Below, piece by piece: positions 1-64,000 of a stretch of 64,000 nt of DNA. The translations under genes were made by a program, and so were the position numbers. Under the pieces are notes generated by a model that made no database searches, was not told the DNA's origin, and was given only the letters and a program-made list of their open reading frames with translations. The stretch comes from Pseudalkalibacillus berkeleyi. GTDB taxonomy: Bacteria > Bacillota > Bacilli > Bacillales > Fictibacillaceae. How positions within the stretch are numbered: the first letter of the stretch is position 1; every line of letters begins with the position of its first letter. The DNA lies in NCBI RefSeq assembly GCF_021608225.1, contig NZ_JAKIJS010000001.1, positions 2,356,001-2,420,000 on the forward strand. The letters run 5' to 3'.

Positions 1-114
<114 letters not shown>

Positions 115-124
115 AATGATCAAA

Positions 125-154
125 AGGTTCCGACGTAAAGTCGGAGCTTTTTTA
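125..154 (+). terminator. Rho-independent terminator after the ferredoxin--NADP reductase
   Basis: The arms TCCGAC (129-134) and GTCGGA (140-145) are followed by GC and six T residues. The hairpin lies 14 bases after the stop codon. Confidence 0.8.
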
Positions 155-200
155 TGCTTACTATTGAAAAAATATTGATTTCTACAAAAATCAATTGAAA

Positions 201-231
201 AAGCCTTTATTCCTTCTAGGAGTAAAGGCTT
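201..231 (-). terminator. Terminator, read on the minus strand
   Basis: Perfect 9-bp arms AAGCCTTTA (201-209) and TAAAGGCTT (223-231). Read on the minus strand the hairpin is followed by a T run, so it ends transcription of the small gene at 241-360. Confidence 0.7.
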
Positions 232-240
232 CACTTCTTC

Positions 241-360
241 TTACAGGTTGTAATACAACAAAAAGGCGAGTAATCCGAGAAAGGGAATGCCTAAGATAAT
301 TCCGTAAACGAGATAATTCGCATTCATGAGTTTTCGATCACGGGCAGACTTATCGTCCAT
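241..360 (-). CDS. Small single-span membrane protein, 39 aa
   Basis: This short gene begins ATG (358-360) eight bases after a clear AAGGAG Shine-Dalgarno and ends just before a minus-strand terminator. The product has a charged N-terminus (MDDKSARDRKLMNAN), one hydrophobic segment at about residues 16-37 (LVYGIILGIPFLGLLAFLLYY) and almost no C-terminal tail. That predicts a single-pass membrane peptide with its N-terminus in the cytoplasm. I do not recognise a family. B. subtilis has small uncharacterised genes near yumC, and this may be an equivalent. The good start signal and own terminator support a real gene. Confidence 0.6.
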   Translation of the reverse strand: MDDKSARDRKLMNANYLVYGIILGIPFLGLLAFLLYYNL

Positions 361-456
361 GAAACACTCATCTCCTTTTTGTTGTTAGTATGACCAGTTT
401 CACTGAAATTAAAAAAGAGTTGAACCCCTAATTTGGGTCAACTCCCTCTAACTGTT

Positions 457-810
457 TTAGCACTCTTCCGGCGTACCAGCGTTTGTCGCTGTTTTGAAAG
501 ATGAGCCACAACCACATGATGCAATTGCGTTCGGATTGTCGATTGTAAATCCTCCGCCCATCATGTTTTGTTTATAGTCAATCGTTACACCTTGCAGTAT
601 TTTTGCACTATCAGGGTCTACGATGACGCCAATACCGTGTTGGTCAAATGATGTATCATTATCTTTTTTTTCGCTATCAAAGCCCATGCCATATGAAAGA
701 CCACTGCAGCCTCCACCTTGTACTCCGACACGAAGGTAAAGATTTTCTTCTTCCTCAGCAGCCATCATTTCTTTAATCTGACTAGCAGCAGATTCTGTGA
801 TTGTAACCAA
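457..810 (-). CDS. HesB/IscA-family Fe-S cluster assembly protein (YutM/SufA-like)
   Basis: An A-type Fe-S carrier, thought to accept clusters from the SUF scaffold and hand them to apo-enzymes in the cytoplasm. The HesB fold carries its three expected cysteines: one in GGGCSGLSYGM and two in the C-terminal SCGCGSSF. I place the start at TTG (808-810), because an AAAGGAGTG Shine-Dalgarno lies 6-8 bases upstream. The ATG at 828 sits on that ribosome-binding site and so is unlikely to be used. The resulting 117 aa matches the B. subtilis length and N-terminus (VTITESAA). It stands alone, about 34 kb from the suf operon. Confidence 0.93.
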   Translation of the reverse strand: MVTITESAASQIKEMMAAEEEENLYLRVGVQGGGCSGLSYGMGFDSEKKDNDTSFDQHGIGVIVDPDSAKILQGVTIDYKQNMMGGGFTIDNPNAIASCGCGSSFKTATNAGTPEEC

Positions 811-896
811 TGGAATCACTCCTTTCATACCTCTATTTACATTATACAGGCGCATCGAACTTGAATTCAACCTCAGCGTTTTAAGAAGGCGTATAT

Positions 897-1079
897 TTAG
901 ACCTCTTGCTTTAATCGCAGTAAGTCATTATGACACCGATCGATTTCTTGACTATAATATAAAACCTTTGGATGGTTAAGTCCTAGTACCCGGGCTGTTC
1001 TAACCATTTCAGATCTTAGACACTCAATTTGTTCATTATACTTTTGGAAAAGGGTTTTTTTAGATGTTTTGATCACGTG
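897..1079 (-). CDS. Spo0E-family aspartyl-phosphate phosphatase
   Basis: A 60-residue two-helix protein with the Spo0E signature: helix 1 IECLRSEMVRTARVLGLNHPKV, then helix 2 YYSQEIDRCHNDLL, including the S-Q-x-x-D motif needed for phosphatase activity. Members of this family dephosphorylate Spo0A~P and so delay sporulation. The reading frame is open to GTG at 1088, but that codon is only two bases from the AGGAG site. The second GTG (1077-1079), about 11 bases away, is the better start. It lies between yutM and dapF. Which response regulator it targets cannot be told from sequence; Spo0A is the family precedent. Confidence 0.85.
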   Translation of the reverse strand, partial: HVIKTSKKTLFQKYNEQIECLRSEMVRTARVLGLNHPKVLYYSQEIDRCHNDLLRLKQEV

Positions 1080-1151
1080 GGTCACCACTCCTATAATTAC
1101 ACCCCATTAACATCAGAGAAGTGCACTTTTTCATAATATCGTAATGTTTTA

Positions 1152-2033
1152 CTAATTTTTGAAGTCTTTACCATTATAATAGTAAATACCTTCACAAATG
1201 GTGACGGCTGGCCCAGTCATCATGACTTCTCCCTCCATCGACCAAGTGATGTACAAATCACCACCAGATAGGTGAACGACAACTTCTTCATTACGTTTCG
1301 CTTTCCCATTTTGAACCGCTGCTACGACTGCGGCACATGCGCCTGTTCCACATGCTTGTGTGATGCCTGAACCTCGCTCCCATACACGAAAGTGCATTTC
1401 GTTTTCATTCACCACTTCGACAAACTCGACATTGACACCTTCTGGAAAAATTTCGGATTTTTCTAATGTGGGACCAACCGTTAATAAAGGGGCTTTTTCA
1501 ATGTCATCAACAAAAAATATCGCGTGAGGATTTCCCATGGATACGCCAGTCAATTTTAGCTGGTGACCTTCGACCTCTAATAATTCATCTAAAACAAAAT
1601 CATTATCAGAGCCTGATCCGATCATCGGAAGGTCAGAACGCTTCAACCGTGGTTCTCCCATGTTAATAGTTACTTGAGTAACCTGGCCCGCCTCTGGGTG
1701 AACTTGAGCTTGTACGACTCCTCCAAGGGTTTCAATTGAAAAAATCTCCTTAGCTACGATTTCATGCTCATACACATACTTCGCAACACATCTAAGTCCA
1801 TTCCCGCAATTCTTCGCTTCTGATCCATCATTGTTAAAAATTCGCATCATCACGTCAGCATTGTCAGACTTACCGATTAAGATCAGGCCGTCAGAACCAA
1901 TTCCGGTATGAGGATTCGATACTTCCTTTGCAATAGCGGGAAGTTCTCTCTCAGGCAAGTTCTCCTTAAATGTATCCACATAAATGTAGTTGTTCCCTAG
2001 TCCGTGCATTTTAGTGAAATTAAATTGATTCAT
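1152..2033 (-). CDS. dapF: Diaminopimelate epimerase
   Basis: Interconverts LL- and meso-diaminopimelate, the last step before lysine and the source of the meso-DAP cross-link of peptidoglycan. Both catalytic cysteines are present in their family motifs: [14 protein letters not shown] in the N-terminal half and [13 protein letters not shown] in the C-terminal half. The start [14 protein letters not shown] is chosen because GGAGG sits seven bases before the ATG (2031-2033). The 293 aa is close to the B. subtilis enzyme. The gene begins 13 bases after the 76-aa Cys-rich gene at 2047, so the two are almost certainly co-transcribed. Confidence 0.97.
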
Positions 2034-2046
2034 ATTGGTCCTCCAA

Positions 2047-2277
2047 TTAGCGCAATTGCTCATTCGTCCATAAGTAATCTTCATCCGCCTTAAGTATCGT
2101 CATTTTCGAGTGACAACAAGGCATGATGAGATATGTACGAAATCCTTCCTTCGCATGTTCTAAATCTTGTTCTTTCAAATTTGTTAAGACATTACCTTTG
2201 CTACAATATGGACATTCATGAAAGTAAATATCCTTCATCATCCGATCATATGGCCATGTATTCCGTAAAGACGACAT
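2047..2277 (-). CDS. Uncharacterised 76-aa Cys-rich protein upstream of dapF
   Basis: I do not recognise this family. The protein has a CPYC knuckle near residue 23 ([12 protein letters not shown]) and a second Cys/His group PCCHSK near residue 54. Together these could bind one zinc ion as a small zinc-ribbon-like fold. The ATG is seven bases after a strong AGGAGG. The stop is 13 bases from the dapF start, so it is the first gene of a two-gene operon. A role in lysine or cell-wall metabolism is suggested only by position. Another reading is a small Zn-dependent regulator or chaperone. Confidence 0.75.
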
Positions 2278-2391
2278 TCATGTTCCTCCTGCAACTTTTC
2301 TTTATCTGTTTAGTATAATCAGCTTTACGAAATCTGACAATCGATAGAACAACATGTAATAAAAACGTCACTTAATTCTCAACACAAACAC

Positions 2392-2425
2392 AAAAAAACT
2401 CCCCGTCTTTGAACGGAGAGTTTTT
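2392..2425 (-). terminator. Terminator after the nucleoside transporter
   Basis: Arms AACTCCCCGT (2397-2406) and ACGGAGAGTT (2413-2422) with one mismatch, followed on the minus strand by a T run. It ends the yutK-like transcript. Confidence 0.8.
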
Positions 2426-2439
2426 CACATGAAATAATA

Positions 2440-3660
2440 TTAGATAAGCATCCCTGCGATTGCTGCACTTAATAGGTTTGCAAGTGAACCAGCGATAATC
2501 GCTTTCACACCTAGCTTTGCAATGTCAGAACGACGACTCGGTGCAATTCCACCAAGCCCACCAAGTAAAATGGCAAGTGATGATAAGTTTGCAAATCCAC
2601 AAAGTGCGAAGCTGACTACTGCAACTGTCTTATCTTTTAATTCTGGAATTTCCGGCGCAAATGAAGAATACGCAACAAATTCGTTTAGTACGAGCTTTTG
2701 CCCGATAAAGTTACCTGCACGTACTGCTTCATCCCAAGGTACACCAATAATGAACGCAAATGGTGCGAATACATATCCAAGGATTAATTCAAGAGAGAGT
2801 TCTTCAAATCCGAACCAGCCGCCAGTCCAACCGAGTAGACTGTTAACCATTGCAATCAACGCGATGAATGCAAGTAGCATTGCTCCTACGTTCAATGCAA
2901 GCTTCAAACCGTCTGAAGCACCGCGAGCAGCTGCATCGATTACGTTTACTGTATCTTTATCTTTTTCCATCTTAATTTCGTCTGTTGTTTCAGATACTTC
3001 TGTTTCAGGCAAAATAATTTTCGCCATAACTAAACCTGCTGGTGCAGCCATGAAACTTGCCGCTAATAGATATTCTAATGGAACACCTAGTAAGCTATAA
3101 CCAATCAATACTGAACCGGCAACTGAAGCTAGTCCACCGACCATTACTGCGAAAAGCTCTGATTGAGTCATTTTAGCAAGGTAAGGACGAACAACTAGAG
3201 GTGCTTCTGTTTGACCAACGAAAATATTCGCTGTAGCTGAAAGTGATTCCGCTTTACTCGTTCCAAGAAGTTTAGAAATCACTCCACCGATTAAACGGAT
3301 CACCCATTGCATGATTCCTAAGTAATAAAGAACTGCGATTAAAGAAGAGAAGAAGATGATAATCGTCAATACTTGGAATGCAAAGATAAACCCTATACCG
3401 CTATCTTCTGCAACAAGACCACCAAATAGGAATTGAATTCCTTCGTTCGCATTGTTTACAATGTTCTGTACGACCATTGAAGCTTTTTGTAATGCCGCTT
3501 TACCAGCACTCCACTTAAGTACGATCAATGCGAATCCGATTTGGATAGCAAGACCACCTAAAACTGTTCTCAAGTTAATACGCTTTTTGTTGTTTGACAC
3601 CAAAAATGCAATCAGCAAGATCGAAAGTATACCACCGATCCCCCAGATATATTGTTGCAT
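2440..3660 (-). CDS. Concentrative nucleoside transporter (NupC/CNT family, YutK-like)
   Basis: An integral membrane protein of 406 aa that imports nucleosides by cation symport. It shows the CNT layout: N-terminal hydrophobic helices, a central [13 protein letters not shown] motif (residues about 147-160) that lines the substrate site, and the C-terminal [19 protein letters not shown] signature. The ATG at 3658-3660 follows AGGGGAG with normal spacing. It is a single-gene unit with its own terminator. A catabolite-responsive-element-like sequence lies 34 bases upstream of the start, suggesting CcpA control. Purine/pyrimidine preference cannot be read from the sequence. Confidence 0.93.
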
Positions 3661-3693
3661 AAATGTTCACTCCCCTAGTATATTGTCAAAAAC

Positions 3694-3707
3694 CGTAAAC
3701 GCTTTCT
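3694..3707 (-). promoter_or_regulatory. cre-like site upstream of the nucleoside transporter
   Basis: The minus-strand sequence AGAAAGCGTTTACG matches the catabolite-responsive element consensus TGWAANCGNTNWCA at 12 of 14 positions, with mismatches only at the two ends. It lies 34-47 bases before the start codon, a position suited to repression by CcpA. CcpA binding is inferred from the family consensus. Confidence 0.5.
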
Positions 3708-3998
3708 TTTTGCGTCGAGGTATGTTGTCTGACATCTAACATTCAACATAAATAATGTAACAGAATTCGACAAAAAAACAAGTGATTTTTTCATTTTCAG
3801 AATTGTTTCAATTAGTCCAAAATCTTCCTCCACAACAGTAATCGTAAAAGATTTACGGTTAGATTCCCCTTCTTTCCTATAGATATCCATACAAATTCGT
3901 TCTATAGAAAGAGTTCGTATGCCTGACAACGATCTTTACCATAACAACTAACTGTTTTCCCTATTTTCGGAGAGGATAGGGTGCACGACTCCCCCACC

Positions 3999-4031
3999 AT
4001 CGAGCACTCATTCTACCTCTTTAGGTGCTCC
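3999..4031. repeat. Solo unit of the 52-bp dyad repeat family
   Basis: The arms GAGCAC (4002-4007) and GTGCTC (4025-4030) bound a 29-nt dyad. The loop contains CCTCTTT, as in the array at 40.7 kb, while the arms are those of the array at 57.7 kb. It lies between yuzB and yutK with no coding capacity. Confidence 0.6.
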
Positions 4032-4065
4032 GTAGATTATTCTTGTGGGAATGGGTGCTTGGGTT

Positions 4066-4180
4066 GAATTCTAGATAAATTGGCTTTTTTCTAGATAATT
4101 TTGCAGAATTCTAGATAATTTCGTTTTTTTCTAGATAAAATCGTGTATTTCTAGATAATGTTTCATTTTTCTAGATAAAT
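4066..4180. repeat. Six-copy, 20-bp-period CTAGATAA array (first copy)
   Basis: CTAGATAA occurs at 4071, 4091, 4111, 4131, 4151 and 4171: six copies at an exact 20-bp spacing. Most copies are preceded by a run of T, and the six or so bases between units are not conserved. A second six-copy array with the same period lies at 14481. 20 is not a multiple of three, so this is not a coding repeat. The rest of the 850-bp gap from 3661 to 4509 holds the cre-like site, dyad units and two hairpins but no gene I can support. Confidence 0.85.
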
Positions 4181-4257
4181 GCAAAATAGTAGTCATTTTA
4201 GTAGTAATTCTATTGCTTGAAGAGTTTATTAGATGAAAAAAATCACGCTTCAATACG

Positions 4258-4283
4258 GAAAAAACACCGCGATTGCGGTGTTC
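4258..4283 (-). terminator. Orphan terminator-like hairpin
   Basis: Perfect 8-bp arms AACACCGC (4263-4270) and GCGGTGTT (4275-4282) around a GATT loop, with a T6 run on the minus strand. yuzB already has its own terminator 180 bases upstream of this one, so it is either a back-up terminator or marks an unannotated short transcript. Confidence 0.55.
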
Positions 4284-4363
4284 TCATTTGGAAAAGATCG
4301 ATTTCTTCGCATTTTTTTGATTTGAATCACCTTATTTGCAACGATTTCAACAATCTCCCCGCT

Positions 4364-4425
4364 ACTGAGCAACCGTACTACCTCTTTAGGTGCTCCATTG
4401 TCCAACTCCCACGCTACCGAGCACT
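4364..4425. repeat. One-and-a-fraction units of the 52-bp dyad repeat family
   Basis: ACTGAGCA begins at 4364 and ACCGAGCAC at 4416, exactly 52 bases apart. The first unit has GAGCA (4367-4371) and TGCTC as arms of a 29-nt dyad, with CCTCTTT in the loop. The second unit is cut off after its left arm. Confidence 0.6.
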
Positions 4426-4453
4426 TATAGCACCCCAATCTATTTTCCAACGA

Positions 4454-4485
4454 CAAAAAATCCTTACCACTATTTGGTAAGGATT
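4454..4485 (-). terminator. Terminator after yuzB
   Basis: Perfect arms TCCTTACCA (4461-4469) and TGGTAAGGA (4475-4483), followed on the minus strand by T6. It lies 25 bases after the yuzB stop. Confidence 0.85.
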
Positions 4486-4509
4486 CACCAATCGTTTATA
4501 TGCACCCGA

Positions 4510-4746
4510 TTAAAACATCGGATTCTCTTCTAAATATTCATAAATGTTGTCGACGAGTTCACTCGGTGTTTCACCAGGAACATACTCACCATTAACGAGT
4601 GCATAAGGTGAGCGGAAGCATTGACCACAATTTCCAAGACATCCGTATTCTATTACATCTAAATTCGGATCCCGTTCTAGAACTTCACGTGCTCTTTGAG
4701 ATCCACTTGCCAAATTACTAACGCAAAACTCGATGATTGGCTTCAT
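4510..4746 (-). CDS. YuzB family protein (DUF1450), thioredoxin-like ferredoxin fold
   Basis: A 78-aa protein of the DUF1450/YuzB family. It has an N-terminal cysteine ([13 protein letters not shown]) and the motif [19 protein letters not shown], which resembles the cysteine pattern of [2Fe-2S] thioredoxin-like ferredoxins. A redox or Fe-S role is therefore likely but unproven. The start MKPIIEF is preferred over the upstream in-frame codon because AAGGTGG lies six bases before this ATG. It is single-gene with its own terminator, divergent from the TetR-NADH dehydrogenase fusion, and in the same neighbourhood as its B. subtilis counterpart. Confidence 0.9.
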
Positions 4747-4834
4747 CTTCAACCACCTTCTTTCCATACTTATCCTACAATCTACATATAATACAAGTCA
4801 ACTTACATGTTTTCATGTTGATTTAGAATGATTG

Positions 4835-4863
4835 TTGTAGAATTGTCACATATTCGATATACT
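4835..4863 (+). promoter_or_regulatory. Sigma-A promoter of the TetR-NADH dehydrogenase gene
   Basis: -35 TTGTAG (4835-4840) and -10 TATACT (4858-4863) separated by exactly 17 bases. Transcription would start a few bases downstream, inside the palindrome at 4868-4881. Confidence 0.7.
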
Positions 4864-4867
4864 AAAA

Positions 4868-4881
4868 ATGACCACGGTCAT
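4868..4881 (+). promoter_or_regulatory. Candidate TetR operator palindrome
   Basis: ATGACC (4868-4873) and GGTCAT (4876-4881) form perfect 6-bp arms around two central bases. It sits at the predicted transcription start, between the -10 box and the ribosome-binding site of a gene that itself begins with a TetR DNA-binding domain. That is the classic place for an autorepression operator. Confidence 0.6.
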
Positions 4882-4898
4882 AAAGGAGATGCGGCATT

Positions 4899-6539
4899 TT
4901 GAACCGCAACAATAAACGTATAAATACGCAAGAAACTATCGTAAAAGCAGCACTTGAACTTTTTTATGAAAAAGGGTATGCCAATACGAGTATTAAAGAA
5001 ATTACTGATAAAGCGAAAATTGCAAAAGGGACATTTTTTAATTATTTCCCTACAAAAGAAGATCTCATGCAACATTACGCCAGTGAAAGGTTACATACGT
5101 TGAGTATTTTTCTCGAAAAAGGGTATATACTTTCCCAACCTTTCCAAAAGCAGATGGAAGTGTTGGTTGGTCACCTGTTAACGTATTACGATCTTGATTC
5201 TGAGTTCACGAAGGATCTTTGGGCGACCGTATTTCGAGACAACAGTCCATTAATTGAGTGTTGGATGCTGATTTTAAATAGAGCAAGCCTACGTGGCGAA
5301 ATAAGTGCATCAATTGATTTAGTATCGTGTGCACATGTTTGTAATAGCCACTTCCATTATGTCTTATCCACTTCTTCTAAGGACGACACCAAGAAATCTC
5401 TTATTCAACGTGTTATGACATTAATGGATTTAAGCATAGAAGGATTTCATGAGAAAAGGGGAAATGATGGAATGAAGAAGCTTGTCATATTAGGTGCAGG
5501 ATACGGTGGAATGAAGATTGTACAAGGGTTACTTGATTCTTCGGATCTTCCAAAAGACATTCAAATAACGCTCGTAGATCGATTGCCATACCACTGTTTA
5601 AAAACGGAGTATTACGCACTTGCTGCTGGAACGGTTTCAGACCACCACATTCGTGTCGCCTTCCCAGAAGATTCACGCGTAATCGTCAAGTATGGTGAAG
5701 TAAGTGAAATTGACTTGAAAAACAAGTCCATTCATTTTGAAAAAGAAGACATAATTGAATACGATGATCTGATTATCGGACTCGGTTGTGAAGATAAGTA
5801 TCACGGTGTTCCTGGTGCACCTGAAAATACATTGAGTATACAAACCATTGATAAATCACGAGAAACTTATCAGCATTTAAACAATTTACCTCCCAAAGCT
5901 GTAGTCGGCGTTGTAGGTGGCGGATTAAGTGGTGTTGAGCTCGCAAGTGAGCTGCACGAAAGTAGACCAGACCTACAAATTAAACTATTCGACCGTGGAG
6001 AGACAATTCTTTCAACATTCCCAAAACGGTTAAGTAATTATGTGCAGAAATGGTTCGTCGATCATGGCGTTGAAGTTGTAAACGAGTCCAATATTACAAA
6101 AGTGGATCCTAAAATCTTATATAACAAAGGTGAACCTGTCCCATGTGACGCAATCGTATGGACAGCAGGTATTCAACCAAACAGAATCGTTCGAAACTTA
6201 GATGTGGAAAAAGACAACTCTGGGCGCATCGTGCTTTCTCCTCATCACCACTTGCCTGATGATCCTCATGTATTTGTTGTAGGGGATTGTGCTAGTCTTC
6301 CTCATGCACCAAGTGCACAGCTTGCTGAAGGCCAAGGTGATCAAATCGTTGAAGTCTTACTCAAGCTTTGGAAAGACGAACCGGTTGGAGACTTACCAAA
6401 GATCAAACTTAAAGGTGTTCTTGGTTCCCTTGGAAAGAAACACGGATTCGGTATGATGAAAGGTACAGCCTTAACCGGTCGCGTACCACGACTTTTAAAA
6501 TCCGGAATCCTATGGATGTATAAATACCATTCAAACTAA
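4899..6539 (+). CDS. TetR-family regulator fused in frame to a YutJ-type NADH dehydrogenase
   Basis: A continuous 546-codon frame. Residues 1-191 form a TetR-type regulator: the helix-turn-helix is seen in TIVKAALELFYEKGYANTSI and IAKGTFFNYFPTKEDL, followed by a helical ligand domain. Residues 192-546 are a complete pyridine nucleotide-disulfide oxidoreductase like YutJ, a type-II NADH dehydrogenase homologue. Visible motifs are GAGYGGMKIV (FAD), GVVGGGLSGVELASEL (NAD), AIVWTAGIQPN and VFVVGDCAS. Translation starts at TTG (4899-4901), ten bases after AAAGGAG. The ancestral YutJ start is still recognisable as ATG at 5472, giving 355 aa, with a weak AAAAGGGG upstream. The gene may therefore yield a fusion, a separate enzyme, or both. 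A sequencing indel at the junction is possible but no stop is seen. Confidence 0.85.
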   Translation: MNRNNKRINTQETIVKAALELFYEKGYANTSIKEITDKAKIAKGTFFNYFPTKEDLMQHYASERLHTLSIFLEKGYILSQPFQKQMEVLVGHLLTYYDLDSEFTKDLWATVFRDNSPLIECWMLILNRASLRGEISASIDLVSCAHVCNSHFHYVLSTSSKDDTKKSLIQRVMTLMDLSIEGFHEKRGNDGMKKLVILGAGYGGMKIVQGLLDSSDLPKDIQITLVDRLPYHCLKTEYYALAAGTVSDHHIRVAFPEDSRVIVKYGEVSEIDLKNKSIHFEKEDIIEYDDLIIGLGCEDKYHGVPGAPENTLSIQTIDKSRETYQHLNNLPPKAVVGVVGGGLSGVELASELHESRPDLQIKLFDRGETILSTFPKRLSNYVQKWFVDHGVEVVNESNITKVDPKILYNKGEPVPCDAIVWTAGIQPNRIVRNLDVEKDNSGRIVLSPHHHLPDDPHVFVVGDCASLPHAPSAQLAEGQGDQIVEVLLKLWKDEPVGDLPKIKLKGVLGSLGKKHGFGMMKGTALTGRVPRLLKSGILWMYKYHSN

Positions 6540-6551
6540 ACAACTTTTAGT

Positions 6552-6590
6552 AAGAGAGAGTTCGCCTAATGTCGGCTACTCTCTTTTTTT
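6552..6590 (+). terminator. Terminator after the TetR-NADH dehydrogenase gene
   Basis: AAGAGAGAGT pairs with ACTCTCTTTT across a GC-containing loop and ends in T7. It lies just after the stop at 6539. The remaining bases to 6855 hold only the leader of the NifU-like gene; I see no other gene there. Confidence 0.8.
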
Positions 6591-6855
6591 AGCCTTTTCA
6601 ACTATCTACCACAAGAGCAACAATATTCGAGAACAATAAGTCCTTTCATTTTCCCATCTCATTTTAATGATTATTATTTAGATTCCCTAATTGAGAATGA
6701 GTGTATATCCTTATTTTCTATGGTCGCGCTTGTTAAAAAGGCTCTTTCGTAGGATTTGGTAATATGCTACGATATAGACAAAGAAATATCAGCGTTTAAC
6801 GATAGCAATTTTTAATAAAAATGATTATAATAAAGATAGAAAGGGGTAGATATAA

Positions 6856-7077
6856 ATGCGTGAACAAGTCGAAGAGGTTTTAGATAAGTTACGCCCGTTC
6901 CTACTTCGTGATGGTGGAGACGTTGAACTTGTAGATATCGAAGACGGAATCGTTAAAGTTCGATTAATGGGAGCATGCGGAAGCTGCCCTAGTTCCACAA
7001 TTACGCTTAAAGCAGGAATTGAACGTGCGCTACTTGAAGAAGTTCCTGGCGTAACAGAATTAGAACAAGTATTCTAA
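6856..7077 (+). CDS. NifU-like C-terminal domain protein (YutI), Fe-S cluster carrier
   Basis: A 73-aa stand-alone Nfu domain. The family binds a [4Fe-4S] cluster between the CxxC motifs of two subunits and delivers it to targets. The motif is clear in [22 protein letters not shown]. The start ATG follows AAAGGGG with normal spacing, and a strong terminator follows the stop. Its place next to the YutJ-type enzyme repeats the B. subtilis order. Together with the IscA-like protein and the suf operon it supplies Fe-S assembly functions in this window. Confidence 0.95.
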
Positions 7078-7102
7078 ATCGAAAATATAAATGAATAAGT
7101 TA

Positions 7103-7136
7103 AAAAGAGCAGACCATTGGTCCGCTCTTTTTTTAT
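7103..7136 (+). terminator. Terminator after the NifU-like gene
   Basis: AAAGAGC-A-GACCA pairs with TGGTC-C-GCTCTTT around 7105-7130 with T7 following. The A-rich left flank would let it act in both directions, but the gene arriving on the minus strand ends at 7178, so it may serve both. Confidence 0.85.
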
Positions 7137-7177
7137 ATACTTGAAACTTTCCGGCTAAATCCTAATTGTTGATCCTT

Positions 7178-8149
7178 CTATTTCCTGTTCACTGCCGCTT
7201 CAGGCTCATCGCCATTTAAAACATTCCGTATGTTACGTGCAGTTAAACGACACATTTCCATTCTCGTTTCTACGCTTGAGCTACCGATATGGGGCAGGCA
7301 AACGACATTCGGAAACTGCAGTAAGGGGTGATCTTCTGGAATTGGTTCTTTTTCATATACATCCAGTCCCGCTCCTGCAATTTGATTATTTTCAATTGCT
7401 TGTACTAAATCCATTTCTACGACAGATCCACCACGACCTGCATTGACGAAAATCGCTGTTTTCTTCATTTTTCGAAATACGTCTTTATTGAACATTCCTT
7501 TTGTTTCGTCTGTTAACGGCGTCAAGTTAACAACAAAATCAGATGTTTCAATTAATTCATCAAACGATACATAGCTTGCTCCTAGTTCTTGTTCCGCCTT
7601 TTCACTTCGGGTACGGTTGTGGTATTGAATGTTCATATCAAAGCCAGTTGCACGCTTAGCGACCGTCTCACCAATCCTACCCATTCCTACAATTCCAATA
7701 GTCTTATGATGAACATCTTGTCCAGCCATCAATAAAGGGCTCCAATTCACCCATTTACCTTCTTCAATGTAACGTTCCGCTTCCGTTATTCGTCTTGCTG
7801 CAGCCATCAATAACGCAAAGGTCAAATCAGCCGTTGTATCCGTTAGTACGTCTGGTGTGTTACATATGGTAACTCCACGTTCAGTAGCAGCTTCAACATT
7901 GATGTTATCGTATCCAACTGCTAGATTACCAACAACCTTTAAGTGTGGAGCTCGGTCTAATAGTTCCTGATCGATCTGATCCGTGAGCATTGTAAATAAA
8001 CCTGTGGCATAAGAGGCTTCCTCTAATAAAACCTCTCTTGGTACAGGTTGATCTTCATGATCCCACATTTTCACATCTGCAACTTCTCTAATTGCCTTTA
8101 TGGTTTCTGCTGGTACTTTTCGGGTTATAAATACATAAGGGTTGTCCAA
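7178..8149 (-). CDS. D-isomer-specific 2-hydroxyacid dehydrogenase (glyoxylate/hydroxypyruvate reductase type)
   Basis: A cytoplasmic NAD(P)H-dependent enzyme that reduces a 2-oxoacid to the D-2-hydroxyacid. The Rossmann motif is IGIVGMGRIGETVAKRA. The catalytic residues are visible as Arg in FVNAGRGGSVVE, Glu in DVYEKEPIPEDHPL and His in VVCLPHIGSSSVETR. I choose TTG at 8147-8149 as start (MDNPYVFITRK), ten bases after AAGGAG, giving 323 aa as usual for the family. The open frame continues upstream to 8236 but encodes an implausible hydrophobic lead-in. The exact substrate is not determinable; glycerate/glyoxylate is the best guess. Confidence 0.9.
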   Translation of the reverse strand: MDNPYVFITRKVPAETIKAIREVADVKMWDHEDQPVPREVLLEEASYATGLFTMLTDQIDQELLDRAPHLKVVGNLAVGYDNINVEAATERGVTICNTPDVLTDTTADLTFALLMAAARRITEAERYIEEGKWVNWSPLLMAGQDVHHKTIGIVGMGRIGETVAKRATGFDMNIQYHNRTRSEKAEQELGASYVSFDELIETSDFVVNLTPLTDETKGMFNKDVFRKMKKTAIFVNAGRGGSVVEMDLVQAIENNQIAGAGLDVYEKEPIPEDHPLLQFPNVVCLPHIGSSSVETRMEMCRLTARNIRNVLNGDEPEAAVNRK

Positions 8150-8264
8150 CTGTGCCACTCTCCTTTTTAATAAGCTCTGATATAAAATACTGTTGATTAA
8201 TGCCAGCAACATTCCAAATATGGAACTTCTCACCACATAATACGATCTATGTACAGCAGGGGCG

Positions 8265-8300
8265 ACCAGAATTGTCTATTTAGACAACGATTTCCAGGTC
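8265..8300. promoter_or_regulatory. Dyad upstream of the hydroxyacid dehydrogenase
   Basis: TTGTCTA (8272-8278) and TAGACAA (8281-8287) are perfect arms around TT, nested in a looser GACC/GGTC pair. It could be an operator for the downstream dehydrogenase (start 8149) or a weak terminator for yutH, which ends at 8314. There is no T run, so an operator is a little more likely. Confidence 0.35.
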
Positions 8301-8313
8301 TACCCTACTCTGT

Positions 8314-9333
8314 TTATGACTTGGTCAGCCATCCTACTGGTTCTATATTCACAACGTTTCTTGGCAGTGAACTAATATTGAAGAAGTTTTTCATAAAGGA
8401 TTCATGATTCTCCTCAACAGAAAGTACATACTTCAAATTGCTCAGTAGAGTGCTTTGCTCACTTGAGCGTGAAGTGTTGTAATGCGTTTCCACTACATCA
8501 AAGTACGTAGCTGGATAGAGTAAACGTCCATAAAGTAATCGCCAACCACCACGAGTGATCGGTTTTTCTTGTGTATAGTCATTCAAAAACGTTGAAATAT
8601 CTTCTGCTTTCGCTTTCTCTGTGACAAGATAGCGTATATATTCAGCCACATCTCGAATCGGATGGTCGATGACTAAATTTAGAGGCAGCTTCAAAAATAA
8701 ATTGTGTTCCTTTTTCACAGGAACCCATGAGCCTGCATGAAATCGTTCATGTGTAATTGTATAGCTACCCTCTTCTTTTCCATTTCGATCAAATTCGTAA
8801 TCGACGATATATTGAATGGCATTTTCCGTCAGACCTTCATAATAAGGGAAACTATCATAGAAAAGATAATCAAATTCACCACTTGGGCCTTGTTCACTAA
8901 TCCGATTATACGTTTCCTTTAAGGTATCCAGCCGCGATGTCCATAGCGGTACCCACTCGTTATACCTAAACAAATCCTCTGTCATGTATGGAATTTGTTC
9001 ACCCGCCTTATGAAATTGACCTAGTTGCTTTCCAATGGAACCACGTTCTCCTCGTTCAAACTGAGGCAATTCAAACAACAGTACATCTTGCCCTTCAATC
9101 CTTGATACCCATTTTCCCCTTTGATTTGCAGCCCAAAGTGGAAGATCTTTAACGCCCTTTTCCATCAAGTATCTTATGATCGTCTGCATATCATGTATTC
9201 TTTGTTGATTTCCATCTATGATCGGAACAAGGACATAGTTTCGTCCTTGAGCACGGAAACCTTCGTATCCCCCAATACGCACTTGCTGTTCAACATAAAG
9301 ATTAAAATGATGATAGATTTCACGTTCTAACAA
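8314..9333 (-). CDS. yutH: Spore coat protein YutH (CotS/kinase-like family)
   Basis: A 339-aa protein of the YutH family, which belongs to the CotS group of spore coat proteins with an aminoglycoside-phosphotransferase-like fold. The N-terminus LEREIYHHFNLYVEQQVRIG and the internal stretch VADVEYIRYL-like helix region (VAEYIRYLVTEKAKAEDI) are typical. I see no intact kinase catalytic loop, so a structural role in the spore is more likely than catalysis. I choose TTG at 9331-9333, about eight bases after AGGGAG; the upstream GTG at 9342 is too close to that site. It lies between the dehydrogenase and the divergent yutG, as in B. subtilis. Confidence 0.85.
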   Translation of the reverse strand: MLEREIYHHFNLYVEQQVRIGGYEGFRAQGRNYVLVPIIDGNQQRIHDMQTIIRYLMEKGVKDLPLWAANQRGKWVSRIEGQDVLLFELPQFERGERGSIGKQLGQFHKAGEQIPYMTEDLFRYNEWVPLWTSRLDTLKETYNRISEQGPSGEFDYLFYDSFPYYEGLTENAIQYIVDYEFDRNGKEEGSYTITHERFHAGSWVPVKKEHNLFLKLPLNLVIDHPIRDVAEYIRYLVTEKAKAEDISTFLNDYTQEKPITRGGWRLLYGRLLYPATYFDVVETHYNTSRSSEQSTLLSNLKYVLSVEENHESFMKNFFNISSLPRNVVNIEPVGWLTKS

Positions 9334-9516
9334 TGGTATCACTCCCTCCCATTCAACATTAGTTTATGAAGAAAATGGGTGGAGTGTTTATGAATTACTT
9401 ACAATTTTTGATTTTGTTCATAACATAACCTAAACACCATATACTAAGAAAAGCGCACAGACCCATTTCGTAACCCGCTTACTCTCAGGATAATTTTAAA
9501 GATTGGGGACTCAACC

Positions 9517-10026
9517 ATGACAGAACAAAACACACCAGAGCCACAAAGTGAAGTTGAACAAAAGGCTCGAAAATTACTATACGACCGTGGCGTAACTGAG
9601 GATGACATAGCTGAGCTAGTCTATTACTTACAAAATCAATATCATGATGACCTTGACCTTGAAAACTGTAAGTATAATGTCAATCGGGTCTTAGCAAAAC
9701 GAGAGGTCCAGAACGCCATACTTACTGGCATTCAACTTGATATACTAGCTGAACAAAATAAACTCGAAGAACCGTTACTCAGTATCTTGAAAAAAGACGA
9801 AGGCCTTTACGGTGTAGATGAAGTTATTGCTTTATCAATCGTCAACATTTATGGATCAATCGGATTCACCAATTATGGATTCATTGATAAACAAAAGCCT
9901 GGTATTTTAAAAATGTTAAATGACAAGTCCACAGGTCAATGTCATACATTTCTTGATGACATCGTCGGTGCGGTTGCCGCTGCTGCCTCAAGCCGCTTAG
10001 CTCACCGTGCCTCGAATGCAGAGTAG
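9517..10026 (+). CDS. Phosphatidylglycerophosphatase A-like protein (YutG)
   Basis: A 169-aa protein of the PgpA-like family (YutG). Family members hydrolyse phosphatidylglycerophosphate in phospholipid synthesis, but the Bacillus protein lacks the membrane helices of the E. coli enzyme. Visible features are the acidic, helical N-terminus (KARKLLYDRGVTEDDIAELV) and the core GVDEVIALSIVNIYGSIGFTN and CHTFLDDIVGAVAAA with its DD pair. The stop codon is embedded in the downstream terminator stem. Substrate is inferred from family naming and not shown by the sequence. Confidence 0.8.
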   Translation: MTEQNTPEPQSEVEQKARKLLYDRGVTEDDIAELVYYLQNQYHDDLDLENCKYNVNRVLAKREVQNAILTGIQLDILAEQNKLEEPLLSILKKDEGLYGVDEVIALSIVNIYGSIGFTNYGFIDKQKPGILKMLNDKSTGQCHTFLDDIVGAVAAAASSRLAHRASNAE

Positions 10027-10051
10027 GGTCGAATTCGACTCTGCTTTTTTT
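10018..10051 (+). terminator. Terminator overlapping the end of yutG
   Basis: GCAGAGT and a GTCGAATTCGAC palindrome pair into a long hairpin ending TCTGC, followed by T7. The left arm includes the last codons of yutG. Confidence 0.85.
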
Positions 10052-10098
10052 ATGCGTTAGGCTCAATTATAAAGAATGTTGTTTTTTGATCAACTTCA

Positions 10099-10294
10099 GG
10101 CGGACGTTTCCGCGGGCAACGCTTCAGCCTGTTGCTTTTCCCGCTGGAGTCGCCGCCTTATGCTTCTATTTTCTTCTAACAGAGCTATACGTTAAAAAAT
10201 ATTTTACCCGACGTAGTTGAAAATTTGTAAGTAAGTATGTGTACAGCTAGCGCTTATCCTGTGCTAAGGCTTGTCTGAGCCAAGTTTTCTTTAT
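10099..10294. repeat. Dispersed intergenic repeat, Bacillaceae type
   Basis: The segment starts GGCGGACGTTTCCGCGGGCA and contains TTCCCGCTGGAGTCGCCGCC. Its outer ends GGCGGAC (10099) and GTCGCCGCC (10157) are near-inverted. I recognise this GC-rich motif as a common dispersed non-coding repeat of Bacillus-group genomes. The tail, GCCAAGTTTTCTTTAT (10279-10294), runs into the stop codon of the HAD gene and recurs identically at 29900-29915. No gene is seen here. Confidence 0.6.
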
Positions 10295-11061
10295 TCATTC
10301 AATTCCCATAAATCTAAAGAATCAATCGTGTAAGTTGGTTGCTTGTCAGTAGGAATTTGATCTAAACTTGTTGTAACCCCCGTATAAACGAGTAAAGTAT
10401 CAAGACCAGCATTCATTCCCGCAAGGATGTCAGTATCATAATTGTCACCAATCATTAATACATCCTCTTTTGGAAGGTTTAATTGTTGCATCGCTAGCTC
10501 CATGATGATGGCCTCTGGTTTACCAATAAAAATCGGATCTACCCCAGTTGATACAGACACGACAGACGTTAAAGCACCATTGCCAGGAACAAATCCACGA
10601 TCAGTCGGAAATGCGACATCCTTATTTGTTGATAACAAGGTGGCTCCTTTACGGACTGCTAAGCACGCTGTTTCTAACTTTTGATAGGTTAGTCCACGAT
10701 CAATTCCCATGACTACATAATCTACGTTCTCATCATCTACAATATCAAAACCACACTGTTCAATTGCATGTTGAAGCCCTCTTTCTCCAATCATGAATAC
10801 ACGAGCAGTCTTGTTATCCCGTTTAATATATTCGGCTGTAGCCATGGACGACGTGAAGACGTGTTCAGGAGTTGCAGGCACTCCAAATTTTTGCAATCGT
10901 TCTGTAACTTGATCTCTCGTATTTGCAGAATTATTCGTTACGAATAAATAAGGAATGTCCCTCTTCTTTAACTCGTTAACGAAATCTACAGCTTCTTGAA
11001 TTTTCTCTTTTCCTCTATACATTGTTCCATCTAAATCAATCAAATAACCTTTATATTTCAT
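10291..11061 (-). CDS. HAD-superfamily hydrolase, NagD-like (YutF)
   Basis: A 256-aa cytoplasmic sugar-phosphate or nucleotide phosphatase of the NagD/PGPase subgroup. HAD motif I is LIDLDGTMYRG with the nucleophile Asp and general acid Asp, motif II is LFVTNNSANTRDQV, motif III Lys lies in FIGKPEAIIMELA, and motif IV is VLMIGDNYDTDILAG. The C2-type cap sits between motifs II and III. Length and order agree with B. subtilis YutF. The natural substrate is unknown. Its 3' end touches a dispersed repeat, which supplies the last bases around the stop codon. Confidence 0.93.
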   Translation of the reverse strand: MKYKGYLIDLDGTMYRGKEKIQEAVDFVNELKKRDIPYLFVTNNSANTRDQVTERLQKFGVPATPEHVFTSSMATAEYIKRDNKTARVFMIGERGLQHAIEQCGFDIVDDENVDYVVMGIDRGLTYQKLETACLAVRKGATLLSTNKDVAFPTDRGFVPGNGALTSVVSVSTGVDPIFIGKPEAIIMELAMQQLNLPKEDVLMIGDNYDTDILAGMNAGLDTLLVYTGVTTSLDQIPTDKQPTYTIDSLDLWELNE

Positions 11062-11215
11062 AACGATGATTTCCTCCTATTGCTTCATCCTGTAACAACT
11101 ATAAGGAAACCACGATAAGAAATGCAACTTTTATAAGCTTGAAATAGCTGCAGACTAAAACTAGAAATTGAGATTGGAGACTTAAAGGCTCTGCGTGGGT
11201 GTAATAAAATCAATC

Positions 11216-11242
11216 AAAAAAGCTACCTTGTGAGGCAGCTTT
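11216..11242 (-). terminator. Terminator after yutE
   Basis: AAAGCTGCC and GGTAGCTTT pair across a short loop with one mismatch, followed by T6 on the minus strand. It lies 14 bases after the yutE stop. Confidence 0.75.
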
Positions 11243-11255
11243 AACATTGATTTAT

Positions 11256-11702
11256 TTACTTATCTTCAGGTAGAAAAGCGGAAACGGGTCCCAGCTCTTC
11301 CGTCAAATAACTACGGATTTGGTCTGGAAAGTGTTTAAGCGAATGGATATTGACTTGTAAAACTTCCGCTAATCTCGCATGATCAATACTTGTATAGTCT
11401 TGTACAAGCTGTTTTCTCAAAGCGATAATGGTCTTCAAGCGACTCGCGTCATCCTTCGTGACGACCTTTTCATCATCTAAAATTTCAATGATATCTTCGT
11501 AACTTCCAGGATCCCGCATAATAAAACCATCAATCATCTTATTTCCAACATCAAGTACGGATTCAATGATGGTATGTGCGATACGCTCTAAGGCAAATTG
11601 GTCTTTACGGTTATCTTCAAACGTATGAGTTTCAAATGTTTCAATACCGCGATTAATAAATGTTAATAATTCCTCTATCTTCTTACGATCGACAAAATAC
11701 AC
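11256..11702 (-). CDS. yutE: DUF86/HepT-like protein (YutE)
   Basis: A 148-aa all-helical protein of the DUF86 family, related to HepT RNase toxins of the HepT-MntA systems. The family catalytic motif R-x4-H-x-Y is seen here as RKQLVQDY, with the histidine replaced by glutamine, so RNase activity is doubtful. No MntA-like nucleotidyltransferase is next to it. It starts with GTG (11700-11702), 22 bases after the EAL gene stop, and probably shares its transcript. In B. subtilis YutE sits in the same place without a known role. It may be a domesticated, catalytically dead relative. Confidence 0.85.
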   Translation of the reverse strand: MYFVDRKKIEELLTFINRGIETFETHTFEDNRKDQFALERIAHTIIESVLDVGNKMIDGFIMRDPGSYEDIIEILDDEKVVTKDDASRLKTIIALRKQLVQDYTSIDHARLAEVLQVNIHSLKHFPDQIRSYLTEELGPVSAFLPEDK

Positions 11703-11724
11703 AATTCTTCACCCAACTTTAATT

Positions 11725-13005
11725 TTATAGAGAAGGCGTCGGAATCAGTCTAGGACGAGCATAAAAAAAGCCTTGCACCATATGTACACCATTTCGTTTC
11801 ATGACAGATGCTTCTTCAGCTGTTTCAATTCCTTCTGCAACAACAAGAGCATTCGCTTCTTTCGCAATATGGAGGAGCCCTTGTAGCATTGATTCCTTCA
11901 GCTTATTCCCATTAATATTTTCAATTAATGAGCGATCTACTTTAATAATATCAGGACGAAGGAAAGAAATCGAGTTTAGACTCGCATAACCAGCACCTGT
12001 ATCATCTAAAGCAATCCGAATGTTCTGTTGTCGTAGACCTTCTACAGTTTTACTAATGTGAGGATACCGGTCAATCGATTCCCTTTCAGTAATTTCAAAT
12101 ACAATTTTAGAAGGATCAATGTGAGGGTGTTGTAACAAAATCGAACGAATATCTTCAGTAAAATGTTGGTGTGCGATCGTCATAGGCGTTACATTGATAA
12201 AGATCGTCTCTTGGCCATGCATTTGGTGCAGGGCTTTCTTCACAACAAGAAGTTCAAGTGGATATAGCATATTCGTCTGTCTTGCCATCGTGAAGAGTTG
12301 TAGCGGATTTTCATAAACTGTATCCTTTGGACCTCTTGTCAACACTTCCCATGCCGTTACATCTAACTGCTCAATGTCTATAATCGGCTGTGAATAAAGT
12401 TGTATATTTTCGTGTTCTATTATCTCCTTAATCTCATGGACCATCAGGTTATACTTCCCGCCTAAACCTTTTTTGGCCATTACTAGCGCTTTCTGGTAGG
12501 CAGTGAGAAAAGACTGGAATGGATGATTTGATTGAGCCTCCATCACCATATACCCCGTTAAAAAGCTATCGGTATCCTCTTCGTTATAAGCAAAGAAATG
12601 GGTATTGATATTTTTCTTGATTTCCTCTATGTACGACTCAATTTGGCTAATTGCATTATGCTCTTGATCAAATGATAAACAAAGAACGATGTCATCGCCC
12701 CAATATTGTTGTAGAAATAAAATTTGTTCATCATCAACAATTTCACAAACGGACTGCTTAAATTGCTTTCGTACGTCTTTTTCAAATTGCTCAACGTACA
12801 TGCTTCCGAACTGCTCAATTTGATGTTTGTATGTTTGAACGTCAAAAACGACAACAGCCGTTGTGCGTTTTCGTTGATATGCACTTTTTAAAATTGGAGT
12901 AACTGGATTTCTCAACCAAAAATGCGGCGGAAAAAACCTGAGGCTTTGATTTGTCGAAAATAGGTGCTTACAAAACAGAAGCCAGTCACTTAGCTGATTA
13001 TTCAC
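11725..13005 (-). CDS. EAL-domain protein with degenerate GGDEF-like N-terminus
   Basis: A 426-aa cytoplasmic protein. The C-terminal half (about residues 185-425) is an EAL c-di-GMP phosphodiesterase domain with its landmarks in order: EVLTR, INVTPM, FEITERESI, DDTGAGYASL, IKVDRSLI, VVAEGIET and VQGFFYARP. All metal-binding acidic residues appear present, so activity is possible. The N-terminal half resembles a GGDEF fold but has YWGDDIVL in place of the active site, so it is unlikely to make c-di-GMP. It starts at GTG 13005 after AGGTGAT and precedes yutE by 22 bases. No transmembrane segment is seen. Confidence 0.88.
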   Translation of the reverse strand: MNNQLSDWLLFCKHLFSTNQSLRFFPPHFWLRNPVTPILKSAYQRKRTTAVVVFDVQTYKHQIEQFGSMYVEQFEKDVRKQFKQSVCEIVDDEQILFLQQYWGDDIVLCLSFDQEHNAISQIESYIEEIKKNINTHFFAYNEEDTDSFLTGYMVMEAQSNHPFQSFLTAYQKALVMAKKGLGGKYNLMVHEIKEIIEHENIQLYSQPIIDIEQLDVTAWEVLTRGPKDTVYENPLQLFTMARQTNMLYPLELLVVKKALHQMHGQETIFINVTPMTIAHQHFTEDIRSILLQHPHIDPSKIVFEITERESIDRYPHISKTVEGLRQQNIRIALDDTGAGYASLNSISFLRPDIIKVDRSLIENINGNKLKESMLQGLLHIAKEANALVVAEGIETAEEASVMKRNGVHMVQGFFYARPRLIPTPSL

Positions 13006-13203
13006 TCATTCATCACCTCATATGATGCACCTTTGTCATACAATTGTACCATAAGTATTAGAAAATTCTAACTTTCGATGAAATATTTTTCTATTCGACA
13101 AATCCTTGTTATCATAATAGAAGCATTATGTCATACGAATATTTATTTTAGCTGATATAAGATACAATATATTCGGTTTTTTGATTTGATAAGGAGGAGA
13201 AGA

Positions 13204-14172
13204 ATGGATCGTGAATTAGCTTTAGAAATTGTTAGGGTGACAGAATCTGCTGCACTTGCCTCTGCTCAGTGGATGGGACGTGGATTAAAAAACGAAGCTG
13301 ACCATGCCGCTACAACCGCAATGAGAGCAATGTTTGATTCCGTTAATATGAAAGGTACAGTCGTCATCGGTGAAGGCGAACTTGATGAAGCACCTATGCT
13401 TTACATCGGTGAAGAGCTAGGAACAGGTAATGGACCAGATGTAGATATCGCTGTCGATCCATTAGAAGGCACAAATATCGTCGCAAAAGGACATCCAAAT
13501 GCGATGGCGGTCATTGCAATTGCAGATCGCGGCAGTTTATTACATGCACCTGACATGTATATGGAAAAGCTCGTGGTCGGTAAAGCTGCCGCTGGTAAGG
13601 TAAGCTTGTTGGATCCCATAGAAAAAATAATGGATATTGTCGCAGAGGCGAATAATAAGCGTATGCAAGATTTGACTGTTATTATTCAAGAGCGCCCTAG
13701 ACATGAAGAACTTGTTCAACGTGTACGTGAGAAAGGTGCACGTGTTAAATTGTTTGGAGATGGCGATGTTGGGGCCGCAATCGCTGCAGCAACTCCACAT
13801 ACAGGTATCGACTTATTTGTTGGAACAGGCGGCGCGCCAGAAGGCGTCATTTCGGCTGCTGCAATCAAATGCCTCGATGGTGACATGCAAGCGAGACTCG
13901 TACCAGACAATGAAGCCGAACGTAATCGTTGTGTAAGTATGGGACTCGAAGATCCGATGCAACTTTTACACTTAGACGATCTCGTTCGAGGTGATGATGC
14001 GATCTTTGCAGCAACAGGTGTTAGTTCTGGTGAGCTGCTAGAAGGTGTACGGTTCCTTTCTGGTGATCAAGTCGAGACCGATTCACTCGTAATGAGAGCG
14101 AAGACGAAAACGATTCGATCCATTAAAGCACAACATCATTTAGATCATAAACCAAATTTAGTAATGGAATAG
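13204..14172 (+). CDS. glpX: Class II fructose-1,6-bisphosphatase
   Basis: Hydrolyses fructose-1,6-bisphosphate to fructose-6-phosphate in gluconeogenesis. The GlpX signatures are clear: GEGELDEAPMLYIGEELG and DVDIAVDPLEGTNIVAKG bind the metals, followed by LFGDGDVGAAIAAA and GTGGAPEGVISAAA. The start ATG (13204-13206) is five bases after AAGGAGG and gives 322 aa, the normal length. The frame extends a few codons upstream but through the ribosome-binding site. It is followed 11 bases later by the DUF3055 gene, so the two form an operon. Bacilli often carry a second glpX copy elsewhere. Confidence 0.96.
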   Translation: MDRELALEIVRVTESAALASAQWMGRGLKNEADHAATTAMRAMFDSVNMKGTVVIGEGELDEAPMLYIGEELGTGNGPDVDIAVDPLEGTNIVAKGHPNAMAVIAIADRGSLLHAPDMYMEKLVVGKAAAGKVSLLDPIEKIMDIVAEANNKRMQDLTVIIQERPRHEELVQRVREKGARVKLFGDGDVGAAIAAATPHTGIDLFVGTGGAPEGVISAAAIKCLDGDMQARLVPDNEAERNRCVSMGLEDPMQLLHLDDLVRGDDAIFAATGVSSGELLEGVRFLSGDQVETDSLVMRAKTKTIRSIKAQHHLDHKPNLVME

Positions 14173-14183
14173 GAGTGTCAATT

Positions 14184-14456
14184 ATGTCTGAGCGTTTTTA
14201 TTTATATGATGATTCTGAAGAAACGAAAACTCGCTTTGTCAGCTTTATGGGAGAAAACCAACGATTTGACTTAGCCATTACGAAAACGGATCGTCACTAC
14301 GGTAAGCCTCTAGTGTTGGACATTCAAGGCGGACGTTTCGCGATCATTGGACGAGATGATATAGACGAACCTGGGTACATTGAACACGTCTTCAGTTTGA
14401 ACGAAGAAGATGCACAAGAATTGCGTGAATTCTTAGCTGAAGAAGTACTGTCTTAA
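14184..14456 (+). CDS. DUF3055 family protein
   Basis: A 90-aa acidic cytoplasmic protein that I assign to DUF3055 from its pattern SERFYLYDDSEETKTRFVSF, DIQGGRFAIIGRDDI and EDAQELREFLAEEV. No function is known to me. It begins ATG (14184) eight bases after TAGGAG and follows glpX by 11 bases, which points to co-expression. No cysteines, signal peptide or membrane segments are present. A six-copy 20-bp repeat array starts 24 bases after its stop. Confidence 0.8.
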   Translation: MSERFYLYDDSEETKTRFVSFMGENQRFDLAITKTDRHYGKPLVLDIQGGRFAIIGRDDIDEPGYIEHVFSLNEEDAQELREFLAEEVLS

Positions 14457-14480
14457 GGATGGATTGAGGGGTTCACATCG

Positions 14481-14594
14481 TTTTTCTAGATAATTTGCTG
14501 TTTTTCTAGATAAATTTATTTTTTTCTAGATAAAACCTCATTTTTCTAGATAATTTCCGATTTTTCTAGATAATTCCTTGTTTTTCTAGATAAA
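14481..14594. repeat. Six-copy, 20-bp-period TTTTTCTAGATAA array (second copy)
   Basis: TTTTTCTAGATAA begins at 14481, 14501, 14521, 14541, 14561 and 14581: six copies, each exactly 20 bp apart, with about 7 unconserved bases between. The core CTAGATAA and the copy number are the same as in the array at 4071-4178. The sequence from 14595 to 14745 has no other feature I can support. Confidence 0.9.
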
Positions 14595-14745
14595 TGCCTA
14601 ATTGAAGAGAAAACCTCTAAACTTTTGAGATGATCTTAAGGTTTTGCAGTGATTCATCACGATTTTGATGACTTCTACATGTTTATCTCAAGTTTTTGGA
14701 AAGGTTTTGCTACTTTAAGCACCACTCGATCGGGGTATGCTAAAA

Positions 14746-15090
14746 ATGGATAGGAACATCACCTATTCAAATGCCGACAAGGAGTGGTGTCCTTTGGCAA
14801 GAGGTTCTAAAGCAGGGTATCAGAAGGAAGTCGACGTACAGTACACGGACTTTTCAAATGTCGAAACGATGCATAGGTATGTTTTACCAGAGGATTTACC
14901 TGAAGGACCCTACGGTTCTCCAGTAAATCAGGCTCTCGGTAAATCAACACCTTTTGATGAGGACCAGCGCTATTATAGTGCATTCAACTATGAGAATAAG
15001 AACCTCCATCAAGACATCCCTAGACAATTTCCTGGTGCTCATCCAACTCATGATGATCCAGATCGAGACACAGAAACCCCATACGGGTGA
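14746..15090 (+). CDS. Uncharacterised conserved-looking cytosolic protein, 114 aa
   Basis: I do not recognise a named domain. The protein is hydrophilic and acidic, rich in Asp, Tyr, Pro and Asn, and ends in a disordered-looking tail PTHDDPDRDTETPYG. It has one cysteine (EWCPLARGSK) and no membrane segment. The ATG at 14746 lies ten bases after GGGG, a weak ribosome-binding site; an earlier in-frame ATG at 14737 is too close to it. Its placement just before the convergent yutD, and the strong shared terminator, support a real gene. Similar short proteins in bacilli are often just called cytosolic protein. Confidence 0.65.
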   Translation: MDRNITYSNADKEWCPLARGSKAGYQKEVDVQYTDFSNVETMHRYVLPEDLPEGPYGSPVNQALGKSTPFDEDQRYYSAFNYENKNLHQDIPRQFPGAHPTHDDPDRDTETPYG

Positions 15091-15118
15091 CCGGTTAAGG
15101 CTAATCCGGGCCCACTAC

Positions 15119-15156
15119 GAAAAAAGGGACTGACTTCAATGTCAGCTCCCTTTTTC
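15119..15156. terminator. Bidirectional terminator between two convergent genes
   Basis: AAAGGGA-C-TGAC pairs with GTCA-G-CTCCCTTT around the loop TTCAAT, with A and T runs on both sides. It serves the plus-strand gene ending at 15090 and yutD, whose last codons it overlaps. Confidence 0.85.
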
Positions 15157-15489
15157 TGATTTATGTTTTTCTTTTTGTTTTCTTGGCTTGTTTTCCGAGT
15201 TTTTGTTCTGAGACTTGCTTTTCACTTTTTTTACAATGAAATAGGCACATCCGAAATTACAGAACTCGAGAAGATACTCAGGCACTGTGCTATACTTCGT
15301 TTCATAGTTCGCTTTATCATGTTGATCTTCAAAAAAGCCACGAAGACGCAGCTGATTGTATCCCCAGTCACCGACAATGTAATCGTATTTATGTAAAATT
15401 TCACTGTAACGAGATGTAAATTCTTCCTCATTCCAACCATCCCGATAATCTTCAATGACTTCATAATGGTTCCCATTTACGCAAACCAA
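15142..15489 (-). CDS. yutD: YutD family protein (DUF1027)
   Basis: A 115-aa protein with the YutD core: the N-terminal NGNHYEVIEDYRDGWNEEEF, central YDYIVGDWGYNQLRLRGFFED and EYLLEFCNFGCAYFIVKK. The last 25 residues are a lysine-rich, probably disordered tail. The start TTG (15487-15489) is eight bases after GGAG; the GTG and ATG just upstream lie on that site. The family is conserved in Firmicutes but its function is not known to me. The CNFGC pair suggests possible metal or redox chemistry. Gene order with yutC and lipA is as in B. subtilis. Confidence 0.9.
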   Translation of the reverse strand: MVCVNGNHYEVIEDYRDGWNEEEFTSRYSEILHKYDYIVGDWGYNQLRLRGFFEDQHDKANYETKYSTVPEYLLEFCNFGCAYFIVKKVKSKSQNKNSENKPRKQKEKHKSEKGS

Positions 15490-15605
15490 TCTCATCACTC
15501 CATTTCACATTTTCTATTTTATCATGTTTTCCGTGCAAATGGCTACGTTCTCTCTGTATAACGATAAATGTTCCAGCAAAATCTATATACAGGAGGTGAA
15601 TGTAA

Positions 15606-16241
15606 ATGAAAAAATTCATAATTGCTGGATTAACTTGTTCCCTGCTTATACTACCCGCTTGCGGAATGGATAAAGGAGATTATGACGGTGCGAATGGTAA
15701 TGGGTTAAACCGTACGATGGATGCGCGTGATCGTGCTGGTACTCCTGGAAAAACACCTGAAGATGCAATCAATGACTTTGGCTATACACGCATACAAAGT
15801 CCTTCTGATGAGAGAGGTCCAATGTCCAAAATACCACAGCTGGATCGGAAGCAACTATCTAATATCATCTCAAGGATGGTTATGCAGTTCAGAGATGTTA
15901 AAGATTCAGCAACACTCGTCACAAGTGATAAAGTACTTATTGTGTATGAAGCAAAGACTGATGACCGGAACAAAACTGCAGATATGGTCAAAAAGACAGC
16001 ATTATCAGTCGTACCCCGTTGGTTCAAAGTCTATGTCTCAGATGATACCACCCTTTTCGAAGATATAGAACGATACAAAAATTTAGATGAAACCACCGCG
16101 CATGTAAAAAATAGTGTCGACGGTCTTGTAAAAGAGATGAAAAAATCGCCACAAGGAGAAAGAATGAGCGGATATGAAGGCGAAGAAGGAAAAATGGACA
16201 CAGATATGGGGATACGAAATCAATCAGGAAAAATGAAATGA
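15606..16241 (+). CDS. yutC: Sporulation lipoprotein, YhcN/YlaJ family (YutC)
   Basis: A 211-aa lipoprotein of the YhcN/YlaJ family, found in the spore inner membrane and important for germination and outgrowth in relatives. The signal peptide MKKFIIAGLTCSLLILPACG ends in the lipobox LPAC, so Cys20 should be lipidated. The mature part has the typical KQLSNIISRMVMQFRDVKDSATL core and a second alpha/beta segment with SVVPRWFKVYVSDDT. A strong AGGAGGTGAA sits just upstream of the ATG. The C-terminal tail is charged and rich in Gly, Glu and Met. It is monocistronic and convergent with lipA. Confidence 0.9.
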   Translation: MKKFIIAGLTCSLLILPACGMDKGDYDGANGNGLNRTMDARDRAGTPGKTPEDAINDFGYTRIQSPSDERGPMSKIPQLDRKQLSNIISRMVMQFRDVKDSATLVTSDKVLIVYEAKTDDRNKTADMVKKTALSVVPRWFKVYVSDDTTLFEDIERYKNLDETTAHVKNSVDGLVKEMKKSPQGERMSGYEGEEGKMDTDMGIRNQSGKMK

Positions 16242-16299
16242 GAAAAGCGCAAGCACGTGAAATAGTTGTTGACTAAAATTTAATTCTTTTATGGAACAA

Positions 16300-16355
16300 G
16301 AAAAGGCTGACCCAGCATACGATGAACATCATCGGTATGTGGTCAGCCCTTTTCA
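16300..16355. terminator. Bidirectional terminator between yutC and lipA
   Basis: AAGGCTGACC pairs with GGTCAGCCCTT, extended by CATAC/GTATG nearer the loop. It is flanked by A and T runs and lies seven bases beyond the lipA stop. Confidence 0.85.
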
Positions 16356-16361
16356 CTTAAA

Positions 16362-17261
16362 TTATTGTGCGCCTTGTTGACGTTGTTTTGAAGCTGCATT
16401 AACCTGCTCATCAGCATGGTAAGAAGAACGTACCATAGGACCTGACTCACAGTGGCTGAAGCCTTTAGTCATTGCAATTTCTTTTAACTCAGCAAACTCA
16501 TCTGGGTGGTAGTACTTTTGTACTTTCAAGTGTTTCTTAGACGGTTGTAGATACTGTCCAATTGTCATGATATCTACATCATTTGCACGAAGATCATCCA
16601 TCGTTTGAATGATTTCTTCTTTCGTTTCGCCAAGTCCAACCATGAGACTTGACTTAGTTGGAATATCTGGCTGCATTTCTTTAGCTCTGCGAAGGAATTC
16701 TAAAGAACGCTCATATTTTGCACGGGCACGAACGCGTGGAGTCAGACGTTCAACGGTCTCGATATTATGATTAAGAATATCTGGACGAGCATCCATTAAC
16801 GTCTTCAAGTTATCATAGTTCCCCATCATGTCTGAAGGCAGAACTTCAACTGTACAGAAAGGATTCGCACGACGAACCGCTCGGACTGTTTCTGCATAAA
16901 CGCCAGATCCACCGTCTTTCAAGTCGTCACGTGCTACAGCTGTAATAACCGCATGCTTAAGTCCCATTAATTTCACAGACTCCGCTACACGTTCAGGTTC
17001 TTGAAGATCTAATTCATTTGGCAATCCTGTTTTAACTGCGCAAAAACGACAAGCACGTGTACAAACATCACCAAGAATCATAAATGTTGCTGTCTTACGC
17101 TCCGCCCAGCACTCGTGTATATTCGGACAACGCGCTTCCTCACAAACCGTATGTAGGTTATTCTCACGCATCATCTTCTTAAGGCCTGTATAATTTTCGT
17201 TCGTATTTAATTTGATTTTAAGCCACTCGGGCTTACGAATATGTTCTTCTTTTTTCGCCAT
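16362..17261 (-). CDS. lipA: Lipoyl synthase
   Basis: Radical-SAM enzyme that inserts two sulfur atoms into octanoyl groups to make the lipoyl cofactor of GcvH and 2-oxoacid dehydrogenases. The auxiliary cluster motif is [12 protein letters not shown] (C-x4-C-x5-C) and the SAM cluster motif is CTRACRFC (C-x3-C-x2-C). The C-terminal [11 protein letters not shown] supplies the RSSY serine that ligates the auxiliary cluster. The 299 aa is standard. Its cofactor target GcvH is encoded at 49.7-50.1 kb, and the suf operon provides Fe-S clusters. It diverges from lytH. Confidence 0.97.
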
Positions 17262-17480
17262 CTAACTCACTCCATCGTAGGATTAGATTTAAGATTCCGG
17301 CTTTGAGCTTGCTTACTCTGATCCGATCATCCAATACTTTATTACTGTATCATATTGTTCGACGAAGTTCCATAACCGACGCCGCTCAACTACTTTTCCA
17401 ACATTTGAGAATCATCATTTGCGTTATTCAATACAAACTAACATTATGGAAAAGATACAGGAAAGGAATGAGTTCCCTGT

Positions 17481-18461
17481 ATGAAAAAAATTGTACTGTT
17501 CATTATCTTCATATTCAGCTTAAGTGTATATTCGAATGATACGCATGCAAAAACAGAATATCAAAAGGAAGATGTACAACGATATGGCTTGTATCACAAG
17601 ATGGAAGCTTTAACATCTGTCCCTTGGTACTACCTTGCCGCAATCGATCAATATGAACGATCTCTTCGTAATGCGCAAAATGACCTTCCAGAAGAAAAAG
17701 GTTTAATCGGGATTTATTATTCGCCCGAACAGTGGGCTGGTCCATTAAATCCAAATGTAGACGATCAAAATGCCACAACGATTTCCCTTTTTGGTGGCAT
17801 CGGGTTAGATGGTAACAATGATGGTAAGGCAGATCGGGACAATGATGAGGACCTTTTGTTTACATTCTCAAACTATTTACAGTCGTACGGTTTTGATGAT
17901 GAAAACATACGTATAGGGTTATGGGATTATTATCAACGGGATAAAACAGTTGATATTATTACCGGTATTGCAAAAGTATATAAAGAATTTCAAACCATTA
18001 GTTTACATGATAAAGCCTTTCCCGTTCCTATTCGCTCCAATTATAGCTACCGGAACACTTGGGGAGATCGAAGAGGTTTTGGTGGTTTACGTATTCATGA
18101 AGGAACTGATATTTTTGCCAATTACGGGGTTCCCGTTCGTGCTACAACATACGGCATCGTTGAAATGAAAGGTTGGAATCGCTTTGGTGGTTGGCGAATC
18201 GGCATTCGAGATTTGAACAATGTGTACCATTATTACGCTCATTTAAACGGTTTTGAAAAAGGGATAGACAAAGGGTCTGTCGTTAAACCGGGGCAAACAG
18301 TCGGTTATGTAGGAAGTTCAGGGTATGGACCTCCCGGAACACAAGGAAAGTTCCCACCTCATCTTCATTACGGAATGTACCGAGATAATGGATACAACGA
18401 ATGGTCATTTGATCCCTACCCTTATTTAAAAGCATGGGAAAGACAAGACCGGAGGAAATAG
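17481..18461 (+). CDS. lytH: M23 peptidase, LytH/YunA-like spore cortex endopeptidase
   Basis: A 326-aa exported peptidase. Residues 1-23 are a signal peptide (MKKIVLFIIFIFSLSVYSND). The M23 zinc site is complete: HEGTDIF (His and Asp ligands), HYYAHL and PPHLHYGM (third His ligand). The N-terminal region matches LytH of B. subtilis, which trims L-Ala-D-Glu peptides during spore cortex formation under sigma-K. No lysis-transglycosylase module is seen. The start ATG lies 14 bases after AAAGGA, a long spacing that a small hairpin (CAGGRA/TTCCCTG) may shorten. Divergent from lipA, as in the B. subtilis order. Confidence 0.9.
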   Translation: MKKIVLFIIFIFSLSVYSNDTHAKTEYQKEDVQRYGLYHKMEALTSVPWYYLAAIDQYERSLRNAQNDLPEEKGLIGIYYSPEQWAGPLNPNVDDQNATTISLFGGIGLDGNNDGKADRDNDEDLLFTFSNYLQSYGFDDENIRIGLWDYYQRDKTVDIITGIAKVYKEFQTISLHDKAFPVPIRSNYSYRNTWGDRRGFGGLRIHEGTDIFANYGVPVRATTYGIVEMKGWNRFGGWRIGIRDLNNVYHYYAHLNGFEKGIDKGSVVKPGQTVGYVGSSGYGPPGTQGKFPPHLHYGMYRDNGYNEWSFDPYPYLKAWERQDRRK

Positions 18462-18504
18462 CGAGCCAATAGAATTCAGGAATATCAAGTAACTTTTTTA
18501 TGAA

Positions 18505-18545
18505 TAAAAATAAGGATGAGTCGGCTTGTGACCAACTCATCCTTT
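18505..18545. terminator. Terminator between lytH and the NSS symporter operon
   Basis: Perfect 10-bp arms AAGGATGAGT (18512-18521) and ACTCATCCTT (18535-18544), with a T-rich tail on the minus strand and a short T run on the plus strand. Confidence 0.8.
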
Positions 18546-18548
18546 AAA

Positions 18549-18659
18549 TTATTCTTTATTTTGTTTAGCTACCTTAATGGCATTTCCAATACTTAAAGCT
18601 AGACCGCCCCAAATGATGACGGCGCCTACAACAAACATCGCAATTGCAGATCCTGTCAT
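18549..18659 (-). CDS. MetS-like small subunit of the NSS transporter, 36 aa
   Basis: A 36-residue single-span peptide (MTGSAIAMFVVGAVIIWGGL, then ALSIGNAIKVAKQNKE) of the MetS type. In Corynebacterium the MetP-MetS methionine/alanine importer needs such a small subunit. It starts one base after the symporter stop, and its AAGGAGG ribosome-binding site lies inside the end of the symporter gene, so translation is coupled. It is too short for usual gene calling. The one-base gap, the ribosome-binding site and a terminator just behind give good support. Confidence 0.88.
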   Translation of the reverse strand: MTGSAIAMFVVGAVIIWGGLALSIGNAIKVAKQNKE

Positions 18660-18660
18660 A

Positions 18661-20169
18661 TTAGCTTACCTCCTTATTTTCGCCATCAATGTCTTTGCTC
18701 CAGCGACGTGATGCGAATAAGAATCCAGCAACAAGTGTTAGACCAAGTGCTACCCAACCGTATGTGATTAGGAAGGATACTTCGTATCCCTCGTATGGCT
18801 CAACAATATCCGTATACACATTCTTGATCATCATGAAACCAAGAAGTAGTGGTGTAATAACCGTTAGACAAATGACCCACCAGCTACCAAGACGTATGTC
18901 AGAAAATTCATTCGCATACCCTTGTAGCGACTTGACCTTTCTAAACACCCATGCAATTAAGATGACTTCGACGAGTCCTGATAATCCTACACCCATAGAT
19001 AATACGAAGTGATCGACTACGTCCAAGATATATAGTCCACCTTTTGTAGCATAAAGGACGGAAATCAATGCTGAAAGTCCTCCACCGATTGCTACTGCTT
19101 TCGTACGAGAAATATTGAACTTGTCTTGGAAACCTGCAATGTACGTTTCACTAATTGAAACTAACGAAGATAGACCCGCCAGAACAAGTGATGTAAAGAA
19201 TAAGAATCCGAATAACTCTCTAAAGGCTGGCATTTCATTAATAATAGCCGGGAATACCGCAAATGCAAGACCTATACCTGCTGTTGCGACTTCACTAATA
19301 TCAACACCAGATGCTTTTGCCATAAATCCAAGAGCACTAAATACCCCAATACCTGCTAACAACTCAAAGCTCGAGTTACTGAATCCAGTGATGAATGCGT
19401 TGTTCGTAATATCCGATTTCTTTGGAAGATAACTTGAATACGTAATCATAATTGCAAATGCAATGGATAAACTGAAGAAAATTTGCCCGTATGCATCAAT
19501 CCAGACTTTCGAATCACCAATTCGGCTCCAATCTGGTTTGAATAGTGCCTCTAATCCGATGTTAGCTCCGTCTAAAGTTAGTGCGCGGATGACGATGATC
19601 ATAAATAGTACGAGTAGTGCCGGGATGAAAATTTTATTGGCAACTTCAATCCCTTTCTTAACACCTTTAAATAAAATACCTAGGGTAATAACCCATACGA
19701 TTAATAATGGAATGAATACATTTGGAACGATTCCACCTAGTGTTCCAATTTCAGTATCAGCAGCTCCTAAATAGTCACCCATCAAGAATCCGCCTGTATC
19801 GTCTCCCCAAGAGAGTTTAAATGAGAAGAAGGCATATGCTAAGGCCCAACCGATAATGACTGCGTAATACGTTGAAATAACGAAAGATATAAGGACTTGC
19901 CACCAACCTAGCCATTCCGCTTTTTTGTTGATGCGTGCAAATGTCAATGGTGATGAACCACGATACTTATGACCCATTGTAAATTCTAAAATTAATATAG
20001 GAATACCTGCTGTGAGCAATGCGATTAAATATGGTAGGAAAAACGCACCACCGCCATCAGCATAAGCAATATACGGGAAACGCCATATGTTTCCGAGGCC
20101 TATTGCAGAACCAACCGCTGCAAGGATAAAGCCTGCTCTTGTCCCCCATTGTGCTCTGTTGTTATCCAT
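18661..20169 (-). CDS. Sodium:neurotransmitter symporter family (NSS) amino-acid transporter
   Basis: A 502-aa membrane protein with about 12 helices that imports an amino acid with Na+. The N-terminal NSS signature is complete: AQWGTRAGFILAAVGSAIGL followed by GNIWRFPYIAYADGGGAF, which includes the Na+-binding residues of helix 1. The ATG (20167-20169) follows GGGGAGC; the open frame upstream is non-coding leader. A MetS-like small subunit follows at one base distance, so methionine and/or alanine are likely substrates by family precedent. A consensus sigma-A promoter lies 85 bases upstream. Confidence 0.93.
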   Translation of the reverse strand: MDNNRAQWGTRAGFILAAVGSAIGLGNIWRFPYIAYADGGGAFFLPYLIALLTAGIPILILEFTMGHKYRGSSPLTFARINKKAEWLGWWQVLISFVISTYYAVIIGWALAYAFFSFKLSWGDDTGGFLMGDYLGAADTEIGTLGGIVPNVFIPLLIVWVITLGILFKGVKKGIEVANKIFIPALLVLFMIIVIRALTLDGANIGLEALFKPDWSRIGDSKVWIDAYGQIFFSLSIAFAIMITYSSYLPKKSDITNNAFITGFSNSSFELLAGIGVFSALGFMAKASGVDISEVATAGIGLAFAVFPAIINEMPAFRELFGFLFFTSLVLAGLSSLVSISETYIAGFQDKFNISRTKAVAIGGGLSALISVLYATKGGLYILDVVDHFVLSMGVGLSGLVEVILIAWVFRKVKSLQGYANEFSDIRLGSWWVICLTVITPLLLGFMMIKNVYTDIVEPYEGYEVSFLITYGWVALGLTLVAGFLFASRRWSKDIDGENKEVS

Positions 20170-20254
20170 GAAAGCTCCCCCATTCTCTGTACAATTTGAA
20201 ACGAAAGTCTCCTTTTGTAAAAACCTTTCGTTTTTTCTGACTATTTCGTCTATA

Positions 20255-20283
20255 AGTATAGCGATTTGCCAAAAGCATGTCAA
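20255..20283 (-). promoter_or_regulatory. Sigma-A promoter of the NSS symporter operon
   Basis: On the minus strand, -35 TTGACA (20278-20283) and -10 TATACT (20255-20260) with a 17-base spacer. This is one of the best promoter matches in the window. Confidence 0.8.
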
Positions 20284-20454
20284 AGAATTTTCAAAAAAAT
20301 TAGTGATATCTATCTATATTTGTTGTCGTAAAGATTAGTATGAAAATACTACATTTTTTGACATTTACATTATACGAACATAACATTTTGTCTTTGAATA
20401 GCGAATTATTAGAATGCTCGGTGATTCCCAAGAATATATTTCCAGTTTTGCACA

Positions 20455-20495
20455 TCAAAAAACCTAAGTGATGAATTGAATCACCACTTAGGCTT
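20455..20495 (-). terminator. Terminator after the NhaC-family carrier
   Basis: Perfect arms CCTAAGTG (20463-20470) and CACTTAGG (20485-20492), extended by a few weaker pairs, with T6 on the minus strand. It lies just after the stop at 20506. Confidence 0.85.
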
Positions 20496-20505
20496 TTACA
20501 GTGAA

Positions 20506-22068
20506 TTAATTTACTTTTACAGATTTCCAATTTCGTAATACCAATACAACGACAACCATTAGTGCAATAGAAGTCAATAGTGATAGGAGTATACTTTGCG
20601 TAAATCCAAGAATGAGGAATCCAACCGAACTGATCACGGCTGCCAATACCGCATAAGGCAATTGTGTCATGACGTGGTCAATATGATTACTCCCCGCTCC
20701 TGTTGACGACAGGATTGTTGTATCTGAAATCGGTGAGCAGTGGTCTCCAAATACAGATCCAGCAAGGACAGCTGCAAGGACTGGTAAGAGATAGTTAATA
20801 TCTGTGGCTGCTGCAATTTCCCCTGCAATCGGTAGCATAACACCAAATGTACCCCATGACGTACCTGTTGCAAATGCCATCACACCAGCAATTAAGAATA
20901 AGATAACAGGTAAGAATGCAAGGTTAATGTTGCCATCAACAATACCCGCAAGATATTTACCGGTGCCAATCTCATCAATAATAGCTACGATTACCCAAGC
21001 AAAGATCAAAATATAAATTGCTGGAAGCATGGATTGAATCCCTTTCCATACACCAAGTCCGAAATGCTTTCCTGGCAGTCTTTTACCTAAGAATAAGACA
21101 ATCGTTACCGCTAATCCAAACAATCCTCCATAAACGAGAGATTTTGCAACGTCAGTGTTTTCAAACATTTTAAGTAATGTTACTTCACCATCGGTTGCCT
21201 GTGCACCGGTATAGAGCATAGCCGCGACCGTACCAATAATCAATGCAATAATCGGCAAAATGAGGTCTCTTACCTTCCCTCGATCACTTTCAGGAAGGTC
21301 GCTTTGCTCTCCTGGAACAGCCTTTTTATCAGGATCAAGAACTTGTCCTTCATTGATTGCCCGCTCTTCATGGGTTTTCATAGAAAATAGATTAATATTG
21401 AAAAGTGCTGTTGCAAATACGAGCAGTAATGCTGATAATGCATAGATATTCATCGGAATCATCGTGATGAAGGCTTCTAGTGCACCATAATCCGTAACAC
21501 TATGTGTAGCCAGAATAGAGCCAATTAGTCCAATGATATAAGCTCCCCAGCTTGATACAGGTGAAATTACACAAACTGGCGCTGCAGTAGAATCAATAAA
21601 GTAAGCTAGCTTGGCGCGTGAAATACGATGACGATCTGTAAGTGGACGACTTACGTTACCGACAGCTAAAGAATTGAAATAATCATCAATAAAAATGATA
21701 ATTCCGAGCACGATTGTGAGCATTTGCGCTCCAACTCGCGTTTTTACTTTTTTTATCGCCCATTCACCGAATGCTCGACTTCCACCTGCAATGGCGATCA
21801 GAGAGGTCATCATTCCGAGAAGTAATAAGAACAAAAGGATAAAGACATTCCATGTGTTGACTTCCCATGACCCTGCATCATTTTCGGTGATGAAGAGCCC
21901 ACGGATGATTTCAAAGATCTTCATACCACTTGCGGCAATGTCAAAGTTTTGCAACATAAGAGCACCAACAATGATGCCTGTCCCAAGTGATAGGAGTACG
22001 CGTCGCGTAAACGCGACCATCAGCAATGCCAATAATGGCGGTATTAAAGAATATATTGTATTTTCCAT
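20506..22068 (-). CDS. NhaC-superfamily carrier, predicted lysine transporter (LysW-like)
   Basis: A 520-aa protein with about 11-13 hydrophobic helices. Its IIFIDDYFNSLAVGNVSRPL, PVSSWGAYIIGLIG and GSVFGDHCSPISDTTILSSTG motifs place it in the NhaC Na+/H+ antiporter superfamily. The leader carries a lysine riboswitch with its own terminator, so expression should fall when lysine is abundant. Comparative riboswitch work has already assigned a branch of NhaC-like proteins (LysW) as lysine transporters, and this gene fits that group. The ATG follows AGGAGG at a rather long 12 bases. Monocistronic, between the riboswitch and a terminator. Confidence 0.85.
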   Translation of the reverse strand: MENTIYSLIPPLLALLMVAFTRRVLLSLGTGIIVGALMLQNFDIAASGMKIFEIIRGLFITENDAGSWEVNTWNVFILLFLLLLGMMTSLIAIAGGSRAFGEWAIKKVKTRVGAQMLTIVLGIIIFIDDYFNSLAVGNVSRPLTDRHRISRAKLAYFIDSTAAPVCVISPVSSWGAYIIGLIGSILATHSVTDYGALEAFITMIPMNIYALSALLLVFATALFNINLFSMKTHEERAINEGQVLDPDKKAVPGEQSDLPESDRGKVRDLILPIIALIIGTVAAMLYTGAQATDGEVTLLKMFENTDVAKSLVYGGLFGLAVTIVLFLGKRLPGKHFGLGVWKGIQSMLPAIYILIFAWVIVAIIDEIGTGKYLAGIVDGNINLAFLPVILFLIAGVMAFATGTSWGTFGVMLPIAGEIAAATDINYLLPVLAAVLAGSVFGDHCSPISDTTILSSTGAGSNHIDHVMTQLPYAVLAAVISSVGFLILGFTQSILLSLLTSIALMVVVVLVLRNWKSVKVN

Positions 22069-22212
22069 TGGTACAGTGTTCCTCCTTATAATGTTTAGAT
22101 CATTAATCGATGAAACAACCGGTTATCATTATTAAGTAAGCTTTGTAAATTTCGTTAATACTCTAAGGAAGTATTAACCTCGAAATATTAATAATCCTAC
22201 TTTTAGGTAAAT

Positions 22213-22257
22213 AAAAAAAAGGTAACGATAGATAGAAAATAACCTATCGTTACCTTT
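22213..22257 (-). terminator. Riboswitch-linked intrinsic terminator in the lysine leader
   Basis: Near-perfect arms AAGGTAACGATAG and CTATCGTTACCTT, followed by a T9 run on the minus strand. It lies directly after the lysine aptamer and about 145 bases before the start codon, so it is the expression platform. Confidence 0.9.
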
Positions 22258-22265
22258 TGTAACGG

Positions 22266-22470
22266 TTATCCCCCATCGATCACGTAGTTCTCCACTATTC
22301 AATATTCCCCGAATAGTGACAGTGCTACACCTGTTCGGTGCAACCCCAACCATATTCGAATGGACATTCAAATATGGTTTCGGCAATGAACCCTTTCGCT
22401 TGTGATCATTGATGTCATACTCCCACAAAGCTACTCTTGTTCTATGCTCCACTACCTCATCCGATGATAA
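22266..22470 (-). ncRNA. Lysine riboswitch (L-box) aptamer
   Basis: Read on the minus strand, the leader has the conserved L-box blocks in order: GAGCATAGAACAAGAGTA, then GAAAGGGTTCATTGCCGAA, then a long P3-type hairpin (CCATATTTGAATG/CATTCGAATATGG), then GGTTGCACCGAACAGGTG and CACTGTCA. The ends pair as P1 (TTATC/GATAA and GTAGT/ACTAC). These match my memory of the B. subtilis lysC L-box. A strong terminator follows, so lysine binding should stop transcription of the carrier gene. Confidence 0.9.
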
Positions 22471-22501
22471 GGTTTATAATATTGTTTTCGCGCCACGTTA
22501 T

Positions 22502-22530
22502 ATTATAATAAAAGTTTTATAAAAATACAA
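22502..22530 (-). promoter_or_regulatory. Sigma-A promoter of the lysine-riboswitch transcript
   Basis: Minus strand -35 TTGTAT (22525-22530) and -10 TATAAT (22502-22507), 17-base spacer. Transcription would begin near 22495, about 25 bases before the aptamer. Confidence 0.75.
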
Positions 22531-22550
22531 GGTATATGGATTTTACCACA

Positions 22551-23315
22551 TTACTGTGATCCATTCTCTTTGTCATCCTCAGATTTATTGCTTTCCGTAA
22601 TAGGTATAGTTGGTTGTACGCCTCCTCCTGGACCATAGTAATCTGGTACTTTTCCTGGCATGAATACAGATACGAGCATAATGTTCGTCTCTATTTCCTT
22701 TTCATCTGTTTGGAACGGAACGACTACTTGAACTTTAACGACAACATTAATCCAACCTCGAAGCTTTGTATTATTAATACCAGACACTTCAGTTGTTTCA
22801 ATCCAATCTGATTGAACACTTCCGATTACACGAAGCTTAACCGGTATACTTGGACCTAAGTTAGCAAGTAAAGAGTTGTTTGTCGCTCGCCCTAATGGTA
22901 TTTCCGTAATATATCCAGCTTGCTCTTCATTTTCCCGCGTCACTTCTACGTCTGCGAAATTGTAGAAATCAGGTTTTTTCCCTTGTTCAATTTGCTCGAG
23001 GAGAGACTGTACATTTGCTGTTGCAAGTGACTGTACTTCATTAATTACTTTAGGATTCGTACTTACACTTACGACATTTCCATCCTTATCTTCTTTATAC
23101 ACAAGCAATTCACCAATTTTACCAGAGTCAACGATTCTACTCTTTACCGCACTACGAATTGCAAGTTGAGCAATATCCTCTGTCTCTGTTTCAGCGATTT
23201 TCATTAGTGCAGGTTGTATACCTTGATCGACTAACCAAAGTGCCTGGGCAGTCAACAAAATAAATATAATGAATGAAATTATAAAAACGTATTGAAAAGG
23301 TAGCGGACCTTTCAT
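22551..23315 (-). CDS. yunB: Sporulation protein YunB
   Basis: A 254-aa membrane-anchored protein. One N-terminal transmembrane segment (FQYVFIISFIIFILLTAQAL, residues about 7-26) is followed by a long extracytoplasmic domain with several KLRGWINVVVKVQVVVPFQ-type beta stretches. This matches YunB, made in the mother cell under sigma-E and needed for efficient sporulation in B. subtilis. I choose the ATG at 23313-23315, with GGAGG nine to ten bases upstream. This gives exactly the B. subtilis length, whereas the upstream codons are Arg-rich leader. A weak terminator separates it from yunC. Confidence 0.92.
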   Translation of the reverse strand: MKGPLPFQYVFIISFIIFILLTAQALWLVDQGIQPALMKIAETETEDIAQLAIRSAVKSRIVDSGKIGELLVYKEDKDGNVVSVSTNPKVINEVQSLATANVQSLLEQIEQGKKPDFYNFADVEVTRENEEQAGYITEIPLGRATNNSLLANLGPSIPVKLRVIGSVQSDWIETTEVSGINNTKLRGWINVVVKVQVVVPFQTDEKEIETNIMLVSVFMPGKVPDYYGPGGGVQPTIPITESNKSEDDKENGSQ

Positions 23316-23345
23316 TCGGGCACGCCTCCGTATTCGCCACATAAG

Positions 23346-23390
23346 AAAACCCCCTATCTATTGCTATATGTATGCAATGAATGGGGGTTG
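23346..23390 (-). terminator. Hairpin between yunC and yunB
   Basis: AACCCCCAT and ATAGGGGGTT-type arms with an inner TTGCA pairing, followed by only four T residues on the minus strand. It is a modest terminator for yunC or a leader structure of yunB. Confidence 0.55.
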
Positions 23391-23419
23391 TATCGCTATT
23401 ATTTTGTGTGTATGCATCC

Positions 23420-23725
23420 TCATTGAGCCATTTTTACCAAAGCTTCTCGTCCAGTCGTTCCAACCGTGATGCCCATGGCTTCAGCTTCCAATGTTACGGA
23501 TTCTAAAGGTGCATCGAGCAGTTGGTCAAGTGTCCGTACACCTACTGCACGCCCAGCAATGATTTTTCGCTCTGCAAGTTTTTCATTTAACAAAGCGACA
23601 TCCAATGCTCCACACATAATATATCCTTTGTCATTACTGATTGACATGAAATTGGTTTTCGGTAATGCAACGGTTACACCTGTAAATAAATGCCCATTGA
23701 TCTCAATAGGGGTGACCGAAATCAT
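23420..23725 (-). CDS. yunC: YunC family protein (DUF1805)
   Basis: A 101-aa cytoplasmic alpha/beta protein of DUF1805. The core ALPKTNFMSISNDKGYIMCGALDVALLNE and ERKIIAGRAVGVRTLDQLLD are typical, including the single cysteine. The start MISVTPIEING is set by AAAGGAG eight bases before the ATG and gives the B. subtilis length. The structure of a homologue is known, but I know of no established function. It lies 66 bases after yunD and may share its transcript. Confidence 0.9.
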   Translation of the reverse strand: MISVTPIEINGHLFTGVTVALPKTNFMSISNDKGYIMCGALDVALLNEKLAERKIIAGRAVGVRTLDQLLDAPLESVTLEAEAMGITVGTTGREALVKMAQ

Positions 23726-23791
23726 CTTCCTCACGCTCCTTTTCTTTACTATGAATATGTCATAGCTGTACAAAGCGTGTTGGCGGTTTAC

Positions 23792-25189
23792 CTATCTTTC
23801 TAGGGTTTTTAATTTCCAAGCAAGCACGTCCCTGAGCATCTCCGGCAGGTAATATTTTTTTTCTTCCGAATAGGCTACGGATGGGAGTAGTCTACCAAAT
23901 GTGAACATGTCTACGGTCCCTACTGAATACACCCTATCTTGCTCGATTGGCTCACCATTGATTAGTATTCTTCTAACGTGGTACTCCCCATCATCCATCA
24001 ATCGACCTTCCGTTTCTACACCATCAAAAATCATTCGTCCGATGACTTCCCCGCGAAAACCAAGTCCTTTGATCCGAAGGTTAGCAAGTTCATTTGTCAG
24101 CGCATGGTGAATCATTTCCTTTAAATATTCACCTTTTAAAAGGAGCTTACACGGGTTGATGGGATGGGGACAGACTTTGTGTAAGTCTCCCTTCGTGACG
24201 GGTCCTTCTTTCAATGGCTCGAGAAGGAGCCCGGCATTAATCATACCAATTTCACTGTCACACCATTCTCGGATCGCCTCAGCCAAAAGAGTTGTAAATG
24301 GTGACTTGCTAAACCATTCAAGTTCAAGGGGCTGGTTCAGTACAGTAACTACTTCTTGTAAATTTTCATGTGCTTTTTCCGTCAATTGCTTAAGAAGCAT
24401 TTCACTCTCTTCATCTGGTTGTTGGTTGCGCACATCCATCACTTCTGCTTTTACATGGGTGATTTTACGATGATCAGCGTTCCAGTCAATCTCCATATGC
24501 CCAACGTGAAAACCAAACTTTCCTGCTTGACCAATGGTAACTTCATTGGAATGAATGCCATCTGGTAAGACGTGATGTGTATGCGATCCAAGGATGATAT
24601 CAATCCCGGTAGATTCAGTTGCTAATTGCTTATCCGCTTCTAATCCTAGATGAGACAGTAGAATAAGAATATCAACCTGATCTCGTATTTCGTTTGCAAA
24701 CTCGACTATGGATTCATAAGGGTCCAACACATCCCAGTTCAACAGTTCATAATACGCTCTAAAGGGTGCCGTTGCCGCAATAACTCCTATTTTCATGCCA
24801 TTCGGGAGCTCATGGATATCATACGGCTTCGCCCAGTGCGGCCGATTGCCCTCATCATCTTTCAAGTTGCCAAGGATCACTTGGAAATTCGCATCTTGAT
24901 AAAGTGTATCGAGCTGTTCCTTTGAAAATGTAATCCCTTCGTTATTTCCAATGGTTGCATTAAGAAAGCCCGCCTCATTCATCAGTTCAACATTCCCACG
25001 ACCTTCTGTCCCTTCCGTTAACGGATGAACTCTGTCCGCATGATCTCCTATGTCAAAACGAACGACACATTCTTTGGCCTCATCGTGCTTTTGTTGTTGT
25101 TGCTTAAGGAAACCCATTATTTTAGGCCATTGATCTAAATGGCTATGTAAATCATTTGTATGATACAGATGCAGTTTTACGTTGCTCAA
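23792..25189 (-). CDS. yunD: Bifunctional metallophosphatase/5'-nucleotidase (YunD)
   Basis: A 465-aa protein of the 5'-nucleotidase/UshA group. The N-terminal calcineurin-like domain shows HTNDLHSHLD, FDIGDHAD, NATIGNNEG (Asn where many relatives have His) and LGSHTHHVLPDG. The C-terminal 5'-nucleotidase domain begins near residue 300 and contains GMINAGLLLEPL. There is no signal peptide, unlike secreted UshA, so it acts in the cytoplasm. The start TTG (25187-25189) is preceded by AAAGGAG. It follows yunF by 19 bases in an operon. Likely substrates are nucleotides or related phosphate esters. Confidence 0.93.
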   Translation of the reverse strand: MSNVKLHLYHTNDLHSHLDQWPKIMGFLKQQQQKHDEAKECVVRFDIGDHADRVHPLTEGTEGRGNVELMNEAGFLNATIGNNEGITFSKEQLDTLYQDANFQVILGNLKDDEGNRPHWAKPYDIHELPNGMKIGVIAATAPFRAYYELLNWDVLDPYESIVEFANEIRDQVDILILLSHLGLEADKQLATESTGIDIILGSHTHHVLPDGIHSNEVTIGQAGKFGFHVGHMEIDWNADHRKITHVKAEVMDVRNQQPDEESEMLLKQLTEKAHENLQEVVTVLNQPLELEWFSKSPFTTLLAEAIREWCDSEIGMINAGLLLEPLKEGPVTKGDLHKVCPHPINPCKLLLKGEYLKEMIHHALTNELANLRIKGLGFRGEVIGRMIFDGVETEGRLMDDGEYHVRRILINGEPIEQDRVYSVGTVDMFTFGRLLPSVAYSEEKKYYLPEMLRDVLAWKLKTLER

Positions 25190-25208
25190 TGTATCATCTC
25201 CTTTAAAG

Positions 25209-26054
25209 TTAAAATAAGTCCAGCTGTCTTGGTGCAAGTCCACCATATTCAATCCCGAGGAGATCAATCACTTCTTTCGCGTTATCTGCAGCATCCCCAC
25301 CTGAGTTGTTATTGAATAATACCGTCAAATCATGACCAGGGGTATGCAGTTCGACTAGCCGTTCTTTCCATTCTATGAGCTCTTCCTTATTATAACGATA
25401 AAGATATCGGACATCCCGCCAATTTGGGTTGCCTTTCTTTTGCCAGCCGTGTTCGTTTCGGCCATGAAAGCGAATGAGCGTTTGTTGAGGATGTGTTTTC
25501 TCAAGGACTCTAGGTACTGAGCCTGAACCGGCTTGAGGCTCATCGCAAATACTGTGAATCCACTCTTCCTCTCTCATAAAATCAAGCGTTCGCTCAATGT
25601 AAGAAGGGTGGAACCAAGATTGGTGCCTGAACTCCAAAGCTACGGGTATGTCCCCCATTTTTTCTTTCGCTAACCTAAGCTGCTCCACATTGTCACGATT
25701 ACAATCAAACCATGGTGGATATTGAAACAGCACCATTTTCAGTTTGTTTGCCTCTTGGAGTGGTTGGATCGATTCTTTAAATAGGTTGAACATTTCATCT
25801 GCGGTCGAAAATGGGATTTCTCCCCTCGTATGCCCTGTCATCCCTTGATAAGCCTTAACCACGAATGAGAAACGATCTGGCGTGTCCCTCACCCACTTTT
25901 GGTAGTTCTTAATCGGTTGAATGGCATAAAAGGATGAATCGACTTCAACAGTTGGAAAAAAGCTACTGTACGTTTTCAGTTTGTCAGTCGGTCTAATATC
26001 TGGGGCATAAAGAGAATCATGGTCCCCCCAGCCCGTAACTCCAATCTCAATCAT
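25209..26054 (-). CDS. yunF: DUF72 family protein (YunF)
   Basis: A 281-aa cytoplasmic protein with the TIM-barrel-like DUF72 fold. Landmarks are EIGVTGWGDHD at the N-terminus, YSSFFPTVEVDSSFYAIQP, FSFVVKAYQGMTGH, ALEFRHQSW and LIRFHGRNEHGWQKK. The start MIEIGV follows GAGAGG. The family is widespread in bacteria; I know of no settled biochemical role. It is first in a two- or three-gene operon with yunD and yunC. Confidence 0.92.
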   Translation of the reverse strand: MIEIGVTGWGDHDSLYAPDIRPTDKLKTYSSFFPTVEVDSSFYAIQPIKNYQKWVRDTPDRFSFVVKAYQGMTGHTRGEIPFSTADEMFNLFKESIQPLQEANKLKMVLFQYPPWFDCNRDNVEQLRLAKEKMGDIPVALEFRHQSWFHPSYIERTLDFMREEEWIHSICDEPQAGSGSVPRVLEKTHPQQTLIRFHGRNEHGWQKKGNPNWRDVRYLYRYNKEELIEWKERLVELHTPGHDLTVLFNNNSGGDAADNAKEVIDLLGIEYGGLAPRQLDLF

Positions 26055-26146
26055 ACATTCGTATCCTCTCACAACTTTTATTAGGTACTTATATTTTGAT
26101 TTGTTCTCGATAAAAGTGCAAGTATTTGAACACTCTTTTTAATCAC

Positions 26147-26178
26147 CACTTATCTTGTGAAATTGTGAAAGATAAGTG
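26147..26178. other. Perfect 10-bp inverted repeat upstream of yunF
   Basis: CACTTATCTT (26147-26156) and AAGATAAGTG (26169-26178) around a 12-base loop. Related fragments (CACTTATTTTCGATAAAT) follow within 60 bases. No T run, so it is a hairpin or an operator rather than a clear terminator. It sits 93 bases upstream of the yunF start. Confidence 0.45.
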
Positions 26179-26270
26179 ATGAATAGGGGCTAATTCCCAC
26201 TTATTTTCGATAAATAGGTTATATATGTTGGGAATCGAGAGCTATTTCATATGTATGTGAATTCATATCA

Positions 26271-26300
26271 AAAAAACTCTTCTATTTTAGAAGAGCTTTT
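26271..26300 (-). terminator. Terminator of the tct operon
   Basis: AAAACTCTTCT and AGAAGAGCTTTT pair across ATTTT (one mismatch), with an A/T-rich flank. It lies just after the 26-aa reading frame at 26308. Confidence 0.75.
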
Positions 26301-26307
26301 CCGATCA

Positions 26308-26388
26308 TTATAAGTCCCAGGCTGCCATGCTTAGAGAGACCAAGATGACGATTCCTGTAGCAAGAATAAAGTATTTAATACGTGTCAT
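26308..26388 (-). CDS. Possible 26-aa single-span membrane peptide
   Basis: A short frame MTRIKYFILATGIVILVSLS-MAAWDL between tctA and the operon terminator. It would be one transmembrane helix with a positively charged start. The ribosome-binding site is weak (GAAGGG, about 13 bases away). Support comes from its position inside the transcribed unit and the terminator behind it. It may be a small transporter-associated peptide, but chance cannot be excluded. Confidence 0.35.
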   Translation of the reverse strand: MTRIKYFILATGIVILVSLSMAAWDL

Positions 26389-26510
26389 AAAAATTCTAAC
26401 CCTTCGTCTTAGTGTTGAATTTGGTCCTTAGAAGACTATTCGGCAATGAACAATTCCTTTCTGGGGTCATAACCAGCAGGCAAAGGGTTAGCACTATTAT
26501 TACATCTACA

Positions 26511-27995
26511 TCATTGCGTTTTTTTCCGCCCGCGAATAAACGGTACTACAAATGACAATATACTAACAATCAATAGCGAAACGGATATCGGATCATTAAT
26601 GAATACCATCAAGCTCCCTCCTGAAGCTGTTAGGGCTTGTCGGAATGCTTGCTCCATCATCCCACCTAAGATAAAGGCTAGTATAAATGGCGCAGCTGGG
26701 AATGATAACAATCTCATTAAGTATCCTACTACCCCGAATAAGAGTAGTAAATACAAATCAAAAGTACTGAAGCTAATCGAGTAAACGCCAATTAAACTAA
26801 ATACGATTACAAGTGAAATCAGCAACGGGCGTGAGATATTCAGTATTTTTGCAATGTAAGGAATCAGCGGTAAGTTAAGAATTAATAAAAACACGTTACC
26901 AATATACATACTTGCGATGATCCCCCAAAAAACATCGGGATGATCTTGTACGAGTAACGGACCTGGTTGGATGCCGAGGACCAAAAACGCTCCTAACATA
27001 ACCGCTGTCGTACCAGACCCAGGTATACCTAAGCTCAATAATGGAACAAAAGCACCGCTCGTTGCCGCATTGTTGGCTGTTTCGGGAGCTGCTAATCCTT
27101 TCACAGATCCTTTTCCGAATTCTTCAGGCTTTTTAGCTATTCTTTTTTCCGTAATATACCCGATAAAAGAAGCGATTGTCGCGCCTGCCCCAGGCAACAC
27201 ACCTAACAAAAAGCCAAGGAAGGATTGTCTCGTCATCGGTCCACGCATTTCTTTGAAGTCTTGCTTACTAATTTTTAGGTTACCGATGTTAGCTTGATTG
27301 CTTAACGATTGATCCTTTCGTTTTAAAACTAAAAAACATACTTCAGCAATCGCAAATAAACCGAGTGCTATGACAAGGAAATCGATCCCTTCCATTAAAT
27401 TCGGATTTCCGAATGTAAATCGGTTTGTTCCGGTTTGGCCATCTATCCCTATTGTCGCAACGATAAACCCTAATGTAGCTGAGATCAAAGCTTTGATTGT
27501 TGAGCCATCTGATAGGCTTGAAATCGCTGTTAATCCAAGAAGCATTAAGGCGAAGTACTGGGGAGGTCCGAAGGATACAGCCACCTGTGCTAATGCCGGA
27601 GCAAAGAGCATAAGCAAAACAACTGATACCGTTCCACCTGTAAATGAGGAGATTGCTGCAATCGCTAACGCTTTACCGGCCTCCCCTCGCTGTGCCATCG
27701 GGTAACCGTCGAATGAGGTAGCGACAGTTCCTGAAATACCAGGCGCATTTAATAATATAGAAGATGTCGACCCACCAAAGACAGCTCCATAATAAACGCC
27801 AGCCATCATAACGAGAGCAGTTGATGGGTTCATCCCATATGTAACAGGAATCATAATCGCAATCGCACTAATCGGACCTAGACCAGGCATCATTCCGATT
27901 AATGTCCCGGTCACTACTCCGATTAGAACAAACAACAATCCTTCTAAACTGAAGGCAATTTGAAACCCTTGCATTAGTCCATCTAATGCACCCAT
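26511..27995 (-). CDS. tctA: Tripartite tricarboxylate transporter, large permease TctA
   Basis: A 494-aa permease of about 12 helices, the large membrane subunit of a TTT-type importer that works with a solute-binding protein and is driven by an ion gradient. The family repeats are visible: GLMQGFQIAF at the start, GTLIGMMPGLGPISAIAIMIP, GGSTSSILLNAPGISG, GVLPGAGATIASFIGY and GIPGSGTTAVMLGAFLVLGI. The proline/glycine-rich loops near residues 30-45 and 260-275 form the citrate-binding pseudo-repeat. It follows tctB by 16 bases. The substrate (citrate or another carboxylate) is inferred from family and regulator. Confidence 0.95.
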   Translation of the reverse strand: MGALDGLMQGFQIAFSLEGLLFVLIGVVTGTLIGMMPGLGPISAIAIMIPVTYGMNPSTALVMMAGVYYGAVFGGSTSSILLNAPGISGTVATSFDGYPMAQRGEAGKALAIAAISSFTGGTVSVVLLMLFAPALAQVAVSFGPPQYFALMLLGLTAISSLSDGSTIKALISATLGFIVATIGIDGQTGTNRFTFGNPNLMEGIDFLVIALGLFAIAEVCFLVLKRKDQSLSNQANIGNLKISKQDFKEMRGPMTRQSFLGFLLGVLPGAGATIASFIGYITEKRIAKKPEEFGKGSVKGLAAPETANNAATSGAFVPLLSLGIPGSGTTAVMLGAFLVLGIQPGPLLVQDHPDVFWGIIASMYIGNVFLLILNLPLIPYIAKILNISRPLLISLVIVFSLIGVYSISFSTFDLYLLLLFGVVGYLMRLLSFPAAPFILAFILGGMMEQAFRQALTASGGSLMVFINDPISVSLLIVSILSFVVPFIRGRKKTQ

Positions 27996-28011
27996 AATTC
28001 ACCAACACCTT

Positions 28012-28470
28012 TTAAAATGGTAATAATCCTTGTGGTAAACGTATTTGAAGTAAATAGTTAAATAGATAATATAAAACAGATGGAAAAATAATTGAAACCA
28101 ATGCATTACTCAACCATTTCTTGTAGCCAAGAAACCACGAACAGAAAAATACAAATAATGCTGTAGTCAGAAGAAATCCAAGTCCTTCAAATAAAAAGAT
28201 ATAAAGAAAAATCATACCTCCAACTGAAACGAGGACCAAGATTTCTTTTTTTGGTACTACCCGCTTCTTCCTTTCCTCATCTGATTCCGAGGATTTATCA
28301 AAAAATAATAGAACGGCAAGTCCAATTAATAGGATCCCGAGCGCTTTAGGGACTAAATCCGAATCAACTGGTACATATGGATACTCTTTCAACTGAAAGC
28401 TTAAATATAAGTAGCCAGTGCTGAACAATATGAGAAAAACGCTGATTTTTTGATTCATTGTTTTAAGCAA
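28012..28470 (-). CDS. tctB: Tripartite tricarboxylate transporter, small permease TctB
   Basis: A 152-aa protein with four predicted membrane segments, the small permease subunit. It has a short helix at residues about 8-25, a loop with YPYVPVDSDLVPKALGILLIG, a charged loop (DKSSESDEERKKRVVPKK), and three further helices ending in IRLPQGLLPF. I choose TTG at 28468-28470, since AGGTGAT lies just upstream; the ATG and GTG at 28476 and 28479 are on that site. It sits 67 bases after tctC with a hairpin between, and 16 bases before tctA. Confidence 0.9.
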   Translation of the reverse strand: MLKTMNQKISVFLILFSTGYLYLSFQLKEYPYVPVDSDLVPKALGILLIGLAVLLFFDKSSESDEERKKRVVPKKEILVLVSVGGMIFLYIFLFEGLGFLLTTALFVFFCSWFLGYKKWLSNALVSIIFPSVLYYLFNYLLQIRLPQGLLPF

Positions 28471-28495
28471 TTCCATCACCTACTCTTATGATTTG

Positions 28496-28531
28496 GAGAA
28501 GGGACTGCTCTTTTAAAGACAGCCCCTCTCT
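28496..28531 (-). other. Intercistronic hairpin between tctC and tctB
   Basis: GAGAGGGGCTG and CAGTCCCTTCTC pair with mismatches, without a strong T run. Such elements often protect the upstream message, allowing more binding protein (TctC) than permease. That function is inferred. Confidence 0.45.
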
Positions 28532-28537
28532 CAAAAG

Positions 28538-29542
28538 TTATTTCTTTCCTAGCCCCAGTTCATCTAATAAACTACCAAGTTCTTCGGTTTGTTTTTTAAG
28601 GAAAGTTTGATATTCTTCGCTGTTCATGTACATTTCGTCCCAACCGTACTTTTTACGAATATCGGCAAAAGCTTCAGAATCGCTAACCGCTTTAAATTTC
28701 TCTTCATAGTATTTGACTGCAGCTGGGTCCATGTCTTTCGGACCGAAAAATCCTCTCCAGTTAACGAACGTTGCATCGATACCTTGTTCTTTAGCTGTTT
28801 TGTATTTTGATAGGACTTCACCCTCAAGTCGTTCCTCAGATGTAATACCTAGCACTTTAATTTTCCCTGCTCTCACTTGTTCGACTGTTTCTGCAACACC
28901 GGTAGAAAAGACATCCGCGCTTCCGTTGAGGATTTGCGTAAGTGCACCGCCGTCCTGTGAAGATACATATTTGATTTTCTTAATATCGACGCCTGCCTCT
29001 TTTGCAAGTTTTACGAATTGCATATGGTCCATTGAACCAGGTGATGAGGTTCCGACAACCGTCACACTGGAAGGGTCCTTTTTCATATCATCAAATAGTT
29101 CATTCAGGTTGTCCCATTTCGCATCCTCTGCTACTGCAAATGCACCATAGTCTGCGATCATATTAGATAGTGGTGTGAAATCTTCATAAGATAGATCTGA
29201 TTGACCATTCAACGGTACAAATACTAATGGTGGCGAAGAAACGAAAATGTTATGTGGATTGTTCGTACTATTTATATAGGACCAACCTACAGCTCCACCG
29301 CCGCCTGGCTTATTGACAACCCCCATATCTTTTTCAACGACTCCCTCATCTTCCATCACTTTAGCAACGCTTCTTGCTGTTGTGTCCCAACCGCCACCAG
29401 CGCCACTTGGTGCTACGATTTCAATGTTTTTATTCGGCTTCCATTCTCCATCATCCGTGTTTTCAGAATTTGCTCCTTCATTTCCACAAGCTGTTGCAAA
29501 TACGAGTAAAGATAAGATTGCAATCATCCAAATGTTCTTCAT
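28538..29542 (-). CDS. tctC: Tripartite tricarboxylate transporter, solute-binding lipoprotein TctC
   Basis: A 334-aa extracellular lipoprotein that captures the substrate for TctAB. The signal peptide MKNIWMIAILSLLVFATACG ends in a lipobox ATAC, so the cysteine at position 19 is lipidated. The mature protein has the Bug/TctC fold signature NIEIVAPSGAGGGWDTTARSV near its start and VVGTSSPGSMDHMQFV in the middle. The start ATG at 29540-29542 follows GGGAGAGG. It is the first gene of the tctCBA operon, and a perfect cre consensus lies 64-77 bases upstream. The two-component genes beside it are oriented the same way, upstream. Confidence 0.93.
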   Translation of the reverse strand: MKNIWMIAILSLLVFATACGNEGANSENTDDGEWKPNKNIEIVAPSGAGGGWDTTARSVAKVMEDEGVVEKDMGVVNKPGGGGAVGWSYINSTNNPHNIFVSSPPLVFVPLNGQSDLSYEDFTPLSNMIADYGAFAVAEDAKWDNLNELFDDMKKDPSSVTVVGTSSPGSMDHMQFVKLAKEAGVDIKKIKYVSSQDGGALTQILNGSADVFSTGVAETVEQVRAGKIKVLGITSEERLEGEVLSKYKTAKEQGIDATFVNWRGFFGPKDMDPAAVKYYEEKFKAVSDSEAFADIRKKYGWDEMYMNSEEYQTFLKKQTEELGSLLDELGLGKK

Positions 29543-29605
29543 TTTCCCTCTCCCTTTCACAATTTATTTTTAATGTATAACTATCGTAAAAGGAATCGCT
29601 TAAAA

Positions 29606-29619
29606 TGTAACCGTTTTCA
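29606..29619 (-). promoter_or_regulatory. Perfect cre consensus upstream of tctCBA
   Basis: The minus-strand sequence TGAAAACGGTTACA fits TGWAANCGNTNWCA at all fixed positions. It lies ten bases downstream of a candidate promoter (-35 TTGGTT at 29652-29657, 17-base spacer, -10 TAATAC at 29629-29634), so CcpA bound here could block transcription when preferred sugars are present. Confidence 0.65.
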
Positions 29620-29628
29620 AAATAATCA

Positions 29629-29657
29629 GTATTAAAAAAATAAACGTAATTAACCAA
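29629..29657 (-). promoter_or_regulatory. Candidate promoter of tctCBA
   Basis: Minus strand TTGGTT, 17 bases, TAATAC. The match is moderate; the placement just ahead of the cre site supports it. Confidence 0.4.
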
Positions 29658-29713
29658 ATAAAATTTATGTTGAAAAGCACTCATTCATCGCATAAAAAAA
29701 TGGGACTGTCTGA

Positions 29714-29990
29714 TAAATCCCTAAAATTAAACAAGAGCAAGAAGGCTCGCGGTTCTGTCTAACTACATCGCCTAAGTGCTCGAGGTCGCTTCAATTCCTC
29801 TTACAACACCAACACCGTGTTGATTCGAGGAACCTCCAGCGCTCTTACTACCAGCATAAGTGCAACTAAGGCAGAAGCTTCCACTAGAGGATATGCATTG
29901 CCAAGTTTTCTTTATCGCACCTGAACAAGGCGATTCCGCTTTTCGATACCCGCGGAAAGGGAGTGGATTTCTAAGAAATCAATATCTATA
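29714..29990. repeat. Non-coding intergenic element, probable repeat remnant
   Basis: About 280 bases without a reading frame. They contain inverted pieces such as AACAC-CAACAC-CGTGTT near 29807-29823 and the 16-base GCCAAGTTTTCTTTAT (29900-29915) that also ends the repeat at 10279. The composition is richer in GC than the surroundings. It resembles the decayed dispersed repeats seen between genes in bacilli. No transposase is visible. Confidence 0.45.
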
Positions 29991-29998
29991 TTTAACAA

Positions 29999-30042
29999 GG
30001 GGCTGCCAGAAGGTCAGTGTTCACTGACTTTCTGGCAGCCCC
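29999..30042 (-). terminator. Very stable hairpin after the response-regulator gene
   Basis: A 21-bp stem with one G-T wobble (GGGGCTGCCAG with CTGGCAGCCCC at the base, GTCAGTG/CACTGAC at the top) and a two-base loop. There is no T run. It lies 43 bases beyond the response-regulator stop and probably acts as a terminator or message-stabilising end. Confidence 0.6.
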
Positions 30043-30084
30043 TCGCTATTTTCGTTCCATTATATGTATTTCATGATCACAATG

Positions 30085-30762
30085 CTATTTCTCCATAAAG
30101 TATTTGCGTTCAGGTCTTCCTACTTTGCCGTAACGCATCTCAGCTGTTCCTTCATTAACAGATATCAAATATTCTAAATACCGTCTTGCTGTCGTTTTTG
30201 AGGAACCCAAAATCTCACTTACTTGTTCAGCAGTGATGCCTTGTTGTGAATCGCCTAAAATGTTCTTTACCTTATCTAATGTAATTGGATCAATCCCTTT
30301 AGGGACATTACTTGTCATTGTATTTTTCGATTGGTCTCTCCTTACTAATTGATCTACCATTGCCTGGTCGAGAGCTTGAGACGTTTGCATGATTTTACGT
30401 TTTTGTTTGTAATCATGAATCGTTTCGTTAAATCGATCTATAGAAATCGGCTTAATAATATAGTCATGCACTCCATATTTCAATGCTTCATCAATTATAG
30501 CCTTTTCGTTTGCTGCAGTAATCATAATAATATCTAGCTGATTAAACACTTCCCTAATATCCCTTAGTATCTCAGACCCCAGTCGATCTGGCATGTATAC
30601 ATCTAAGAGTAATAAATCAGGCTTCTTTTCATAAAGCAATTCCATCGTCTCTTTGGCATTTAATGCTTTACCAACTACTTTTACACCTTCTATAGTAGAA
30701 AGAAATCTTTCATGGAGATGAGCCACTCTAAAGTCATCTTCAGCAATTACAATGGAAATCAT
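30085..30762 (-). CDS. CitT/DctR-type response regulator
   Basis: A 225-aa response regulator. The receiver domain (residues 1-120) has the acidic pair EDD, the phospho-acceptor Asp in LLLLDVYMPD, Thr/Ser in ITAAN and Lys in YIIKPI. The C-terminal part carries a helix-turn-helix (GITAEQVSEILGSSKTTARRYLEYL) and the KYFMEK end typical of the CitB/DcuR group that controls carboxylate uptake. I choose ATG at 30760-30762 after AAGGAGG. It overlaps the kinase gene by 23 bases, which implies coupled translation. It likely activates the neighbouring tctCBA operon. Confidence 0.92.
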   Translation of the reverse strand: MISIVIAEDDFRVAHLHERFLSTIEGVKVVGKALNAKETMELLYEKKPDLLLLDVYMPDRLGSEILRDIREVFNQLDIIMITAANEKAIIDEALKYGVHDYIIKPISIDRFNETIHDYKQKRKIMQTSQALDQAMVDQLVRRDQSKNTMTSNVPKGIDPITLDKVKNILGDSQQGITAEQVSEILGSSKTTARRYLEYLISVNEGTAEMRYGKVGRPERKYFMEK

Positions 30763-32356
30763 GGTTATCCTCCTTCTGCTTAGGAATGAAAACAGAAAAT
30801 ACAGTTCCTGTTCCCGCCGTTCCACTTACTTCTAGCGTCCCATCGAGCTCTTGGACAATTTCACGTACATTGGAAAGACCATAACCCCGTTGTTCACCCT
30901 GCTTTGTTGAAAATCCTCTCATAAATAAATAAGGCATGATCCCCTCTCTTATTCCTGGACCATAATCAGTGACTTCGAATACGATTTCATTTCCAAGATC
31001 CGTAGCGAAAAACAAAACCTGTTTAGGTTCTTCATTTATGACCGCTTCAAAGGCATTATCAATTAGGTTTCCTAAAATCGTTACAAGCTTGGATCGGTTA
31101 ATATGTGGAGGAATCACTTCTAGAGAAGATTCCTCATCAACTCTAAATTCAATTTTCTGCTCAGATGCCTTGCTAATCTTTCCTAATAAAATCGCTTGAA
31201 CGGTGTCATCCTTTATTTGATCAAAAATAATCCGATTTTGATATTCAGATGTTTGAAATTCATTCTGGATAATCTGAACTGCTTCTTCTACATTTCCTAA
31301 TTGAAGCATTCCTAGTAAAACATACATTTTGTTTGTGTATTCATGCGTTTGTGCACGTAGATCCTCCGAGTAACGCTTCACTTCGGATAAAGCATTTACC
31401 ATTTCCCTTACTTCCGTTTTATCCCGGAAGCTTGCAACGACACCCACCACTCGGTTATCATCTAAAATCGGCTTTCGATTCACAATAACAACCCGGTCCT
31501 TCAGCGTCATTTCCTGGTCACTTTCAGCCTGTCCTGTATCTAAAACACGAAGCATATGGGTATTTGGAAAGACTTCTTCTATTGGTTTATTTTTCGTATC
31601 AAAATCAATGTTTAACAGCATCTTCGCAGACTGATTCATTACCGCAACATTTCCTTGATCATCAATTGAAATAATTCCTTCCTTTACGGAAGAGAGGATG
31701 GCTTCGCGATCACGGAACAATGTTGCAATTTGAAAGGGTTCGAGACCCATGGTGTCCTTTCGGATGCTTCTAGCAAGCATATAACTCCCAAATGCGCCAA
31801 GTAAAAGTACGATGAGAGAAATTCCAGCAATATCTATTAATTTTGTAACAATAGCAGAATTAATTTCTTCAATTAAGAATCCAACAGATACAATCCCAAT
31901 AATTTCTCCATTATCATTTAAAATCGGTGCTTTACCTCTTAAGGAAGGTCCGAGAGTACCTTCTGCTTTTGATATGTAATATTCGCCATTCAGTAATGCT
32001 CGCGCATTGTCACCACCGACCATCTGTTTTCCGATTTTCCAAGGATCCGGATGGGCATACCGAATGCTATTCTTATTCCCCACAACGACGAACTCTGCGT
32101 CAACCTCCTGTTGTATGCTTAAAGCTATAGGCTGGATGATTTCAGATGGGGTGGGTTGGTCAAATGCTTCTTTAATAGTCGGCATAAAGGACAGGGTAGT
32201 TGCAGCCTGAAGGGCTAGTTGACCCATTTTTTCTTCCGTCTCTTGCTTTTCCCAGTACGCAAATACGCCTGCTAAAAGAATAATGACACAAACGATAATT
32301 GAGATGACTAAGCCAAGAATTTTAGATTGTAAGGATATTCGAATACGTGAGGACAT
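30740..32356 (-). CDS. CitA/DcuS-type sensor histidine kinase
   Basis: A 538-aa membrane sensor kinase. One helix near residues 11-32, an extracellular PAS-like (CitAP-type) sensor domain to about residue 170, then a second helix (ITKLIDIAGISLIVLLLGAFG-type region, about 172-195). A cytoplasmic PAS domain follows (VKEGIISIDDQGNVAVMNQS). The phospho-accepting His lies in LRAQTHEYTNKMYVLLGML, and the ATPase domain has LIDNAFEAVI (N box) and TDYGPGI (G1). The periplasmic fold and neighbouring Tct genes indicate that it senses an external di- or tricarboxylate. The HK-RR pair is followed by tctCBA in the same direction. Confidence 0.92.
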   Translation of the reverse strand: MSSRIRISLQSKILGLVISIIVCVIILLAGVFAYWEKQETEEKMGQLALQAATTLSFMPTIKEAFDQPTPSEIIQPIALSIQQEVDAEFVVVGNKNSIRYAHPDPWKIGKQMVGGDNARALLNGEYYISKAEGTLGPSLRGKAPILNDNGEIIGIVSVGFLIEEINSAIVTKLIDIAGISLIVLLLGAFGSYMLARSIRKDTMGLEPFQIATLFRDREAILSSVKEGIISIDDQGNVAVMNQSAKMLLNIDFDTKNKPIEEVFPNTHMLRVLDTGQAESDQEMTLKDRVVIVNRKPILDDNRVVGVVASFRDKTEVREMVNALSEVKRYSEDLRAQTHEYTNKMYVLLGMLQLGNVEEAVQIIQNEFQTSEYQNRIIFDQIKDDTVQAILLGKISKASEQKIEFRVDEESSLEVIPPHINRSKLVTILGNLIDNAFEAVINEEPKQVLFFATDLGNEIVFEVTDYGPGIREGIMPYLFMRGFSTKQGEQRGYGLSNVREIVQELDGTLEVSGTAGTGTVFSVFIPKQKEDNHDFHCNC

Positions 32357-32458
32357 ACGAAAAGCTCCCTTTGTATACGCTTTATTTGTAATAGCATAAC
32401 ATAAATATTTTCACCATTAGACTGATTAATTGTAAGTTGAAAATTTACGCACAAATAT

Positions 32459-32489
32459 ACCGTGGCATAGTTTCACCATATACCACGGT
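32459..32489. other. Inverted repeat upstream of the sensor kinase gene
   Basis: ACCGTGG (32459-32465) and CCACGGT (32483-32489), perfect 7-bp arms 17 bases apart, about 100 bases ahead of the kinase start. It may be a regulator site or a leader hairpin. The remainder of 32357-32651 shows nothing else I can support. Confidence 0.4.
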
Positions 32490-32651
32490 GTAAATTAATT
32501 TATTTAATCGTTAATAACACATATTACCAATTATTCTGAATCTCCAAACTTTACACAATCATTTTCATAAAAAAATACATATCCAATTTTGAATATGTCC
32601 CCGCTAATTAAATAGCAACGATGTAACCTATTAGGATGACTACAATCACCT

Positions 32652-32682
32652 AAAAAAGAGCTCTCAGATTGAGAGCTCTTCA
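32652..32682 (-). terminator. Terminator after the SGNH hydrolase gene
   Basis: Arms AAGAGCTCTC and GAGAGCTCTT with a 5-base loop, then T6 on the minus strand. Confidence 0.85.
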
Positions 32683-32708
32683 CACAATAAACCATTTTAT
32701 TCGGGAGC

Positions 32709-33944
32709 TTATTTGAACATGGAAAGGTCAACAGACTCAGCCATTTTCTTATATCCCGCATCATTTGGATGGAGATGATCCCCAGCATCATAATCTGGAT
32801 GGAAGCTTTCTGGATCATCAGGATCCCTCAGTGACTTATCAAAATCAATCGTGCCATCGAACGCTCCACTTGTTCTGATCCACTCGTTTACTTCCTTACG
32901 CGTTTTTTCCTTTTCCCGAGTGTACATTCCAGATCCTTTAAACGGCGTCAATGTCCCACCATAGATTTTCAGACCTTGTTTATGAGAGATAGCGATAATT
33001 TCCTTCATTTTCTCAATGATTTTATCCGCATCATATTCTGGATAATGTCTAATATCGTTTAGTCCTTGATGGAGGATTACTGCTTTGACTCCTGATTGGA
33101 GAAAAACATCTTGTTCCATTCTCGCTAAAGCATTCTCCCCCTTTTCAGGGCTACTATTAATCAAAAGATTGGCAGAAAGTCCTGCATTTAACACAGACAT
33201 ATTAGCTTTTGAATCCTTATTGAACCTTTCTGCTAAATAATCTGGCCAGCGATGATCTTCATTTGTCTTCGAATGATTCCCGTTAGCAATAGAACTTCCC
33301 AATACAACTACGGCCCCCTCCACATCAGAATCGGGTATGACGTCCACACCATCTAGCCAAAACCATGCCTCTTCTTTTGTCTTATAAGCTGAATCATCAG
33401 ATGTAGATACATGATTTCCAGAATCCGAAATATATGTTGTCTGCATCGAATGCGGATGCCACGAAGTAGGTCCAGTTTCATCCTTAATATAAAGGCTTAT
33501 AGCTAACTTTTTATTATTTGGAACTTCAAAGTATACAGGATCACTAAAAACTCTTTTTCCTTGGGGGATGGTTACTTTCTTTGAACCTCCAAATGTAACT
33601 TTACGATCAGTATTTGGAACTGTTTCTGCGCCTTGTTTTGATTCCGCAACATTCACTTCTTCGAAAGATATTGGTTCGGAACCGAATGTATTGGAAAGAC
33701 GAATCCTCATCTTATTTCCTTTTAGATGGGGCTTAACAATCATTCGGATTGTTTGATTTTCAAATTTCCCTTTAGATACTTCTTCTTCACTTTGAGCCTG
33801 CATACTAGTAGACCAACTGCCTATCCAATTTTCTTCAGCAGTCGTTTTTTTGTTTATAGTTTCAAGATCTCCGAAAGCAGCTATACATACAGAAATCAAA
33901 ATGATAATACCACTTGAGAGAACAAAATATTGAAAACGTAGCAT
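32709..33944 (-). CDS. Secreted SGNH/GDSL hydrolase
   Basis: A 411-aa exported esterase-type enzyme. Residues 1-26 are a signal peptide or anchor (FQYFVLSSGIIILISVCIAA). An N-terminal beta-rich domain (about 40-190) has NWIGSWSTSMQAQ, SNTFGSEPISFEEV and SWHPHSMQTTYIS. The SGNH hydrolase domain follows: block I VVVLGSSIANG (nucleophile Ser; GSS instead of the usual GDS), block II Gly in LNAGLSANLL, block III Asn in HQGLNDIRH, block V DHLHPNDAGY with the Asp-His pair. The layout resembles bacterial polysaccharide or xylan esterases. Substrate unknown. Monocistronic. Confidence 0.88.
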   Translation of the reverse strand: MLRFQYFVLSSGIIILISVCIAAFGDLETINKKTTAEENWIGSWSTSMQAQSEEEVSKGKFENQTIRMIVKPHLKGNKMRIRLSNTFGSEPISFEEVNVAESKQGAETVPNTDRKVTFGGSKKVTIPQGKRVFSDPVYFEVPNNKKLAISLYIKDETGPTSWHPHSMQTTYISDSGNHVSTSDDSAYKTKEEAWFWLDGVDVIPDSDVEGAVVVLGSSIANGNHSKTNEDHRWPDYLAERFNKDSKANMSVLNAGLSANLLINSSPEKGENALARMEQDVFLQSGVKAVILHQGLNDIRHYPEYDADKIIEKMKEIIAISHKQGLKIYGGTLTPFKGSGMYTREKEKTRKEVNEWIRTSGAFDGTIDFDKSLRDPDDPESFHPDYDAGDHLHPNDAGYKKMAESVDLSMFK

Positions 33945-34095
33945 GAGTGTCTAACCTTTCATGTTATATCTGTTTCTATTTCTATCAACATCTATTCGAC
34001 ATTTGCGAGTGCTATCTTGGGGTAAACCTGGGAATGTATAGGATATGTAGATTGTACCATTCGTATAACACAACAAAGTATTTTATTATTGGTAC

Positions 34096-34135
34096 AAAAA
34101 ACCCTTGGCATAATCACTGTTATGCCAAGGGTTTC
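34096..34135 (-). terminator. Terminator of the suf operon
   Basis: Perfect 14-bp arms AACCCTTGGCATAA and TTATGCCAAGGGTT around TCACTG (six bases), followed by T6 on the minus strand, 12 bases after the sufB stop. Confidence 0.92.
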
Positions 34136-34146
34136 TTCTTGTAATT

Positions 34147-35544
34147 TTATCCGATTGAACCTTCCATTTCGAACTTGATCAGGCGGTTCATTTCAACTGC
34201 GTATTCCATTGGTAGTTCTTTCGTAAATGGCTCGATGAAGCCCATTACGATCATTTCAGTTGCTTCTTCTTCAGAGATTCCACGGCTCATGAGGTAGAAG
34301 AGTTGTTCTTCTGATACCTTGGAAACTTTCGCCTCGTGCTCGAGGGAAATGTTTTCGTTCATGATTTCGTTGTAAGGAATCGTGTCTGAAGTTGACTCGT
34401 TATCCATGATGAGTGTGTCACACTCTACATTTGAACGAGCACCTGAAGCTTTACGTCCGAAGTGTACGATACCACGGTATGTTACTTTACCGCCACCTTT
34501 AGAGATGGACTTCGAAACGATTGTAGATGACGTATTAGGTGCTAAGTGAATCATTTTCGCACCAGCATCTTGGTGCTGTCCTTTACCAGCAAGTGCAATC
34601 GAAAGTGTCATACCCCGAGCGCCTTCACCTTTCAAGATGACAGCTGGATACTTCATCGTAAGCTTAGAACCGATGTTACCATCAATCCATTCCATTGTTG
34701 CATTCTCTTCAGCTACAGCACGCTTCGTAACTAAGTTAAATACGTTGTTTGCCCAGTTTTGAATCGTTGTATAACGGCAGTATGCGTTCTTCTTAACGAT
34801 AATCTCAACGACTGCACTGTGAAGTGAGTTCGTTGTGTAAACTGGTGCTGTACAACCTTCAACGTAGTGTACAGAAGAATCTTCGTCTGCGATGATCAAC
34901 GTACGCTCAAATTGACCCATATTTTCAGAGTTAATTCGGAAATACGCTTGTAAAGGCGTTTCACACTTGATTCCTTTTGGAATGTAAATGAATGAGCCAC
35001 CAGACCAAACAGCAGAGTTTAGTGCTGCGAACTTGTTATCTGTTGGAGGAATCGTCTTACCAAAGTGTTCTCTGAAAAGATCTTCATTTTCTTTAAGAGC
35101 AGTATCTGTATCTTTGAAGACAATACCCATGTTTTCAAGATCTTCTTGCATATTGTGATAGACAACTTCAGATTCATACTGAGCTGATACACCTGCAAGA
35201 TATTTCTGTTCCGCTTCAGGAATTCCTAGCTTATCAAACGTACGCTTGATTTCTTCAGGAACTTCATCCCAAGAGCGCTCAGATTTTTCAGATGGTTTTA
35301 CGTAATACGTAATGTCATCGAAATTCAATTCTTTCAAGTTTCCGCCCCACTGAGGCATAGGCATGTTGTAGAAAAGGTCAAGTGATTTCAAACGGAAGTC
35401 AAGCATCCACTTCGGTTCATCTTTCATACGTGAAATTTCTTCAACGATATCTTTTGTTAATCCGCGCTTCGATCTAAAGATTGAGACGTCTTTATCTTTA
35501 AAACCATATTTATATTCGCCGATCTCTGGCATTTTCTTAGCCAT
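34147..35544 (-). CDS. sufB: Fe-S cluster assembly scaffold SufB
   Basis: A 465-aa cytoplasmic protein that, with SufC and SufD, forms the SufBC2D scaffold on which Fe-S clusters are built. SufB motifs are present: [35 protein letters not shown] with its cysteine, [23 protein letters not shown] and [14 protein letters not shown], which contains a conserved cysteine. The ATG follows AAGGAGGGATTGAACG. It is the last gene of sufCDSUB, 106 bases after sufU, and a terminator ends the operon directly behind it. Confidence 0.97.
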
Positions 35545-35650
35545 CGTTCAATCCCTCCTTAAAGGATACATACATCCAGAGCGAGTTGTGTATTGTGTCT
35601 ATACTTCCATTGTAAGGGGCATAGAGATAAATAACAACCAGCCTTACTAC

Positions 35651-38620
<2,970 letters not shown>

Positions 38621-38639
38621 ATAAATCCTCCTTCAAAGC

Positions 38640-39428
38640 CTATGCTTGTTCTGTTTGAACAACTTCGTCTTTAATTCCTAGTTCATCTTTAATCCAGTCA
38701 TATCCTTCTTCCTCAAGTCGTTGAGCAAGTTCAGGTCCACCAGATTTCACAATACGTCCTTGCATCATTACATGGACTTTATCAGGTGTGATGTAGTTAA
38801 GTAGACGTTGATAGTGAGTAATGATTAAGCAACCGAAATCTGGGTTACGCATATCATTAACGCCTTTAGATACAACTTTCAATGCGTCGATGTCTAGTCC
38901 AGAGTCAATCTCATCAAGAATTGCGATCTTAGGTTCAAGCATCAACAGTTGAAGAATTTCATTACGCTTCTTCTCACCGCCAGAGAATCCTTCATTCAGG
39001 TAACGTTGAGAGAATGATTCGTCCATATCAAGAAGCTCCATTTTGCTGTCCATCTTACGGATGAACTTCATTAATGAAATTTCTTTTCCTTCTTCACGAC
39101 GAGCGTTAATAGAAGAACGTAGGAAGTCAGCGTTTGTTACACCGCTAATCTCACTTGGATATTGCATAGCTAGGAATAGACCAGCTTTTGCACGCTCATC
39201 TACTTCCATTTCAAGAAGGTCTTCCCCGTCAAAAGTTACGGTACCTTCTGTGATTTCATATTTAGGGTGGCCCATCAATGCAGAAGCAAGTGTGGATTTA
39301 CCCGTTCCGTTCGGCCCCATTACTGCATGGATCTCTCCACCGTTTATTTCAAGGTCAAGACCTTTAATGATTTGTTTTCCTTCAATGGAAACATGTAGGT
39401 TTTCAATCTTAATGTTTGGTGCAGTCAT
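38640..39428 (-). CDS. sufC: Fe-S cluster assembly ATPase SufC
   Basis: A 262-aa soluble ABC-type ATPase that drives the SufBC2D scaffold. The Walker A is GPNGTGKSTLAS, the signature is NEGFSGGEKKRNEILQLL, Walker B is KIAILDEIDSGLDIDAL and the switch His is in LIITHYQRLL. The start ATG is eight bases after GGAGGG. It is the first gene of the operon; the promoter lies in the next 140 bases upstream. Confidence 0.97.
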   Translation of the reverse strand: MTAPNIKIENLHVSIEGKQIIKGLDLEINGGEIHAVMGPNGTGKSTLASALMGHPKYEITEGTVTFDGEDLLEMEVDERAKAGLFLAMQYPSEISGVTNADFLRSSINARREEGKEISLMKFIRKMDSKMELLDMDESFSQRYLNEGFSGGEKKRNEILQLLMLEPKIAILDEIDSGLDIDALKVVSKGVNDMRNPDFGCLIITHYQRLLNYITPDKVHVMMQGRIVKSGGPELAQRLEEEGYDWIKDELGIKDEVVQTEQA

Positions 39429-39536
39429 GACTATAACCCTCCAATTTCGTATTTCAAATTAATTACTCCATTTAACATTGTAACGAAAAACAAGCGAAAA
39501 ATGAAATAATCACGATTTATTTCTTTATTATCATTC

Positions 39537-39567
39537 TAATTTTAAATCAAATTAAAATAATTCTCAA
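39537..39567 (-). promoter_or_regulatory. Candidate suf promoter overlapping a Fur-like box
   Basis: On the minus strand TTGAGA, 17 bases, TAAAAT gives a plausible sigma-A promoter. The -35 region lies inside TGAGAATTATTTTAA (39552-39566), which matches the 7-1-7 Fur-type box TGATAATNATTATCA at 11 of the 14 fixed positions by my count. Iron control of suf by Fur is inferred and not certain for bacilli. From 39568 to 39773 I see no gene I would defend. Confidence 0.4.
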
Positions 39568-39773
39568 CAGGAGTCTTAAAAAATGCGATATTTCCGTTTT
39601 CTAATTGAGAATGAATGCTACTTATTGAAAGCGGAAGATCTCTTTTATACGCTGTATATACTCCATCATCACATACCAAATGTTATTATTCTCTATCCAT
39701 TCGTTATTATTGATTCATCTTGGTCTAGAAAATTTAGGTTGGGTTGGTCAATGGAACCATTCATCTAAATGAA

Positions 39774-39806
39774 AAGGACCTTATCTTTGTGTGATAAGGT
39801 CCAAAA
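39774..39806 (-). terminator. Terminator of the 65-aa gene
   Basis: Perfect 10-bp arms GGACCTTATC and GATAAGGTCC around a 6-base loop, followed by T4 on the minus strand, about 35 bases after the stop at 39841. Confidence 0.7.
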
Positions 39807-39840
39807 TATTTAATGTTCTATTGTGTTCAGTTCTTTGTAG

Positions 39841-40038
39841 TTACGACTTAGTGACTTTACCCGTAAATTCATTTAGAATTTGTTGACTTCTCTTATACTC
39901 ACGCTCTCGTCTACGCTCGATTTCCATACGCGTTTCTAGACTTTGTTCATATTGAGCATACCCTATTCCATGTGATTGGTGCATGGCCTTTTCCATTTCA
40001 CCTGTATGGTGTTGGTGTGTGTCAATTTGATGGATAAT
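39841..40038 (-). CDS. Small charged protein with an apparent ATT start, 65 aa
   Basis: A clean frame that ends TAA at 39841-39843 and has a His/Gln-rich N-terminus (IHQIDTHQHHTGEMEKAMHQ) and a strongly charged helical C-terminal half (ETRMEIERRREREYKRSQQI). No ATG, GTG or TTG lies at its beginning. A good AAAGG site is seven bases before an in-frame ATT (40036-40038), so ATT is the best start, with ATC next. The first internal ATG (39994-39996) would give 51 aa but has no separated ribosome-binding site. A terminator follows. I do not recognise a family. A sequencing error is another explanation. Confidence 0.5.
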   Translation of the reverse strand: MIHQIDTHQHHTGEMEKAMHQSHGIGYAQYEQSLETRMEIERRREREYKRSQQILNEFTGKVTKS

Positions 40039-40227
40039 AAATCAATCCTTTCGGGTTTTCAATCTTTATTTTCACTACATGTAATACCCTATCAGTTAAT
40101 CGATTAAACCCCAACTCCCAAATTTCTTGATAATATCCTCTGTGCAAGGCTTACAGACGGTGGGTTCACTTTAATAGGTGTGTTGATACATATCCCTCGA
40201 ATACATCCCTTTTTCACATAATTCTGA

Positions 40228-40608
40228 TTAATGTTTCATTTGACTTAAGTCAGAAATAGCCTCTTGAACAAGTGTCACAGACTGACTCATGGCCGCTCCT
40301 CCTCCAAAGGCAGCACAAACACCAACAGATTCTAGTATCTCTTCTTCAGTACAACCTTGGTCTAGACACCCTTTAGTATGATATATGATGCAATACTCAT
40401 CTTGAGAATAGATACTAATGCCTAATGCAATCAGTTGTTTTTCTTTTTTCGATAATTTCCCAGCTTTAAAGCATGATTCAGTAAACGCATTATACTTGCG
40501 TGCTACATCAGGCATTTTTTCAGTAAAAATCCCTAATCCGTGCTTATAGTCCATTAACGCTTCTTCTGTCGGAGAACCTGGCTGTTCATTCATCTCATTT
40601 TGTTTCAT
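40228..40608 (-). CDS. Carboxymuconolactone decarboxylase-like protein (AhpD fold, YurZ)
   Basis: A 126-aa helical protein of the CMD/AhpD family. The core [21 protein letters not shown] is followed by CIIYHTKGC, where the cysteine and the CxxxH arrangement correspond to the active-site region of AhpD-like peroxidase partners. The start ATG (40606-40608) is eight bases after AAGGAG; the GTG three codons upstream is too close. It sits between suf and met genes as does YurZ in B. subtilis. A redox or peroxide role is inferred from the fold. Confidence 0.87.
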
Positions 40609-40722
40609 TTCATTCACTCCTTACAACATAAAATTCTTCCTACTTAGTATGATGATTCTCAAGAATAGTATCCGTTATGGAAAATGTGAATTTTCACCAA
40701 AATATTGTGAAAAAAAAGTTGA

Positions 40723-41000
40723 GTTCTCGCTCTATCCGTCGTATCCTCATTTCGCCTCTACCGCGGACAGTAAACGCCTCTTTCTATCCGCCATATCCTC
40801 ATTTCGCCACTACCGTGGACAGTAAACGCCTCTTTCTATCCGCCATATCCTCATTTCTGCTCCACCGCGGACAGTAAACGCCTCTTTCTATCCGCCATAT
40901 CCTCATTTCTGTTCCACCGCGGACAGTAAACACCTCTTTCTATCCGCCGTATCCTCATTTCAGCTCCACCGCGGACAGTAAGCACCTGATCGCCGGCACC
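40723..41000. repeat. 52-bp tandem array, family A (GCGGACAG type)
   Basis: TATCCTCATT begins at 40742, 40794, 40846, 40898 and 40950: five units at exactly 52 bases. Each full unit contains a 29-nt dyad, GCGGACAG, 13 bases, CTATCCGC (for example 40763-40791), with one C-A mismatch. The second unit has GTGGACAG, a change that still pairs as G-T. The array fills the gap between yurZ and metQ and carries no gene; the 52-bp period shifts frame every unit. Confidence 0.9.
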
Positions 41001-41087
41001 ACATAGACTAATCCTCTACAAAAACAAAAAAAGACCAGGTATCGCAATATTTGCTCTACCCAGTCTTGTCTTCCATTAAGGATGTTG

Positions 41088-41903
41088 TTATTCACTTACT
41101 GGAACAACGGCACCTTTGTATTCTTTTTTGATAAAGTCTTGCATTTCTTTAGAACGAAGTACTTCAACTAACTTTTTGATTCTTTCATCATCTTCATTTC
41201 CTTTATTCACAGCAATAATGTTTACATAAGGAGAATCTGTGCCTTCTAATGCAATTGCGTCTTTCTTCGGATCAAGTCCAGCATCAATCGCGTAGTTCGT
41301 GTTAATCAGAACTGCGTCCCCTTCACCATTATTGTAGATTTTAGGAAGTAGGCCTGCATCAACCTTTGGTTCGAAATTAAGGTTTTTTGGATTTTCATCG
41401 ATATCCTTAACAGTCGCTTCCGATTTCTTAACGCCTTCTTTTAAAGTAATCAAGCCTTCGCTCTCAAACATACTTAGAATTCGGCCGTGATCGGCAACTG
41501 CATTACTCATAATGATTTCTGCGCCCTTAGGTAGCTCTTCGAGGCTTTTGTATTCTTTAGAATAAACACCCATAGGCTCTATGTGAATACCACCTGCGTT
41601 AACGAAGTCGTACTTTTCATTTTCTTTCATTTGTTGCTCCATGTAAGGAACATGTTGAAAGTAGTTCGCATCCAGCTCTTTATTGGCAAGCGCTTTGTTC
41701 GGAACAACATAATCTTGGAACGTTTCAATCTCAAGTTGAACACCTTTTTCTTCTAACAACGGCTGTGCTTCTTCAAGAATTTCAGCATGAGGAACATTGG
41801 AAGCTCCTACAACTAGCTCTTCTTTGTCTCCACTTTTTCCACCACAAGCAGCTAATACAGAAATCACTAATACGGTACCCAAAATCGAAATAAATTTTTT
41901 CAT
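41088..41903 (-). CDS. metQ: Methionine-binding lipoprotein MetQ
   Basis: A 271-aa NlpA-family lipoprotein that binds methionine outside the membrane for the MetNPQ ABC importer. The signal peptide MKKFISILGTVLVISVLAACG ends in the lipobox LAAC. The mature protein has NVPHAEILEEAQPLL, FQDYVVPNKALANKELDANYFQH and INTNYAIDAGLDPKKDAI. It is the last gene of metN-metP-metQ, 18 bases after metP, under the S-box leader. Confidence 0.97.
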   Translation of the reverse strand: MKKFISILGTVLVISVLAACGGKSGDKEELVVGASNVPHAEILEEAQPLLEEKGVQLEIETFQDYVVPNKALANKELDANYFQHVPYMEQQMKENEKYDFVNAGGIHIEPMGVYSKEYKSLEELPKGAEIIMSNAVADHGRILSMFESEGLITLKEGVKKSEATVKDIDENPKNLNFEPKVDAGLLPKIYNNGEGDAVLINTNYAIDAGLDPKKDAIALEGTDSPYVNIIAVNKGNEDDERIKKLVEVLRSKEMQDFIKKEYKGAVVPVSE

Positions 41904-41921
41904 TTTTGTTTTCCCTCCAGT

Positions 41922-42587
41922 TTATCTTTTATCCGTTCTTTGTGTTAAGAAGTCACCCGTCCATTGGATGATAAACACGATGATTAATATAATGACGGTT
42001 GCAACAAGTGTGACATCGTTTTGAGATCTCTGGAATCCGTCTAAGAACGCTAAAGTACCTAGTCCACCTGATCCTACAACCCCAGCCATTGCTGTGTAAG
42101 ATATTAATGCAATTGCAGTGACCGTGATACCAGAAATCAGTGCAGGTAGTGATTCAGGCAATAGTACTTTGTAAATGATTTGCATATCTGTTGCACCCAT
42201 TGATTTAGCTGCTTCAATTACTCCTTTATCTATTTCACGTAAGGCGATTTCAACCATTCGTGCATAGAAAGGAGCAGCACCGATAATCAATGCAGGGAGT
42301 GCAGCATTCGCACCTAACATAGATCCAACCATCCATGTTGTAAACGGTACGAGTAAAATAATCAATATAATAAATGGAATTGACCTGAAAATATTGACGA
42401 ATGTAGCTACGACCGATTGTACTGGCTTGTTTTGCCATAGATTATTCTTGTCAGTAAGGAATAAGAGTAATCCCAATATGATACCTAATACAAATGTCGC
42501 ACTGACAGAAATGACAGTCATATATATGGTTTCAAGAGTAGCTTCCCACATATCTTCCCAATCAACATTAGGAAATAAATTAGTCAT
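41922..42587 (-). CDS. metP: Methionine ABC transporter permease MetP (MetI)
   Basis: A 221-aa permease with five predicted helices. The cytoplasmic EAA loop that docks on MetN reads EAAKSMGATDMQIIYKVLLPES. The N-terminus WEDMWEATLETIYMTV and AALPALIIGAAPFYARMVEIAL are typical of the MetI group. Its start overlaps the metN stop by eight bases, so translation is coupled. Confidence 0.96.
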   Translation of the reverse strand: MTNLFPNVDWEDMWEATLETIYMTVISVSATFVLGIILGLLLFLTDKNNLWQNKPVQSVVATFVNIFRSIPFIILIILLVPFTTWMVGSMLGANAALPALIIGAAPFYARMVEIALREIDKGVIEAAKSMGATDMQIIYKVLLPESLPALISGITVTAIALISYTAMAGVVGSGGLGTLAFLDGFQRSQNDVTLVATVIILIIVFIIQWTGDFLTQRTDKR

Positions 42588-43605
42588 GGACGATCACCTC
42601 CACTTCCACTTCTTGCTGTCGGACATGGCTAACCGCTTTTTCAATCTCATTGGCTTCACCCTCGACTTGGATGAACAAAGTGCCATATGCCCCGTCTCTC
42701 GTCTGAGAAATCTTCCCCTGTAAAATATTTACGTTCACCTGGAATTTCCGGATCAAATCACTAATGAGCGGCCGTTCAGCAGTACCACCAACAAAAGTAA
42801 GCTTCACTACCTTATGTTGATCCCCTTTTTCTATCAGGTGTTGAATCGTTTCCTCTGTTTCTTCTGGTTCTGTTACTTGCTTCACAAAATTCTGCGTGAT
42901 TTCTTTTTCAGGAGATTTAAATACTTCTAATACTGGACCTTGTTCAACGACTTTTCCATCTTCCATGACCGCTACCCGATTGCAAATTTTCCTAATTACA
43001 TGCATTTCGTGTGTGATCAGAACAATAGTCAAACCTAATTTTTGATTAATATCAACGAGAAGATTTAAGATCGAATCTGTCGTTTTCGGATCTAATGCAG
43101 AAGTAGCTTCATCACATAAAAGAACATCCGGATTATTTGCAAGCGATCTTGCAATGCCAACACGTTGCTTTTGACCGCCACTTAATTGCGAAGGATATGA
43201 CTCGCCACGACCTGTTAGTCCGACAAGTTCAATCAATTCATTTACACGCTTGTCCCGTTCTTCTTTACCAACGCCAGCGATTTCTAAAGGAAATGCGATA
43301 TTTTCTTTGACTGTTCTACTCCATAATAGGTTGAAGTGTTGAAAAATCATTCCGATTCGTTGCCGAGCTGTGCGAAGATCCTTGCTGTTTAGATTCGTTA
43401 AGGCTTGTCCATTTATATCGACTGAGCCGTCAGTCGGTCTTTCTAGCATGTTCAACATCCGAATGAGTGTACTCTTCCCTGCGCCACTATATCCAATGAC
43501 ACCGAAGATCTCGCCTTTCTCAATTTCAAGGTCAACGTGATTGACTGCATTAACCGGACCGTCTTTCGTGTAAAAGACTTTCTTTATATTTTTTAAAGTG
43601 ATCAA
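42580..43605 (-). CDS. metN: Methionine ABC transporter ATPase MetN
   Basis: A 341-aa ATPase. Walker A GYSGAGKSTLIRM, signature YPSQLSGGQKQRVGIAR, Walker B DVLLCDEATSALD, H-loop LITHEMHV. The last 75 residues form the NIL domain (GTAERPLISDLIRKFQVNVNIL), which binds methionine and inhibits transport when the cell is replete. I start at TTG (43603-43605), nine bases after GGAGGAG; the upstream in-frame TTG at 43614 lies on that site. It heads the operon behind a SAM riboswitch. Confidence 0.97.
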   Translation of the reverse strand: MITLKNIKKVFYTKDGPVNAVNHVDLEIEKGEIFGVIGYSGAGKSTLIRMLNMLERPTDGSVDINGQALTNLNSKDLRTARQRIGMIFQHFNLLWSRTVKENIAFPLEIAGVGKEERDKRVNELIELVGLTGRGESYPSQLSGGQKQRVGIARSLANNPDVLLCDEATSALDPKTTDSILNLLVDINQKLGLTIVLITHEMHVIRKICNRVAVMEDGKVVEQGPVLEVFKSPEKEITQNFVKQVTEPEETEETIQHLIEKGDQHKVVKLTFVGGTAERPLISDLIRKFQVNVNILQGKISQTRDGAYGTLFIQVEGEANEIEKAVSHVRQQEVEVEVIVHD

Positions 43606-43651
43606 GTCACTCAACTCCTCCCTGTCCTATTTAAGTATTTTAAAATCCAAC

Positions 43652-43692
43652 GAAAAAAAACCTCTCGGCTCTGTAAATGAGCAGAAAGGTTT
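43652..43692 (-). terminator. SAM riboswitch terminator
   Basis: AACCTTTCTGCTC pairs with GAGCCGAGAGGTT with small mismatches and is followed by T8 on the minus strand. It is the expression platform of the S-box, just before metN. Confidence 0.9.
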
Positions 43693-43707
43693 GGGTTAAA
43701 CTCTCTA

Positions 43708-43818
43708 TCTCATCGTCCAAAGCATTACACTTTGCAGGATTTGGCACCTTCTCAAATCAAACTGATTTGATGGTTGCCGGGCTTCACAGGGCCAGTCCCT
43801 CCGCCACTCTTGATAAGA
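43708..43818 (-). ncRNA. SAM-I riboswitch (S-box) aptamer
   Basis: The minus-strand leader has the S-box blocks in order: TCTTATCAAGAGTGGCGGAG, GGGACTGGCCCTGTGAAGCC, CGGCAACC, AAGGTGCCAAATCCTGC and GATGAGA. P1 is TCTTATC (43812-43818) with GATGAGA (43708-43714). S-adenosylmethionine binding should favour the following terminator and shut off metNPQ. Confidence 0.96.
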
Positions 43819-43872
43819 TTTTATTTAAATGATTTTAAACTTTATCACTTTAGCTTATTTAAGCATGAGAGC

Positions 43873-43902
43873 ATTGTAGCATGCGTTATTTTTACATGTC
43901 AA
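43873..43902 (-). promoter_or_regulatory. Sigma-A promoter of the S-box metNPQ transcript
   Basis: Minus strand -35 TTGACA (43897-43902), 18-base spacer, -10 TACAAT (43873-43878), about 50 bases before the aptamer. Confidence 0.75.
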
Positions 43903-43979
43903 TCATTTTCTCTGCGAATATTAAATGAAATATGATACCCTTCATACTATAATTCAAATAAAGGAGGACACTTGTTCAA

Positions 43980-44405
43980 ATGTCTGAGAAAGTAAATTTT
44001 TCATTGAGGAATATTGCTAATCATCAACTTGTTTCTTTATCTGACTTTACCGGAAAGCCTGTTATCCTACAGTTCTGGGTTTCTTGGTGTCCGGATTGCA
44101 TGAGGGAAGTTCCTTTATTAAATCAGTTTTATGAATCGATGAGAAGTGAACAAATAGTGGTCATTTCAATAAATGTATCAGGAAGAGAAGGCTCAAGTGA
44201 ACAAAGGGACGAATTTATTAGCAGAAATCATATATCTATCCCTGTTTTAAAAGACAAAGGAACTGAAGTGTATGATCAATTTGGATGTAAAGGCGTACCT
44301 ACGACGGTTTTATTGAGTGCGGATCATACAGTACAAGAGGTTTACGGAGATAAAGATACTTTTCCAAATATGCTACATGGCATTTCTGGATTGTTGACCA
44401 GATAA
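43980..44405 (+). CDS. TlpA/ResA-like thiol-disulfide protein without signal peptide
   Basis: A 141-aa thioredoxin-fold protein. The active site is VSWCPDCMREVP (CPDC), with the cis-proline in GCKGVPTTVLL. The fold N-terminus NFSLRNIANHQLVSLSDFTG and FWVSWC are typical of the TlpA/ResA/AhpC-TSA group. There is no signal peptide or membrane anchor, so it should act in the cytoplasm, unlike ResA. The ATG follows AAAGGAGG. Its end overlaps the convergent yusD gene by 33 bases. Confidence 0.85.
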   Translation: MSEKVNFSLRNIANHQLVSLSDFTGKPVILQFWVSWCPDCMREVPLLNQFYESMRSEQIVVISINVSGREGSSEQRDEFISRNHISIPVLKDKGTEVYDQFGCKGVPTTVLLSADHTVQEVYGDKDTFPNMLHGISGLLTR

Positions 44406-44720
44406 AAAGAAGATCGACTCTAACTTTAGGACGACTCGATACGAAGCATTTACGGTTACTTTGTTTTGCTTGATTAAGGTTGATAGCTTCTCATTACCTT
44501 GAATGAGTTGTAATAACGTATCCGAACTACCAATAATTTCGATGACATTCTCACTCTGAATGTCATCCATAATCACTTGACATGATCGTTTTTTCATATG
44601 AATGGATACCTGTTCTTTATTAGAGGACAAGGTTATGACAAAGTCTTGCAACTTGAAAAAGGGTGATAAATACGACTGTCTTTCTAATCGTTTCGTAAAC
44701 ACCTCTATAACCTGTTTCAT
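44373..44720 (-). CDS. SCP2-like sterol-carrier fold protein (YusD)
   Basis: A 115-aa protein placed as YusD of B. subtilis, which has an SCP2-type lipid-binding fold. The pattern of alternating strands (FVITLSSNKEQVSIHMKK, CQVIMDDIQSENVIEIIG) and a short helix SDTLLQLIQGNEKLSTLI fits. The ligand is unknown. It lies just downstream of the metNPQ region and overlaps the convergent thiol-disulfide gene by 33 bases at their 3' ends. The family call rests partly on position. Confidence 0.65.
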   Translation of the reverse strand: MKQVIEVFTKRLERQSYLSPFFKLQDFVITLSSNKEQVSIHMKKRSCQVIMDDIQSENVIEIIGSSDTLLQLIQGNEKLSTLIKQNKVTVNASYRVVLKLESIFFLSGQQSRNAM

Positions 44721-44867
44721 ACCCCATCTCCTCTCCGTTATGTAGATATTCTTCGATAGGTGAATTGAAATGTCCTTGTATAAACGTTCGACAGTTTCTT
44801 TATCAATATTCGTGAAAAATAGCTAAGGCTCACTTCTAAAATAATGTTGCATGGATAATGTATATAA

Positions 44868-44897
44868 AAAAAACCACAGTCCATGCTGACTGTGGTT
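44868..44897 (-). terminator. Terminator of sigI-rsgI
   Basis: Perfect 10-bp arms AACCACAGTC and GACTGTGGTT around AGCAT (reading minus), followed by T8. It is 50 bases after the rsgI stop. Confidence 0.9.
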
Positions 44898-44946
44898 GAC
44901 TGTTAAATTTGTGTACGACAAATGATCATGAACGAATGCCATGATT

Positions 44947-46302
44947 TTAAAAACCGGTTGAAAAAAGGTTCTGGAACGTGCCCGTCTGTACAAATTGTAC
45001 CTTTAATAGGTCGCGATCTTGATTATGATCCGAAGAAGGAAGCTGTTTCTTCCACTCTCCTAAATGAATTTTAATTTTAACCTGACGATTATGGTTCTTG
45101 TGGTCCTTCTTGTGTTTGTCCTTCTTTGAGAAAGACTTTTTATGTGAGTGCTTTTTACTTATATCTTTGCCCTCATTCTCTTCCTCTTTGTTTTTTCGCT
45201 CTTCATCATCTTCTTCACTTTCGGCATCCTGATCGTTTTCAGACTCTTTCGCATCCTTATTTTCCTCATTACCTGTAATGGTCTGCTGCTTAGAATCCTC
45301 TGTTTTAGCTGGAACTGAAGGTGCAGTTACTTTATCTTCTTTTAAGTCCTTAATTGCTGTATCTAGTTCTGCTTGATCTGGTTCATTTAAAACGTTTTCA
45401 ACAGATTTAGTTTGTGTATTTTTCTGCGAATCTTGCTTTTTATGAAGCGGTTTAGTTTCTTTACTATCAAAATTCGTATGTTTAACTTGATCCGACTGAG
45501 GTGTCGATCCTTCAGGTAAAACGGCTTCAACAACGTCTGTATTATTTTTATCGACATTTAATTTTCGTAGTTCTGAGAAAGACAGAGTTCTAACATGCTC
45601 TACCTTAAGGGATTGGTCTTGTTGTAGGGCATCTTGATAAACCATGAATTTCCCCATGGATAAACCAAGCTTATTAGCTTCCTTCCGCTGTTCTGGAGTG
45701 GTTTCCATTATGGAAAGAACAATACTCGTATTCTTAACTTGTTTATTAGATTTAAGCTGATTGATTGCATCTTTAATTCGCTTCTGAACATCAGAAGATT
45801 CAAGGGATTGGTCGTATGATGAAGTAATTAATAGATCATTATACGTGTCGAAATAACCAAACTCTTTCAACTTCTTAAATAAAGATTGAGAGAAGTGCTT
45901 AAGCGACTTATTCTCTAATCCTTCGGTGTTATCAAGCAAACTTTTTGCATCCTCATTTAATGCTCGGACCTTGAGGACGTTTAAATCCTTATCAACAGCT
46001 ACTTCAATACTAGGATTAATATCGAAACTGACATAAGCTGCTGCAGATGCTTTTTGATGTCCGAATGGAAAACCTCCTGCCACTAGAACAAATACGATAA
46101 TTGCAACTAAAGATAGTGAGAATGAAGGTAATAACATACGGTCAGTACGATAGGTTGGATGAACATTTTCATTTGGACATATATATTCTTGTCCAATTTC
46201 TGGTTGTTCACCCTTCTTCAATCGTACGTTCTCAAAGCTGCCATCTTTCGTTAAGATCACTGCTTTACGCTTTGAAACTTTCATGATAAGGCCGCGTTTC
46301 AC
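44947..46302 (-). CDS. rsgI: Anti-sigma factor RsgI with a highly charged extracellular tail
   Basis: A 451-aa membrane protein that should hold SigI inactive. Residues 1-60 form the cytoplasmic RsgI-N domain (VSKRKAVILTKDGSFENVRL, GEQPEIGQEYICP). One helix spans about 62-85, followed by the conserved AYVSFDINPSIEVAVDKDLN-VLKVRALNEDAKSLL segment just outside the membrane. From about residue 270 the protein is low-complexity: Asp/Glu/Lys-rich stretches and a Lys/His block (HSHKKSFSKKDKHKKDHKNH). No carbohydrate-binding module is visible. GTG at 46302 is the start, after GGGAGGG. It follows sigI by 27 bases. Confidence 0.92.
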   Translation of the reverse strand: MKRGLIMKVSKRKAVILTKDGSFENVRLKKGEQPEIGQEYICPNENVHPTYRTDRMLLPSFSLSLVAIIVFVLVAGGFPFGHQKASAAAYVSFDINPSIEVAVDKDLNVLKVRALNEDAKSLLDNTEGLENKSLKHFSQSLFKKLKEFGYFDTYNDLLITSSYDQSLESSDVQKRIKDAINQLKSNKQVKNTSIVLSIMETTPEQRKEANKLGLSMGKFMVYQDALQQDQSLKVEHVRTLSFSELRKLNVDKNNTDVVEAVLPEGSTPQSDQVKHTNFDSKETKPLHKKQDSQKNTQTKSVENVLNEPDQAELDTAIKDLKEDKVTAPSVPAKTEDSKQQTITGNEENKDAKESENDQDAESEEDDEERKNKEEENEGKDISKKHSHKKSFSKKDKHKKDHKNHNRQVKIKIHLGEWKKQLPSSDHNQDRDLLKVQFVQTGTFQNLFSTGF

Positions 46303-46329
46303 TCACTGGTCCCTCCCTTCAAACTGATA

Positions 46330-47097
46330 TCAAGAGGGCTCAATGTAAGATCTAAGCGATGTATACCCTCCAATATAAATCAATGCAATTGCTATTATAT
46401 ATTTTCGATTACGTTCAATCGTTTTACGACTGCAAGAAACCATATTTAATAAATCTTTTATCGGCAATTGCTTTTTCTCTGCAAGATAAGCAGCTAATTT
46501 CTCATCTTCTGCTAGTAATTGAGCGATTTTCTTTGCATTTTCTCTTGCATCAATATGTTTAGGACAGTTTTTACTCAAAACCTTAAAGGTTATGCCATAG
46601 TCTTTGAGCAATTCTTGAAATTCTTCAATTTCATAGACACGGTTTTCGACTTGAAGTTGTTGATCATAATGGTGAATTGCTGCCTTTTGCTCTGCGTAGC
46701 TGTCCTCTAATCGACCTTCTTCATCGGTCTCTTCAGGCTCTAAAAAGACATACCTGTTCTGACGTGCTTCCTTACGGATAAAATCAATGACACGTCTTCG
46801 GATGACCATATCAGCAAAGGTCAGGAATCGACTTCCTTGTCCCTCCTGATACTGGTTAATGGCCTCGTTAAATGCGGTTAGTCCGATACTATATTCATCT
46901 CTTGATTGATCGATATATTGGTTACAAACTTTTGATGTTACTTTCTTAATGAATGGCTGATAATCCTCTAGTAATTGATTTCTGAGGACTTCGTCTCCTT
47001 TAGTAACCTTTTTAACTTTATCTTCTATCGTAACGTTTTTCTTAACAGTTTTATTGAAGTTTGGTTTGACTAATAAGTTCATATTCATTGATGTCAT
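46330..47097 (-). CDS. sigI: RNA polymerase sigma factor SigI
   Basis: A 255-aa sigma-70-family factor of the SigI group, linked to heat and cell-wall stress in bacilli. The conserved N-terminal region reads FIKKVTSKVCNQYIDQSRDEY then SIGLTAFNEAINQYQEGQGS and FADMVIRRRVIDFIRKEA; the C-terminal SigI-C part includes LLNMVSCSRKTIERNRKYI. The start ATG (47095-47097) is seven bases after GAGGTGG. It is co-transcribed with rsgI. A cre-like site and two dyads lie upstream. Confidence 0.95.
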   Translation of the reverse strand: MTSMNMNLLVKPNFNKTVKKNVTIEDKVKKVTKGDEVLRNQLLEDYQPFIKKVTSKVCNQYIDQSRDEYSIGLTAFNEAINQYQEGQGSRFLTFADMVIRRRVIDFIRKEARQNRYVFLEPEETDEEGRLEDSYAEQKAAIHHYDQQLQVENRVYEIEEFQELLKDYGITFKVLSKNCPKHIDARENAKKIAQLLAEDEKLAAYLAEKKQLPIKDLLNMVSCSRKTIERNRKYIIAIALIYIGGYTSLRSYIEPS

Positions 47098-47257
47098 GTT
47101 TGTATCCACCTCGCTACGGACATTTATTAAACTCTATTTATGAGTCCAAATGCTTTTTTATAGTGATATAAAACGTTTAATCGAATTAGGAATATAAAAA
47201 ATCCATAATTCATTTATATCATTTATTTAGCCCGATGGAGGATACAATTTGATAACA

Positions 47258-47287
47258 ATGTTACAGCCGCTTTAACAATTGTAACAT
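47258..47287. other. Inverted repeat in the sigI upstream region
   Basis: ATGTTACA (47258-47265) and TGTAACAT (47280-47287), perfect 8-bp arms 14 bases apart, about 160 bases ahead of sigI. No T run. It may bind a regulator or fold in the leader. Confidence 0.45.
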
Positions 47288-47364
47288 ACTTTTATTTAGA
47301 CTGATTTGCATGAATTTTGTAAATACAGACCTTATACTTTTTAGAAATCGTTATATTACTTATA

Positions 47365-47378
47365 CGAAAACGCTTTCT
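47365..47378. promoter_or_regulatory. cre-like site between yusE-like gene and sigI
   Basis: CGAAAACGCTTTCT fits the catabolite-responsive element at 12 of 14 positions, with mismatches at the ends only. It is about 270 bases upstream of sigI and close to the end of the yusE-like gene, so its role is unclear. Confidence 0.35.
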
Positions 47379-47385
47379 TGTGAAA

Positions 47386-47436
47386 ACAAAAAAAACAACC
47401 GACTATACAATAATTTGTATTTATAGGCTGTTTTTT
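47386..47436 (-). terminator. Probable terminator after the yusE-like gene
   Basis: AACAGCCTATA and TATAGTCGGTTGTT pair imperfectly and are followed by T8 on the minus strand. Nothing else in 47098-47454 beyond the sites listed. Confidence 0.5.
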
Positions 47437-47454
47437 GACATATATGAGGAAAAT

Positions 47455-47799
47455 TTATCCACTGTTTTTTTGAGTATTTATGTTGAATTTCCACAGTTTA
47501 TTATAAATATTGTCGACAGATTGGAAGGAGTATACCTTTTCTGTCACCTTTCCATCCTTCAGAAAGGCAAGACATGGAACGCTCGTCAGTTCCCATTCTC
47601 TAGCAATTGCAGGCATATGATTCAAATTACATGCCATAATTGTCGGCAATTTATCATTAGGTAGCGTTACAATAGCTATCTCTAGCATCTGTTTTGCTAA
47701 TTTACACGTACCGCATAATGGTGTGTAGAAGTATACAACTGTATTTTGTCGAGTGAATCGTTGTCTGATCACCTTTTCATAGTTCACTTCTTCAATCAT
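47455..47799 (-). CDS. Thioredoxin-family protein (YusE-like)
   Basis: A 114-aa cytoplasmic thioredoxin-fold protein. The active site is FYTPLCGTCKLAKQM (CGTC) and the cis-proline is in LTSVPCLAFLKDGK, preceded by an unusual extra cysteine region (IMACNLN). B. subtilis YusE sits in the same place. The ATG follows TAGGAGGAAG. It is 35 bases after the sugar dehydrogenase gene and probably in the same transcript as yusF. Confidence 0.88.
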   Translation of the reverse strand: MIEEVNYEKVIRQRFTRQNTVVYFYTPLCGTCKLAKQMLEIAIVTLPNDKLPTIMACNLNHMPAIAREWELTSVPCLAFLKDGKVTEKVYSFQSVDNIYNKLWKFNINTQKNSG

Positions 47800-47834
47800 A
47801 GATGGCTTACTTCCTCCTAAGCACTAGCAGGGCA

Positions 47835-48914
47835 TTAATTCACTTTGAACCGTAAGAGTCGATCATCGTTTTTCTTCGGTTTTCCTCTGCCATCAGTATT
47901 ATTGGTAACGGTATATAGGTATTCGTCTACTATTTTAACATCCCGCATCCTACCATATCCATCTTTCCATACCGAATGTGTCCCCTTTTTGAGGTCGAAC
48001 ACTCTAATTTGCTCCCCAGCCAATGCTGCAACATAAATTTTGGACCCTGATATGTCTAATCCAGACGGTGCCCAGGTTTCATTACCTGAGTGAAATACAG
48101 GACGAATCATTCCTTCTTGTTCTTCATCACCTTGGATATTTGGCCAGCCATAATTTCCTCCAGGAACGATCTTATTAATTTCATCATGACCTCTTGATCC
48201 ATGTTCTGAGCTATACATCGTACCATCTGAATCCCAACCTAACCCTTGAGGATTACGATGTCCAATTGAATAGATAGGTGATTCAGCAATCGGGTTATCA
48301 GCTGGAATCTTACCATCTAATTGAATTCTTAATATTTTCCCTGCAAGACTTTTCGAATCCTGAGATAACGCTTTGTTCCCAGCATCACCTGTTGTAATAT
48401 ACAAGAATCCATCAGGGCCTAATGCGATTCTTCCTCCATTATGGATTGGACCACCAGGTATATTTTCAAGTAACACTGAAGTTTCGAGCCAAACACTCTC
48501 TTCCTTTTGTACTCTTACAACTCGATTAAGTAATTTACCGTCCTTTTGATATGTATGATACACAATGGCTTCTAAAGGTTCGCTTTGCTGTTCAAGAATG
48601 AGGAATCCTAGCAATCCACCTTCCGTTCTTGCAACAACCTTTTCCGACAAATTAATCTTCTGTTTTTGTTTAGAATCCCCTTTAATGCTATAAACTTCTC
48701 CCGTTCTCCCGGAAAGGTAGAAAACAGTATCATTAATCACATTGATTTGCCATGGAACTTTAAGCTTTGTGGCGAGGATTTCAGCATCTTGTCTGTTTTC
48801 CTCATAAGCAGGTTTAGAGGTACCTTTGTATTCACTTGTATCATGATTGTCCTCCTGGTTGGAGGAACATCCCATTAAGCCCAAAGCCATCAATACAAAC
48901 AGAAAAATTCTCAT
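47835..48914 (-). CDS. Glucose/sorbosone dehydrogenase-family lipoprotein (PQQ-dependent type)
   Basis: A 359-aa extracytoplasmic enzyme with a six-bladed propeller of the soluble aldose sugar dehydrogenase group. The signal peptide MRIFLFVLMALGLMGCSS has the lipobox LMGC. Core motifs are HNGGRIALGPDGFLYITTGD, YSIGHRNPQGLGWDSDGT, SSEHGSRGHDEINKIVPGGN and NYGWPNIQGD. The family usually needs PQQ and calcium; no PQQ synthesis genes are in view. Its ATG overlaps the yusF stop (ATGA), so translation is coupled. I do not recall this gene inside the yusE-yusF pair of B. subtilis. Confidence 0.88.
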   Translation of the reverse strand: MRIFLFVLMALGLMGCSSNQEDNHDTSEYKGTSKPAYEENRQDAEILATKLKVPWQINVINDTVFYLSGRTGEVYSIKGDSKQKQKINLSEKVVARTEGGLLGFLILEQQSEPLEAIVYHTYQKDGKLLNRVVRVQKEESVWLETSVLLENIPGGPIHNGGRIALGPDGFLYITTGDAGNKALSQDSKSLAGKILRIQLDGKIPADNPIAESPIYSIGHRNPQGLGWDSDGTMYSSEHGSRGHDEINKIVPGGNYGWPNIQGDEEQEGMIRPVFHSGNETWAPSGLDISGSKIYVAALAGEQIRVFDLKKGTHSVWKDGYGRMRDVKIVDEYLYTVTNNTDGRGKPKKNDDRLLRFKVN

Positions 48915-49270
48915 GAAGCACCTCCGTTTAATAAATACCTTTGATCAATACGAAAATTTGCGTTCATCAAGATTTTTGCAAGATACATTAAAGGTGTTTC
49001 AGCAACTTCTTTATAAATGCTTTGTGTATAAAGGTGATTTGCATTAGGGAGTTCTCGCTTTAAAATTTTCCTGAGCTTATGTCCCGCATCATCTTCATCA
49101 ACGAGAATATAAATGTCTCGATCTTCAATTAACTCTATGAGCTCTTCTAATTTTGTAAAGCTGAGTGTTCCATGTGTGCAAATGATTTCGACAGGCTCCT
49201 GGATTAACTTTTTCACTTTATCTCGATCTGTTTTGCCTTCAACGATCAACACTTTCGTCTCAAGTTCCAT
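48911..49270 (-). CDS. Toprim-domain protein (YusF, RNase M5-like)
   Basis: A 119-aa single Toprim domain. The catalytic glutamate is in KVLIVEGKTDRDKVKKL and the acidic DxD pair in IYILVDEDDAGHKLR. Such stand-alone Toprim proteins are related to RNase M5 and topoisomerase nuclease domains. The B. subtilis homologue is YusF and its role is not settled. The start MELETK follows GGTGGG. The stop overlaps the sugar dehydrogenase start by four bases. Confidence 0.88.
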   Translation of the reverse strand: MELETKVLIVEGKTDRDKVKKLIQEPVEIICTHGTLSFTKLEELIELIEDRDIYILVDEDDAGHKLRKILKRELPNANHLYTQSIYKEVAETPLMYLAKILMNANFRIDQRYLLNGGAS

Positions 49271-49320
49271 ATTTGTACCCACCAAGTCGTTTTTGTTTTG
49301 TCGTCAGTTTTTATGGATGC

Positions 49321-49352
49321 AAAAAAACAGCGATCGCTTGGACCGCTGTTTA
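49321..49352 (-). terminator. Terminator after yusG
   Basis: AAACAGCG and CGCTGTTT arms, T7 on the minus strand, overlapping the last codon of yusG. The yusF transcript therefore starts after it. Confidence 0.85.
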
Positions 49353-49595
49353 ACACCAACCGAATTCACAGTCATCGACGAGTTGTTGTTGTTTTTGATC
49401 AGAGGCGTTTGATTCTTGTCGGTAAAACTTGTCCTCTTCGAATTCAAATCCTTCACCCATCTCGTACAAATTCCCTTGGTTGGTAAATTTAATTTTGCCT
49501 ATTTGAGCTTTGTTCAAATACAGAGACATAGAACCTTGATCCATCTTCCCATAGACCTTTTCCGTAATATCGGTACGACGAACGTCCTGGCCCAT
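49350..49595 (-). CDS. yusG: YusG family protein (DUF2553)
   Basis: An 81-aa protein with the YusG/DUF2553 pattern: TDITEKVYGKMDQGSMSLYL, IGKIKFTNQGNLYEMGEGFE. It is hydrophilic, with a C-terminal CEFGWC cysteine pair. The ATG follows AAAGAGGTG. No function is known to me. It is its own transcription unit or follows gcvH at a distance of about 90 bases. Confidence 0.87.
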   Translation of the reverse strand: MGQDVRRTDITEKVYGKMDQGSMSLYLNKAQIGKIKFTNQGNLYEMGEGFEFEEDKFYRQESNASDQKQQQLVDDCEFGWC

Positions 49596-49685
49596 ACTGT
49601 TACACCTCTTTCACTAGTATAATGTTCATTATTACCAGCAATGATGTAAATGAATCCTCTTTATGTTCTGCTTTTGATGCTTATA

Positions 49686-50069
49686 TTATTCTTCGCTAAC
49701 CATCTTCTGATATCCTTCTGATGTCATCAATTTTTCAAGTTCAGATTCATCAGAAAGTTCTACAACGATCATCCAAGCTTTTTCATATGGAGATTCGTTA
49801 ACGAATTCTGGGCTATCTTCTAATTCTTCATTAATTTCTACGACTTTACCACTAACTGGCGCGTACAATTCAGACACTGTCTTAACAGATTCAACGCTAC
49901 CGAATGGTTCGTCAATTTCGATTTCGTCCCCTACTTCAGGTAATTCAACGAATACGATATCGCCAAGCTCATCTTGGGCGAAAGCAGTAATCCCGATGTG
50001 TGCTTTGTTACCTTCAACTTTTACCCATTCGTGTTCTTCTGAATAACGCAGTTCCTTTGGAAATTCCAT
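49686..50069 (-). CDS. gcvH: Glycine cleavage system H protein
   Basis: A 127-aa lipoyl carrier. The lipoylated lysine is in [19 protein letters not shown], with the canonical GIT(A)[15 protein letters not shown] region before it. The start [15 protein letters not shown] is set by GGAGGG upstream. It shuttles the aminomethyl group between P and T proteins, whose genes are not in the window; in bacilli GcvH is also the first acceptor for lipoyl assembly. LipA is encoded at 16.4-17.3 kb. Confidence 0.98.
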
Positions 50070-50157
50070 TACTATCCCTCCATTAGTTTCATTCTTCATT
50101 TAAATAAGTGTGTCTAAAGTAATACTATTATAAAACAGTGCGCTTTCGCAATCTGTT

Positions 50158-50511
50158 CTATTTCCAAGTTTGATTGAACGTTTCTTCTTTAAACCCAACA
50201 GTGACATGCTTACCGTCCGTTACAATCGGGCGTTTAATCAGCATGCCTTCGGAAGCTAGCAACTCTAGAAGCTCGTCCTCTGAGGCTGTCTTCATACGTT
50301 CCTTCATTTCAAGCTCACGATACATTTTTCCACTCGTATTAAAGAATTTCTTAAGTTCTAATCCACTCTTTTCGTGTAAAGAAGCAAGTTCTTCTTTGGA
50401 AGGCGTACTTTCTACAATATGTACAGCTTCAAAGTTTTTTCCTTGATCGTTTAACCATTTCTTCGTTTTCTTACACGTTGAGCAATTTGGATATTCATAT
50501 ACGGTTAGCAA
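50158..50511 (-). CDS. Arsenate reductase/Spx family protein (YusI)
   Basis: A 117-aa ArsC/Spx-type thioredoxin-fold protein. It has the CxxC motif YEYPNCSTCKKTKKWL (as in Spx and MgsR) and the conserved MLIKRPIVTDGKHVTVGF segment. The start TTG (50509-50511) is eight bases after AGGGG; the GTG upstream is on that site. Whether it works as a regulator (Spx-like) or a thiol enzyme is not clear. The position before gcvH matches B. subtilis YusI. Confidence 0.9.
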   Translation of the reverse strand: MLTVYEYPNCSTCKKTKKWLNDQGKNFEAVHIVESTPSKEELASLHEKSGLELKKFFNTSGKMYRELEMKERMKTASEDELLELLASEGMLIKRPIVTDGKHVTVGFKEETFNQTWK

Positions 50512-50693
50512 CTGCGACACCCCTTACACATATCATCTGTATTTTCTATAAGAGCTTAAATCCATTCTATCATAAGTGATTGCAGGAAAAAGGGATTTAG
50601 CTCAACTGATTTTGTTTTTGTTGGACATGTGTTCTATTCGATCTGTCTTTATCATTAATTAGTAAAAGACAAGCTTCGTAAAGGAGAATGCCC

Positions 50694-51347
50694 ATGCTCG
50701 CAACCGTATCTGGTTATATCCTTTTAGGACTTTCCATTGCTGCTCCAATTGGACCGATTAATATCGAAATCATTAAACGTGGACTTGTATATGGATTTTG
50801 GGCAGCACTACTCGTGGGTGCTGGAGGCATTTCTTCAGATCTTGCGCTCATGGCACTTATGTTTTTTGGGCTTTCTCAAGTGATGACGTTAGTTTGGGTG
50901 AAAATCTCACTCACTATGCTAGGCTGCTTCATCCTCATCCACTCAGGCGTAAACAATTTACGTGTAACACAAGATATGAATAGAGCTGAAGAAGGTGGAG
51001 ATCGACACGGGCGCGTTAAAATTCGATCTTATTTATCTGGGGTGACGATTGCAGCATCAAACCCAATGAACCTACTCTTCTGGCTTGGTATATACGGTTC
51101 CGTTTTGAGTGGCGTGCTACAACAAAGTAACCACCTTCAGTCCTTTTTCATCAGCAGTCTCGTATTTATTGGGATTGCACTTTGGAATTTAAACCTCGCA
51201 TTCACCGTACACTTTGGTCGTTTGTTAATGAATGCATCTATTATGAAGGGCGTCAATATTATTGCGAGCTTTGTATTGATCGGATTCGGAGTTAAATTCG
51301 GATGGATGGGAGTAAAGGAGTTGGTTGAGGTAGTTGGGAGGAATTGA
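50694..51347 (+). CDS. LysE-family amino-acid exporter
   Basis: A 217-aa membrane protein with six predicted helices, the LysE/RhtB efflux group. The N-terminal motif LGLSIAAPIGPINIEIIKRGL and ASNPMNLLFWLGIYG in the fourth helix are typical. The ATG at 50694 follows AAAGGAG with normal spacing. It is the only plus-strand gene between 44.4 and 59.4 kb and appears inserted relative to the B. subtilis order. The exported amino acid is unknown. Confidence 0.9.
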   Translation: MLATVSGYILLGLSIAAPIGPINIEIIKRGLVYGFWAALLVGAGGISSDLALMALMFFGLSQVMTLVWVKISLTMLGCFILIHSGVNNLRVTQDMNRAEEGGDRHGRVKIRSYLSGVTIAASNPMNLLFWLGIYGSVLSGVLQQSNHLQSFFISSLVFIGIALWNLNLAFTVHFGRLLMNASIMKGVNIIASFVLIGFGVKFGWMGVKELVEVVGRN

Positions 51348-51401
51348 TAAAGATAGAAATCACTTTTTTTCGCGACCGATGAACCATCCTTTCCACTACC
51401 A

Positions 51402-51432
51402 CTAAAAAAGGCCCTCATCACGAGGACCCTTC
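51402..51432 (-). terminator. Terminator of the fad operon
   Basis: AAGGGTCCTC and GAGGGCCTTT arms with one mismatch, T6 on the minus strand, 59 bases after the fadE stop. Confidence 0.75.
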
Positions 51433-51490
51433 TAGAGAGTGTTTGTTTTCAAAAGGAAATAGAGCGTTTTAATTTTTGAAATTCACTTGA

Positions 51491-53275
51491 TTAAACGACG
51501 TACTTTTCTTCTTCTAACAGTTCCGCTGCAATTTCTCGCTTCTTATTTATCACGTTCATCGGTGTATAACGAGTCAATTTCTTTAGTGCGGATAGCATCA
51601 TTCGTAGCTGATCGCCGTCTTCAATTGCAACAATCGATTCCTTCGCGTGTGCTTCAATACGTTCAAAGGCTTCTTGGCAATAAACCTCTGTTAGCAAAAT
51701 CTTTTGCTTCGCTTTTTCAGCACCTACTTTTTGGATCGCTTTTTCCGTTCTCAACACGACAGATTCTATTGCATATGCCTCACTTACGATATCTGCAACG
51801 TTTGAAAGCACTTCTTGTTCGTGCTCAAGTTTCTCCCCATACTTCTGAACACCGAGACCAGCAATCATCAAGAAAATTTTCTTCGCATTTTTTACGAATT
51901 GTTTTTCCTGTGCAAGTGGCGCGTTATCCAGTTCTTCAGGCATAAGCATCATCAGTTCTTTTTGTAGCTCTGTTGCTTTTTGAAGGAGTGGAAGCTCTCC
52001 TTTCATTGCTTTACGAAGCAGTGTTCCAGGTACTAATAGACGGTTAATCTCATTTGTACCTTCGAAAATACGATTGATTCGAGAGTCACGATACATATTT
52101 TCAACTTCATATTCAGACATGAAACCATAACCACCATGGATTTGTACAGCTTCATCAACAACATAGTCAAGCACTTCTGAAGCGAAAACTTTGTTCAATG
52201 AACATTCTATCGCGTATTCTGAAATTCCCTTTGCTAAGAGTGAACCATCCTTTTGTTCCTCTGGCGAAAGAACACCGAGACGTTCCTCATACATGCCGAC
52301 TGTACGATAAACGGAGCTTTCTGCTGCATAAGCTTTAGCCGCCATTGTAGCTAGTTTTTCCTGAATAAGAGTAAAGCGGGAAATCGGTTGTTTGAACTGT
52401 TGACGTTCATTTGCATATTTAATCGATACTTCGAGTGCACGTTTAGCTGCCCCTACACAACCAACCGCAAGCTTGTAACGACCAATATTCAAAATGTTGA
52501 ACGCAATGACATGACCACGTCCTGCCTCACCTAATAAATTATCTTTCGGCACATAAGCATCCTCAAGAATCAAAGTACGTGTAGAAGACCCTTTAATACC
52601 CATTTTCTTTTCTTCTGGACCTGTTGATACGCCTTCAAAGTCACGTTCAACGATAAATGCTGAGAATTTGTCACCATCGATTTTCGCATAGACAACGAAC
52701 ACATCAGCAAAAGCCGAGTTTGTGATCCATTGCTTTTCACCATTTAAAATGTAATGTGTGCCCGCATCGTTCAGCTTTGCTACTGTTTTCGCACCTAATG
52801 CGTCAGACCCTGACCCTGGCTCAGTCAATGCGTAAGCCGCAATCCTATTTCCTGAAGATAGATCAGGCAAATACTTTTGCTTTTGCTCTTCGTTACCAAA
52901 TAATACGATCGGTAGTGATCCGATCCCAACGTGTGCGCCGTAACTTAAAGAGAAAGAGCGCGCACGGGAAAACTTTTCTGTAATTAGTGAAGAACTGATC
53001 TTATCAACCGCGATTCCACCGTATTCTTCAGGTACATCTGCACCTAATAATCCCAGGTCTCCCGCTTTAGAAAGTAGATTTCTCGAAATATCGAATTGAT
53101 GCTCTTCGATTTTTTCTAGTTGAGGAACGACTTCCTTAACAACGAAATCCTCCGTTGTTTTCCCCATCATAATCTGTTCATCTGAAAAGTCTTCTGGCGT
53201 GAATACACTATTCGCATCCACTTCTTCTATTAGAAAACTACCACCTTGAGCCGCTTTTTCTACACTTTTAGACAT
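51491..53275 (-). CDS. fadE: Acyl-CoA dehydrogenase FadE
   Basis: A 594-aa FAD enzyme for the first step of fatty-acid beta-oxidation. The ACAD signatures are AYALTEPGSGSDALGAKT and QIHGGYGFMSEYEVENMYRDSRINRI with the catalytic-loop region; the flavin-binding WITNSAFADVFVV lies between. A C-terminal extension of about 190 residues beyond the core ACAD fold is normal for this FadE group. It is the last gene of fadN-fadA-fadE, 14 bases after fadA, with a ribosome-binding site AAAGGGAGG. Confidence 0.96.
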   Translation of the reverse strand: MSKSVEKAAQGGSFLIEEVDANSVFTPEDFSDEQIMMGKTTEDFVVKEVVPQLEKIEEHQFDISRNLLSKAGDLGLLGADVPEEYGGIAVDKISSSLITEKFSRARSFSLSYGAHVGIGSLPIVLFGNEEQKQKYLPDLSSGNRIAAYALTEPGSGSDALGAKTVAKLNDAGTHYILNGEKQWITNSAFADVFVVYAKIDGDKFSAFIVERDFEGVSTGPEEKKMGIKGSSTRTLILEDAYVPKDNLLGEAGRGHVIAFNILNIGRYKLAVGCVGAAKRALEVSIKYANERQQFKQPISRFTLIQEKLATMAAKAYAAESSVYRTVGMYEERLGVLSPEEQKDGSLLAKGISEYAIECSLNKVFASEVLDYVVDEAVQIHGGYGFMSEYEVENMYRDSRINRIFEGTNEINRLLVPGTLLRKAMKGELPLLQKATELQKELMMLMPEELDNAPLAQEKQFVKNAKKIFLMIAGLGVQKYGEKLEHEQEVLSNVADIVSEAYAIESVVLRTEKAIQKVGAEKAKQKILLTEVYCQEAFERIEAHAKESIVAIEDGDQLRMMLSALKKLTRYTPMNVINKKREIAAELLEEEKYVV

Positions 53276-53289
53276 CTTACTACCTCCCT

Positions 53290-54468
53290 TTACTGAATAA
53301 GTTCAAATACGCCTGCTGCTCCCATACCACCACCGATGCACATGGTTACAACTCCAAACTGTTCATTTCTTCGATTCATTTCATGCATAAGCGTTAGCGT
53401 CAGCTTTGCACCACTACATCCTAATGGATGACCGAGTGCAATCGCTCCACCATTTACATTAACTTTGTCTTGATCTAAACCTAACTGGCGCATAACCTGA
53501 ATGGATTGCGAAGCGAAGGCTTCATTCAGTTCAAACAATCCGATATCTGATTGCTCCAATCCTGCAAGCTTCAATGCTTTTGGTATCGCTTCAACAGGTC
53601 CAACTCCCATGATTTCAGGCGCTACACCTGATACTGCAAAGGATCTAAATTTGAGAATCGGCTTCAACCCTTCCGCTTCCGCTTTTTCACGACTCATTAC
53701 GAGTACAGACGCTGCTCCGTCACTCATTTGAGAAGAGTTTCCTGCCGTAACGCTCCCTTTAGGAGAAAAAGCAGGTCTTAGCTTACCAAGAACTTCTAGC
53801 GTTGTATCTGCTCGAACACCTTCGTCTTTTGAAAAAGTAATCATTTTCTCTTGAAGCTTATTGTTTTCATCTACCCAGCGTTTCGCGACTTCAACTGGGA
53901 CTACTTCATCATCAAACTTACCCTCAGCAATCGCCTTAGCAGCCCTTTGATGACTTTGGAGTGCAAATTCGTCTTGATCTTGACGTGAAACCTCAAATCG
54001 GTTTGCTACTTCTTCCGCTGTATATCCCATTCCCATATAATACTCAGGTCTTGAGTCAAGCAGTTTCACATTCGGCTTTACGACGTGACCTGGAACAGGG
54101 ACTAAGCTCATTGACTCAGCCCCACCTGCAATGATCGCATCTGCGTGACCAATCATAATCCGTTCAGCACCGTAAGCGATACTTTGTAATCCGGAAGAGC
54201 AATAACGGTTGATCGTAATGGCGGGTACATTGTCAGGAAGTCCCGAGAGTCCTCCAATAAGACGTGCCATATTCATACCTTGCTCTGCTTCAGGAATTGA
54301 ACAGCCCATGATCAAATCATCAATTGGGCCATCATATCCTCCAGCTCTTTTTAATGTTTCTTTTACAGTAAGCGCTCCTAAATCATCGGGTCGCACATTG
54401 GCGAGTGTCCCTTTCTTCGCTTTACCGACAGGTGTTCTTGCACCTGCAACAATAACTGCTTCTTGCAT
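53290..54468 (-). CDS. fadA: Acetyl-CoA acyltransferase (thiolase) FadA
   Basis: A 392-aa thiolase for the last step of beta-oxidation. The acyl-accepting cysteine is in INRYCSSGLQSIAYG, the His in GGAIALGHPLGCSGAKL and the second Cys in VTMCIGGGMGAAGVFE. The ATG at 54468 is seven bases after AGGAGG. It starts 12 bases after fadN and is followed by fadE. Confidence 0.97.
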   Translation of the reverse strand: MQEAVIVAGARTPVGKAKKGTLANVRPDDLGALTVKETLKRAGGYDGPIDDLIMGCSIPEAEQGMNMARLIGGLSGLPDNVPAITINRYCSSGLQSIAYGAERIMIGHADAIIAGGAESMSLVPVPGHVVKPNVKLLDSRPEYYMGMGYTAEEVANRFEVSRQDQDEFALQSHQRAAKAIAEGKFDDEVVPVEVAKRWVDENNKLQEKMITFSKDEGVRADTTLEVLGKLRPAFSPKGSVTAGNSSQMSDGAASVLVMSREKAEAEGLKPILKFRSFAVSGVAPEIMGVGPVEAIPKALKLAGLEQSDIGLFELNEAFASQSIQVMRQLGLDQDKVNVNGGAIALGHPLGCSGAKLTLTLMHEMNRRNEQFGVVTMCIGGGMGAAGVFELIQ

Positions 54469-54480
54469 CTTCACCCCTCC

Positions 54481-56877
54481 TTAGTTGCGTAATGGCTTTC
54501 CTTTGACGAGCATATGCTGCATCCGTTGTTGGGTAAGTGGCTCACCTGCAAGGCTTAAGAACGCTTCACGCTCAAGGTCTAACAAGTATTGCTCATCTAC
54601 GAGTGTTCCTTCTGCTACTTTCCCACCTGCAATGACATACGCTAGTTTCTTAGCAATTTTCAAATCATGATCGGAAATCATATTGCCGAATTTCATTGTT
54701 TGTGCCCCTAGATACATCGTTGCAAATCCAGCCTCACCCGCTACCGGGATTTTTTTACGTTGAGGTGGTCGATATCCGCGATTGTAAAGTGAAAGCACCT
54801 GTTGCTTCGCGTCGTATATCAGATGATCACTATTCGCGCTAATTCCATCTTGTGCTCTTAGGAAACCAGCCTCTTTCGCTTCATGAGCTGAAGTTGAAAC
54901 CTTCGCCATTGCGATCGATTCGAATGTTTGTATCGCGAGCTTTTGTAAGTCAGGCTTCACATCTTTCGGCACTTGTTCCAATAGGCGTGTGTAAAGTTCT
55001 TTGTTACCACCGCCTCCAGGAATGATTCCTACACCCACTTCAACGAGACCCATGTATGTTTCAAATGACGCCTGAAGTCCCGCAGCTGGTAACGAGATTT
55101 CTGTACCTCCACCAAGTGTCATGTTGAATGGTGCGACAACGACTGGTTTCTGGCTGTAACGCACCATCGCCATCGTTTGTTGGAACTGTCTCACCATGAA
55201 GTCAAGTTCAAAGAAATTATCATCTTGTGCTTCCATCATGATCAGCATCAGGTTAGCTCCGACACAGAAGTTCTTACCTTGGTTACCGATGACAAGTCCT
55301 TTATAATTTTTCTCTACTTCTTCAATTGCGTAATGGATCATTTGAATAATATCTGGTCCAATCGCATTACTTTGGGAGTGGAATTCAAGTAGTGCTACTC
55401 CGTCACCAATGTCTATTAAACTAGCGCCCGTGTTTTTCTTAATAACACGTTCTTCATTTTTCAATCGGTGTAAATGAATGACTTTCTCGTTTTCCTTCGC
55501 TTCTGTAAATCCTTCTTTTGTGTAAAATTCAATATTTGTTCCTGATTCCTTGTAAAACGATTTTTCTCCTGAAGCAAGCATATCCGTAATCCATTGCGGG
55601 ATGGTTTCGCCTTCTTCTTTCATTTTTGCTACGGATTTTTCGACCCCAATTGCATCCCATGTTTCAAATGGACCGAGTTCCCAGCCAAAGCCCCATTTCA
55701 TTGCGTCATCAATTGCTTTTATATCATCCGCAATTTCATATGCTTTCTCAGCTGAATAAAGCAGGACTGGTTTCATGATCGACCAAACGAGTTGCCCCGC
55801 TCGATCATTAGCGTATATAAGCGCTTTCAATTTTTCCGGCATTGTGTTCGCTTGTTTACTCATTTCCATCGAAGCTGTTTTCAGCTTTTTCCTTGGTCCA
55901 TATTCGAGCGTATCTGGATCAAGTTCAAGAATTTCACTTTTACCATTACTCTTCTGTTTCAGATAGAAGCCTTGACCGTTCTTACTTCCGATCCAGCCTT
56001 TGTCATTCATCGTCTTCATAAATGCTGGAACATCGAATACCTCTTTTTCCTCACCATCCACTTGATCGTATACGTTTCTTGCAACGTGGATGAATGTATC
56101 GAGACCAACGACATCCAGTGTTCTGAAGGTTGCACTTTTCGGTCGCCCGATTGCAGGACCTGTTACAGAATCAACTTCACCAACTGAATATCCGTTTTTC
56201 AACATTTGCTGGACCGTTACGAGTAATCCGTATGTCCCTATACGGTTAGCGATGAAATTCGGTGTATCCTTCGCTTCAACGACCCCTTTACCGAGTACAT
56301 CTTCACCGAAGCGATTAATAAATTGAAGAACTTCCGGCTTCGTATCACTCGTCGGAATGACTTCAAGTAATTTTAAATAACGTGGCGGATTGAAAAAGTG
56401 TGTCCCTAAGAAATGCGATTTGAAATCCTCACTTCTTCCTTCTGCCATTGCATGAATTGAAATTCCAGAAGTATTTGAACTGACTATCGAACCCGGCTTT
56501 CGGTATTGTTCAACTTGAGCAAATACTTTCTTTTTTATATCCAAGTTCTCAACGACTACTTCAATGATCCAGTCCACTTCTCCAAGCTTCTCCAAATCAT
56601 CTTCTAAATTCCCGGTTTCGATCATCTCTAAGTGATCTTTGGAACTTAAAGGTGCTGGTTTTTGCTTTAACAATTTCTGTTTAGCAGTATCAGCTAACCT
56701 GTTTCTCACCACTTGATCTTCAAGGGTTAGTCCTTTTGCTTTTTCCTGATCGGATAGTTCCCTTGGGACAATATCCAATAAGACACTCGGAATTCCTACA
56801 TTAGCTAAATGTGCCGCAATCCCAGATCCCATAACGCCAGATCCTAGAACTGCTACCTTACGAATCTGATATGACAT
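54481..56877 (-). CDS. fadN: 3-Hydroxyacyl-CoA dehydrogenase / enoyl-CoA hydratase FadN
   Basis: A 798-aa bifunctional beta-oxidation enzyme. The N-terminal half is the NAD-dependent 3-hydroxyacyl-CoA dehydrogenase (VAVLGSGVMGSGIAAHLANVG, with HFFNPPRYLKLLEVI). The C-terminal part is a crotonase-fold hydratase (VIGNQGKNFCVGANL, then GGGTEISLPAAGLQAS and GIIPGGGGNKEL). The start MSYQIRK follows AAGGAGG. A perfect FadR-type operator lies 18 bases upstream. It heads the fadNAE operon. Confidence 0.97.
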   Translation of the reverse strand: MSYQIRKVAVLGSGVMGSGIAAHLANVGIPSVLLDIVPRELSDQEKAKGLTLEDQVVRNRLADTAKQKLLKQKPAPLSSKDHLEMIETGNLEDDLEKLGEVDWIIEVVVENLDIKKKVFAQVEQYRKPGSIVSSNTSGISIHAMAEGRSEDFKSHFLGTHFFNPPRYLKLLEVIPTSDTKPEVLQFINRFGEDVLGKGVVEAKDTPNFIANRIGTYGLLVTVQQMLKNGYSVGEVDSVTGPAIGRPKSATFRTLDVVGLDTFIHVARNVYDQVDGEEKEVFDVPAFMKTMNDKGWIGSKNGQGFYLKQKSNGKSEILELDPDTLEYGPRKKLKTASMEMSKQANTMPEKLKALIYANDRAGQLVWSIMKPVLLYSAEKAYEIADDIKAIDDAMKWGFGWELGPFETWDAIGVEKSVAKMKEEGETIPQWITDMLASGEKSFYKESGTNIEFYTKEGFTEAKENEKVIHLHRLKNEERVIKKNTGASLIDIGDGVALLEFHSQSNAIGPDIIQMIHYAIEEVEKNYKGLVIGNQGKNFCVGANLMLIMMEAQDDNFFELDFMVRQFQQTMAMVRYSQKPVVVAPFNMTLGGGTEISLPAAGLQASFETYMGLVEVGVGIIPGGGGNKELYTRLLEQVPKDVKPDLQKLAIQTFESIAMAKVSTSAHEAKEAGFLRAQDGISANSDHLIYDAKQQVLSLYNRGYRPPQRKKIPVAGEAGFATMYLGAQTMKFGNMISDHDLKIAKKLAYVIAGGKVAEGTLVDEQYLLDLEREAFLSLAGEPLTQQRMQHMLVKGKPLRN

Positions 56878-56894
56878 GATGAACCTCCTTCGTA

Positions 56895-56912
56895 TGAATG
56901 AACACTCATTCA
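56895..56912. promoter_or_regulatory. fadN: FadR operator of the fadNAE operon
   Basis: TGAATGA (56895-56901) and TCATTCA (56906-56912) form perfect 7-bp arms around four bases, equal to the Bacillus FadR box TGAATGAMTANTCATTCA in its arms. It sits 18 bases before the fadN start. FadR represses beta-oxidation genes in bacilli and is released by long-chain acyl-CoA. Confidence 0.88.
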
Positions 56913-57061
56913 TTTTTTCTGCAAAAAATAGAACTTACTACAATTTGTTTTGTTCAAATAGTCGCATGTGAAAAAAGTCGACTAGAACGTCCTCTATCTC
57001 TACTATAAAAAATTCGAACCAATTTCGCAATATAAATTTCAGAAAATTATCATGATTTCGT

Positions 57062-57586
57062 CTACTTATTTTCAGATACCTTGCTGTCACTACGTTTTTG
57101 CGATGAAATTTCCAAAATTTCTTTTATTTGTTCCAAGTGTCTCCGCTCATGGTATCCAATGAAATCCAACCATTGAATCAATTGCATATGTCCAAAGTAC
57201 GGATGTTTGAAGGCTCGCTTCTTCAGTATTTCTCGATCTTCCACCTGCTCTAACACTTGTAAAAGATTCTGGCGAGATTGGTCTAGCGCTCCTTTTGCAT
57301 CTATTAAGGTTTGGAATGCTCCAGTCGGCTGCACATAATCTGGTGCCTCAACTGCAGGATATCGTTTAGCAGAACGATGGACTGGATGTTCATGTGTTTC
57401 GCGATCCACTCCATCTCGCAGTAAATTTTCGAATTGATTTTTGATCACTTTTTCAATTAAAACGAGATGTTCTAATACTTCTAGTACTGTCCACGAATCA
57501 TCTGAAATTCGCGCATGCCAATACGCTTCGGGAATTTCATTAATTTTTGTTAAGAGTTCCTGTCGCCCTAATTCAAGTACTGACAA
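57062..57586 (-). CDS. DinB/YfiT-like putative metal-dependent hydrolase
   Basis: A 174-aa four-helix bundle of the DinB_2 group. The metal-binding histidines fit LEVLEHLVLIEKV in helix 2 and FIGYHERRHLEQI in the last helix. Relatives include bacillithiol S-transferases and YfiT. I start at TTG (57584-57586), eight bases after GGGAGG; the TTG two codons earlier lies on that site. It lies between fadN and the repeat arrays and appears to be inserted in the fad region. Confidence 0.88.
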   Translation of the reverse strand: MSVLELGRQELLTKINEIPEAYWHARISDDSWTVLEVLEHLVLIEKVIKNQFENLLRDGVDRETHEHPVHRSAKRYPAVEAPDYVQPTGAFQTLIDAKGALDQSRQNLLQVLEQVEDREILKKRAFKHPYFGHMQLIQWLDFIGYHERRHLEQIKEILEISSQKRSDSKVSENK

Positions 57587-57727
57587 ACTCAATTCCTCCC
57601 TTGGTGAGATATCTCAAATGCCTAACTCACTCTCACTATTCGACAGTACCCGTTCCAATCTCCTTTAAAATATTCAGAATATCTTATGCACAAATTGATG
57701 AAGTGATGATAGACAGGAATGTATTGA

Positions 57728-58030
57728 GTGCTCCATTTTCTGTTTTCCTCTCTACCGAGCACTTATTAACCCTGTATGAGTGCTCCGTATTCTGTTTTCC
57801 TCGCTACCGAGCACCCATTGCTCCTGTATGGGTGCTCCATATTCTGTTTTCCTCGCTACCGAGCACCCATTGCTCCTGTATGGGTGCTCCATATTCTGTT
57901 TTCTTCGCTGCCGAGCACTCATTGCTCCTGTATGGGTGCTCCGTATTCTGTTTTCCTCGCTACCGAGCACCCATTGCTCCTGTATGAGTGCTCCATATTC
58001 TGCTTTCCTCTCTACCGAGCACTCATTGCA
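57728..58030. repeat. 52-bp tandem array, family B (CCGAGCAC type)
   Basis: Copies of ACCGAGCAC begin at 57754, 57806, 57858, 57910 (GCCGAGCAC), 57962 and 58014: six units at exactly 52 bases. The typical unit has the 29-nt dyad GAGCACCCAT, nine bases, ATGGGTGCTC (for example 57809-57837), a perfect 10-bp stem. Other units differ in the arms; the first (GAGCACTTAT/ATGAGTGCTC) still pairs throughout with one G-T. No gene is present; the period shifts frame. Confidence 0.92.
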
Positions 58031-58082
58031 ACGCATTGGAGGATTTTCACCTTCTCGAGTTGTTGGAGTGGCTTCCCCCTTT

Positions 58083-58200
58083 CCATCCGCCATTTCTGCT
58101 TTTCTCCATTTCCGCGGTACGAATCCGCCTCTTCCCATCCGCCATTTCAGCTTTTCTCAATTTTCGCGGTTCGTATCCGCCTCTTTCGATCCGTCACATT
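58083..58200. repeat. 52-bp tandem array, family C (CATCCGCCATTTC type)
   Basis: ATCCG of the CATCCGCC motif recurs at 58085, 58137 and 58189 (as GATCCGTC), exactly 52 bases apart. The unit aligns without gaps to family A (CGCGG, then GCCTCTT, then ATCCGCCAT), but the arms here pair only over GCGG/CCGC. It follows family B at about 50 bases and precedes the fadM terminator. No gene. Confidence 0.8.
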
Positions 58201-58253
58201 CGAATTTTGACGTTTTTACGGATAAAGAATTAAATCTTGAACTTCTTCTAAAT

Positions 58254-58296
58254 GAAAAAAAAGAGCCCCGACACAGTTTGGTAGTCGGCGCTCTCC
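58254..58296 (-). terminator. Terminator of fadM
   Basis: AGAGCGCCGAC and GTCGGGGCTCT pair with one mismatch and are followed by T8 on the minus strand. Confidence 0.9.
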
Positions 58297-58300
58297 ATAT

Positions 58301-59218
58301 TTATTTCCCTAAAATCCCTTTCAACACAAATGCTACGTTTGCCGGGCGTTCTGCCAAACGGCGCATGAAGTATCCGTACCAATCTTTCCCGTAAGGTACA
58401 TAGACACGCATTGTGTATCCTTCATCTCGTAGTTCGCGTTGGCGATCAATTCGAATTCCATAAAGCATTTGAAACTCAAATTGGTCGCGAGAGATATTGT
58501 GTTTTTCAACTAGTTCCTTCGTATACTCAATCATTTTATCGTCATGAGTAGCAATTGCTGTATAATTACCATTTAACAGATGCATTTTAATGATTTTCTT
58601 GAAATTCTCATCCACGTCTTTTTTCTCTGGAAAAGCGACAGAAGGAGATTCTTTATATGCACCTTTTACTAATCGTAAATTAGGATTATATGAGTCTAGT
58701 TCCTGAATATCCTCTACCGTTCGATATAGGTAAGACTGAAGTACGGTTCCAATATTCTCATATTGCGACTTCAATTCTTTGAAAATATCGAGTGTCGCCT
58801 GACAACGGGATTCATCCTCCATATCGATTGTAACGAATACATCATATTCGTCGGCAACCTCTAGGATCCTCTTCATATTACGTAATACCATTTCCCGACT
58901 AATATCTAGTCCCATAGATGTTAACTTCAGCGACAGCTGTGAAGTTAAGTTTTGGTTTGAGATAGCCTTAATCGCCTCGATACAGTGATTAGTCATCTCA
59001 TTCGCTTCTTCTTCATTGTCTACGAATTCACCGAGATGATCGATCGTAACCGGAAGATTTTCAGCATTTAATTTTTTTATTGCTTCTAACGAACTTTCTA
59101 GTGAGGCACCAGCTACAAATCTGCCTGCACCAAATCGGAGACCATACTTTTTCGCCATTTTTGTAGCGACCTTATTTTGGCCCATAAACAGAAAGAAATT
59201 TTTAAGAATCTGTTCCAT
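58301..59218 (-). CDS. fadM: Proline dehydrogenase-family protein FadM
   Basis: A 305-aa flavoenzyme with the proline dehydrogenase TIM barrel. Motifs are VTIDMEDESRCQAT, LRLVKGAYKE, AIATHDDKMIEYT, FEFQMLYGIR and RVYVPYGKDWYGYFMRRLAERP. It oxidises proline to pyrroline-5-carboxylate with FAD. In B. subtilis the gene at this place (FadM) is linked to the fad genes. Here it is separated from fadN by the DinB gene and two repeat arrays. The ATG follows GGGGG-containing leader sequence. It diverges from an XRE regulator. Confidence 0.93.
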   Translation of the reverse strand: MEQILKNFFLFMGQNKVATKMAKKYGLRFGAGRFVAGASLESSLEAIKKLNAENLPVTIDHLGEFVDNEEEANEMTNHCIEAIKAISNQNLTSQLSLKLTSMGLDISREMVLRNMKRILEVADEYDVFVTIDMEDESRCQATLDIFKELKSQYENIGTVLQSYLYRTVEDIQELDSYNPNLRLVKGAYKESPSVAFPEKKDVDENFKKIIKMHLLNGNYTAIATHDDKMIEYTKELVEKHNISRDQFEFQMLYGIRIDRQRELRDEGYTMRVYVPYGKDWYGYFMRRLAERPANVAFVLKGILGK

Positions 59219-59392
59219 AACGAATCCCCCTATACTGAAAACGGATACAATAAATTGTTACACTATATATGAACTTTTTTGAACTTAGTTAAACTTCCTA
59301 ACTAAACTTCTTAGAGTATTCTACCATTTTTTTCGACAACTTTTTTACTTTTTTAAAAAATATTTTTTTCCACTTTTTCCTTAGTATATGAG

Positions 59393-59428
59393 TTGTGTTC
59401 AAGTTGTGTAAGGTGTAAAATTACACAA
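59393..59428 (+). promoter_or_regulatory. Promoter and overlapping dyad of the XRE gene
   Basis: -35 TTGTGT (59393-59398) and -10 TAAAAT (59416-59421), 17 bases apart. The inverted repeat TTGTGTAA (59404-59411) and TTACACAA (59421-59428), with nine bases between, covers the -10 box, and an inner GTGTAA/TTACAC pair sits at 59413-59426. The layout suggests autorepression by the XRE protein made just downstream. Confidence 0.6.
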
Positions 59429-59452
59429 AATATCATTGTGAGGTAACTAGCT

Positions 59453-59905
59453 ATGAATATTGACCAATTGATCGACATTGTCTCTTCAAAAATGAAATTA
59501 ATACGTATTGAACGCGGGTATACACAAGATCGGATGGCTGCAACACTTGGACTATCAAAAAAAACGCTCGTCCAAATTGAGAAACAGCGTTCAAAAGCGA
59601 ATTGGACGACCGTTGCTGCAGTTGCTGCTTTGTTTAGAGAGAGTGAAATTTTACGCTCAGCACTAGGTGGCGATCCTGTCGAAATCGTCGAGATCCTTGC
59701 ACATCATGGCATTGAACGACCTAGAGAACATACTCTCGGTGGTAGAGTTTGGTGGAAAGATATTGATAACGCAAACGGTTATCGATTACAGCAGAACCTC
59801 ATTAGTCAGCACTTCCGTATTCTTGATGATGAGAATCATCGTTGGTACAGTTCTTTTGATGAAAAAGAAGCCCACGAACGATTAGCAGAGCTCGCTACTC
59901 AATAA
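59453..59905 (+). CDS. XRE-family transcriptional regulator
   Basis: A 150-aa protein with an N-terminal helix-turn-helix of the XRE/Cro type (IRIERGYTQDRMAATLGLSKK-TLVQIEKQ), followed by a C-terminal region (about 75-150) with VWWKDIDNANGYRLQQN that I do not recognise. The ATG follows GAGGTAACTAGCT. It is divergent from fadM, so control of fadM and of itself is plausible. A dyad overlapping its promoter supports autoregulation. The ligand is unknown. Confidence 0.88.
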   Translation: MNIDQLIDIVSSKMKLIRIERGYTQDRMAATLGLSKKTLVQIEKQRSKANWTTVAAVAALFRESEILRSALGGDPVEIVEILAHHGIERPREHTLGGRVWWKDIDNANGYRLQQNLISQHFRILDDENHRWYSSFDEKEAHERLAELATQ

Positions 59906-59989
59906 CGAGAGAAATACATCGAATAACATTGATTGGATGTGGCAACATAACCCCGACACCGATTAAAACTGTGAAGGAGGAATGAGCGA

Positions 59990-60268
59990 ATGCCACAACA
60001 ACAAACACCTGAAGGTCAACAAGGATTCATGCCGGAACCACCAAGGTTAATGACATCAAAGGATCAACTCTACATAACAGACATGATGAGTTGGAACTTG
60101 TTGGCGTCTAAGAAATGCAACTTCTATGCAAAACAATGTCAAGATCCAGAAGTGAAAGCAGCCATTGAAAAAGCAGCATCGATGCACACAAGACACTATG
60201 ATCAATTACTTCAACATCTTCAAAGCCACCTAGGTGATCAACCTCAAAATCAAAACATGACTCAGTGA
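59990..60268 (+). CDS. yusN: Spore coat protein, YusN-like
   Basis: A 92-aa helical, Gln-rich protein. It has the coat-associated ferritin-like half-domain seen in YusN: MTSKDQLYITDMMSWNLLAS, KKCNFYAKQCQDPEVKAAIE and HTRHYDQLLQHLQSH. The N- and C-termini are disordered and Gln/Pro/Asn-rich. The ATG follows AAGGAGG. It precedes the CotF-like gene by 13 bases. A coat role is by family; expression late in sporulation is inferred. Confidence 0.85.
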   Translation: MPQQQTPEGQQGFMPEPPRLMTSKDQLYITDMMSWNLLASKKCNFYAKQCQDPEVKAAIEKAASMHTRHYDQLLQHLQSHLGDQPQNQNMTQ

Positions 60269-60281
60269 AGGAGGACTACTG

Positions 60282-60605
60282 TTGAACATCCAAAATCCGC
60301 AAAACAATATACCTCAAACGCCAGATATGAATGACCGTGACTTCATCAACGATATTTTAACAACAGAAAAACATATGACAGATGCATACTCTACAGCCTT
60401 AAATGAAGCAAGCCACCAGGATTTGTACCAAGACCTTTCAGCAATTGCTAAAGAAACTCAGGACTGTCAGCGTGACCTCTTTAACGTCATGTTCCAAAAA
60501 GGTTGGTATTCGTTTGATCAGGCCCAACCTCAAGCACTTCAACAAGCCTATCAAAAGTTCTCGGGTTATAAACAACAGCTTCCTAATGGAGGAAACGTTC
60601 AATAA
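60282..60605 (+). CDS. CotF-family spore coat protein
   Basis: A 107-aa protein with the CotF-like ferritin-type helix pair: DRDFINDILTTEKHMTDAYS then AIAKETQDCQRDLFNVMFQKGWY. It starts with TTG (60282-60284) after GAAGGAGG. The C-terminus is Gln-rich. It forms an operon with the YusN-like gene; the two proteins share the same fold half and may assemble together in the coat. Confidence 0.87.
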   Translation: MNIQNPQNNIPQTPDMNDRDFINDILTTEKHMTDAYSTALNEASHQDLYQDLSAIAKETQDCQRDLFNVMFQKGWYSFDQAQPQALQQAYQKFSGYKQQLPNGGNVQ

Positions 60606-60659
60606 GTAACCCTAACGTCTCAAATCAGTTTATACATTTATTACAGTACCTACAAAAAC

Positions 60660-60706
60660 AAAATCGGGCAGACTTAGCAGAATCGCTTGAGTCGCCCAAT
60701 TTTTGC
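60660..60706. terminator. Bidirectional terminator between coat genes and yusU
   Basis: GGGC-A-GACT and AGTC-GCCC arms across a loop of about 17 bases, flanked by A and T runs. It ends both the coat operon and yusU. Confidence 0.7.
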
Positions 60707-60707
60707 G

Positions 60708-60956
60708 TTAATTCTGTTCTTTTCTATATTGTTCATTCAACTCTCGGACTTCTTGAATCAATTCCTTCATGCCTTCTTTCGCATCTGGATATTTTTCATT
60801 CCAGTGTTTAACGAGCGGGGGCATGGATTTTGACATATGCGTATATACAGCCCACATCATTACTTTTTCCTTGAGATCTTCATCTGTTTCTCCAGTTAGT
60901 AATTCTGTATATTTGGTCATCAGTCCATCGAACTGTTCTTTAAGCTTTTCGTCCAT
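60708..60956 (-). CDS. YusU family protein (DUF2573)
   Basis: An 82-aa acidic helical protein of the YusU/DUF2573 group (EQFDGLMTKYTELLTGETDE, VMMWAVYTHMSKSMPPLVKHW). The start MDEKLKEQ is taken at 60954-60956; the ribosome-binding site is weak, so a start four codons upstream at 60968 is possible. Function unknown. Convergent with the coat operon. Confidence 0.8.
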   Translation of the reverse strand: MDEKLKEQFDGLMTKYTELLTGETDEDLKEKVMMWAVYTHMSKSMPPLVKHWNEKYPDAKEGMKELIQEVRELNEQYRKEQN

Positions 60957-61021
60957 ATACGACACCAACTTTCATCGTTTCATTACAGTCTATCATAGCT
61001 CAATTACCTCGTAAAAAAAGC

Positions 61022-61672
61022 TCACACATCAAACCATTTATTTCTCATCGCTAAAATTGCAGCTTGCGTTCGATCTTGTAATCCTAGCTTTCCGAGGATA
61101 TTGCTGACATGAGTTTTGACCGTTTTTTCCGTGATGAATAACTCTGATGAGATTTCTTTATTGTTTCTACCGAGCGTGATTTGTTTGAGAACATCCTTCT
61201 CTCTAGCTGTCAGTTGGTTAAAACTTTGCTCAGCTTCATTCGTTTTGGATCCTGTGTTCACATGATTTAACAACTGAGAAGTGGCAGATGGGTGTAAGTG
61301 TGTTTCTCCAGCCTGTACTGCTTTAATCGATTTCACGAGTTCATCTGGTTCGATATCTTTCATCTGATAGCCGTCAGCTCCAGCTTGGAGAGCGGGCACG
61401 ACATGATCCTGATCGGAGAAACTCGTCAGCACGATAATTTTCACCGTATCATGATTTTCTTTAATCTGTTTCGTCGCTTCAATTCCGTCCATGACAGGCA
61501 TGGTTAAATCCATTAAAATGACATCGGGTTGTAGCTGTCCGACGAGTTCAACTGCTTCTTTCCCGTTAGAGGCTTCACCGACCAGTTCAATGTCAGGCTG
61601 CGTGCCAAGAAAGAACCTTAACCCTTTTAAAACCATGAGATGATCATCTACTAGTAAGACTTTAATCCCCAT
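61022..61672 (-). CDS. NarL/LuxR-family response regulator
   Basis: A 216-aa response regulator. Receiver domain: acidic pair VDDH, phospho-acceptor Asp in DVILMDLTMPVMDG, Thr/Ser in VLTSFSD. The C-terminal LuxR helix-turn-helix is FNQLTAREKDVLKQITLGRN with KEISSELFITEKTVKTHVSN and ILGKLGLQDRTQA. The start follows GGAAGGTGG. It overlaps the kinase gene by 11 bases. Partner of the GAF histidine kinase upstream. Confidence 0.94.
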   Translation of the reverse strand: MGIKVLLVDDHLMVLKGLRFFLGTQPDIELVGEASNGKEAVELVGQLQPDVILMDLTMPVMDGIEATKQIKENHDTVKIIVLTSFSDQDHVVPALQAGADGYQMKDIEPDELVKSIKAVQAGETHLHPSATSQLLNHVNTGSKTNEAEQSFNQLTAREKDVLKQITLGRNNKEISSELFITEKTVKTHVSNILGKLGLQDRTQAAILAMRNKWFDV

Positions 61673-63263
61673 AATGACGGCCACCTTCCTTATTATTCGT
61701 GAATTTCACTTCAATCGTTGTGCCTTGATCGGGTTGGCTGATCACGTTCATTTCCCCACCCATGATTTCAGTGCGTTCCATCATACTTGCAAGACCGAAT
61801 GACCAGGTGTGTTGTGAACCTGTAGATGTTCGGAAACCACATCCATCATCTTCAATTCGTAGGATATGTTCATTCTTCTTTCGTTTCAAAATGATTCGTA
61901 CTTCGTCTGTACGGGCATGCTTATGAACATTGTTCAACGCTTCTTGACCCACCCGCCACATCGTTTCTTCCACAAGTCTAGGTATGTTTCCGACTCCTTC
62001 AAGACGTTCTTGAACGGTTAAACCTAGCGATTCGCCATATTTTTTCAAGGATACGACAACACCTTCTTCTAATCCGGCTGGTTTCAACTGCCAAATCATC
62101 GTGCGCATTTCACCTACAACTTCTTGGGATAGCGATTGCATTTCATTCAGAGATTCTAAAATGGTCTCCTGATTAGGTAGCTTCTTCACATATTCCTTGA
62201 GACCACGAGCGGTTAGACTAAGTGAAAATAATTTTTGGTTCACGGAATCGTGTAGGTCTCTTGCCAGTCGATTTCTCTCTTCAATGAGTGCAAGCTCCCT
62301 AGATCGTTCAAACAAGCGCGCTTTTTCTAGCACGAGTGAGACGTGATCTCCAAGTGCTTTCAGGACATCTTGCTCCAAAGCATGATCATTTGTTTGATGA
62401 CCAACTAAACAGCCGATCCACTCTTCCCCAATGAGAAGTGGGACGACAAATGCGTTTTCTAAATTCATTTCATAGAGAGACAACTCTTCCTTCAAATCCA
62501 ATTGGTTAAGACTTTTCTGAAGATCATCTCCTTTAAGAATCTGAAAACGTTTATGTAATTTCTTAGATTCACCTTGTCGATAAATCGATCGCAACGCAAG
62601 CGCGTGCTCCTCTTTAATAAAAAATGCGAGAGCTTTTAGTTGAAAAAGTCTACCAATTACGTCAACTGTATTTTGTGGAAGATGATGAATATCGTTCATT
62701 TTCCAAATCGTCCGGCTCACTTCATCAAGCTTCGTATACTGTTCTGCTCTATTTTGCTGCGCTTCAAATAATTTTGTACGTTTGATCGCCGTCCCAATTT
62801 GAAAGGACACAGATTGTAATAAATCCAGTTCATCTTCTGTAAATTCATTTTTTCCGGGCTCTGCAACGTTCAAAAGCCCGAATTTTTCTCCACCAGCAAT
62901 GAGTGGGACTGTAGCATGATGGGTAATGCCTTTCGTGTCTCCCCACTCGTAATCAATCGCATCTTCAATTCGTTTGCAGTTAATAATGTTAACAGCCTTT
63001 TGCAAGCGCCCATCCCAAATTTTATCGAGACACCAGCAACTGCCTTGGCACATCGGTTTTTTGTCACCCCACGAAAGCGCTGGAGGTAGATTCACATCTG
63101 CAACAAATGCATAAATCGGTTCCTCATCGGTCAAAAAGATCCAACCAGTCGATAGCCCTGTAACTTCTAGCAACTTTTCCATTACCGATTGCAGCATACC
63201 GCGTAAATCGTTTGATTGATTGAGCGTTTCTGCAATCACTTTCAATGTATGTACGCTCGACAA
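61662..63263 (-). CDS. Cytoplasmic GAF-domain histidine kinase with a four-cysteine cluster
   Basis: A 533-aa soluble sensor kinase. GAF domain 1 (about 10-165) contains a cysteine group MCQGSCWCLDKI and IINCKRIED: three cysteines within seven residues and a fourth 17 residues on. GAF domain 2 spans about 175-325. The HisKA_3 motif is RLARDLHDSVNQKLFSLSL with the phosphorylated His, and the ATPase domain has EALNNVHKHA and IEDDGCGFR. No membrane helix. I start at TTG (63261-63263) after AAGGAG. The cysteine group suggests an Fe-S or redox sensor, as reported for the staphylococcal AirS kinase; this is inference. Confidence 0.9.
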   Translation of the reverse strand: MSSVHTLKVIAETLNQSNDLRGMLQSVMEKLLEVTGLSTGWIFLTDEEPIYAFVADVNLPPALSWGDKKPMCQGSCWCLDKIWDGRLQKAVNIINCKRIEDAIDYEWGDTKGITHHATVPLIAGGEKFGLLNVAEPGKNEFTEDELDLLQSVSFQIGTAIKRTKLFEAQQNRAEQYTKLDEVSRTIWKMNDIHHLPQNTVDVIGRLFQLKALAFFIKEEHALALRSIYRQGESKKLHKRFQILKGDDLQKSLNQLDLKEELSLYEMNLENAFVVPLLIGEEWIGCLVGHQTNDHALEQDVLKALGDHVSLVLEKARLFERSRELALIEERNRLARDLHDSVNQKLFSLSLTARGLKEYVKKLPNQETILESLNEMQSLSQEVVGEMRTMIWQLKPAGLEEGVVVSLKKYGESLGLTVQERLEGVGNIPRLVEETMWRVGQEALNNVHKHARTDEVRIILKRKKNEHILRIEDDGCGFRTSTGSQHTWSFGLASMMERTEIMGGEMNVISQPDQGTTIEVKFTNNKEGGRHYGD

Positions 63264-63354
63264 AGTCCTCACTCCTTCCTAGCTAAAATAGTAAAAATCC
63301 GCCAAATTTATGATGTAAATAAAGAATATCATAAAAATGACGGATGGAATGCTA

Positions 63355-63909
63355 TTATTGGGTTTGTTCGCTCTGTATTCCTATACGTGTCTCTGTCATC
63401 TCCACTAATAGGTGGGTCAGGTCTTCAAGCCGCTCAACAGCTTCTCGATCATTTAATTGGTATGCTTCATCATAACAATAGGGGTCAGATACAAACTGAT
63501 CAGGAAGGACTAGGGCATATAATCCTCTCAAAACGGTTCTCATGTTATTCAGCGCATTAATACCGCCCTTACTACCTCCTGACGCTGCAGCAATCGCAAC
63601 AGGCTTATGCTTGAAATGAGAGCCACCTAGAAAATCTAGTGCATTTTTCAACGCTCCGCTCATTCCATTATGATATTCAGGGGAAGCGATAAAGAATGCG
63701 TCTGCCGCTTCTGCCTCACGTTTTAGCTTCTGTAGTGTTATATTATTTTCGTCCGTTCCCTCACCAGGGAATAAAGGTAACTTTTCTATACCTAAGTCAA
63801 TCGTGCTAATTGTAACGTTCTTTTCCTGTAACAATTCTTTTACAAGATTCGTAATTCCACGCGTTCTGGATTTCTCCATTGGACTTCCGTTCAATACTAG
63901 AATTTTCAT
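63355..63909 (-). CDS. NADPH-dependent FMN reductase-family protein
   Basis: A 184-aa flavodoxin-fold oxidoreductase. FMN phosphate site ILVLNGSPMEKSRTRGIT, and the loop FFIASPEYHNGMSGALKNALDFLG that holds the isoalloxazine ring. AIAAASGGSKGGINALN follows. Such enzymes reduce FMN, quinones, azo dyes or chromate; the true substrate is not known. The ATG is at 63907-63909. Upstream to the window edge (63910-64000) no further gene is visible. Confidence 0.92.
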   Translation of the reverse strand: MKILVLNGSPMEKSRTRGITNLVKELLQEKNVTISTIDLGIEKLPLFPGEGTDENNITLQKLKREAEAADAFFIASPEYHNGMSGALKNALDFLGGSHFKHKPVAIAAASGGSKGGINALNNMRTVLRGLYALVLPDQFVSDPYCYDEAYQLNDREAVERLEDLTHLLVEMTETRIGIQSEQTQ

Positions 63910-64000
63910 GATCTAATCACGCCTTTATTACAAGTTATACTGCTAGTATATTCAAACGAACGATCAAGCACATCCGATATAGGATTGAACTTTTCTACGA

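Follow-up and report, generated by a model that had tools for sequence, protein, structure and literature searches.

Array 2, a tandem set of short direct repeats in the 64,000-nucleotide stretch of Pseudalkalibacillus berkeleyi DNA analysed here (the window), is one of 29 intergenic arrays in its genome and not a local site belonging to glpX. The element is real, dispersed and constrained: its arrays lie between genes, keep their cores beside unrelated spacers at a regular spacing, hold a mostly fixed number of units in two other species and differ genome-wide in one core base. As to its nature, we regard it as an even call that the array is a STAR-like dispersed intergenic element whose core supplies helically phased sites for a putative DNA-binding protein. 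Below, we take G000 to denote the P. berkeleyi genome, G003–G006 its congeners and G415 Bacillus mediterraneensis, with L numbers for loci.

The initial annotation had described six exact copies at 20-bp steps in array 2, and this is what we found, with units starting at 14481, 14501, 14521, 14541, 14561 and 14581, each an exact TTTTTCTAGATAA, and the last base at 14593. Array 1 shares the period and the unit number, as had been reported; the further statement that both arrays carry the same motif stands for three of the six array 1 cores and fails for the other three, which are variants (GAATTCTAGATAA twice and TATTTCTAGATAA once). With up to two mismatches, TTTTTCTAGATAA was present at 21 places in the window compared with a shuffle mean of 5.48, and 0 of 100 shuffles reached 21. 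The gene context of glpX followed by a DUF3055 gene was borne out by the PF03320 and PF11256 matches, the latter family being DUF3055. A Pfam scan of the neighbours of both window arrays returned FBPase_glpX, SAV0927-like, a nucleoside transporter N-terminus, DUF1450 and one ORF without a match. The start codon of glpX is unsettled, and 13204 was the start used for searches. By eye, congeners have a similar ORF starting at the same place as the small ORF 3' of array 2.

Table 1. Positions in the window of both arrays and of the features next to them
Feature	Position	Strand	Description
Array 2	14481..14593	+	Six units of 20 bp, each a TTTTTCTAGATAA core with a 7-nt spacer
Array 1	4066..4178	+	Six 20-bp units: 3 exact cores, 2 GAATTC variants, 1 TATTTC variant
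glpX (class II fructose-bisphosphatase), upstream gene	13186..14172	+	PF03320 FBPase_glpX
DUF3055 (SAV0927-like) gene	14175..14456	+	PF11256; stop codon 24 nt 5' of array 2
Small ORF 3' of array 2	14737..15090	+	Without Pfam match
Hairpin AAACACCGCG-ATT-GCGGTGTT	4262..4282		Tail 3' of array 1; common to the tail of L060 (and imperfectly L038)

Genome-wide, the hairpin AAACACCGC..GCGGTGTT is exact only at G000:C1:2360262-2360282 and 2862724-2862746, both in array tails, with an imperfect one 3' of L038. Other tandem repeats in the window have a 52-bp period (40731-40981, 4.8 copies; 57720-58029, 5.9 copies; 58079-58193, 2.2 copies), and by eye their units can form hairpins. Pieces resembling these 52-bp repeats, also judged by eye, flank array 1 (c. 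3990-4060 and 4360-4440).

The draft genome around the window comprises 3.5 Mb in 8 contigs, and in it a two-unit pattern (up to 3 mismatches) was detected at 77 places and the reversed-pattern control at 0. Grouped by hand, these places formed 29 clusters, here called arrays, of 2-6 units each. Exact 13-mers were confined to them with a single isolated exception (61 of 62 inside), and no array (0/29) lay inside an ORF, as judged with a simple ORF caller (≥60 aa, 40 nt tolerance). After trimming, 2 units were counted in 6 arrays, 3 in 4, 4 in 8, 5 in 4 and 6 in 7, with none above 6; untrimmed chains gave 2 units in 5, 3 in 5, 4 in 8, 5 in 4, 6 in 3, 7 in 2 and 8 in 2, so that four arrays reached 7-8 units. 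Trimming means that low-scoring end units were dropped by hand in eight arrays (L043, L053, L057, L060 and L066 in G000; L068, L080 and L084 in G004), and the removal of the first unit of L043, GAAGTTTAGATGA, is arguable. L083 was counted as four units, with three further units visible by eye after a 16-nt step. Six thus looks like a ceiling in G000 rather than a constant. The proposed fixed size of six did not survive in this genome, in which only 7 of the 29 arrays have six units and copy number varies from 2 to 6 among arrays of the same chromosomal complement, the kind of variation named beforehand as speaking against a site of set size.

Within the arrays, core and spacer behave very differently. 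At each of core positions 4-13, 108 or more of the 118 G000 units carry the consensus base, and positions 1-3 are more variable (88, 104 and 107 of 118). At base 6, G000 has mostly C (108/118 units) and G004, whose core version is GTAGATAA, invariably G (137/137). The spacers had been called unrelated, and they are: mean identity in G000 (n=84) came to 0.398 for spacers of one array and 0.399 for spacers of different arrays (permutation p 0.49), and in G004 (n=95) to 0.465 and 0.477 (p 0.82), a test free of bias from selecting units by their core. Spacer composition is partly kept, with T or A as the first base in 82 of 84 G000 spacers. Steps were 20 bp in 84 of 89 cases in G000 and 20 or 21 bp in 123 of 123 in G004 (script range 18-22). 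In a comparison of paired arrays, which is biased toward low core divergence by the choice of units on their core, pairs with homologous tails had 2/78 core vs. 9/35 spacer differences (L067/L074), 2/39 vs. 9/14 (L056/L058), 6/78 vs. 18/35 (L078/L088) and 8/65 vs. 14/28 (L039/L045). Between species, the shared-slot pair L057/L091 gave 17/78 vs. 22/35, while L062/L070 (5/26 vs. 4/7, p 0.068) was not significant. Copies behind rrn operons (L067-L069), with 0-1 core and 0 spacer differences, are uninformative here (p 1); L068 and L069, as rrn copies of L067, do not enter the base counts, the spacer tests or the curvature values.

Besides the own genome, 4 of 59 relatives searched matched at up to 3 mismatches, all of the same genus. 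With the pattern left open at the sixth base, G004 had 94 places, G006 14, G005 6 and the other four congeners 1-2, with controls at 0; in other genera of the family 4 of 26 genomes had one place each, which is control-like (the control pattern gave 1-2 places in 3 of the 26). We examined 26 array clusters in G004, which has at least that number, and 21 of these hold six units, the rest 3, 4, 4, 5 and 7 (untrimmed: 3 units in 1, 4 in 2, 5 in 1, 6 in 18, 7 in 3 and 8 in 1). The G004 six-unit arrays, two rrn copies excluded, also have position-specific features, in that the last step is 21 bp in 14 of 19, and core base 5 is T in 19/19 first units and C in 16/19 fourth units (0/19 first). At four of the 26 (L069, L071, L076 and L084) the array overlaps an ORF called on the other strand. 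Two G006 arrays were examined, L094 with six units, the last step being 21, and L095 with four; the G005 array L093 has four units, and the G003 array L096 has eight irregular ones.

The locations themselves are mostly not shared. Among the 26 G004 arrays listed, an intergenic slot is common to both species for 3 of the 29 G000 arrays: behind recA (L044/L080), between rpmE and tdk (L057/L091) and behind purC (L062/L070). A fourth pair, L063/L071, lies about one gene apart. In both genomes the purC array adjoins a hairpin, GGTTCCGGACCA..TTCCGGAACC, and the next gene is by eye purS. Behind DUF3055, only G000 among the 8 genomes of the genus carries an array, and the 600 nt behind that gene hold none in any of the 7 congeners, so that the expectation of six motifs kept across relatives failed at the array 2 locus, and a local regulator of glpX/DUF3055 was rejected on the same finding. 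The slot in G003 and G005 contains 52-bp tandem repeats, the same in period and unlike in sequence (L098:2787-2978, L103:2861-3015); in G004 and G006 it holds, by eye, repeat-like DNA of another kind. Either a changing reader or a fresh burst displacing the older arrays would fit the C-vs.-G difference between G000 and G004. Change in place is favoured by the three shared slots, whose cores differ, but only weakly, because re-insertion at favoured slots would give the same picture.

When 397 genomes of the order were scanned with three TAGATAA words, 16 matched, including the own genome and G004. Part of these matches are coding heptad repeats, and L217 and L226 of Fictibacillus, L192, L209, L222 and L211 were excluded because they are open frames. 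Among the matches listed, non-coding-looking arrays with other neighbouring letters occur in B. mediterraneensis, Peribacillus muralis, Piscibacillus halophilus, Cytobacillus oceanisediminis, Bacillus sp. NTK034, Bacillus sp. ZZV12-4809 and Lysinibacillus sp. BPa_S21; L215, one of the P. muralis arrays, has an open frame of 151 aa on its opposite strand. The core starts with GTAG in several relatives and with CTAG in G000. GTAGATA pairs were present at 141 places in B. mediterraneensis, 36 in P. muralis and 15 in Lysinibacillus (control 1). The arrays across bacilli may reflect common descent or merely the shared word TAGATAA.

In B. mediterraneensis, 27 of 33 arrays (17 stretches) have five units and the others 7, 7, 4, 4, 3 and 2; whole elements of ~330 bp are tandemly duplicated at some places, and these array counts are therefore not independent. 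Steps were 21 bp (119) or 22 bp (10; script range 19-23), which brings the range across G000, G004 and B. mediterraneensis to 20-22 bp. The first unit reads CTAC[TC]GTAGATA in 26 of 33 arrays. A palindrome 3' of the array, GTGTAATCGGTTACAC, presumably LacI/cre-like, had a best match of at least 12/16 bases in 26 of 31 arrays (best shuffled 11), a score obtained on the same sequences from which the palindrome was derived. In 23 of 31 arrays it stands 38-39 nt past the final TAGATA; at least 12/16 bases match in 21 of these and only 10 in the other two. By eye, CAAAATGACAATTTTTAAGG follows ~100 nt after the palindrome in many copies (L301-L317). P. muralis has longer arrays of no fixed number, and a set unit number is therefore not universal.

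Array DNA had no match in plasmids, and a scan of named genomes, a set possibly without the own genome, gave 0 matches with the own motif. The viral contig L268 (IMG/VR) carries on its reverse strand (c. 1100-1190) about four near-exact 20-bp repeats, TTCTAGATAAACATAATTTA, of iteron-like appearance, and the viral contigs L267, L269 and L270 several irregularly spaced ATTTGTAGATAA words.

The arrays tend to lie behind genes read on the same strand. The nearest upstream ORF (≥80 aa) shared the strand of the motif at 21/29 arrays in G000 (p 0.024) and 20/26 in G004 (p 0.009), jointly 41/55 (binomial p 0.00036); with ORFs of ≥60 aa the counts were 21/29 and 18/26 (39/55). Divergent ORFs rarely enclose an array (2/29 and 0/26 at ≥80 aa; 2/29 and 2/26 at ≥60 aa). 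Arrays trail 5S rRNA by ~110-250 nt at three G004 rrn operons (L067-L069, copies that are not independent), in L133 from a genome of another family and in Bacillus sp. ZZV12-4809 (L147), and in G004 at least 3 of 8 5S genes are followed in this way. They also follow recA, tuf, rpmE, purA and purC, genes without a common theme. An NCBIfam scan covering 26 of the 29 upstream ORFs (without L048, L052 and L053, the last being in Pfam; 6/26 had no match at E 1e-10) returned PrsA-like, PhnE, RecA, Fur, IspH, SodC-like, MscS-like, anti-sigma, OppF-like, L31, acyl-CoA dehydrogenase, PurA, PurC, glutamate semialdehyde dehydrogenase, glutamate dehydrogenase, EF-Tu and TadA products, and, nearest upstream on the opposite strand, GlyA, an amino acid carrier and a beta-aspartyl peptidase. 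A regulon of related genes was discarded on this functional mixture.

Much of this would also be expected of a MITE/REP-like intergenic repeat that is selfish or passively dispersed and has no role in the host, in which cores would be kept through recognition by a spreading enzyme and sites behind genes would be those where insertion does little harm, and we give this reading serious though minority weight. The mostly differing sites between species and the rarity of arrays between divergent genes agree with it, and the genome-wide core-base difference would equally follow if each species had seen a burst of a single version. Further, the right flanks of some arrays are homologous over up to ~180 bp (E 1e-3) in 6/406 pairs of G000 and 5/276 of G004, and the left flanks in 1/406 and 2/276, with all controls at 0; some arrays are therefore the front part of a longer dispersed element. 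The tandem duplication of whole elements in B. mediterraneensis also speaks for this reading. No flank motif was common to most arrays of G000 or G004. Against a selfish origin, neither terminal inverted repeats nor target duplications were seen by eye in array flanks, kept cores next to unrelated spacers are unlike simple copying, and G004 combines a mostly fixed number with position-specific cores. The transposases that we looked at point the same way. Y1_Tnp matches occur in 8/8 genomes of the genus, 1-3 per genome, but the c. 3.3-kb loci around them in six genomes (own plus five congeners) contain no array, only three single TAGATAA words or overlaps, and mobilisation by RAYT is thus unsupported. 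By eye, these RAYT-like genes (L323-L328) have different repeats on their flanks, of the GGGGACGGTTCT, GGGGGACAGGTCCC and GTGCCAGGCAC type.

An RNA-level element (3' UTR, attenuator, terminator helper or sponge) made by read-through from upstream is, in our estimation, improbable. The strand bias of upstream ORFs would suit it, as would the arrays behind purC in two species and the position of array 2, which follows a stop codon without a recognised terminator in between. However, a terminator-like hairpin on the same strand lies within ~110 nt 5' of 12/29 arrays in G000 and 12/26 in G004 (24/55), which would place many arrays outside the transcript, as far as a home-made, uncalibrated finder without a chance control can tell. 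Folding points away from RNA as well: the word TCTAGA in array 2 is self-complementary and the array has a fold z of -5.6, but one G004 array gave +0.36, one G006 array -0.37 and B. mediterraneensis -1.28, so that RNA structure is not conserved across the four species folded, and arrays in 14 loci had no Rfam match. Rho sites (YC dimers) were dropped as absent by eye in some relatives, and a likeness of the G004 unit to a Cas12a repeat was dismissed, also by eye, with the stem partner missing in the spacers.

An ordinary minisatellite born of slippage is very improbable, for although the tandem direct repeats, the 2-6 copies in G000 and one pair of identical neighbouring units in L056 are of the kind it would produce, slippage explains little because spacers are no more alike within arrays than between them, cores 4-13 are near-invariant and steps keep to 20-22 bp, while the same core stands at 29 places and the number is mostly fixed in G004 and B. 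mediterraneensis, so that the initial annotation's case against slippage and for a constrained site holds.

The DNA-level reading, with phased sites for a putative protein, fits best because of the steps of about two turns, the unrelated spacers, the kept cores, the near-set palindrome distance in B. mediterraneensis and the lack of a conserved RNA structure. The mostly fixed copy number in two relatives suggests a docking site of a putative DNA-binding protein rather than random stutter. Mostly unshared locations, upstream genes without a common function and the unfixed number in G000 and P. muralis are points against this reading. Predicted curvature exceeded that of shuffles with a mean z of 2.6 (11 arrays) and 1.5 (21 arrays) against 0.03 and 0.05 in controls, an excess that is partly automatic for any repeat near two turns and that was computed with provisional wedge parameters. 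In the mechanism that we envisage, up to six direct copies of the 13-bp word, spaced by about two helical turns, would face the same side of the helix, a sequence-specific DNA-binding protein would occupy them cooperatively, and the bound protein would bend or wrap the DNA. The arrays might then mark stretches behind transcription units in a topological or nucleoid role, and the element would spread through the genome by some presumed route; a benefit to the host is something that we infer.

A stronger version, which we hold only tentatively and think rather unlikely, is that of an undescribed Bacillaceae nucleoprotein element with a set number (five or six) of phased sites, a cooperatively binding putative protein whose specificity shifts between species and drags every array with it, and a position after such transcription units as rrn operons, tuf, rpmE and recA, where the arrays would act as landmarks for topology or the nucleoid. 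A literature search, with most subscription journals outside it, found no description of these arrays. Dispersed bacterial repeats seldom give a testable clue to their reader, and here the near-set number, the unrelated spacers and the species-specific core base do so, the natural C and G variants of the core being a ready-made specificity test for a reader protein. The discovery of such a reader would tie a repeat family to the way bacilli organise their chromosomes, and the discovery of a spreading enzyme in its place would bear on STAR-like families.

Several known systems invite comparison. Iterons are direct repeats about two turns apart and MraZ operators about one turn apart, with one protein binding. 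The arrays resemble both in being direct repeats at helical-turn spacing, yet differ in occupying 29 places per genome, and the scanned neighbours of the two window arrays include neither a replication initiator gene nor mraZ.

CRISPR arrays have repeats of 24-48 bp (PMC3733652) and non-repetitive, regularly sized spacers, unlike the 13-bp core and 7-nt spacers here. The same source, where it treats REP/BIME and GTAG-tagged repeats with RAYT, describes dispersed extragenic, species-specific families of palindromic stem-loops. Our arrays share with these the dispersal, the species specificity and, in several relatives, a core start of GTAG, but they are direct repeats without a conserved hairpin or palindromic unit, and the arrangement of a RAYT gene flanked by its own repeats is not seen at six Y1-transposase loci, which lack arrays. 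The bcr1 and stem-loop families of Bacillus are dispersed and intergenic and are defined by secondary structure, and the passages on them describe no 20-bp phased array (PMC2267715).

The closest likeness is to STAR of Staphylococcus, which in the sections of PMC3532100 on the motif has a GC-rich 14-bp motif with the core T(G/A/T)TGTTG(G/T)GGCCC(C/A), spacers of ≥40 bp that are often alike within a locus, and 1-6 motifs at the gapR locus; its function and spreading are given there as unknown, and its authors propose purifying selection (PMC3532100). The core here is instead AT-rich and 13 bp long (TTTTTCTAGATAA), the spacers are 7 nt and unrelated within a locus, and two-turn phasing is joined to a mostly fixed number in two relatives. 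What the arrays have in common with STAR, as those sections portray it, is short direct repeats with spacers, dispersed between genes at loci that differ from species to species. Measured against that portrayal, the arrays are not STAR members, differing in core, spacer and phasing, yet in their distribution they are STAR-like.
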